A DNA stretch of 34,544 nucleotides from Acidobacteriota bacterium (lineage in GTDB: Bacteria > Actinomycetota > Acidimicrobiia > Acidimicrobiales > RAAP-2). Where the stretch lies: assembly GCA_028873575.1 (NCBI GenBank), contig JAGWHY010000013.1, positions 1 to 34,544 of the forward strand. Reading direction: 5' to 3'. Positions within the stretch are counted from its first letter, which is position 1. Every line of letters starts with the position of its first letter. Positions 1 through 34,544 of this stretch are shown here, piece after piece. The notes under the pieces were generated by a model. The model saw nothing but the letters and a program-made list of their open reading frames with translations, ran no database searches and had not been told where the DNA came from. The position numbers and the translations under genes were made by a program.

Positions 1-1
1 G

Positions 2-766
2 AGAACGGTGCGAGACGCCGCGCTGGTTCTTGGCTTCATGGCGGGCCATGACGCGATGGATCCCGCCAGTAGTCGCGTCGCCGTACCCGACTATTTAGAT
101 GGCGTCGAAGACGGCGTGACGGGTCTGCGAATTGGTTTTCCCGACAACTACTTCTTCGACCACTGTTCTGACGCAGTGGTCGCGGGCGTTCAAGGTTTGG
201 CGACGCGCTTGGAGCGCGAGGGTGCGCGGTTGGTGTCCTTCACGGCGCCCGACGCGGAGATCTACTCCGACGTTGAGTTTTGTATCGCCATGGTGGAGGC
301 GAGCGCCTATCACGAGACCATGTTAAAGGAGCGTGGTCACCTCTACCTCGATCACACTCGCGCCTTACTCGAGGCGGGGGAAGCGATTCCGGCCGTGGCC
401 TACTTGCGCGCGCTGCGACTAAAAGAACGCGTAACGGAGTCCTGGCGACGAGAATTCGAGAACTTTGACGTGCTCTTGATACCGACGCTGCCGGGCGTGG
501 CGCCAAGGCCCGACGACGAAGAGGTGACGTGGGGTGACGGCTACCGTGAGCCGCTTGACAACAGCCTCACGCGACTCAACTGCCCGCACAATTTGACCGG
601 TCAACCTGCGCTCACCATGCGGTGTGGATTCGACGGCGTACTGCCCTTTGGCGCGCAGTTCGTGGGTCGCGCGTTTGACGAGGCCACCGTATTTCGAGCG
701 GCGCGTGCCGCCGAGCGCTTGGTCGGAAGTTGGGATGACGGACCTTTCCCCACGGGAACGCCGTAA
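2..766 (+). CDS. Amidase-signature family protein, C-terminal part (5' end outside window)
   Basis: The frame is open at the left edge and ends at TAA 764-766, so only the last ~254 residues are present. The first visible residues ([17 protein letters not shown]) match the segment that follows the active site in amidase-signature enzymes (GatA, indoleacetamide and allophanate hydrolases). The Ser-cisSer-Lys catalytic triad would lie upstream and cannot be checked. The C-terminal pattern, a Tyr/Glu-rich helical part followed by [14 protein letters not shown] and a closing [19 protein letters not shown], is typical of the family. Such enzymes hydrolyse amide bonds in the cytoplasm; the substrate cannot be told from this fragment. 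It is followed by a - strand tRNA, so it is not cotranscribed with the transporter operon downstream. GTG at 8 is an internal codon, not a start. Confidence 0.85.
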
Positions 767-906
767 ACACTGAGCGGGCCGTCGTCAAGGTGCTCGCGGC
801 ATTTTTGGGTGGCGTAGGGTCCAAAAAGGTCAACGTCACGCAACCAGGACAACCGAGGTCTTGTTGTTCTAAAGGCCTCGTCCACCAGACGTGACGCAGT
901 TCAGTT

Positions 907-979
907 GGAGCGGGCGACGAGAATCGAACTCGCGTTCTCAGCTTGGGAAGCTGATGTTCTGCCGCTGAACTACGCCCGC
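907..979 (-). tRNA. tRNA-Gly, anticodon CCC
   Basis: Read on the - strand, the gene begins GCGGGCGTAG at 979 and ends CGCCCGC-T-CCA at 907, so the CCA end is encoded. The 7-bp acceptor stem GCGGGCG/CGCCCGC is perfect. The anticodon arm is TCAGC-TTCCCAA-GCTGA, which puts CCC at positions 34-36 after U33. The T arm has the expected GTTCGATTC loop core and the D arm AGTTCAGCGGCAGA is normal. No intron is seen. The gene is divergent from the gene at 1057. Confidence 0.96.
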
Positions 980-988
980 GCGACGTCC

Positions 989-1050
989 ATCGTAGTCCTT
1001 GGACCGTTAGTGACTTTCGTGTCTAACTGGAGCGTCACTGATCCTACGAT
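989..1050. promoter_or_regulatory. Symmetric divergent promoter region between tRNA-Gly and the gene at 1057
   Basis: An inverted repeat ATCGTAG (989-995) / CTACGAT (1044-1050) gives each strand the same -10-like hexamer TACGAT. A second inverted pair lies inside it: AGTGAC (1009-1014) / GTCACT (1034-1039). On the - strand the -10 would start transcription about 3 bases before the tRNA 5' end. On the + strand it would start at about 1057, the A of the ATG, implying a leaderless mRNA. No good -35 box is seen on either strand, so this is a reading from spacing and symmetry only. Confidence 0.4.
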
Positions 1051-1056
1051 GCGTCA

Positions 1057-1722
1057 ATGCCATCATCGCTATTCGAAGTCTTCGTCGCGAGTACGAATTG
1101 GGTCACTATCTCTTCGCTGGCGACGGCGGCGGGAACCTTGGTGCTCGCGATCGCGACCTTCGCCTCGATTCGTTCAGCGAATCGCTCAGCCCGTATTGCC
1201 GAAGAGTCGCTACTCGCGGGCGTACGGCCGTTACTCATGCCCTCCAAGCCGGAGGACTCGCCAATGATGATCAAATTCATTGACGATCACGGCGTCCGCG
1301 TGGGCGGTGGCGAAGGATCGGCCGAGGTCGGTGACGACGCTATCTATCTCACGATGTTGCTACGCAACGTCGGTAACGGCATAGCGGTCTTGCACGGTTG
1401 GCGAATGGAGTTCAACGCGATTGGCGCGCCGAAAGAGCCACCGTCGCCCGAACTCTTTCGCACGTTGACGCGTGGTCTCTACGTCGCGCCGGCCGACGTG
1501 GGTTTCTGGCAGGGCACGTATCGAGACCGTAACGACGAAGAATTTGTCCTGGTCGCGAGCAAGATCGCGGCCCGCGAGCGGCTTTTCATTGACGTTCTCT
1601 ACGGTGATCACCTGGGTGGGCAGCGATTCGTCTCGCGATTCGGCTTGACGCCGGAGGACGGTGACACCTGGAGTGTGGCGGTTGGACGACACTGGAACCT
1701 CGATCGCGCGACGCGACGATAG
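1057..1722 (+). CDS. Membrane-anchored protein of unknown function
   Basis: A 221-residue protein that I do not recognise. A short N-terminal stretch leads into one hydrophobic segment (about residues 17-37, ISSLATAAGTLVLAIATFAS), followed by a basic/polar part with RSANRSARIAEESLLAG and then a ~160-residue soluble domain containing LLRNVGNGIAVLHGW. This layout (single N-terminal helix, short coiled linker, beta-rich domain with an N-V-G-NG motif) is common in uncharacterised bacterial proteins and suggests an anchored cytoplasmic or surface domain. ATG 1057 has no Shine-Dalgarno sequence, which fits the possible leaderless start. Codon use matches the neighbours. It stands alone, divergent from the tRNA and about 230 bases before livH. 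Confidence 0.75.
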   Translation: MPSSLFEVFVASTNWVTISSLATAAGTLVLAIATFASIRSANRSARIAEESLLAGVRPLLMPSKPEDSPMMIKFIDDHGVRVGGGEGSAEVGDDAIYLTMLLRNVGNGIAVLHGWRMEFNAIGAPKEPPSPELFRTLTRGLYVAPADVGFWQGTYRDRNDEEFVLVASKIAARERLFIDVLYGDHLGGQRFVSRFGLTPEDGDTWSVAVGRHWNLDRATRR

Positions 1723-1869
1723 GTCGCCGGGTAGTCGCGTTGGTTGACCCAAAACGCAAGTTCGGTGGACCCCTCGTGGTGGAAAGCGACGCTCCGCGCG
1801 GCGACAAGGGCCTTACCGATTAGTACGCAACCCCTCTGACCAGTATTTTTAGATATTTGCCCTCAGCGT

Positions 1870-1909
1870 TTGACGAACTATCTCGATTCTGATAGGAACT
1901 ATCAAGTTC
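1870..1909 (+). promoter_or_regulatory. Candidate promoter and operator upstream of the livH operon
   Basis: TTGACG (1870-1875) could be a -35 box, with TAGGAA (1893-1898) a weak -10 at 17-bp spacing. The same stretch carries GAACTATC twice (1875-1882 and 1896-1903), start-to-start 21 bp, i.e. two helical turns. The second copy sits in two nested palindromes: GATAG-GAA-CTATC (1891-1903) and GAACT-ATCA-AGTTC (1896-1909). This looks like an operator overlapping the promoter. The regulator is unknown; the IclR protein at 9261 is one candidate. The rest of the gap 1723-1951 shows nothing recognisable. Confidence 0.4.
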
Positions 1910-1951
1910 GATTTGGTTTTGGCCGATGAGAGCGCACAGAGGGGGGGAGTA

Positions 1952-2830
1952 GTGCAGCTATTTTGGCTGTCGTTCGGTTTTGGGCTGGTAACCGCGTCGG
2001 TACTGGCCGTGTCGGCCGTGGGGTTGAGTCTGCAGTTCGGCATCACGAACTACATCAATTTCGCGTACGGCGACTTCATGGCGCTCGGCGCGTACATCAC
2101 TTTCGTCTTCAACAACGAAGTGCTTCACTGGAATATCTGGTTGGCGATCGTGCTCGCCGCGATTGTGGTGGGACTCTTCGCGGTCGTAATTCAACGAGTC
2201 ATCCTGAGCCCGTTCGCGAGACGGTTCGACAAGACGTTTTACGTCTTAATCGTGACCTTTGGTCTCTCGCTCATTTTGCTGAACGTCATCTACTCCATCT
2301 GGGGCGCGACGGTGCGGTTCTACAGCGTCCCGATTAATCGTGCGTTGCATATCGGACCAATGTTGTTGACGGCCTACCAACTCATCGTGATGGCTATCGC
2401 TGTTGTGTTGATGCTCGGCGTCCACGTCTTGTTGAAGACCACGCGACTTGGCAAGTCCATGCGCGCGATGTCGGACAACACGACCCTCGCGATGACGAGC
2501 GGGATCGACACGAAGCGCATCACGACGATTACGTGGTTCCTCTCGGGCATGCTCGCCGGTCTCGCTGGTGCGGTGCTGGGTCTGACCGAGGGAAACCTCA
2601 CGCCCGCGTCGGGTGAACTCTTCTTGTTCGTCATCTTCGCCGCCGTCATCGTGGGTGGCGTTGGTTCGATCTACGGCGCCATGGCCGGGGCGGTACTCAT
2701 TGGTCTCGCCACGGAGGTCTCCGCGGCGTTTATTAACCCGGCCTACAAGCTTGACGTGGCCTTCGTTATTTTGATTCTGACTCTGTTGTTCCGTCCGAGC
2801 GGCCTCTTCGCACGATCAGGAAAGGGGTGA
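1952..2830 (+). CDS. livH: Branched-chain amino-acid type ABC transporter, permease LivH
   Basis: A 292-residue integral membrane permease of the LivH/hydrophobic amino-acid transporter family. Around eight hydrophobic helices are visible. The family hallmark near the N terminus, GLSLQFGITNYINFAYGDFMALGAY, and the C-terminal cytoplasmic loop that contacts the ATPases (LGKSMRAMSDNTTLAMTSGI) are both present. GTG 1952 was chosen as start because a G-rich Shine-Dalgarno tract (1941-1949) lies just upstream and the hydrophobic N terminus begins directly; a TTG at 1913 would add an unlikely 13-residue leader. First gene of a five-gene importer operon; livM follows after 4 bases. The family imports Leu/Ile/Val, but also other amino acids, amides, urea and short acids, so the substrate is open. 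Confidence 0.93.
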   Translation: MQLFWLSFGFGLVTASVLAVSAVGLSLQFGITNYINFAYGDFMALGAYITFVFNNEVLHWNIWLAIVLAAIVVGLFAVVIQRVILSPFARRFDKTFYVLIVTFGLSLILLNVIYSIWGATVRFYSVPINRALHIGPMLLTAYQLIVMAIAVVLMLGVHVLLKTTRLGKSMRAMSDNTTLAMTSGIDTKRITTITWFLSGMLAGLAGAVLGLTEGNLTPASGELFLFVIFAAVIVGGVGSIYGAMAGAVLIGLATEVSAAFINPAYKLDVAFVILILTLLFRPSGLFARSGKG

Positions 2831-2834
2831 GGAC

Positions 2835-3869
2835 GTGACTCAGGTCTTCTACTACGTCTTTACGCTTATTTTCTTTCTCTTTGACTACTTCATCTTGGCG
2901 ATGGGGCTCAATATTCAATACGGGGAGACCGGTATTTTGAATTTCGCCTACATCGGCTTCGTGGCGATTGGTGCTTACGTCACGGGCGCGGTGAGCCTGC
3001 CTAATTCAGTGGGGACCGGTCAGCACTACATCCTGGGCCTGAACATGCCGTTCCCGTTCAATCTGTTGATCGGCGGACTTACGGCGTCGGCCTTCGCGGT
3101 GCTCGTCGCGCTGATTTCGCTACGACGTCTGCGCACGGACTACCTGGCAATGGTGTTGATCTCGCTGTCGTTGGTGCTCTACGACATTTGCAACAACTTC
3201 GTGCCGCTGTTCAACGGTGCGGACGGTCTCTACAACGTGCCGGCCCCGTTGGCGGGAGTACTCCACCTGACGACGAACTCGTTCATTCCCGTCATCGCAC
3301 TCGTGACCGGAGTTATCGCGATGTTTCTCTGGTGGGTGATGAGCCGCATCACGCAGTCACCGTTGGGTCGCACCTTCCGAGCCATTCGCGACGACGAGAC
3401 CGTGGCCGCCGCGCTGGGCAAAAACGTGTTTCGCAAGCAGTTGACGTCGATGTTGATTGGTTCGTTCTACGCCGGCATTGGTGGCGGACTCATCATCCAA
3501 TTTGGCGGCTCGTTCAACCCCTCGGCGTGGTTACCGGGTGAGACCTTCGTCGTGTTTGCCGTCATCATCGTCGGCGGTGTCGGCAACAACGTAGGTCTCT
3601 TAATGGGTTCGCTGCTGGTGGAAACACTGCTCGTCCACCTGCCCGCCTTCCTGCCCGCGATTCCGGGCCACCCAGGTCTGATTGAGTACATCGACGCCAT
3701 GTTGATCGGTGTTCTGTTGATGGTCATGCTCTGGTTTCGCCCCCAGGGAGTGGTTCCCGAGCGCGTTCGCAAGAGCACGGTTATCGACAAGTTGTTGTTG
3801 AATTCGAACGGGGCGTCCGCCGTCGGCGAATCGTTGCACGATGAGGAGGCCACCAGTGTCAGTCAATGA
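2835..3869 (+). CDS. livM: Branched-chain amino-acid type ABC transporter, permease LivM
   Basis: A 344-residue second permease of the importer, pairing with LivH in the membrane. Hallmarks are GLNIQYGETGILNFAYIGFVAIGAY at the N terminus and the ATPase-contact loop SPLGRTFRAIRDDETVAAALGKN in the second half, followed by GGVGNNVGLLMGS. There are about eight to nine hydrophobic segments. The ~35-residue C-terminal tail after the last helix (from VVPERVRKS) is hydrophilic, longer than usual, and has no recognisable domain. GTG 2835 follows the livH stop by 4 bases, with a Shine-Dalgarno (AAAGGGG) inside the livH end. The last 14 bases overlap the start of livG, implying coupled translation. Confidence 0.93.
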   Translation: MTQVFYYVFTLIFFLFDYFILAMGLNIQYGETGILNFAYIGFVAIGAYVTGAVSLPNSVGTGQHYILGLNMPFPFNLLIGGLTASAFAVLVALISLRRLRTDYLAMVLISLSLVLYDICNNFVPLFNGADGLYNVPAPLAGVLHLTTNSFIPVIALVTGVIAMFLWWVMSRITQSPLGRTFRAIRDDETVAAALGKNVFRKQLTSMLIGSFYAGIGGGLIIQFGGSFNPSAWLPGETFVVFAVIIVGGVGNNVGLLMGSLLVETLLVHLPAFLPAIPGHPGLIEYIDAMLIGVLLMVMLWFRPQGVVPERVRKSTVIDKLLLNSNGASAVGESLHDEEATSVSQ

Positions 3870-4671
3870 CGTGACGACGAACGAGGTTGCAAACGCGGCG
3901 TTGAGCTGCGAAGGGATCGTGAAGTCATTCCAAGGTGTCGTCGCGGTCAACGGAGCTTCTTTCAGCGTGCCCGAGGGACAAATCACGGCGCTCATTGGAC
4001 CGAACGGTGCGGGAAAGACGACGGTCGTCAATATCTTGTCGGGCTCGATGAAGTCCGACGGTGGGACCGAGCACATTGGATCGACGGACGTCTCGAACTG
4101 GGAGAGCTATCAAATTGCCCGAATGGGGCTAATGCGCACCTTCCAACTCTCGCGAGAACTCGGCGGATTGACGGTACTCGAGAACCTTTTGGTGGCGCCG
4201 AAGACGCAGTCGGGTGAGTCGCTCTTCAACATCTTCTTTCGACCCGGCAAGACCAAGCGCGAGGAACACGCCAACACGCAACGCGCGTTAGACGTCTTGC
4301 AGACCTACGGTCTGTACGCGCTGCGTGATAATCGCGCGCGTGAACTTTCCGGCGGACAAAAAAAGTTGCTCGAAATTTCGCGCGCCGTCATGGCGGAGCC
4401 CAAGATTCTGTTGCTCGACGAACCGATGGCCGGCGTGAATCCGGCGCTCATTGAAAAGATCGGTGGCTACATTCTCGATCTCAAAGCCAAGGGCGTGACG
4501 ATCCTCATGGTCGAGCACAACTTGAACGTCGTCGAGAAGATCTGTGATCACGTAATTGTTCTGGCCGAAGGTCGTACGCTCGCGACCGGTCGCCTCTCGG
4601 AACTGCGTGAAAATAAGGAAGTCGTCCGAGCGTACTTAGGTGAGGTTATTGATGCCAGCTCTGCTCGCTGA
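3856..4671 (+). CDS. livG: Branched-chain amino-acid type ABC transporter, ATP-binding protein LivG
   Basis: A 271-residue ABC ATPase with Walker A GPNGAGKTT (about residues 48-56), signature LSGGQ (164-168), Walker B ILLLDEPMAGVNP and switch His in MVEHNL. The MRTFQLSRELGGLTVLENLLVA stretch after Walker A and the MAGVNP after Walker B are typical of LivG rather than LivF. GTG 3856 is preferred over ATG 3841 because GAGGAGG (3843-3849) is an ideal ribosome binding site 6 bases before the GTG, and would be coding if ATG 3841 were used. It overlaps the end of livM by 14 bases and the start of livF by 20. It forms the cytoplasmic motor with LivF. Confidence 0.94.
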   Translation: MSVNDVTTNEVANAALSCEGIVKSFQGVVAVNGASFSVPEGQITALIGPNGAGKTTVVNILSGSMKSDGGTEHIGSTDVSNWESYQIARMGLMRTFQLSRELGGLTVLENLLVAPKTQSGESLFNIFFRPGKTKREEHANTQRALDVLQTYGLYALRDNRARELSGGQKKLLEISRAVMAEPKILLLDEPMAGVNPALIEKIGGYILDLKAKGVTILMVEHNLNVVEKICDHVIVLAEGRTLATGRLSELRENKEVVRAYLGEVIDASSAR

Positions 4672-5371
4672 GAACGTGACGGCCGGCTACGGCCGCACGC
4701 CCATCATCACGGGAATCTCCCTGACCGCGGACGTGGGGACGATCACGACGATTGTCGGACCGAACGGCGCGGGTAAGTCCACGTTCGCGAAGACGTTGGT
4801 GGGGATTTTACGCACCACCACGGGACGAATTCTCGTTGACGACGTGGACATCACGAAAATGCCCGGTCACTTAATACCGCGTAACGGCTTGGTTTACGTG
4901 CCGCAAAACGACAACGTCTTTAAGAGTTTGACGGTGCGCGAAAACTTGGAAGTTGGGGGATTCGCCGCGAAGGGTGACTCCAGCGAGCGCATGGAGCATA
5001 TTCTCTCCATCTTCACCGACCTCGCCAAAGCGCGCGAGAAGAAGGCTGGATTTCTCTCGGGTGGTCAACAGAACCTGCTGGCCATCGCGCGAGCGCTGAT
5101 GGTGGAGCCCAAGGTCATCGTGTTGGACGAACCGACGGCGGGCCTCTCCCCGGCGTACACCGACGTCGTGTGGAATCAGATCGAGATCATTAAGAACTCG
5201 AACACCGGCGTGCTGGTGGTCGAGCAAAACGTGGAGCGCGCGCTCAAGCACGCGGACTTCGTGCACATTTTTGTCGCGGGTTCTAACCACGTGCACGGTC
5301 CGGCCTCCGAAATCGCGGTACTTGATTTGGCGTCCATTTTCTTGGGACGCGCCGAGGCGAAAAGGTCGTAG
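4652..5371 (+). CDS. livF: Branched-chain amino-acid type ABC transporter, ATP-binding protein LivF
   Basis: A 239-residue second ABC ATPase. Walker A GPNGAGKST is at about residues 36-44, signature LSGGQ at 135-139, Walker B VIVLDEPTAGLSP, and the switch His is replaced by Gln in VVEQNVERAL. That Q-for-H change is the normal LivF feature (LivG has H). The YVPQNDNVFKSLTVRENL Q-loop region also fits LivF. ATG 4652 has AGGTGAGG about 7 bases upstream; an upstream in-frame GTG at 4640 lacks one. The gene overlaps the livG end, and the binding-protein gene follows after 52 bases. Confidence 0.94.
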   Translation: MPALLAENVTAGYGRTPIITGISLTADVGTITTIVGPNGAGKSTFAKTLVGILRTTTGRILVDDVDITKMPGHLIPRNGLVYVPQNDNVFKSLTVRENLEVGGFAAKGDSSERMEHILSIFTDLAKAREKKAGFLSGGQQNLLAIARALMVEPKVIVLDEPTAGLSPAYTDVVWNQIEIIKNSNTGVLVVEQNVERALKHADFVHIFVAGSNHVHGPASEIAVLDLASIFLGRAEAKRS

Positions 5372-5423
5372 AGACGGGAAATTCCCGTCGTTGCGAGACA
5401 GAAGAACAAGGGGGAAGTACGAA

Positions 5424-6716
5424 ATGAAAGTATTTAGACGGTCACCAGTGACCCGTCGCGGAGCGGCCTTAACAATGGCCTTCGCGACGATGGTCTCCGT
5501 GGTGGGTATTGGCGTCAGCAGCGGCCAAGCACTCGCGTCACCGAAGCTTAAGCCCATCGTCGTGGGCGGAATGTTTCCGTTCACGGGTTCGAAGTCGTTG
5601 CTGTCGAACTGGGGCACGCACGGTGTCGCGGTCGGCATTTACGAGGTGAACCAAGCCGGTGGTGTGTTGGGCCACAAACTGAAGACGGCCTACGTGGACG
5701 ACGCGGCCGACTCGGTCGACGCGCTGCCCGCCTTCCGCAAGTTGATGTTGAGTCACCCGACCTTCGTGGTGGGGCCGTTCTCGCCAACGATTGAAGCGGT
5801 GATTAATCAGTTCCAGCCGAACAACGTGGCCGACTTTATGGTCGGTGGCCTGACGACGCTAGACAACATGCAAAAGCCCTACGTGTTTCGTACGTCGTCG
5901 TCGGACTCGAACGAGGCCATCGCCATGGCCTACTACGCGATTAGTAAGGGTTGGAAGACCGCCTCGCTGATCTTTGACAACTCCGACAACTCGCAGGGCT
6001 TCGTCGCGCCACTCGAGGCGGCCTTTAAGGCGCTCGGCGGGACCGTCCAGCAGGACATTACGTTGACCCCCGGTCAGTCGTCCTACAGCACCGAGTTGAC
6101 GCAGGCCTTCGCGGGCAACCCGTCGGTCATCTTTGACTCAATGGACGCCAACACGGCGGCGACGCTGTTCTCGGACGGTCAGCAGTTGGGCTACATGAAC
6201 GTTCCGTGGATCGGTGACGACCTCCAGTCCGCGCCGCAGGGCTCCTACGCGAAGTCCTTCGGACCGACCGCGTCGACTGAGCTGACCGCGGCGTTGCCGG
6301 CCTCGCCAAGCACGGCGGACAACGCGTACAACCACTTCCTGGCCGACTACCAGCAGGTGTGGCGCACGACGTCGATTATTCCGACGACCTTCAACGAGTA
6401 CGACTCGGTCGTGATTGCCTCGCTGGCGATGACCTACGCAAAGTCGACGAACCCCAAGGTGTGGGTGAAGGACGTTACGAAGATCTCGAACCCGCCGGGC
6501 AAGGTCTGTGGGACGTACGCGACGTGCGTGGCGCTGATCAAGAAGGGCGTCAAGATTAACTACGACGGTGCCGCTGGAAACGACGACTTCAACAAGTACC
6601 ACAACGTCTTCAGTGGCTTCCAGATGCTCGGCTTCGACTCAAGCCTGAATAACGTGCTGCGAGCAGTCGTGACGCCGGCCAACTTGGCCACCGTCGTGGC
6701 GAAGGAAGCGAAGTAA
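5424..6716 (+). CDS. ABC transporter substrate-binding protein, LivK-like (periplasmic-binding type 1)
   Basis: A 430-residue extracytoplasmic binding protein. ATG 5424 has a strong Shine-Dalgarno (AAGGGGGAAG) 6 bases upstream. The N terminus is a Sec signal peptide: RRSPVTRRG basic part, a hydrophobic core around residues 15-31, then a likely cut at QALA|SPK. The mature protein begins with the family pattern IVVGGMFPFTGSKSLL and continues with a Leu/Ile/Val-binding type fold (AVGIYEVNQAGGVLGHKLKTAYVDD; FVVGPFSPTIEAVINQF). No lipobox cysteine is present, unusual for a binding protein in a monoderm. Two cysteines in KVCGTYATCVAL may form a disulfide. It is the last gene of the importer, directly before a strong hairpin, and captures the substrate for LivHMGF. 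Ligand identity cannot be read from the sequence. Confidence 0.9.
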   Translation: MKVFRRSPVTRRGAALTMAFATMVSVVGIGVSSGQALASPKLKPIVVGGMFPFTGSKSLLSNWGTHGVAVGIYEVNQAGGVLGHKLKTAYVDDAADSVDALPAFRKLMLSHPTFVVGPFSPTIEAVINQFQPNNVADFMVGGLTTLDNMQKPYVFRTSSSDSNEAIAMAYYAISKGWKTASLIFDNSDNSQGFVAPLEAAFKALGGTVQQDITLTPGQSSYSTELTQAFAGNPSVIFDSMDANTAATLFSDGQQLGYMNVPWIGDDLQSAPQGSYAKSFGPTASTELTAALPASPSTADNAYNHFLADYQQVWRTTSIIPTTFNEYDSVVIASLAMTYAKSTNPKVWVKDVTKISNPPGKVCGTYATCVALIKKGVKINYDGAAGNDDFNKYHNVFSGFQMLGFDSSLNNVLRAVVTPANLATVVAKEAK

Positions 6717-6744
6717 GGGTTTCGTAGATTCCCCCAGTTCCGTT

Positions 6745-6775
6745 GCGGCGGGCGACGAGAATCGTCGCCCGCCGC
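6745..6775 (+). terminator. GC-rich hairpin after the transporter operon, probable terminator
   Basis: A perfect 14-bp stem GCGGCGGGCGACGA (6745-6758) / TCGTCGCCCGCCGC (6762-6775) with a 3-base loop lies 28 bases after the binding-protein stop codon. No T-run follows, as is common for actinobacterial terminators, so its role as terminator or as a 3'-end stabiliser for the binding-protein message is inferred. Bases 6748-6764 are identical to bases 911-927 in the tRNA-Gly gene. Confidence 0.6.
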
Positions 6776-6867
6776 GCGCGGAACCGTGTTGACGTCGCCG
6801 TCCGACGCAAGGGAGTTCACGCTAAGCACCAGTCTTCGACGCGGGCGGCGCGAAGAAGGCGACTTTG

Positions 6868-8085
6868 ATGAGGAAAGAGACCGTGTCAGGACTTCTCGCC
6901 GGTGTGCGCGTGCTCGACGTGACGACCGTACTCGCGGGTCCTTTCGCGGCGTACCAGTTGAGCCTGCTCGGCGCTGACGTCATCAAGGTCGAGATTCCGG
7001 GGGAGGGTGATCTCGCCCGGGAAATGGGTGACGATCGCGAATTGGCGAGTGCCCGTATGGGGGCGTCCTTTCTGGCGCAAAACGCGGGGAAGCGCTCCCT
7101 CACCGCCGATTTGAAGAGTGACGGCGGTCGCCAAGTGTTCACTCGACTCGTTGAGACCTCGGACGTGCTGGTCGAGAATATGCGCCCAGGTGTCTTGGCC
7201 CGTCTCGGTTTCTCCTACGCCGAGCTGCAGCGACTCAACCCAAAGATTGTCTACTGCGCCGTCTCGGGATTTGGTCAGACGGGACCCCTCGCGCACCGGC
7301 CGGCGTACGATCAAATAATTCAGGGTCTTTCGGGGATGTGTGACGTGACCGGGTGGCCGTCGGACGACCCGTTACGCGTGGGGTTCCCCGTGTGCGACAC
7401 CCTGGGCGGCTTCGTGGCGGCAATGTCAATCTCTGCCGCGCTCGTGCGTCGTGAGCGCGAGGGCGTGGGCGCCGAGCTCGACGTCTCGATGCTGGAGTCC
7501 GCGATCACCGCGATGGGTTGGGTGACCTCGGAGCACCTCATCTCGGGGCGGGTCGCCACTCGCCACGGCAACGACAACGCCGCCTCCTCGCCGTCGGGGA
7601 CCTTTCGCACCGGTGACGGTCTTTTAAATATCGCGGCCAACACGCAACGCCAATTTGAAGCAGTGTGCGAAGTAGTGGGACGAACGGATCTCATCACCGA
7701 CGAACGTTTCTTGACCCGGGAACTCCGAAAGCGATTTCGTGGGCTCTTGACGGGTGAACTGGAGCTCGCGCTGAGTTCGAAGAGCGCGATCGACTGGGAG
7801 GCCCTTCTCACCGAGGTCAACGTGCCCACGGGTCGCGTGCTCTCCCTCGGCGAAGCACTCGAGCAAGAGCAGATCCGAGAGCGATCACTGGTCCACGAGA
7901 TCCCCTTAGACCTCGCGGGCCACGAGAGTATTTCGCTGCTCGGCAGTGGCGTGCACGTGGACGGACGGGCACTCGTTCCTTCGAACGCGCCACCGCGCCT
8001 CGGCGAACACACCGAGCAGATACTTGACGAACTCGGCTTCGCCGCGGAGGAGATTGCGGTGCTGAAACACGCGGGCGTCGTTTAA
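6868..8085 (+). CDS. CaiB/BaiF-family (class III) acyl-CoA:carboxylate CoA-transferase
   Basis: A 405-residue enzyme of formyl-CoA transferase/alpha-methylacyl-CoA racemase type. The N terminus LAGVRVLDVTTVLAGPFAAYQLSLLGADVIKVE is the family signature, followed by FLAQNAGKRSLTADLKS and DVLVENMRPGVLARLGFSY. The catalytic Asp that forms the acyl-anhydride is seen in RVGFPVCDTLGG (D177 from ATG 6868). ATG 6868 has GAAGAAGG upstream; TTG 6865 or GTG 6883 are alternatives. These enzymes move CoA from a donor such as succinyl-CoA to a carboxylate. The next gene, 19 bases on, is a CoA-ester lyase, so this enzyme probably activates that lyase's substrate. The carboxylate is unknown. A role as racemase cannot be excluded but is less likely, since the transferase Asp is kept. 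Confidence 0.9.
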   Translation: MRKETVSGLLAGVRVLDVTTVLAGPFAAYQLSLLGADVIKVEIPGEGDLAREMGDDRELASARMGASFLAQNAGKRSLTADLKSDGGRQVFTRLVETSDVLVENMRPGVLARLGFSYAELQRLNPKIVYCAVSGFGQTGPLAHRPAYDQIIQGLSGMCDVTGWPSDDPLRVGFPVCDTLGGFVAAMSISAALVRREREGVGAELDVSMLESAITAMGWVTSEHLISGRVATRHGNDNAASSPSGTFRTGDGLLNIAANTQRQFEAVCEVVGRTDLITDERFLTRELRKRFRGLLTGELELALSSKSAIDWEALLTEVNVPTGRVLSLGEALEQEQIRERSLVHEIPLDLAGHESISLLGSGVHVDGRALVPSNAPPRLGEHTEQILDELGFAAEEIAVLKHAGVV

Positions 8086-8104
8086 GCATGGGGGGAAGCA
8101 GTCA

Positions 8105-9253
8105 ATGAGCCAGGTCGAGGTGACGTCAGGCTTTCCACGCGTCGAAATCATCGAAGAGGGCATGCGTGAAGGCATGCAGATCGAGAGCGCGTCGATCAGC
8201 GTTGACCAGAAACTGAAGCTCCTGGACGCCCTTTCGCGGACCGGACTGCGCACCATCGTCGTCGGTTCGTTCGTCTCGCCGAAGTGGACGCCGCAGATGG
8301 CGCACGTTGATGAACTCGTCGAACGCTTCACGCCCGTCGACGGCGTGACGTACACGGCACTCGCGCTCAACGAGCGTGGCGTCGAGCGGATGCGCCACTA
8401 CGGATCGAAGCTGACCAATCCCCGCGAGGTGCCCCAAACGTTGGTGCACCTCTGTGACGTGTTCGTTCGGCGCAATAACAATCGTTCCCAGGAAGACGAG
8501 ATGGCGAACTGGGACGTGGTGATTGAACGTGCGCTCGCCGCGGGCGCGACGCACGCCGAAATCGCGATCAACGCGGCGTGGGGCTCGAATTGGACGGGTG
8601 AGTTCAGCCAAACGTATCGACTAGAGATGCTCCAGCGCCAGTACGACAAGTGGCGTGACGCCGGCGTCGTGGTGGACCGGGTCTGGATTGGCGATCCGAT
8701 GGGATGGAATCTCCCCCACCAGGTGGCCGCGCAACTGCGCGCCATTCGAGCGCGCTGGCCCGAGATCACCCGATTCCACTTACACCTGCACGACGCGCGC
8801 GGCGTCGCTCTGCTGTCGGCGTACGAGGCGTTGCGGGTGCTCGATCCCGACTGCACGTTGGTGTTGGACTCCTCCATTGGCGGAATGGGTGGCTGTCCGT
8901 ACGGTGGCCACGGGCGCATGACGCGCATGATTCCCACGGAAGATCTCGTCGATTTGCTCAACGAACTTGGTATCTCGACGGGCGTTGACGTCGACCGCCT
9001 CATCGAGGCGGCGGCCGTGGCCGAAGAGGTGGTCGGCCACGCCCTGTGGGGTCACGTTTCGAAAGCCGGACCGCGGCCGCGAGGCGATCGCCTCTTTCCG
9101 ATGGACCTGCCCTTTATCGAGACCGAAGAACAGGCCCAACACTTTCGCCTCGGTCCGCGCGCGTACGAAGGGGCACGTACGCCGTGGACGAAACCTATCG
9201 AGTCGCCACAACGCCCGGACTCGCGTGTCGACTCGCTAGGGTCGGGCGCGTGA
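8105..9253 (+). CDS. HMG-CoA lyase-like DRE-TIM metallolyase (divergent subgroup)
   Basis: A 382-residue protein of the pyruvate-carboxylase/HMG-CoA lyase TIM-barrel family. It keeps SFVSPKWTPQM, the metal-binding HLHLHD (H227, H229), and the catalytic-loop cysteine in GGMGGCPYGGHG (C264). It differs from true HMG-CoA lyase: the usual GxRDGLQ near the N terminus is EGMREGMQIES (R21 kept, metal-ligand Asp replaced by Glu22), and the late Asn metal ligand has no clear counterpart. A ~60-residue C-terminal extension (from SKAGPRPRGDR) is also extra. It probably cleaves a 3-hydroxy-3-methyl-acyl-CoA or similar CoA ester made by the CoA-transferase upstream; the product is not known. ATG 8105 has GGGGGAAG at good spacing. 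Confidence 0.8.
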   Translation: MSQVEVTSGFPRVEIIEEGMREGMQIESASISVDQKLKLLDALSRTGLRTIVVGSFVSPKWTPQMAHVDELVERFTPVDGVTYTALALNERGVERMRHYGSKLTNPREVPQTLVHLCDVFVRRNNNRSQEDEMANWDVVIERALAAGATHAEIAINAAWGSNWTGEFSQTYRLEMLQRQYDKWRDAGVVVDRVWIGDPMGWNLPHQVAAQLRAIRARWPEITRFHLHLHDARGVALLSAYEALRVLDPDCTLVLDSSIGGMGGCPYGGHGRMTRMIPTEDLVDLLNELGISTGVDVDRLIEAAAVAEEVVGHALWGHVSKAGPRPRGDRLFPMDLPFIETEEQAQHFRLGPRAYEGARTPWTKPIESPQRPDSRVDSLGSGA

Positions 9254-9260
9254 GGCAAGC

Positions 9261-10130
9261 GTGAATCGAGTGACCTCGTCGGATTCCGAGGCGCTCGATG
9301 ACGCCGATGATCTCGAGCCCCCGCCCGCGCGAGACGCCGAGTCGTCGGCTGAGGTCGCCGAGGAGTCGGATCGAGATCGGGACGACGCGTCCTCGAGTGG
9401 CGTTCGCTCGCTGGATCGCCCCTTCATCGTGTTACGGGTCCTCCGGGAGAATCGCGCGCCGATGCGACTCACCGAGATCGCCACGGCGACCAAGTTGCAC
9501 CTTGCCACCACCCAGCGTCTGGTGAACCTGTTGATCAAGCACGGCTACGTGGAGCGCGACGGCGTGGAGTACCGGTTGGGCCTCGTGTCGCTGATCGACG
9601 GTTTCACCTATCTGTTGACGAATAACTTGACCCAGATTGCCGAACCCATTTTGTTGGACTTGAACGCGTCAACGAAGTTGACCGCGATGTTGTCGGTACG
9701 CCACGACCTCACGCAGGTTCGGGTACTGCGAATCTTGAGTTCGCCCTCGCCGCGCTACCAAGCGACCATCGGCGAACAAGTTCCCCTGACCCTGGGCGGC
9801 GCACGGGTGCTGGCCGCGGGACTGTCCTCGCAGGACTTGGATCGACTGCTCGAAGGCGTGGACAAGATTCCCTTCGCGAGTGGTCGGGTGCTGGATCGTC
9901 AAGAGTTTGTCGAGAGTTTGAGCGCGATTCGGGAGCGAGGCTTCGCGTTGGGGCAAGGACAGGGCGAAGACGGCAGTGTTTCGGTGGCGGTGCCGGTGAT
10001 GAGTCGCGACGGCGAAGTGATTGCCGCGTTACAGGTCTCGGGACACATCGAAGACATTCCTTTTGACGTTGACTCACTGGTGAAGGAACTCCAGCGCGCG
10101 AGCGCCGCGATAACCCGGAGGATTCCGTGA
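9261..10130 (+). CDS. IclR-family transcriptional regulator
   Basis: A 289-residue regulator. After a ~50-residue acidic, Ser/Asp/Glu-rich tail it has a winged helix-turn-helix (about 51-110: [43 protein letters not shown]) and then the IclR effector-binding domain (about 115-285) with the typical [21 protein letters not shown]. IclR proteins bind small carboxylates and control catabolic operons, mostly as repressors. It lies inside the cluster it probably controls, 7 bases after the lyase, and its stop overlaps the prpD start. The long acidic N terminus is unusual; no better in-frame start lies between it and the HTH. The start GTG 9261 has only a weak ribosome binding site. Confidence 0.92.
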
Positions 10131-11653
10131 AGGAACACGAACTACGGGTCTACCGCAGTCGCGAGGGGCTGGCGCGCGAGGAACAGTTGGCGTGGAAGCT
10201 CGCGAACCTCGCCGCCGACGACGTACCGGTAGCGCCTGACGTCACGGAGATGATTATTAATCGCGTGATCGACGACGTGGCGGTCGCGATGGCGGCCATT
10301 GCGCGTCCGCCCGTCGTGGCCGCGCGCGATCAAGCACTGTGCCACGGCGCTCGACCGGGCGCGTCACTCTGGGGCGCGCCGTCTGACGTTCGGTCCTCAC
10401 CCGAGTGGGCGGCGTGGGCGAACGGTGTTGCGGTGCGCGAACTTGACTTTCACGACACCTACTTGGCCGCGGAGTACGCCCACCCCGGTGACAACGTGCC
10501 CGCTATCCTCGCCGTCGCGCAGCACGTGGCGGTGCGTCGAGCGATCCGAGGTGGCGACGTCGTGCGGGCGATCGCGAGCGCCTACGAGGTGCAGATCGAC
10601 CTCGCGCGTGGCGTGAGTCTGCACGCGCACAAGATTGACCACGTTGCCCATCTGGGGCCGTCCATCGCGGCCGGTCTCGGCACGTTGTTGTCGTTGCCCC
10701 CGACGCAGACGTATCAAGCCATTAATCAGGCACTTCACACGACGACGGCGACGCGTCAATCGCGCAAGGGCGAGATTTCTACGTGGAAAGCGTACGCCCC
10801 CGCCTTCGCCGCGAAGGCCGCGATTGAGGCCGTCGACCGCGCGATGCGCGGCCAGAGCGCGCCGGCGCCGGTCTACGAGGGTGAAGACGGGGTGATCGCG
10901 TGGCTTCTCGACGGCCCCGACGCGCGTTACGCCGTCTGGCTGCCCGACGCCGGTGAAGAAAAGCGCGCCATCTTGGAGTCCTTTACGAAGGAGCACTCCG
11001 CCGAGTATCAGGCCCAGGCGTGGATTGATTTGGCGCGCCGTCTTCGCGAGACGCACCCCGAAGTGCAAGACCCGAGCAACGTCAACGAAATTGTTATTTA
11101 CACGTCACACCACACGCACTTCGTGATCGGCTCGGGCGCGAACGACCCACAGAAGTACGACCCCGACGCGTCGCGCGAAACACTCGATCACTCGCTGCCC
11201 TACATCTTCGCCGTCGCGCTCCAAGACGGAAGGTGGCATCACGAGGACTCGTACGCGCCGTCGCGAGCGCACCGCGCGGACACCGTCGCTCTCTGGCAAC
11301 GCGTGCGCACGGTTGAGGACGATGAGTGGTCGCGACGCTACCTCGATCCTGATCCGCGCAAGCGAGCCTTTGGGGGTCGGGTGGAGATCGCGCTGCGCGA
11401 CGGCACGTCGATCGTCGATGAGATTGCGCTACCCGACGCGCACTCCTACGGCGAGCGTCCCTTCACTCGGGGTGACTACATCGCGAAGTTCCACCAGTTG
11501 ACGCGGGGGATTGTGGCGCCGACGGAGGCTGATCGATTCCTCGACCTCGTGCAGCGACTCGACCAACTCGTAAGTGAAGAGCTCCTCCAACTCACGATCA
11601 CCGCGCTACCCACCGTCTTCGAGGGCGTTGCGCACACGCAAGGAATTTTCTGA
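10127..11653 (+). CDS. prpD: 2-methylcitrate dehydratase
   Basis: A 508-residue MmgE/PrpD-family enzyme. It matches, over most of its length, the actinobacterial PrpD type as I recall it from Mycobacterium: [56 protein letters not shown], and [19 protein letters not shown]. It dehydrates 2-methylcitrate to 2-methyl-cis-aconitate in the methylcitrate cycle, which burns propionyl-CoA. GTG 10127 overlaps the IclR stop (GTGA) and has GGAGG 7 bases upstream. Its stop overlaps the prpB ATG (TGATG). This close match makes the prp assignment much firmer than for a generic MmgE-family protein. Confidence 0.93.
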
Positions 11654-12552
11654 TGCTGCACGCGCCCACGCCGCCGAGCGCCAAGCGCGCCGCGCTGCGC
11701 GCACGACTCGCGACCGGCGAGTTGTTGGTACTTCCGGGGGCCTTTAATCCGCTGTCGGCGATGTTGATTGAGCGGCGAGGTTTCCACGCGGCGTATCTGT
11801 CGGGTGCCGTGATCGCCGCGGATCTGGGGTTGCCGGACGTGGGACTCACGACGACCAGCGAAGTCGCGCTTCGCGCGGGCCAGGTGTCGCGCGTGACGAA
11901 CCTGCCGCTGCTCGTGGACGCGGACACCGGTTTCGGTGAGGCCATGAACGTGGCGCGCAGCGTGCAACTCCTCGAGGAGGCCGGCGTGAGTGGACTGCAC
12001 CTCGAAGATCAGGTCAATCCCAAACGCTGCGGTCATCTCGACGGGAAACAGGTGGTCGACCGTGACGTCGCGGTACAGCGACTCCGCGCGGCCGTGGCCG
12101 CGCGACGTGATCCGAATCTGCTGATCGTCGCGCGCACGGACGCGCGCGCGACCGACTCGCTCGACGAGGCGATCGAACGGGCTAAGGCCTACGCGGACGC
12201 CGGCGCGGACGCGATCTTCGCCGAGGCGCTCTTGGACGAGCACGAGTTCGCGCGGATGCGCGCGGCGGTCGCGGTCCCTCTACTCGCCAACGCCACGGAG
12301 TTCGGCAAGGGAGAACTCTTGAACGTGACGCCGCTCGCCGAACTTGGCGTAAATATGGTGATCTTTCCGGTGTCGCTTTTGCGTCTGGCCATGGGCGCCA
12401 CCGAGCGCGGGCTCGCCACGTTACGGCGCGAGGGGGGTTTCGCGTCGGTCTTGGGCGAGATGCAGACCCGTGCGGAACTCTACGACCTCTTGGACTACGC
12501 GAGCTACCAGGTCTTTGACGACGACGTGTTTAATTTTCAATTGCCCTCCTGA
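11653..12552 (+). CDS. prpB: 2-methylisocitrate lyase
   Basis: A 299-residue member of the isocitrate lyase/PEP mutase family. The active-site loop PKRCGHLDGK (C126) is the KKCGH-type motif of methylisocitrate lyase. Metal-binding and substrate motifs are present as LVDADTGFGEAMN and HLEDQ, and ARTDAR is typical. It splits 2-methylisocitrate into pyruvate and succinate, the last step of the methylcitrate cycle. The ATG shares one base with the prpD stop, so the two are translationally coupled. Other lyases of this superfamily (dimethylmalate, oxaloacetate hydrolase types) are alternatives, but the prpD neighbour argues for PrpB. Methylcitrate synthase (prpC) is not in the window. Confidence 0.92.
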   Translation: MLHAPTPPSAKRAALRARLATGELLVLPGAFNPLSAMLIERRGFHAAYLSGAVIAADLGLPDVGLTTTSEVALRAGQVSRVTNLPLLVDADTGFGEAMNVARSVQLLEEAGVSGLHLEDQVNPKRCGHLDGKQVVDRDVAVQRLRAAVAARRDPNLLIVARTDARATDSLDEAIERAKAYADAGADAIFAEALLDEHEFARMRAAVAVPLLANATEFGKGELLNVTPLAELGVNMVIFPVSLLRLAMGATERGLATLRREGGFASVLGEMQTRAELYDLLDYASYQVFDDDVFNFQLPS

Positions 12553-12585
12553 CGCGCGTACCGGGAGGACTAGCGTCAACGAGCG

Positions 12586-15500
12586 GTGACGCAACGTGGC
12601 GCAACGGATCAAAGTCTGGACGATCTCGCAAACTCGTGCGTGACGCAAACACGCGAGTTGCTTCGTCAGGTCCGCGACCAACGCACGCGCCGCGACCAAC
12701 GCACGCGCCGACGATTCGAGCGACTGTTTCACGATCCCGAGGCCATCGCGGTGACCTTGGCGTTGACCGATCAGGTCATGCGTGCGGCGTCCCCGAAGGC
12801 CGCCGCCGTACTGTTTCGTCGCGCGAGCGCGCGCGCGACGGTCCGCGGATTTGGTGTGGTCAACGCGCTGGGACTATGGACGTTGGGACGACTCACGCGC
12901 GTCGCGCCACGCATCGTGTTGCGCGTGGTGCACGCCCGAGTTCGCGCCCTGTCGCGCGACCTAATTTTGGACAGCGACGACGCGGCGCTGGCGCGTCACG
13001 TGGCGCGTCGTCGGCGTCACGGCGCGCGACTCAACGTCAACGTGCTCGGCGAAGCGGTGCTTGGTCATCGCGAAGCGGACGAACGCCTAGCGGCTATCAC
13101 GTCGGTGATGATCCGGCCGTACGTGGACTACGTCTCGGTGAAGTTGTCGTCGATCTGCGCGCAGCTCAACGCTTTTGACCCGGAAGGGAGTCAGGCGCGC
13201 GCCCGTGAACGGCTACGCGCGCTCTACCGCGTGGCGAAGCGCGAAGAGGTCTTCGTCAACCTCGACATGGAGGAGTATCGCGATCTTCGTCTCACGCTCG
13301 ACGTGTTTCTGCGTGTGCTCGACGAAGAGGAGTTTCGCGATCTGTGTGCGGGGATTGTGCTGCAGGCGTATTTGCCCGAGTCCCACGACGCGCTCGAGGA
13401 ATTGATCACGTGGGCGCGCGCGCGACGGGCCAACGGCGGGGCGCCCGTCAAAGTGCGCTTAGTCAAGGGCGCCAATCTCGCGATGGAACGTACCGAGAGT
13501 GAGCTTCAGGGCTGGCGCGCCGCGCCCTACCCCACCAAGGCGGACGTCGACGCGAGTTACCTGCGCCTGGTTGACCGCGCGCTACGCCCCGAGCACGCCG
13601 ACGCGCTGCGCGTCGGCGTGGCGAGTCACAACCTCTTTCACCTCAATTTCGCGCTCGCCGTCGCCGAGCGTCGCGCCGTGAGTACGCAGCTGGACCTCGA
13701 GATGCTCGAAGGAATGGCGAACGCCGAGGCGCTCACCTTGTCGCGACGTGGTCGTCACGTCGTGCTCTACGCGCCGGTGACGCGGCGCGAGGACTTCGCC
13801 TCCGCGGTGGCCTATCTGGTGCGTCGACTCGATGAGAACACCTCGCCCGAGAACTATCTGCGCGCCGCCTTTGACGTGGACCACGACGACGCGGTCTTCG
13901 ACGCGCAAGCGCGGCGCTTCCTCGACGCGTTACGCGAGCGCCACGACGTGTCGACGGCCTCACGTCGTCACGGCGCGACCCGTACTTTCGTCGACGAATT
14001 CACGAATGAGCCGAACGCTGATCCGACCAACGAGGTCTGGCGGCGGGCCTACCGCGACGCGCTCGACGACGTGCGGGCTACGAGTGACGTTGAGATCCCT
14101 CTCGTCGTTGGAGGCGTCGAGGTCACGACGGGTCAGTGGGAGTGGGGCCACGACCCCAACGCCGGCGGCGAGCCGTGGTACCGCTACGCGGTTGCGACGC
14201 CGAGTGAGGTGGACCACGCGCTCGACGTCGCCACGCGCGCCGGCGCGACCTGGCGCGCGACCCCGGCTGACGCGCGTCGTCGACTCTTACGCGCGGTCGC
14301 GGAATCGATGCACGACGGACGGGCCGTCGCCGCCGCGGTCATGGCGCGTGACGCGGCCAAGAACGAGCACGAGGCGAACGCCGAGATCAGCGAAGGGGTG
14401 GACTTCGCGCGGTACTACGGCGATCGCGTCGTGGACGATTCGCTCGCGACGCCCCTGGGCGTCGTCGTGGTCGTACCGCCGTGGAACTTTCCCTACGCGA
14501 TTCCGGCGGGCGGGGTTTTGGCGGCCCTGGCCGCCGGGAACGCCGTGATTTTGAAGCCGGCGCCCGAGTCCGTCGCGGTCGCGTGGGCGCTGGTGGGCCA
14601 GATCTGGCGCGCCGGCGTCGCGCGCGAGTTGGTGCAGTGGCTGCCGACGCGCGACGACGACGTGGGTCGAGTCCTCGTGAGTGACCCGCGGACCAACGCC
14701 GTGGTCTTGACCGGTTCGATTACGACCGCGGAACTTTTCACCTCGTGGCGTGAGGAGATGAATCTCCTCGCCGAAACCAGTGGGAAGAACGCCGTCGTGG
14801 TGACGGCGAGCGCCGACGTCGACGCGGCCGTGAAAGACGTCGTCGACTCGGCCTTCACGCACGCGGGTCAGAAATGTTCGGCCGCCAGTGTGGTGATCGT
14901 CGAGCGCGACGTGCTCACTGACGGCACGTTCGTGCGTCAGCTCCGCGACGCCGTGGAGAGTCTCGAGGTCGGTCCCGCGACGGCCCTCGCTTCGGTGGTG
15001 CCCCCACTGATTCGTCCGCCCGAGGCGGTGTTGCGCCGCGCCCTCACGCAGCTCGACCCCGGGGAGTCGTGGCTCGTGGAGCCGCGCCAACTCGACGACG
15101 CCGGTTATCTTTGGCGCCCCGGGGTACGACTGGGCGTCGCGCCCGGTTCGTGGGCGCACCGTAGTGAATGGTTTGGTCCCGTACTCGCGGTCATGGTCGC
15201 CAACTCTCTCGAAGAAGCGACGGGCTGGCAGAACGACGTCGCCTTCGGCTTGACGGCGGGACTGCACTCGCTCGACGAGGCGGAGTGCGCGTGGTGGATC
15301 GAGCACGTGGCGGCGGGCAACGTCTACGTAAATCGAGGGACCACGGGGGCGGTCGTGGCGCGTCAACCCTTCGGCGGTTGGAAACGCTCCAGCGTCGGTC
15401 CCACCGCAAAGGCGGGTGGCGCGCACTACGTGTCGTCGCTGTGCGCGTGGCGAGCACTCGACGACGAAGCCACGGCGATCGAGGAGTTCGTGACGTGGTG

Positions 15501-15981
15501 GCACGAGGAGGGCGCGCGGGCGCTCGACCCCTCGGCGTTGCGCGTCGAGCGCAACGTGCACCGTTTTCGTCCGTACCCTGGCGAACTAGTCGTACGCGTG
15601 GACGGATCGTGGAACGCCACGCTCGACGCCTACGTCGCGACCGTGTCGGCCATGACGGGCGTGTCACTCACGTTGTCGAGCGCGACACCCGTCGCGACGC
15701 GCCTGTCGCGTCGCGTAGAAAGCGTCGAAGCGTTGACGGCGCGCGCGGCGCGGATCGCGAAAGTGCGCTGGTTAAGCGCCGAGCCGGCGCCGGCGTTACG
15801 TCTCCTCACGCAAGGTTGCGTGCTCGATCGACGCCCCATTGCCCAGCGCGGCGCCGTCGAGGGTCCGCGCTGGCTCGTCGAGCAGAGTGTCGCGGTCGCG
15901 AACCATCGCTACGGCAACGTCGGCGCCGGTCCGCGTCCACCGGTCCTCGGTCTCGGCGAGGTACCGCGACCCCAGGGTTGA
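12586..15981 (+). CDS. putA: Bifunctional proline dehydrogenase / 1-pyrroline-5-carboxylate dehydrogenase
   Basis: A 1131-residue fusion enzyme oxidising proline to glutamate. Residues ~130-445 form the FAD proline dehydrogenase barrel (YVSVKLSSICAQL, VFVNLDMEEYRDL, VKVRLVKGANLAMER, DENTSPENYLRAAF). Residues ~500-950 form the NAD aldehyde dehydrogenase, with VVVVPPWNFPYAIP, base E730 in LLAETSGKN, and catalytic C764 in HAGQKCSA. The ~180-residue C-terminal part is poorly conserved, as in longer PutA proteins lacking a DNA-binding domain. Size matches the fused PutA of Corynebacterium-type actinobacteria. An 18-bp tandem duplication encodes RDQRTR twice near the N terminus. The start GTG 12586 has no clear ribosome binding site; GGGAGGA lies about 18 bases upstream. 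It follows prpB by 33 bases and may be cotranscribed. Confidence 0.93.
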   Translation: MTQRGATDQSLDDLANSCVTQTRELLRQVRDQRTRRDQRTRRRFERLFHDPEAIAVTLALTDQVMRAASPKAAAVLFRRASARATVRGFGVVNALGLWTLGRLTRVAPRIVLRVVHARVRALSRDLILDSDDAALARHVARRRRHGARLNVNVLGEAVLGHREADERLAAITSVMIRPYVDYVSVKLSSICAQLNAFDPEGSQARARERLRALYRVAKREEVFVNLDMEEYRDLRLTLDVFLRVLDEEEFRDLCAGIVLQAYLPESHDALEELITWARARRANGGAPVKVRLVKGANLAMERTESELQGWRAAPYPTKADVDASYLRLVDRALRPEHADALRVGVASHNLFHLNFALAVAERRAVSTQLDLEMLEGMANAEALTLSRRGRHVVLYAPVTRREDFASAVAYLVRRLDENTSPENYLRAAFDVDHDDAVFDAQARRFLDALRERHDVSTASRRHGATRTFVDEFTNEPNADPTNEVWRRAYRDALDDVRATSDVEIPLVVGGVEVTTGQWEWGHDPNAGGEPWYRYAVATPSEVDHALDVATRAGATWRATPADARRRLLRAVAESMHDGRAVAAAVMARDAAKNEHEANAEISEGVDFARYYGDRVVDDSLATPLGVVVVVPPWNFPYAIPAGGVLAALAAGNAVILKPAPESVAVAWALVGQIWRAGVARELVQWLPTRDDDVGRVLVSDPRTNAVVLTGSITTAELFTSWREEMNLLAETSGKNAVVVTASADVDAAVKDVVDSAFTHAGQKCSAASVVIVERDVLTDGTFVRQLRDAVESLEVGPATALASVVPPLIRPPEAVLRRALTQLDPGESWLVEPRQLDDAGYLWRPGVRLGVAPGSWAHRSEWFGPVLAVMVANSLEEATGWQNDVAFGLTAGLHSLDEAECAWWIEHVAAGNVYVNRGTTGAVVARQPFGGWKRSSVGPTAKAGGAHYVSSLCAWRALDDEATAIEEFVTWWHEEGARALDPSALRVERNVHRFRPYPGELVVRVDGSWNATLDAYVATVSAMTGVSLTLSSATPVATRLSRRVESVEALTARAARIAKVRWLSAEPAPALRLLTQGCVLDRRPIAQRGAVEGPRWLVEQSVAVANHRYGNVGAGPRPPVLGLGEVPRPQG
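12673..12708 (+). repeat. 18-bp tandem duplication inside putA
   Basis: CGCGACCAACGCACGCGC occurs twice in direct succession (12673-12690 and 12691-12708). It adds six residues (RDQRTR) without shifting the frame. It lies in the variable N-terminal helix ahead of the catalytic barrel. Confidence 0.9.
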
Positions 15982-16010
15982 CCCGGGAGAACGGCTAACG
16001 TGACGGGCTA

Positions 16011-16577
16011 ATGGTGCTCTCGGACCGGTCCATCAAAGAGGCCCTGGAGCAGGGGCGCATCATCGTCGAGCCGCTCAGCGATGACTGCATTCAACCTTCG
16101 TCGGTCGACGTCCACGTGGATCAGTACTTTCGCGTCTTTCGTAACCACACCCAACGAGTCATCGACGTCCGCGAACCTCAAGAAGACTTAACCGAGCTCA
16201 TCGACGTCGGCCCCGAGAACCCCATGATCTTGCACCCCGGGGAGTTCCTGCTCGGCTCGACCACGGAGCGCATCGCGATCGCGGACGATCTGGTGGCGCG
16301 CTTAGACGGTAAGAGTTCCCTCGGACGACTCGGACTCGTGATCCACTCGACGGCTGGTTTTATCGACGCCGGCTGGGACGGCCACATCACCTTGGAACTG
16401 TCCAACGTGGCAAATCTGCCCATTACGTTGTACCCCGGTATGAAGATCGGCCAAATCAGCTTCTTTGAGATGACGACCCCGGCCGACCGGCCGTACGGTT
16501 CGTCGGGCCTTGGTTCGAAGTATCGGGGTCAGCGCGGACCCACGCCCAGCCGTTACTCGGAAAACTTCAAGAAGTAA
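16011..16577 (+). CDS. dcd: dCTP deaminase (probably also dUTP-hydrolysing)
   Basis: A 188-residue nucleotide deaminase of the trimeric dUTPase fold. The core motif [19 protein letters not shown] runs from H112 to L130, with catalytic Glu129; [10 protein letters not shown] and the C-terminal [10 protein letters not shown] loop that closes over the nucleotide are present. Residues A115 and E129 correspond in number and context to the M. tuberculosis enzyme, which both deaminates dCTP and hydrolyses dUTP to give dUMP directly, so the same dual activity is likely here. It supplies dUMP for thymidylate synthesis in the cytoplasm. ATG 16011 opens 29 bases after putA. The etfD-like gene follows after 23 bases, with no functional link obvious. 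Confidence 0.95.
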
Positions 16578-16600
16578 CGAAGCACCATGAAGGGGACGCC

Positions 16601-18703
16601 GTGCTAGCCAGGATCATCATTGGACTCGTCGTGACGGTCGTCGCGTTCTCGATCGCGGGTCGTCGCTTCTACTGGCTCTCGAAGTTGATTCGTAGTGGTC
16701 AAGCGGCGCCACGACGTTGGCAGGGACTGCGCAAGGTCAGTGAGGTCGAGGTCGTCGAGGTCGCCGGGCAGCAGAAACTGTTGCGCTGGACGGTGCCGGG
16801 TATCGCGCACTTCTTCACGATGTGGGGCTTTACGGTGCTCCTCACGACCATCGTTGAGGCGTACGGGGCGCTCTTTCAGCGCAGCTTCCATATCCCCCTG
16901 ATCGGTCAGAGCAACTGGCTCGCCTTCGTCGAGGATTTCTTCTCGACCGCGGTCCTCGTGAGCCTCGTGGTGTTTTCGATCATCCGACTGCGCAACGCCC
17001 CCGCGCGCAAGGACCGCGCGAGTCGTTTCTACGGTTCACACACCGGCGCGGCGTGGGCGGTACTGGGCATGATCGCCCTGGTCATCGTGACGCTGCTGTT
17101 GTACCGTGCGGCGCAGATCAATACCGGACACTTCCCCTTCGCGCGCAATATCGGCTGGACGGGGTACGCCCCAATCCAAGGATCGAACCTGCCGTTTAAC
17201 GCGTCGTTCTTTTATCACCACGCGTCGTCCTGGGCGTTTGCCTCGAAGGCGGTTGCGGCCATGCTCGCGCCGCTCGGTGTGGGCGTGAACAGCGTGCTCG
17301 AGGTCGTCTTCTTATTAGCCAACGTCGCGGTCATCGCGGGCTTCATGGTTTTTGTTTCGTACTCCAAGCACCTGCACATCTTCCTGGCGCCGATCAACGT
17401 CGGTCTCTCGCGCCGCCCTCGAGCCCTGGGAGGACTCGACAAGACCCCCAATATGAATATGGACGAAGTCACCGAGGACACCGTCTTTGGCGTGGGCAAA
17501 GTCGACGACTTCACCTGGAAGCAGATGCTCGATTTTGCGACCTGCACCGAGTGCGGACGCTGCCAGTCGGTCTGCCCGGCCTGGACGACGGGCAAGCCCC
17601 TCAGCCCGAAGCTCCTCATAATGGGGCTACGCGACAACATGTTCGCGTCCGCCGATCGACTGTTATCGAGTGAGCACGAGGGCGACGTCGCGACGTTGGT
17701 GCCGACCACCATTGACCCCGACGTTCTGTGGTCGTGCACGACGTGTGGTAGCTGCGTGGAGCAGTGCCCGGTCGACATCGAACACGTGGACGCCATCATT
17801 GACATGCGTCGTTACGAGGTCTTAATGGAGTCGCGCTTCCCGAGCGAGGCCAGCCTGCTCCTGCGCAATATGGAGAACCAGGGCGACCCGTGGGGACTGG
17901 GTTCGTCCAAGCGCACCGAGTGGCTGACTGCCCTCGACTTCGAGGTGCCGATCGTGGAGGACGTGATTCCCGACGACGTGGAGTACCTCTACTGGGTCGG
18001 TTGTGCGGGGTCCCTCGACGAGCGCGGCCGCAAGCAGGTCGAGTCGACGGCGCGCATGTTGCACCGCGCCGGCGTGCGTTTCGCCATCCTCGGGCCTCGC
18101 GAGTCCTGCACCGGTGACCCCGCGCGGCGCATGGGTAACGAGTACCTCTTCCAGGAGATGGCCAAGGCCAACATCGAAACGTTGAACGGCGCGGGCGTCA
18201 AGAAGATTGTCGCGAGTTGCCCGCACTGCTTTAACACCATGAAGAACGAGTACCCCGCGCTCGGCGGGAACTACGACGTCATTCACCACGCGGAACTCCT
18301 GAGCCACCTCGTGGCGTCGGGACGACTCGTGCCCGGCGTGGCGTACCAGGGAACCGTCACGTACCACGACCCGTGTTACTTGGGTCGACACAATCGAGTC
18401 TTCGACGAGCCGCGCAGCGTCATCGACGCGATTCCCGGCGTGAAGAACGTCGAGATGGCGCGCTGTCGTGAACGAGGATTCTGTTGCGGCGCCGGTGGCG
18501 CGCGCATGTGGATGGAAGAAAATATCGGTAAGCGCGTCAACATGGACCGCACCGACGAGGCCTTGCTCACCGGCGCCGACGTCGTCTCGACGGCCTGCCC
18601 GTTCTGCATGATCATGCTCGACGACGCCGTCAAGGCCAACGGACGCGGCGACGACGTTTCGGTGCTCGACATCAGTCAACTAGTCGAGCGCTCACTCGGT
18701 TAA
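16601..18703 (+). CDS. EtfD-like membrane Fe-S oxidoreductase (heterodisulfide reductase-related)
   Basis: A 700-residue membrane protein. The first ~280 residues hold about six hydrophobic helices, several with His, resembling a NarI-type haem b/quinone domain. Then come two 4Fe-4S motifs, [12 protein letters not shown] (from C315) and [12 protein letters not shown] (from C379), and two CCG domains, visible as [23 protein letters not shown] and [12 protein letters not shown]. This architecture is that of actinobacterial EtfD (M. tuberculosis Rv0338c type), which passes electrons from acyl-CoA dehydrogenases via ETF to menaquinone. That role fits the CoA-ester and propionyl-CoA catabolism nearby, but no etfAB genes are in the window. 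GTG 16601 is preceded by GAAGGGG at good spacing. A glycolate oxidase- or Hdr-like partner role is the alternative. Confidence 0.87.
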
Positions 18704-18779
18704 TCCCTTCTGATGAGGGGAAATATTGGAAGTACCGAGGCGCGACCCGCCCCCTAGTTCATCGAGCCGAAACACGTTG

Positions 18780-18833
18780 TTGACGTTTCCGAAATCCTCG
18801 TTTGACACGCTCAAGTTAGTAACTTGAGGTCAA
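18780..18833 (+). promoter_or_regulatory. Candidate nitrogen-control promoter/operator upstream of amtB
   Basis: Half-sites occur with an 11-bp period: TTGAC (18780-18784), N6, GAAAT (18791-18795), N6, TTGAC (18802-18806), N6, AAGTT. This resembles the GTNAC-N6-GAAAC boxes of actinobacterial GlnR; the last half-site is poor. The third half-site also gives a perfect -35 box TTGACA (18802-18807), although no convincing -10 follows. A near-perfect palindrome CTCAAGTT-AGT-AACTTGAG (18810-18828), with flanking TTGAC/GTCAA, overlaps it. The site lies 30-90 bases before the amtB start. No other feature is seen in the 18704-18866 gap. Confidence 0.4.
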
Positions 18834-18866
18834 CGTCGCCCTCTCCTAACAATCAAAGGAGTGGAT

Positions 18867-20282
18867 GTGCTCGCAGCAACTAACTACATCCCGTATCCCC
18901 ATTGGCTGAATCCAGCTGACAACACGTGGCAGCTAGTGGCGGCGACGTTGGTGGGACTGATGAGTCTGCCGGGCCTCGCCGTGCTCTACGGCGGTCTGGT
19001 GCGCAAGAAGTGGATCGTCAACACCATGCTGATGGTCTTCGCGGGCTTCTCGCTCACCCTCGTGGTGTGGATGCTCTGGGGCTACAACATGGCCTTCGGC
19101 ACGCTCTCGCACTTCGGCCCGACGGGATCGTTCTGGAGCGGCTTTATTGGGCACTTCGAGCCCCTGGCGCGCGCCGGCTCGGAACAGGGTCAAGCGGTCT
19201 CGGGCGCGAACAGCCTTATTCCGTTTCACTACTCCACCGCCACACTGGCCTACTTCCAGTTCGTCTTCGCCGCGATCACGCCGCTGCTCTTCCTCGGTGG
19301 CCTGGTGGGACGCTTGAAGTTCAAGGCGTGGCTGTTGATCGTGCCGCTGTGGATCACCGTGGTCTACTGCGTGAACGCGGCCCTGCTGTGGGGTGGCGGC
19401 TTCTTCGCGCAGAAGGGTGCCGTGGACTACTCCGGTGGATACGTCATCCACCTCTCAGCGGGCGTGGCGGCCTTCGTAGGCGCCGCGATCGTCGGACCTC
19501 GTCGCTGGCAGGACCGCGAGAACGCGTTCCCGAGCAACCTGATGATGGTCGCGGTGGGCGCGGGAATTCTGTGGCTCGGCTGGAACGGCTTCAACGGTGG
19601 CGACCCGTTCTACGCGGGCGCCGACGCGGCCGCGGCCGTGTTGAACACCAACGTCGCGACCGCGGTCGCGCTGTTGACGTGGCTCTTGCTGGACATGTAC
19701 TTCTCGCGGCAAAAGAAGCCGACCTTCCTCGGCGCGATTAACGGCATGATCTGTGGCTTGGTCGCGATTACCCCGAGCGCCGGTTGGGTCAACGGCGTGG
19801 GCGCCATCTTCGTGGGACTCATCGCTTCGACGATCGTGTGGATTGCCTGGAACTACGTGTCGCGCCTGCGCCCGTTCTCCAAGGTCGACGACGCCCTCGG
19901 CGTGATCTACACCCACGGCTTCGCTGGTTTGACCGGTGGTCTGTTGGTCGGCATCCTGGCCGACCCGGGAATGACCGAGTACGGCGTCAAGGGCGCCAAC
20001 TACAAGGGCAGCGGCAACTTCTCGGTCGGCGGCGTGTTCTTTACGCACTCCTGGCACCAGTTCTGGGAGCAGTTCCTCGCCGCGGTGTGGATCATTGGCT
20101 ACACCGCCGCCGGCACGGCCGTGGTGTTCTACGTCGTCAAGTTCCTCTGTCGCGGTCTGCGAGAGTCTGACGAGGTGCTCGCCTTGGGTGACGTCGCGAT
20201 CCACGAGGAAGAGGCCTTCCCCGAGCCCACCTTCGGTGAGCCGGTCGCCTCGCCCAGCCACCTGCACCCCGACAACGTTTAA
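18867..20282 (+). CDS. amtB: Ammonium transporter
   Basis: A 471-residue Amt/Mep/Rh channel with about eleven hydrophobic helices. Both pore histidines of the twin-His pair are present: H195 in YVIHLSAGVAAFVG and H350 in YTHGFAGLTGG. The family motif FQFVFAAITPLLFLGG is also intact. It carries ammonium across the cytoplasmic membrane. GTG 18867 is preferred over GTG 18861 because AAGGAG (18856-18861) then sits 5 bases upstream; the earlier start would overlap it. No signal peptide is needed. The PII gene follows after 9 bases, the classic amtB-glnB/K pair in which PII docks on AmtB to block it when nitrogen is plentiful. Expression is probably nitrogen-controlled. Confidence 0.95.
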   Translation: MLAATNYIPYPHWLNPADNTWQLVAATLVGLMSLPGLAVLYGGLVRKKWIVNTMLMVFAGFSLTLVVWMLWGYNMAFGTLSHFGPTGSFWSGFIGHFEPLARAGSEQGQAVSGANSLIPFHYSTATLAYFQFVFAAITPLLFLGGLVGRLKFKAWLLIVPLWITVVYCVNAALLWGGGFFAQKGAVDYSGGYVIHLSAGVAAFVGAAIVGPRRWQDRENAFPSNLMMVAVGAGILWLGWNGFNGGDPFYAGADAAAAVLNTNVATAVALLTWLLLDMYFSRQKKPTFLGAINGMICGLVAITPSAGWVNGVGAIFVGLIASTIVWIAWNYVSRLRPFSKVDDALGVIYTHGFAGLTGGLLVGILADPGMTEYGVKGANYKGSGNFSVGGVFFTHSWHQFWEQFLAAVWIIGYTAAGTAVVFYVVKFLCRGLRESDEVLALGDVAIHEEEAFPEPTFGEPVASPSHLHPDNV

Positions 20283-20291
20283 GGAGTAGTC

Positions 20292-20630
20292 ATGAAATTA
20301 GTTACTGCCGTCATCAAGCCCTTCAAGCTCGACGAGGTCAAGGTCGCCGTGAAGGAAGTGGGCGTCACGGGTATGACCGTGTCCCAGGTGCGGGGCTTTG
20401 GTCACACCGGTGGACACATCGAGATCTACCGCGGGAAGGAGTACGAGTTCGACTTCGTCGACAAGATCCGCGTGGAGCTTGTCTGCACCGACGAACTCGT
20501 CGACACCATCATCGAGGCCATCGTCAACGCGGCGCGCACCGACACGGTGGGTGACGGAATGGCGTGGGTCAGCGACGTCGAGCACGTGGTGCGCATCCGC
20601 ACCAACGAACGCGGTCCCGAGGCGTTGTAG
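20292..20630 (+). CDS. glnB: PII nitrogen signal protein (GlnB/GlnK)
   Basis: A 112-residue PII protein of standard length. The T-loop reads GKEYEFDFVDKIRVELV and keeps Tyr51, the residue that is uridylylated in proteobacteria and adenylylated in actinobacteria. The ATP-binding part is seen as RTDTVGDGMAWV, and MKLVTAVIKPFKLDEV is the usual N terminus. The trimer senses ATP/ADP and 2-oxoglutarate and gates AmtB. It follows amtB after 9 bases with a strong ribosome binding site (AAGGAG), so it is GlnK-like by context. It ends 8 bases before the convergent gpmA stop, leaving no space for a dedicated terminator. Confidence 0.95.
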   Translation: MKLVTAVIKPFKLDEVKVAVKEVGVTGMTVSQVRGFGHTGGHIEIYRGKEYEFDFVDKIRVELVCTDELVDTIIEAIVNAARTDTVGDGMAWVSDVEHVVRIRTNERGPEAL

Positions 20631-20638
20631 CGAGAATC

Positions 20639-21394
20639 TCAGCCGGCCTGGCGTGCGACGGCTTCGGCCGCCGCCGCCACGGCCGCGGGGTCGCCTAAGT
20701 AGTGCGCGTCGAGGACGTTGAGTTCCTGGTCGAGGCGGAGTCGGTAGGGAATCCCGGTAGGGATCTCCACGCCCATGATTTCGTCCTCGGCCAGGTGCTC
20801 GAGCAACATCCGCAGGGCCCGCAGCGAGTTGCCGTGCGCGACCACGAGGACACCACCACCGCGGACACCCTCGGTGAGAAGGTCCTCCGCGAGCACGTCA
20901 CGCAAGTACGGACTCACTCGGGTGACCACGTCGGCCAGGCATTCGGTGAGGGGAATCTGCTCGCGCGTGAGGTCGCGGTAGCGCGGGTCCTTCGCCACGT
21001 CGCGCGGATCGCCCGGTGCCAGTGGTGGCGGCGGCACGTCGTAGGAACGGCGCCAGAGCGTCACTTGCTCCAGACCGAACTGTTCGGCCGTCTCCTTCTT
21101 GTTTTTGCCGGTTAAGTCGCCGTAGTGGCGCTCGTTGAGCCGCCAGCTTCGCCGGACTTTGAGCCAGGCGCGGTCCGCGCCGTCGAGGGCGAGATTCGCC
21201 GTGCGAATCGCGCGCGTCAACACCGAGGTGTGCACGAAGCGCAGGTCGAGGTCCTGTTCGGCCGCTAAGAGTCGTCCGGCCTCGCGGGCCTCCGCCTCAC
21301 CGACGGAGGTGAGGTCGACGTCGTGCCAGCCGGTGAAGAGGTTCTGGTCATTCCACGCGGAGCGACCGTGGCGCAGCAAGACGAGATCGGGCAC
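20639..21394 (-). CDS. gpmA: 2,3-bisphosphoglycerate-dependent phosphoglycerate mutase
   Basis: A 251-residue glycolytic enzyme interconverting 3- and 2-phosphoglycerate. The phospho-accepting His is in LLRHGRSAWN (H9), the substrate-binding FTGWHDVDLT, LNERHYGDLTGKNK and VVAHGNSLRALRMLLE are all conserved, so the long dPGM type rather than a generic histidine phosphatase is clear. GTG at 21394 places the catalytic strand right at the N terminus, as in known GpmA; a start at 21445 would add 17 residues unlike the family. Its ribosome binding site is weak. It converges with glnB and is divergent from dnaK, with 204 bases between the two starts. Confidence 0.94.
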   Translation of the reverse strand: MPDLVLLRHGRSAWNDQNLFTGWHDVDLTSVGEAEAREAGRLLAAEQDLDLRFVHTSVLTRAIRTANLALDGADRAWLKVRRSWRLNERHYGDLTGKNKKETAEQFGLEQVTLWRRSYDVPPPPLAPGDPRDVAKDPRYRDLTREQIPLTECLADVVTRVSPYLRDVLAEDLLTEGVRGGGVLVVAHGNSLRALRMLLEHLAEDEIMGVEIPTGIPYRLRLDQELNVLDAHYLGDPAAVAAAAEAVARQAG

Positions 21395-21507
21395 GTGGTC
21401 AGCGTAGCCCCCGTCTTCGACGCGTCTTTCGGCGGGTGGCGTCAAAACCCTACGAATACTGGCATTTCGCGCGATTCGCGTTGGCTATTAAGGACTACGT
21501 AAACTTT

Positions 21508-21528
21508 CTTGACAAAGAGAGACTCAAC
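21508..21528 (+). promoter_or_regulatory. HAIR-like HspR operator upstream of dnaK
   Basis: CTTGACA-N7-ACTCAAC matches the HspR consensus CTTGAGT-N7-ACTCAAG with exact spacing and 11 of 14 arm positions. It overlaps the -35 box, so a bound repressor would block RNA polymerase. A further perfect half-site CTTGAGT (21537-21543) overlaps the -10 and is part of a small palindrome CTTGA-GTCG-TCAAG (21537-21550). The hspR gene in the same operon supports autoregulation. Confidence 0.65.
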
Positions 21529-21538
21529 TATCTATACT
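21509..21538 (+). promoter_or_regulatory. Sigma70-type promoter of the dnaK operon
   Basis: A perfect -35 box TTGACA (21509-21514) and a near-perfect -10 TATACT (21533-21538) are separated by 18 bp. Transcription would start near 21545, about 54 bases before the dnaK ATG. This is the best-formed promoter in the window, as expected for a highly expressed gene held down by a repressor. Confidence 0.75.
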
Positions 21539-21598
21539 TGAGTCGTCAAGTTTGGCGTCGGAAGAGTTCGGGCGCTCAACGGTGTTGAAGGAGTCGCA

Positions 21599-23416
21599 AT
21601 GGCCAAGGCAGTAGGTATCGACCTCGGTACCACCAACTCAGTGGTGTCGGTGCTCGAAGCGGGCGAGCCCGTCGTTATTCCCAACGCGGAGGGCGCGCGC
21701 ACGACGCCGTCGGTCGTGGGCTTTTCGAAGACCGGCGAGGTGCTCGTCGGTGAAGTGGCCAAGCGCCAGGCCATCACCAATCCCGACCGCACGATTCGTT
21801 CGGTCAAGCGCCACATGGGCGAGAACTGGAACATCGACATCGACGGCACGAAGTACACGGCCCAGGAGATTTCGGCGCGCATCTTGCAAAAGCTCAAGCG
21901 TGACGCCGAGGCCTACCTCGGTGACACGGTGACCCAAGCGGTCATTACCGTGCCCGCGTACTTCAACGACGCCCAGCGCACGGCCACCAAAGAGGCCGGA
22001 CAGATCGCGGGTCTCGAGGTGCTGCGTATCGTGAACGAGCCGACCGCCGCCGCGCTCGCCTACGGGCTCGATAAGGGCGCCCAGGAGCAGACCGTGCTGG
22101 TCTTTGACTTGGGTGGTGGCACGTTCGACGTCTCGGTGCTCGAGATCGCCGACGGCGTCTTCGAGGTGAAGTCGACCCACGGTGACACGCACCTCGGTGG
22201 TGACGACTGGGACGACGCCGTGATGCAGTGGCTCGTGAAGACCTTTAAGGACACCGAAGGCGTGGACTTGGCGAACGACAAGATGGCCGTGCAGCGCCTG
22301 AAGGAAGCGGCCGAAAAGGCGAAGATCGAGCTCTCGGCCGTCCAAGAGACCCAGATCAACTTGCCGTTCATCACCGCCACGGCCGACGGCCCGAAGCACC
22401 TCGACTTGAAGCTGACGCGCGCGAAGTTTAACGAGCTCACCGCCGATCTCGTCGAGCGTTGCCGGCGTCCCTTCGATCAGGCCATTAAGGACGCGGGACT
22501 GACCCTCGACAAGATTGATCACGTCATCATGGTCGGCGGTTCGACGCGTATCCCGGCCGTGCAAGAGCTCGTGCAACGCCTCACCGGCAAGGAGCCCAAC
22601 AAGAGCGTGAACCCGGACGAGGTGGTGGCCATTGGGGCCGCGGTCCAGGCCGGCGTGTTGAAGGGCGACGTGAAGGACATCTTGTTGCTCGACGTGACGC
22701 CGCTGTCGCTCGGTATCGAGACCAAGGGTGGCGTCATGACCAAGATCATCGAGCGCAACACCACGATTCCGACCAAGAAGAGTCAGACCTTCACGACGGC
22801 CGACGACAACCAGCCCTCGGTGGAGGTGCACGTGCTCCAAGGTGAGCGCGAGATGGCGTCGTACAACCAGACCCTCGGCAAGTTCCAGTTGGTCGGGATT
22901 CCTCCCGCGCCGCGTGGCGTGCCCCAGATTGAGGTGACCTTCGACATTGACGCCAACGGCATCGTCCACGTCTCGGCGAAGGATCAGGCGACGGGCGCGA
23001 CCCAGTCGATGACGATTACCGGCGGCTCCTCGCTGTCGAAGGACGAGATCGACCGTATGGTGCGCGACGCCGAGGCCCACGCGGAAGAGGACCGTCGTCG
23101 CCGCGACGAGGCCGAGGTGCGCAACAACGCCGACGGACTCGTCTACCAGACCGAGAAACTCCTGAAGGACCAGGCGGACTCCTTCCAGGGCAGCGAGCGC
23201 GACGAGGTCGAAGGCGCGCTGAGCGCCTTGAAGGAGGCCCTCGCCGGTACGGAGATCGAGCCGATTAAGAGCGCGACGGAGAAGTTACTCACCGCGAGTC
23301 AGAGCTTCTCGCAGCGTCTCTACGAAGAGGCCGCGAAGAACAACGCCAACGAGCCCAGCGCGCCCGCCGGTAACGACGACGACATCGTCGACGCGGAGAT
23401 CGTGGACGAGCCGTGA
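21599..23416 (+). CDS. dnaK: Chaperone DnaK (Hsp70)
   Basis: A 605-residue Hsp70, normal for actinobacteria. The ATPase domain opens with [15 protein letters not shown] and holds [16 protein letters not shown] and [15 protein letters not shown]; the substrate-binding domain follows from [14 protein letters not shown], and the C terminus ends in the acidic [13 protein letters not shown] tail. ATG 21599 has GAAGGAG 6 bases upstream. It refolds proteins with DnaJ and GrpE and works with ClpB, all encoded downstream in overlapping order. In HspR systems DnaK also acts as co-repressor, which would close a feedback loop. The grpE GTG overlaps the stop. Confidence 0.98.
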
Positions 23417-23916
23417 GCGACGAAGTCCTCGAGACGAACGACGAGGCGCTAACGCCCTACGAGGTCCTCGACGAGCGCGGCGACGTCGAGCGCGAACGCG
23501 ACGAGTACCTCGACGCGCTCCAACGGCTGCAGGCCGACTTTGAGAACTACCGTAAGCGCGTGGCGCGGTCCTCGGAGGAGGCCGCCACGCGCGCCGCGGG
23601 TGATCTCGTCGCGCGCCTGCTGCCCACGCTTGACGCGTTCGACCTCGCGACCGCGCACTTCGCGAACGCCGCCTCTGACGAGGTAGCGGCGCTGGTGCAG
23701 ACCAGAGGGCTCTTACTCGACACGTTGAGTCGCGAAGGACTCGAGCGCATTGACGACGGGTCGGTGACCTTCGATCCACAGATCCACGACGCGGTCGCGC
23801 ACGTCGACGCCGACGGCGAAACGAGTGACGGGCCGATCGTTGAGGACGTCTTGCGCGCCGGTTACCGCTGGCGTGGCACGGTGCTGCGACCGGCGATGGT
23901 GCGCGTGAAGGGATAA
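23413..23916 (+). CDS. grpE: Nucleotide exchange factor GrpE
   Basis: A 167-residue protein that releases ADP from DnaK. It has an acidic N-terminal tail, a long helix ([32 protein letters not shown]), and the beta-domain motif [15 protein letters not shown] followed by [23 protein letters not shown]. It is on the short side for GrpE because the disordered N terminus is brief. GTG 23413 overlaps the dnaK stop as GTGA, so translation is coupled. dnaJ follows after 9 bases. Confidence 0.95.
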
Positions 23917-23925
23917 GAGGGCGAC

Positions 23926-25011
23926 ATGGCCGAACGCGAGTGGTTCGACACGGACTACTACAAGGTTCTCGGCGTCGACGCGGGCGCCAGTGAGAAGGAC
24001 ATCAGTCGCGCCTACCGCAAGCTGGCTAAAGAGCACCACCCCGACACGAATCCCGGTTCCGAGGAACGTTTCAAGCAGATCTCCGTCGCCTACGACGTAC
24101 TCGGCGACCCCGACAAGCGCAAGGAGTACGACGACGTTCGTCGCCTCGGCCCGGCCGCGGCCGGCTTCGCCGGACCCGGCGCGGGAAACTTCAACTTTCA
24201 AACGGGCGACTTCACCAATCTCGGCGATCTCTTCGGTGGTCTCTTCGGCGGCGGTACTCGTCGCGCGCGTGCCCAGCGCGGGGGCGACCTCGAGACCGCG
24301 CTGCACCTCGGTTTTCGTGACGCCGTGAAGGGCGTGACGACGACCGTCACGCTGCCGACCAACGACGCCTGCCGACACTGCGCCGGGCGCGGGGCTGAGC
24401 CGGGTACCCCCATCGCGACCTGCGAGCGGTGCGGGGGACGCGGCGTGCTCAACGACGACCAGGGACCCTTCGCGATGTCGAGCGTCTGTCCGGTCTGCCA
24501 GGGGCGCGGAGGACGAATCGTCACGCCGTGTTCGAACTGTCACGGCACCGGCCGCGAACCCTCGCAGCGTCGCGTGAACGTCCGACTGCCGGCGGGCGTT
24601 ATCGACGGCCAACGCATTCGCCTCAAGGGCAAGGGCAACGCCGGCGTGAATGGTGGGCCGGCCGGTGATCTCTTCGTCGACGTGCACGTCACGAAGGACC
24701 CCCACTTCGATCGTCGAGGTCGCCACGTCACCACAACCGTCAACGTACCCTTCACCGCGGCGATGCTCGGGACCACGGTCGAGGTCACGACGCTGGACGA
24801 TCCGGTCACCCTCAAGATTCCCGCCGGCACCCAACCCGGCACCACCATGCGCGTGCGCGGACGCGGCGTGCCCAGTAGCGGTAAGCACGCGGCCGGGGAT
24901 CTGCTGGTCACGGTGAACGTCGCTTTGCCGAAGAAGTTGAATAAGGAACAGCGCAACCTGGTCGAGAAGCTCGCCCACGCGTTGCACGAAGAAGTTGAGG
25001 AGGCGTCATGA
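23926..25011 (+). CDS. dnaJ: Co-chaperone DnaJ (Hsp40), type I
   Basis: A 361-residue protein with the full type I layout. The J domain (about residues 8-73) has the HPD motif in LAKEHHPDTNPG. A short Gly/Phe region follows (FAGPGAGNFNFQTGDF, LFGGLFGGGTRR). The zinc domain has four CxxCxGxG-like repeats: CRHCAGRG, CERCGGRG, CPVCQGRG and CSNCHGTG. The C-terminal peptide-binding domain includes GDLFVDVHVTKDPHFDRRG. It stimulates the DnaK ATPase and delivers unfolded clients. ATG 23926 has AGAGGGCG upstream. Its last bases overlap the hspR ATG (ATGA). Confidence 0.97.
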   Translation: MAEREWFDTDYYKVLGVDAGASEKDISRAYRKLAKEHHPDTNPGSEERFKQISVAYDVLGDPDKRKEYDDVRRLGPAAAGFAGPGAGNFNFQTGDFTNLGDLFGGLFGGGTRRARAQRGGDLETALHLGFRDAVKGVTTTVTLPTNDACRHCAGRGAEPGTPIATCERCGGRGVLNDDQGPFAMSSVCPVCQGRGGRIVTPCSNCHGTGREPSQRRVNVRLPAGVIDGQRIRLKGKGNAGVNGGPAGDLFVDVHVTKDPHFDRRGRHVTTTVNVPFTAAMLGTTVEVTTLDDPVTLKIPAGTQPGTTMRVRGRGVPSSGKHAAGDLLVTVNVALPKKLNKEQRNLVEKLAHALHEEVEEAS

Positions 25012-25409
25012 GTGATCGCGCCCACCACCACCCCGTCTACGTGATCTCGGTCTTCGCCGAGCTGGCGGGCGTGCACCCCCAGACGCTGCGCAACTACGAG
25101 CGAAGTGGTCTCTTAAACCCCCAACGCACCCGGGGCGGATCGCGACGCTTCTCCGACCAGGACCTCGCGGCGCTACGGCGCATCCAAGAGCTGACCAACG
25201 AGGGCGTGAACTTAGAGGGCGTCAAACGCGTCCTGCGTCTCGAGGCTGAGGTCGCGCAGTTACGCGAGCGGCTGGCGGCCACGTCCGAGGAGGCTCGACG
25301 TGAGGTGGCCGAAGCGCATCGTCAGTACCGCCGTGACTTGGTGCCCGTGTCCAACACCATCGCGATCTTTCTCGACGCGCAGCGTCGGCAACGTGGAGGT
25401 CGCTCGTGA
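25008..25409 (+). CDS. hspR: Heat-shock repressor HspR (MerR family)
   Basis: A 133-residue MerR-type regulator. The winged helix-turn-helix is [20 protein letters not shown] followed by [22 protein letters not shown], then a helix [21 protein letters not shown] forms the start of a coiled coil. This pattern and the position after dnaJ identify HspR of actinobacteria, which represses the dnaK operon and clpB through HAIR sites. The HAIR-like site at 21508 supports this. It lacks metal-binding cysteines. ATG 25008 overlaps the dnaJ stop, and its stop overlaps the clpB GTG, so repressor and chaperones are made together. Confidence 0.95.
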
Positions 25410-27895
25410 CCCTCGACCCGCAACGTTGGACGCTGAAGACGCGCGAGGCGTTTCAAAGCGCCAACACCCAAGCCGCCGCGGCCGGTAACCCCTACGTCAC
25501 GCCGGCGCATCTCCTCCTCGCGCTACTCAATCAGTCCGACGGCGTGGCCGCGCCGCTGCTCGGCGCGGCCGGGCTCGATCCGGTGGCCGTCGCGGCCCAA
25601 CTGAACGAGCGCGTCGCGCGCGAACCACGTAGCGTGGGCGGCTCGCAGCCCGGTCTCTCGCCCGACGCGCGCAAGGGACTCGAATCGGCCGACGAACTGC
25701 GCCACGAACTCGGCGACGAGTTTCTCTCGGTGGACCACGTCCTGGTCGCGTGGGCCGACGAGTTGGGCACGACGCGCGACGCGCTGTTGACGGCGCTGCG
25801 CGCCATTCGTGGCTCGGCCCGGATCACCAGCGAGAATCCCGAAGCCACGTTTCAGTCACTCGAGAAGTACGGTCGCGACCTCACCGCCCTGGCGCGGAGT
25901 GGCAAATTGGATCCCGTCATTGGTCGCGACGACGAGATTCGTCGCGTGATCCAAGTGCTCTCCCGACGGACCAAGAACAACCCGGTGCTGATCGGTGAAC
26001 CCGGCGTCGGTAAGACCGCGATCGTCGAAGGACTGGCGCTACGCATCGTGGAGGGTGACGTCCCCGAGTCACTACGCGATCGTCGCCTCATCGCGCTCGA
26101 CTTGGGGTCAATGGTCGCCGGCGCGAAGTACCGCGGTGAGTTCGAAGAACGACTGAAGGCCGTCCTGCAAGAGATTCACGACGCCGAGGGCCAAGTGGTC
26201 ACTTTCATCGACGAGTTGCACACCATCGTTGGCGCCGGCGCCGCGGAAGGCGCCATGGACGCGGGCAACATGATTAAGCCCCTGCTCGCGCGCGGGGAAC
26301 TGCGTCTGATTGGCGCGACGACCCTCGACGAGTATCGCCAGTACGTCGAAAAGGACGCCGCGTTGGAGCGTCGCTTCCAGCAGGTCTTCGTCGGCGAGCC
26401 CTCCGTCGAGGACACCGTGGCGATCTTGCGCGGACTCAAGGAGCGTTACGAGGTCCACCACGGCGTGCGCATTCAAGACGCCGCGCTCGTCGCCGCGGCG
26501 CGACTGTCGAACCGCTACGTGGTTAATCGCTTCTTGCCCGACAAGGCCATCGACTTGGTCGACGAGGCGGCCTCGCGACTGCGTATTGAGATCGACTCGA
26601 TGCCCACCGAGCTCGACGTCATCATTCGTCGCCTTCGTCAACTCGACATCGAACGCGTGGCGCTCGAACCCGAGAGCGACGACGCCTCCAAGGAGCGCCT
26701 CGCGCGTCTCGAGTCGGAGTACGCCGAACTCAAAGAACAGTCCGACGAGCTCGCCGCGCGCTGGCAGGCGGAGAAGGCGGCGATCACGCGCATTCAAACC
26801 GCGAAGCAGGAGTTCGAGGATCGTCGCGCCGAGGCCGACCGCCTCGAGCGATTGGGCGAGCTCAACGGCGCGGCCGCGTTGCGCTACGGCACGATTCCCG
26901 AACTCGAGCGCACGATCGCCCAGGCCACGAGTGACCTGGCCGCCCTTCAGGCCCACGGCGCGTTTCTGAAAGAAGAGGTCGACGCCGAGGACATCGCCGA
27001 GGTGGTGAGTCGCTGGACGGGCGTGCCCGTGTCGAAGTTGCTCGAAGGTGAGCTCGACAAGTTGGTGCGTCTCGAGGAGCTGTTGCACGCGCGCGTCGTG
27101 GGTCAAGACGAGGCCGTGGTGGCGGTCGCCAACGCGATTCGCCGGTCGCGCGCCGGGCTGTCCGATCCCGGTCGCCCGATTGGCTCGTTCCTCTTTCTCG
27201 GACCGACCGGGGTGGGTAAGACCGAGTTGGCGCGCGCCTTGGCGGAGTTTCTCTTTGACGACGAGCACGCCATGGTGCGTCTCGACCTGAGTGAGTACAT
27301 GGAGAAGTTCTCGGTGTCGCGCCTCATCGGCGCGCCGCCGGGCTACGTCGGTTACGAGGAGGGCGGTCAACTCACCGAGGCGGTGCGCCGGCGCCCCTAC
27401 GCCGTGGTCCTGCTCGACGAGATCGAAAAAGCGCACCCGGACGTCTTTAACATCCTGCTCCAGGTCTTTGACGACGGTCGTTTGACCGACGGCCAGGGAC
27501 GTACCGTCGACTTCACGAACGTCGTCTTCATCATGACGAGCAACTTGGCCCAAGACCCCGCGACGTTCTTTCGCCCGGAGTTCATTAACCGCATCGACGA
27601 CATCATTCGATTCCGCTCGCTCGACGAGAAGGATCTGGCGGTCATCGTGGGCATTCAACTGCGGCGCTTGCGCACGCGCCTGGCCGATCGTCGACTCGTG
27701 CTCGACGTCACCGAGGCCGCGTCACGCCTCCTCGCGGCCGAGGGGTACGACCCGGCCTTTGGCGCGCGACCCTTGAAGCGCGTCATCCAGCGTCGTCTCG
27801 AAGATCCCTTGGCGCTCGCCGTACTCCAGGGCGTCTACAAAGACGGCGACACGATCACCGTCGACGCGCTCGACGGCGTGCTCACCTTCCACTAA
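25406..27895 (+). CDS. clpB: ATP-dependent disaggregase ClpB (Hsp100)
   Basis: An 829-residue Hsp100 protein, shorter than the usual ~850-870. The N domain (1-145) has two Clp repeats ([30 protein letters not shown]). NBD1 has Walker A GEPGVGKT (197-204) and [12 protein letters not shown]. The coiled-coil M domain that distinguishes ClpB from ClpA/ClpC is present (from about residue 405, [19 protein letters not shown], to [13 protein letters not shown]). NBD2 has Walker A GPTGVGKT (599-606) and pore loop GYVGYEEGG. The segment between MTSNL and [10 protein letters not shown] is only 7 residues, clearly shorter than in the homologues I recall. It extracts polypeptides from aggregates with DnaK. 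GTG 25406 overlaps the hspR stop. Confidence 0.96.
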
Positions 27896-27915
27896 GGGCG
27901 GGTTCGCGCCTCCAG

Positions 27916-27921
27916 TAGACT
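27916..27921 (+). promoter_or_regulatory. Possible -10 element for the purine operon
   Basis: TAGACT lies in the 58-base gap between clpB and purA, 32 bases before the purA GTG. It is a common actinobacterial -10 form, but no -35 is seen at the correct distance, so the call is weak. Confidence 0.28.
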
Positions 27922-27953
27922 GAGGTGGTAACGAGGCAGTCTCGAGGAGTCCC

Positions 27954-29231
27954 GTGCCCGCAACCGTCGTAGTCGGAACCCAGTGGGGTGACGAGGGGAA
28001 GGGCAAGCTGACCGACCTGCTCGCGCGCGACATGGACATGGTCGTGCGCTACCAAGGTGGCCACAACGCCGGTCACCGCATCGTGGTCGACGGCGAAGCC
28101 TTCGCCCTCCAACTCGTGCCGTCGGGCGTGCTCTACCCGCACATCACGCCGGTGATCGGTAACGGCGTGGTCGTCGATCCCGCGGTGCTGCTCGAAGAAC
28201 TCGACAAACTCACCGCGAAGGGCGTCGACGTGTCGCGTCTGTTGGTGTCGGGTAACGCCCACCTGATCATGCCCTACCACCAAGAGCTCGACCGATTGAC
28301 CGAGCGCTTTTTAGGCAAGAACGCGCTCGGCACGACCAAGCGCGGCATTGGCCCCGCCTACGCCGACAAGTCCTCGCGCGTGGGTCTACGCGTCCAAGAT
28401 CTGCTCGACCCCAAGATCTTTCGCGAGAAGCTCGACGTGGTCTTGCACGAAAAGAATCTGATCTTGACCAAGATCTATAACCGACCGGCCCTCAAGGCCT
28501 CGGAGCTCGCCGCGCGTTACCTCGACGAGCTCGCGCCGCGCGTCGCGCCGATGATTGCCGACACCGTCACGGTCGTCCACGACGCGCTGGCGCGCGGTGA
28601 GCGACTCCTCCTCGAGGGGGCGCAGGCCACCTTCCTCGACCTCGACCACGGGACCTACCCCTTCGTCACGTCCTCCAATCCGGTGGCCGGTGGCGCCTGC
28701 ACCGGTTCCGGGCTCGGACCGCGCGACCTGACGGGCATCGTCGGCATCGCGAAGGCCTACGTCACGCGTGTGGGCGCCGGACCCTTCCCGACGGAGCTCG
28801 ACGGCGAGATGGCCGAACTCTTGGTGGAGCGCGGACACGAGTTCGGCACGAACACGGGGCGGCGCCGTCGCGTGGGCTGGTTCGACGCGGTGATGACGCG
28901 TCAAGCGGCGCGACTCAACTCGCTGACCGAGATCGCGCTCACGAAGTTGGACGTGCTCGACACGCTCGACGAGATCAAGGTCGGCGTCGCGTACGAGGCC
29001 CAGGGCGTGCGCTACGAGCACCCGCCCTATCACCAGTCGGTACTGCACGACGTGACGCCGGTCTACGAGACCCTGCCCGGTTGGAAGACCGACCTGACGT
29101 CGTGCACCTCCTACGACGAACTGCCCGCGCGCGCCAAGGACTACGTCGCGTACCTCCAAGAGATCACCGGGGTGCGCATCTCGGTGGTCGGCGTGGGCCC
29201 GGGTCGCGAACAGTTCGTTCGCCCTTCGTGA
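27954..29231 (+). CDS. purA: Adenylosuccinate synthetase
   Basis: A 425-residue enzyme that joins IMP and aspartate using GTP, the first step from IMP to AMP. The P-loop [11 protein letters not shown] near the N terminus, [41 protein letters not shown] and GAGPFPTEL are all present, and length is normal. GTG 27954 has GAGGAGTC upstream. It stands first of the purine genes here. The last bases overlap the purD start (GTGA), so purA and the IMP-pathway genes are coupled. Confidence 0.97.
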
Positions 29232-30469
29232 GCCGCTGCGTCGTCGTCGGCGCGGGCGCGCGTGAACACGCGCTCGCCTGGGCGCTCGCGAAATCAGCCG
29301 AGGTGATCGTCACGCCCGGTAACGCGGGTATGGCCGCGCACGGGCTGACCTGCGTCGCGACGCCGGCCAGTGAACTCGAGGCCGACCTCTTCGTGATCGG
29401 TCCCGAACAGCCCCTCGTCGAGGGGCTCGCCGACGTGCTGCGCGCGCAGGGCAAGAACGTCGTGGGTCCGGGCGCGGACGGCGCCCGTCTCGAGGGCTCG
29501 AAGGCCCACATGAAGAACTTTCTCGCCGCGGCCGGCGTCCCCACGGCCGATTTTGGGGTGTTCGATGATCTGGAGGCGGCGATCACGCGCCTCCGGAACA
29601 CGCGCCCGCCCTACGTGATTAAGACCGACGGTCTGGCCGCCGGGAAGGGTGTGTTGGTCACGACGGACTTTGACGAGGCGGCGCGTGACCTCGAGGCGAA
29701 GCTGCGTGGCGACGCCTTTGGTGAGGCCGGTACCACCGTCGTCATTGAAGAGGCGCTGCATGGCACGGAGTGCTCGCTGCTGGTGCTCTGTGACGGGAAG
29801 GACCTCTTCGCGCTATCCCCGGCGCAGGACTTCAAGCGCGTGGGCGACGACGACACCGGCGCGAACACCGGCGGCATGGGCGCCTTCGCGCCGCTGGCCC
29901 TACCCGAGGGGGAGGTCGAGCTCATACTGCGCGACGTGCTGGCGCCGACGCTCGCGGAGCTGCGGCGTCGCGGCGTCGACTACCGAGGCGTGCTCTACGC
30001 CGGCGTGATGCGCACCGCGAAGGGTCCGCAACTACTCGAGTACAACGTACGCTTCGGCGATCCCGAGACCCAGGTCCTCGCGCCGCTCTACGACGAAGGG
30101 CTCTACGCGTTGCTGCTCGCGGTCGCGACGGGCCAACTCGAAAAGGTGCGCGCCACGCCGCGCGGCGCCGCGGTCACGGTGGTGCTGGCCGCCGCCGGCT
30201 ACCCGCACGATCCGCGCCGCGGCGACGAGATCGCGGGTCTCGGTGAGGACGGTCAACTCGAAGAGCCCCGCGAGGGCGTCGTCCTCTTTCACGCCGGCAC
30301 CACGCGCGACGACGACGGCTCCTGGCGCACGAACGGGGGACGGGTGCTCGCGGTGACCGCCACCGGCGTCGACGTGCGCGAGGCGCGTCAACGGGCCTAC
30401 GACGCGGCCGCGCTCGTATCCTTTGAGGGTCGAGTATGGCGCCGCGACGTTGCCGCGGGCGTGAGCTAA
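29228..30469 (+). CDS. purD: Phosphoribosylamine-glycine ligase
   Basis: A 413-residue ATP-grasp enzyme (GAR synthetase), the second step of purine synthesis. The N-terminal dinucleotide-like motif [15 protein letters not shown], the ATP-grasp motif [40 protein letters not shown] and [16 protein letters not shown] are all seen. GTG 29228 overlaps the purA stop; the open frame extends upstream inside purA, but those residues are unlike PurD. purB follows after 9 bases with AAAGGAG ahead of its ATG. Confidence 0.96.
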
Positions 30470-30478
30470 AGGAGCCAG

Positions 30479-31786
30479 ATGATCCCTCGGTACGCCCCCG
30501 CTGACGTCGCGGCCCTCTTTAGCGACGAGGCGCGCTTTGACGCGATGCTCGAGGTCGAACTCGTCGCCGCGGAGGCGCTGGCCGAGCACGGCGTCGTGCC
30601 GCGCGCCGACGCCGCCGCGATGCGCGCGCGCCGTCCCGTGGTCGACGCTGCTTTCGTCGAGGCCGTCGCGCGACGCGAGGCGATCACCAACCACGACACG
30701 GCGGCCTTCGTCGACGTCGTGCAAGACGCCATCGGCATGCCCGAAGGAGCGTGGCTCCACTACGGGTTGACGTCGTCGGACGTGGTGGACACCGCGACGT
30801 GCGTGACGCTGACGCGCGCGATGGACGTCGTGCTGGCCGACGCGACGAAGTTGCGCGACGCGTTGAGCGCGCGCGCCGTCGAAACCATCGACCTGCCGAT
30901 CGTGGGACGCACGCACGGCATGCACGCCGAACCGACCACCTACGGCGCGAAGTTCGCGCTGTTCGCCCTGCAGGTCGAGCGTGATCTGGCGCGCGCGCGC
31001 AAGGCCCGTGAAGGTATCGCGGTGGGCAAACTCTCGGGCGCGGTCGGTACTTTTTCTAACGTCGACCCCGAGGTGGAGTCGTACGTGTGCGCGCGACTCG
31101 GCCTCACGCCGGTGCCCGCGACGCAGGTCATCGCGCGCGATCGCCACGCCGAGGTGCTCTACGCCTGCGCGGCGCTCGGCACCACGATTGAACAGTTCGC
31201 CCTCGAGGTTCGCCACCTCGCGCGGAGCGAAGTGGGCGAGGCCGAAGAGCCCTTCACCCCGGGTCAAAAGGGCTCGTCCGCCATGCCCCACAAGCGCAAT
31301 CCGGTGCTGTCCGAGCGGCTCTGTGGACTCAGCCGCGTACTGCGTGGCTACCTCGTGTCGGGCCTCGAGGACGTGGCGCTCTGGCACGAACGCGACATCT
31401 CGCACTCGAGCGTCGAGCGCGTGATCTTCCCCGACGCGCTGACGCTCACCGTGTACATGACCCGAAAGGCCACGGGGCTGGCTAGTGGGTTGGTGCTGCA
31501 CCCCGAGCGCGCACTCGCCAATTTGACCGAGGGCTCGCGGGGTCTGGTCTTTTCCCAGTCGGTACTGCTCGCCCTGGTGGACGCGGGGTATTCGCGCGAC
31601 GACGCGTACCGCGTCGTGCAGAGCGCGGCGCGGGTCGCCATTGAAGAGCAGCGTAATTTCCGCGAGGTCGTCGTCTCGTCGAGCGACGTCAGGTTGTCGA
31701 GCGACGAACTTGACCAGATCTTCGACCTCGACCGCCTGTTGCGTCACCGCCACCGGATTCTTGACGCCCTGACGTGGCGGGCGTGA
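30479..31786 (+). CDS. purB: Adenylosuccinate lyase
   Basis: A 435-residue fumarase/aspartase-superfamily enzyme acting twice in purine synthesis: on SAICAR and on adenylosuccinate, each time releasing fumarate. The superfamily signature GSSAMPHKRNP is at about residues 265-275, the catalytic His region is VGRTHGMHAEPTTYG, and HYGLTSSDVVDT is typical. ATG 30479 has an ideal AAAGGAG. Having purA, purB and purC side by side puts both PurB substrates' makers in one operon. Confidence 0.97.
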   Translation: MIPRYAPADVAALFSDEARFDAMLEVELVAAEALAEHGVVPRADAAAMRARRPVVDAAFVEAVARREAITNHDTAAFVDVVQDAIGMPEGAWLHYGLTSSDVVDTATCVTLTRAMDVVLADATKLRDALSARAVETIDLPIVGRTHGMHAEPTTYGAKFALFALQVERDLARARKAREGIAVGKLSGAVGTFSNVDPEVESYVCARLGLTPVPATQVIARDRHAEVLYACAALGTTIEQFALEVRHLARSEVGEAEEPFTPGQKGSSAMPHKRNPVLSERLCGLSRVLRGYLVSGLEDVALWHERDISHSSVERVIFPDALTLTVYMTRKATGLASGLVLHPERALANLTEGSRGLVFSQSVLLALVDAGYSRDDAYRVVQSAARVAIEEQRNFREVVVSSSDVRLSSDELDQIFDLDRLLRHRHRILDALTWRA

Positions 31787-32673
31787 ACGTGACGTTACGT
31801 CACCTCTATTCGGGCAAGGTACGCGACCTCTACGAGGTGGACGAGACGCACCTTTTGATGGTCGCCTCGGACCGGTTGAGCGCCTACGACGTCGTGATGC
31901 ACGAACCGATTCCCGATAAGGGACGGGTGCTGACCGGCCTTACCGATTTTTGGCTGGGGGCGTTCGCGTCGTCGGTGGGGAGTTCCTTGGTCTCCTGTGA
32001 CCCTGCGGTGATCGCGTCGCGCGTGGCCACCTTCGCCGATGAACCGGCGTGGTTCGGGCGCGCGATGCTGGTACGACGCGCGACCATGCTGCCCCTCGAG
32101 TGCATCGTGCGCGGGCGACTCGCCGGTCAGGCCTACGAGGAGTACGCCGCGCGTGGCACGGTGCACGGCGCGAAAATGGCGCCGGGGCTGCGCTTGACGG
32201 ACCCCTTCGACGCGCCAATCTTTACGCCGTCAACGAAGGCCGACGAGGGCCACGACCGCAACATCGACTTGGCCGAAGCCGCCCAGATCGTTGGGTCCGC
32301 CGTCCTCGAGGAGGCCCAGGCGATGTGCCTGGACTTGTTTACGCGCGCCGCGGCCCGCTTGGCCGAGGTCGGGATCATCCTCGCCGACACCAAGTTCGAG
32401 CTGGGTTTCGTCGACGGCGCCTTGGTCTTCTGTGACGAGGTCTTGACGCCCGACTCCTCGCGGCTGTGGCCGACCGACGCGGTGCGCGCCGGTGAGACGC
32501 CGCCGTCGTTCGACAAGCAGCCCTTTCGTGACTGGCTCGACGCGCAACACTGGTCGCGCACCCCGCCGCCGCCGCGCCTGCCCGAGGACGTCGTCGAGGT
32601 CACGCGCGCGCGCTACGTCGAGGCGTACGAGCGCGTCACGGGACGTTCACTGCGCGACTGGTACGGTGCGTAG
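31783..32673 (+). CDS. purC: Phosphoribosylaminoimidazole-succinocarboxamide synthase
   Basis: A 296-residue SAICAR synthase of the longer (~300-residue) form. Motifs include LYSGKVRDLYEV, VASDRLSAYDVVM, ECIVRGRLAGQAYEEY and DTKFELGFVDG. It condenses CAIR with aspartate using ATP. GTG 31783 overlaps the purB stop as GTGA, the pattern used at six other joints in this window; GTG 31774 would add three residues and cannot be ruled out. purS starts 3 bases after its stop. Confidence 0.96.
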   Translation: MNVTLRHLYSGKVRDLYEVDETHLLMVASDRLSAYDVVMHEPIPDKGRVLTGLTDFWLGAFASSVGSSLVSCDPAVIASRVATFADEPAWFGRAMLVRRATMLPLECIVRGRLAGQAYEEYAARGTVHGAKMAPGLRLTDPFDAPIFTPSTKADEGHDRNIDLAEAAQIVGSAVLEEAQAMCLDLFTRAAARLAEVGIILADTKFELGFVDGALVFCDEVLTPDSSRLWPTDAVRAGETPPSFDKQPFRDWLDAQHWSRTPPPPRLPEDVVEVTRARYVEAYERVTGRSLRDWYGA

Positions 32674-32675
32674 GC

Positions 32676-32923
32676 GTGAACCACTCCGTCGTCGTCGAAG
32701 TCACGTTGCGTCCCGGTATTGCCGACCCGGAAGGGGCGACCATTGAACGCGCCCTCCCGGCGCTGGGCTTCGCGGGGGTCGCGAACGTGCGCGCCGGGAA
32801 GCTCTTTCGCCTCGACGTCGAGGCCGCGTCGGCCGAGGAGGCCCTCGAAAAGGCGCGGGCGTTGGCCGAGCGGCTCTTGTCAAATCCGGTCATCGAAGAC
32901 GCGCACGTGAGGCTGCGCTCCTC

Positions 32924-32927
<4 letters not shown>
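32676..32927 (+). CDS. purS: FGAM synthase subunit PurS
   Basis: An 83-residue small subunit of formylglycinamidine synthase. It has the VVVEVTLRPGIADPEGATIERALPALGF start and the NVRAGKLFRLDVEA strand typical of PurS. It bridges PurQ and PurL and channels ammonia between them. Its presence, with separate PurQ and a small PurL, shows the three-part FGAM synthase used by Gram-positive bacteria and archaea. The stop overlaps purQ (GTGA). Confidence 0.95.
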
Positions 32928-33594
<667 letters not shown>

Positions 33595-33598
<4 letters not shown>

Positions 33599-34065
33599 AC
33601 GACGCCGACCCTCGCGTCGACGGGTCCGCGACGACGCGTCGCGTCGCCTTGCTCTGTTACGGCGCCGCGGCACTCATCGTCGCCTACTGGGTGGTGTGGT
33701 TCGCGCGTCGCTCGCTGGTCGCCACGAGTACGGCGCCGACGTACGTCGCCTTTGAGCAGGCCTTTCCGCTCGCCGACGGGTTCATCGTGGTCGCGCTCGT
33801 CGCCGGCGCGCGGGCGCTCGCGCGCGGCTCGTCGCGCGCCGTACTCTTCTTGCTCCTCGGCGCCGGAGCCGGTTTGTACCTCGGGGCGATGGACGTGCTC
33901 TACGACCTCGAACACGGCGTCTGGGCCCAGGGCGCGAACGGTCTGATCGAACTCGCGATCAACGTCGTCACCTTCGCCGCCGCCACGAGTTTCGCGCGCT
34001 GGGTCTGGCGCGCGCGTCGTCGCCTCGATCCCGTGTCGGACGACGGGCCCTCGGCGCTCCAGTAG
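33595..34065 (+). CDS. Small four-helix membrane protein of unknown function inside the pur operon
   Basis: A 156-residue protein that I do not recognise. A short basic N terminus (DPRVDGSATTRR) leads into four hydrophobic segments at about 16-36, 48-70, 78-99 and 112-132. The end is basic then polar (RWVWRARRRLDPVSDDGPSALQ). The positive charges after helix 4 suggest cytoplasmic N and C termini. The start is TTG 33595, overlapping the purQ stop (TTGA), the same style as neighbouring joints, so translation is probably coupled. purL begins 9 bases after its stop. Codon use is like the neighbours, so it does not look newly acquired. No catalytic motif is visible; a link to purine transport or to nothing at all in the pathway are both possible. 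Confidence 0.75.
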
Positions 34066-34074
34066 TTTGGTGGG

Positions 34075-34544
34075 GTGAGTAGCGTCCCCGAGCCCCTGCA
34101 CCGGGCCCTTGGACTGACCGATTCGGAACTCGACGCCATTCGCGCCACCTTGTCGCGCGAACCCAATTCGCTCGAACTCGCGCTCTACGGGGTGATGTGG
34201 TCGGAGCACTGCTCGTATAAGTCCTCGCGTCTGCACTTACGGCGCCTCCCCACGACGGCGCCGCACGTGCTGGTCGGCCCGGGCGAGAACGCGGGCGTGA
34301 TCGACGCCGGGGACGGGGTCGCGGTCGCGATTCGTATCGAGAGCCACAACCACCCCTCCGCCATCGAGCCCTACCAGGGCGCGGCGACCGGAGTGGGCGG
34401 TATTTTGCGTGACGTGTTCACCATGGGCGCGCGCCCGCTGGCCGTGATGGACCCCCTGTTCTTTGGCGAGCTCGACGAGGCGCGTCAGCGCTGGCTCGTC
34501 GAGGGCGTCGTCGCGGGGATCTCGGGTTACGGCAACTCGGTGGG
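34075..34544 (+). CDS. purL: FGAM synthase large subunit PurL, N-terminal part (3' end outside window)
   Basis: The frame from GTG 34075 stays open to the right edge (156 residues visible). It reads as the small, bacterial-type Pur[21 protein letters not shown], then [19 protein letters not shown], then the ATP/substrate motif [19 protein letters not shown] and [19 protein letters not shown]. It performs the ATP-driven amidation of FGAR using ammonia from PurQ. GGTGGG lies just before the start codon. It begins 9 bases after the membrane gene and clearly belongs to the same operon. Confidence 0.95.

Follow-up and report, generated by a model that had tools for sequence, protein, structure and literature searches.

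A small membrane protein gene lodged between purQ and purL is probably an accessory neighbour of purL and not part of FGAM synthase

PurS, PurQ and PurL form one three-part complex, FGAM synthase. In the stretch of DNA analysed here (34,544 nucleotides, called the window below) the genes for the last two are separated by a frame encoding a 156-residue membrane protein, which we call X and which a sequence-only reading of the window had singled out. The frame starts with TTG on the purQ stop codon and leaves 9 bases before purL, as that reading had described and the sequence bears out. Does such a close fit mean that X belongs to the complex? The phrase 'between purQ' occurred in no paper among the literature matches listed. 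Our answer, which we hold with a probability of about three in four, is that X is an accessory gene for a membrane protein, inherited vertically and sharing its site with purL, and not a component of FGAM synthase. X would thus be the gene of a dispensable small inner-membrane protein, long located just upstream of purL, and would be no subunit, tether or dedicated carrier of the complex.

The gene and the contents of the purQ-purL gap

The genes around X, among which purC was also identified with Pfam, follow the order purC, purS, purQ, X and the start of purL. The features used below are these:

32676..32927, + strand: purS (Pfam PurS, 5.4e-27)
32924..33598, + strand: purQ (Pfam GATase_5, 1.4e-34)
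33595..34065, + strand: X, a 156-aa four-helix membrane protein of an uncharacterised family (open reading frame and translation, structural model, alignments A1 and A2, genus survey)
33595..33598, + strand: TTGA overlap, in which the TTG start of X lies over the TGA stop of purQ (from the sequence; the same overlap is present in the sister genome G066)
34063..34068, + strand: TAGTTT hexamer, putative -10 element of a leaderless purL promoter, whose first 3 bases are the X stop codon
34075..34544, + strand: N-terminal part of purL, truncated by the contig end (Pfam AIRS, 6.2e-19; FGAR-AT_linker, 2.8e-13), the rest being in contig C93

The X stop codon occupies 34063-34065 and the GTG of purL follows, after the 9 bases, at 34075. 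The window contig (C18) stops at 34544 inside purL, and the purL frame resumes in C93 of the same genome (L061, G000). Both contigs share a 456-base overlap inside purL with 98.0% identity, and its 9 mismatches suggest strain variation at the assembly break.

X is a real gene beyond chance. It is present as a single copy in its own genome, the gene or a remnant of it was found by profile search in 20 of the 99 genomes of the genus, and seven orthologue pairs gave dN/dS values from 0.09 to 0.45 (NG86; dS is near saturation in several of the seven pairs, and YN00 failed in three).

We have surveyed the junction between purQ and purL across the genus. At E <= 0.001 purQ was hit in 86 and purL in 84 of the 99 genomes, a few of these hits being weak matches to other proteins, and both genes lie on one contig and one strand in 78. 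The gap contains nothing in 38 of these genomes, only a gene that we call H in 24, X alone in 11 (two of which, G020 and G053, are near twins), H together with X in 4, and a decayed X in 1 (G086), which retains only the last third. H, the commonest resident of the gap, encodes an antisense Lys-rich protein of ~146 residues (for instance in L072, L095 and L064:8036-8467), and two members scanned gave no Pfam match over the cut-off. When H is present, X lies 0.4 to 0.9 kb from purQ. The 20 genomes with X comprise the 16 junction genomes, three with a contig break at X (G017, G079, and G080) and G155, so that 19 of the 20 X genes or remnants of the genus are at the purQ-purL gap, three of them as judged from broken contigs. 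Outside the genus, H and X together occupy the same place in G200 (another genus), L037 and L042, and H does so in six genomes; in G357 and G400 purQ lies outside the stretch and H was not seen, and the H state of G429 is a partial match (E 1e-11). In one locus (L096, in G087) an extra frame of ~180 residues, DinB-type by eye, lies between X and purL.

All these counts bear on the possibility that X tethers FGAM synthase to the membrane or assists it there. The location of X at the junction in 19 of the 20 X-bearing genomes of the genus and its stop-start overlap with purQ in the window would agree with such a role; however, a component of the complex should be present wherever purQ and purL are, and 62 of the 78 junctions do without X between both genes. 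We consider a tether very improbable, and further evidence against it is given below. Among the three options put forward from the sequence alone (a tether, a carrier of purine or phosphate, or an unrelated passenger), the survey favours the passenger.

A candidate purL promoter and the history of the site

The 9 bases between X and purL had been read as tight coupling, which together with the overlap at purQ would mean that X is made together with FGAM synthase. Positions 34063-34077 of the window are TAGTTTGGTGGGGTG, and contain a TANNNT hexamer that starts 12 bases upstream of the GTG of purL. In the available text of PMC3160421, a TANNNT located ~12 bp upstream of the start codon (from its first T) is described as a mark of leaderless genes, which average 19.2% of the genes in Actinobacteria. 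In Mycobacterium tuberculosis, according to the available text of PMC3898074, TANNNT is centred 7-12 bp before 73% of the primary transcription starts and is often preceded by [G/C][A/G]N, a pattern that is fitted by the CAG directly before the hexamer of the window.

Of 87 junctions examined, 75 have a TANNNT located 5-8 nt upstream of a possible purL start, and in 68 of these the spacing is exactly 6. It is present in 29/30 junctions with H, 7/7 with H and X, the only one with a remnant (1/1), 11/11 with X and 27/38 of the empty ones. The 12 junctions that lack it are that of G250 and 11 with no insert, with purQ-purL gaps of -10 to 26 bases; that is, the hexamer is lacking at junctions with overlapping or almost overlapping genes, and there purL can be read on from purQ. 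An exception among the short junctions is G031 (22 bases), in which TANNNT is present. As background, only 11 of the 1845 RTG triplets in the window have a TANNNT at 5-8 and 5 have it at exactly 6, and it precedes 1 of 36 H starts. Because each purL was tested with several starts and four spacings, and because the 87 sequences are related, this excess is large but carries no simple P-value. The pattern showed no enrichment over the whole window (5 found vs 5.85 expected). Elsewhere in the window, positions 1045-1059 contain TANNNT-N6-ATG exactly before the open reading frame 1057-1722, a candidate leaderless gene.

By this consensus match, purL appears to have its own leaderless promoter, overlapping the X stop codon. 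In each of the 11 X-only genomes X ends on the TAG of this hexamer, and the remnant and the X of 2 of the 7 H+X loci do likewise. As the hexamer is equally present without X, it would be the older feature, and the 9-base spacing between X and purL follows from it. Furthermore, because the X stop lies inside the purL hexamer, its closeness to purL is no proof of co-expression. On the purL side, then, the idea of joint production is not supported, while on the purQ side it is plausible in the window owing to the TTGA overlap, although as a feature specific to X-only genomes.

The coincidence of stop codon and hexamer could also be taken as a sign that the X frame acts in cis, with transcription or translation of X as far as the stop in the -10 box tuning the purL promoter. 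It is found in all the X-only genomes, as stated, but purL has the hexamer irrespective of X, so that X may simply end at the first stop available, and the purifying selection on the protein together with its spread to places without purL indicates that the protein matters by itself. A role in cis is quite unlikely in our view.

Regarding the history of X at the site, a tree of PurQ and the N-terminal part of PurL with 82 rows requires at least 7 changes for X presence and 7 for H, as parsimony counts that do not separate gains from losses. This is a quick tree, with 19 of its 79 inner branches strongly supported, made with 82 of 89 rows: G357, G400, and G429 (no purQ in the stretch) and G489, G502, and G020 (too short) were left out, and G053 was removed by hand as the twin of G020, so that neither twin is in the tree. 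Repeated losses of X are easier to believe than seven separate arrivals before purL, and the decayed copy of G086 looks like a loss in progress. Moreover, X distances track those of PurQ/PurL (Spearman 0.63 in 17 genomes, a value reached by 0 of 2000 permutations), which is what one expects from vertical descent. The arrival of X with a mobile element was considered and judged unlikely, as the position is shared across genera and the distances follow PurQ/PurL.

A TANNNT is located 6 bases before a start codon of X in 4 of the 7 H+X loci (for G087 this count used an X match in a wrong frame) vs 1 of the 11 X-only genomes, at spacing 8, from which we infer that X was once leaderless and joined purQ upon the loss of H. 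The older layout would have been purQ> <H X> purL>, with separate leaderless promoters for X and purL. H would then have been lost in some lineages, which would have left X directly behind purQ. In the genome of the window, where the X start overlaps the stop codon of purQ, X is probably expressed from the purQ transcript, and purL would retain its own promoter, with a -10 hexamer that begins with the X stop codon.

X away from purine genes

In G155, X is flanked by genes for a response regulator and an amino acid permease, and we found no purQ, purL or purC in this genome (94% complete, 170 contigs). Their absence is likely but not certain, as this is a draft genome. A component of FGAM synthase should be absent when the purine pathway is absent, and G155 has kept X, which is a further point against a tether. 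Several genomes of the genus lack hits for purC, purQ and purL (G155, G039, G016, G019, G071, and others); out of 13 such genomes tested for purC, 12 gave no match and the thirteenth a fragment. Because G039 is assembled in 7 contigs with 97% completeness, some members of the genus have probably lost purine synthesis.

X was present in 14 of 395 genomes sampled from the class (the genus included) and in 31 of 396 from the phylum. Outside the usual site of the genus, none of PurA, B, C, D, S, Q or the PurL N-terminus was found near X in 31 of 32 loci (G155 included), the sole exception being G200. X relatives thus occur elsewhere without purine neighbours, which again does not suit a tether. 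The sequence-only reading would have been contradicted by a gene found equally often in unrelated places; this is largely the case outside the genus, but inside it X is nearly always at the gap, and the site beside purL may bring some benefit.

The neighbours of X are stable within groups of loci but differ between them. In the 20 phylum loci, a glycyl radical enzyme is found in 8, with a prenyltransferase-toroid-like protein accompanying it in 7, and a class III PhaC and a nucleosidase are beside X in 7 others; WS/DGAT, MOSC and PLP decarboxylase are among the other neighbours. In the eight loci with the glycyl radical enzyme (L125, L126, L128, L130, L134, L136, L137, and L138, from other Actinomycetota), this enzyme is pyruvate-formate-lyase-like and falls below the NCBIfam equivalog cut-offs in the two scanned, and the toroid-repeat protein is present in seven.

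It has also to be considered whether X could be a carrier of a purine, a nucleoside or phosphate, with an expression that follows the need for purines. X adjoins purine genes in this family of bacteria, a purine-type nucleosidase (PNP_UDP_1) is located within a few kb in 7 of the 20 distant loci, and the NMN transporter is the model most commonly matched among the matches listed for 45 family members (8/45, best E 0.001). However, this match is weak and reaches only those 8 members, a protein of 156 residues and four helices is small for a carrier, the remaining neighbours described above are of other kinds, and X persists in G155 without purC, purQ and purL. A carrier seems to us highly unlikely.

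Sequence family, predicted fold and comparison with known systems

X homologues were collected by protein search of relatives and named public genomes (15 loci from 70 candidate stretches) and aligned in 23 rows (A1) and in 45 rows, down to 21% identity with X (A2). The invariant positions of A1 include W32, W35, Y50, F53, E54, F57, P58, A60, D61, D100, L102, D104, E119, I122, W138, and R141, among others; in A2, W32, F57, D61, L96, and D100 are invariant and F53, E54, A60, L102, I122, and W138 nearly so. No model of Pfam, NCBIfam or PHROGs consistently matched across the family. The best Pfam match of X, DUF4328 (PF14219), is below threshold (17.2 bits vs a cut-off of 27.2) and is matched by 6 of the 45 members at E <= 10 (best 0.0028), and the best E-value among the matches listed for the 45 members was 1.4e-4, for DUF2127 in 2 members. 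X is thus a member of a conserved family without a name in the searched libraries and with a clear set of invariant residues. Nramp-like frames (~550 aa) with a weak match to X (E 1e-5 to 1e-3) were found in 8 genomes and set aside, and 3 further genomes have such a match in addition to X. Two of these frames (L022 and L025) were judged by eye to be Nramp-type metal transporters, and none was present in the genus profile-search result for X.

The AlphaFold2 model of X (mean pLDDT 88.2, pTM 0.81) is a four-helix bundle with long helices at residues 10-37, 57-76, 81-107 and 114-139 and a short extra helix (48-55) that precedes the second long one, and a member from another branch (L126) has the same plan (pLDDT 92.1). 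With the model helices divided by us into outer and inner halves, conservation in A2 was 0.62/0.44, 0.70/0.50, 0.74/0.57 and 0.60/0.46 (outer/inner), and 0.32 and 0.41 in the tails. We placed the less conserved side in the cytoplasm because basic residues are concentrated in its loop and tails (K+R of 8.55 per protein vs 3.40 on the other side). Contrary to this topology, the outer loop 108-114 has 1.27 K+R vs 0.29 D+E per protein, and the well-conserved W138 and R141 sit at the inner end, against the outer-side clustering. According to this model, X probably has both N and C ends inside, and its conserved residues are predicted to concentrate on the outer side, away from the cytoplasmic PurQ and PurL. 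The tails, which are predicted to be cytoplasmic and would be the likeliest contact of a tether with enzymes there, are the least conserved parts of the protein. E54, D61, D100, D104, E106, E119, and N123 would form a conserved polar site in the outer half of the bundle, accompanied by W32, W35, F53, F57, and P58, and the likeliest use of X would be to bind or convert a small membrane-soluble or extracytoplasmic ligand.

A more specific proposal is that X is EBP/EXPERA-like, with a lipid-binding or lipid-isomerising pocket in the outer half of the membrane. Human EBP (6oht) is at the top of the VIA-align results for the models of two members that are 21% identical (Z 10.9, rmsd 3.2, 137 aligned; Z 11.1, rmsd 2.9, 133 aligned), both alignments covering one chain range (60-217/219), and a lipid role would suit a WS/DGAT and an FAD oxidoreductase near X in G099 as well as the prenyltransferase-toroid-like protein found in 7 of the 20 phylum loci. 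However, these EBP scores are tied with those of unrelated soluble or designed helical bundles (8a3k, Z 10.5; 6zif, Z 11.0) and are under ~13, the level that VIA-align asks for bundles, and Foldseek gave no match at E <= 0.001. Comparison of the 45 X rows with 2 bacterial EXPERA-family proteins by hhalign gave a probability of 0.1 of 100 (E 0.62), the family PF05241 was absent among the families listed for 23 members and among the best 25 of 46 families for 45 members, and a search for it in G000 found nothing. An EBP-like pocket that binds or converts a lipid is thus a lead of low probability, and it is equally doubtful, although conceivable, that X founds an unrecognised prokaryotic membrane family, with the motifs YWxxWF, FExxFPxAD and MDxLYD, distributed over many Actinomycetota and some Myxococcota and having such an outer lipid pocket, possibly a lipid isomerase or receptor.

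Taken as an accessory gene, X has a wider meaning for the reading of gene neighbourhoods. Two genes that flank a third one at distances of only a few bases need not be functionally tied to it, as a neighbour can become 'operonic' through the deletion of intervening DNA, and a stop codon that falls inside the promoter of the following gene can lie close to that gene for this reason. In other respects X would be an ordinary accessory gene.

Several known systems can be compared with this locus. With the leaderless genes of Actinobacteria, purL shares a TANNNT that begins 12 bases upstream of the start codon, as given in the available text of PMC3160421, and it differs in that the putative -10 hexamer doubles as the stop of the upstream gene. 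Like the EBP/EXPERA proteins (PF05241), which are small membrane proteins of four to five helices and provide the best structural row for both X models, X is predicted to be a small helical bundle; in contrast, no sequence or profile relation between them was found, and the structural score is shared with unrelated bundles. Finally, X resembles the components of the PurS-PurQ-PurL FGAM synthase in sitting among their genes in this genus, and it differs from them in being often absent, in occurring also where those genes are not, and in having its conserved side predicted to face away from the cytoplasm.
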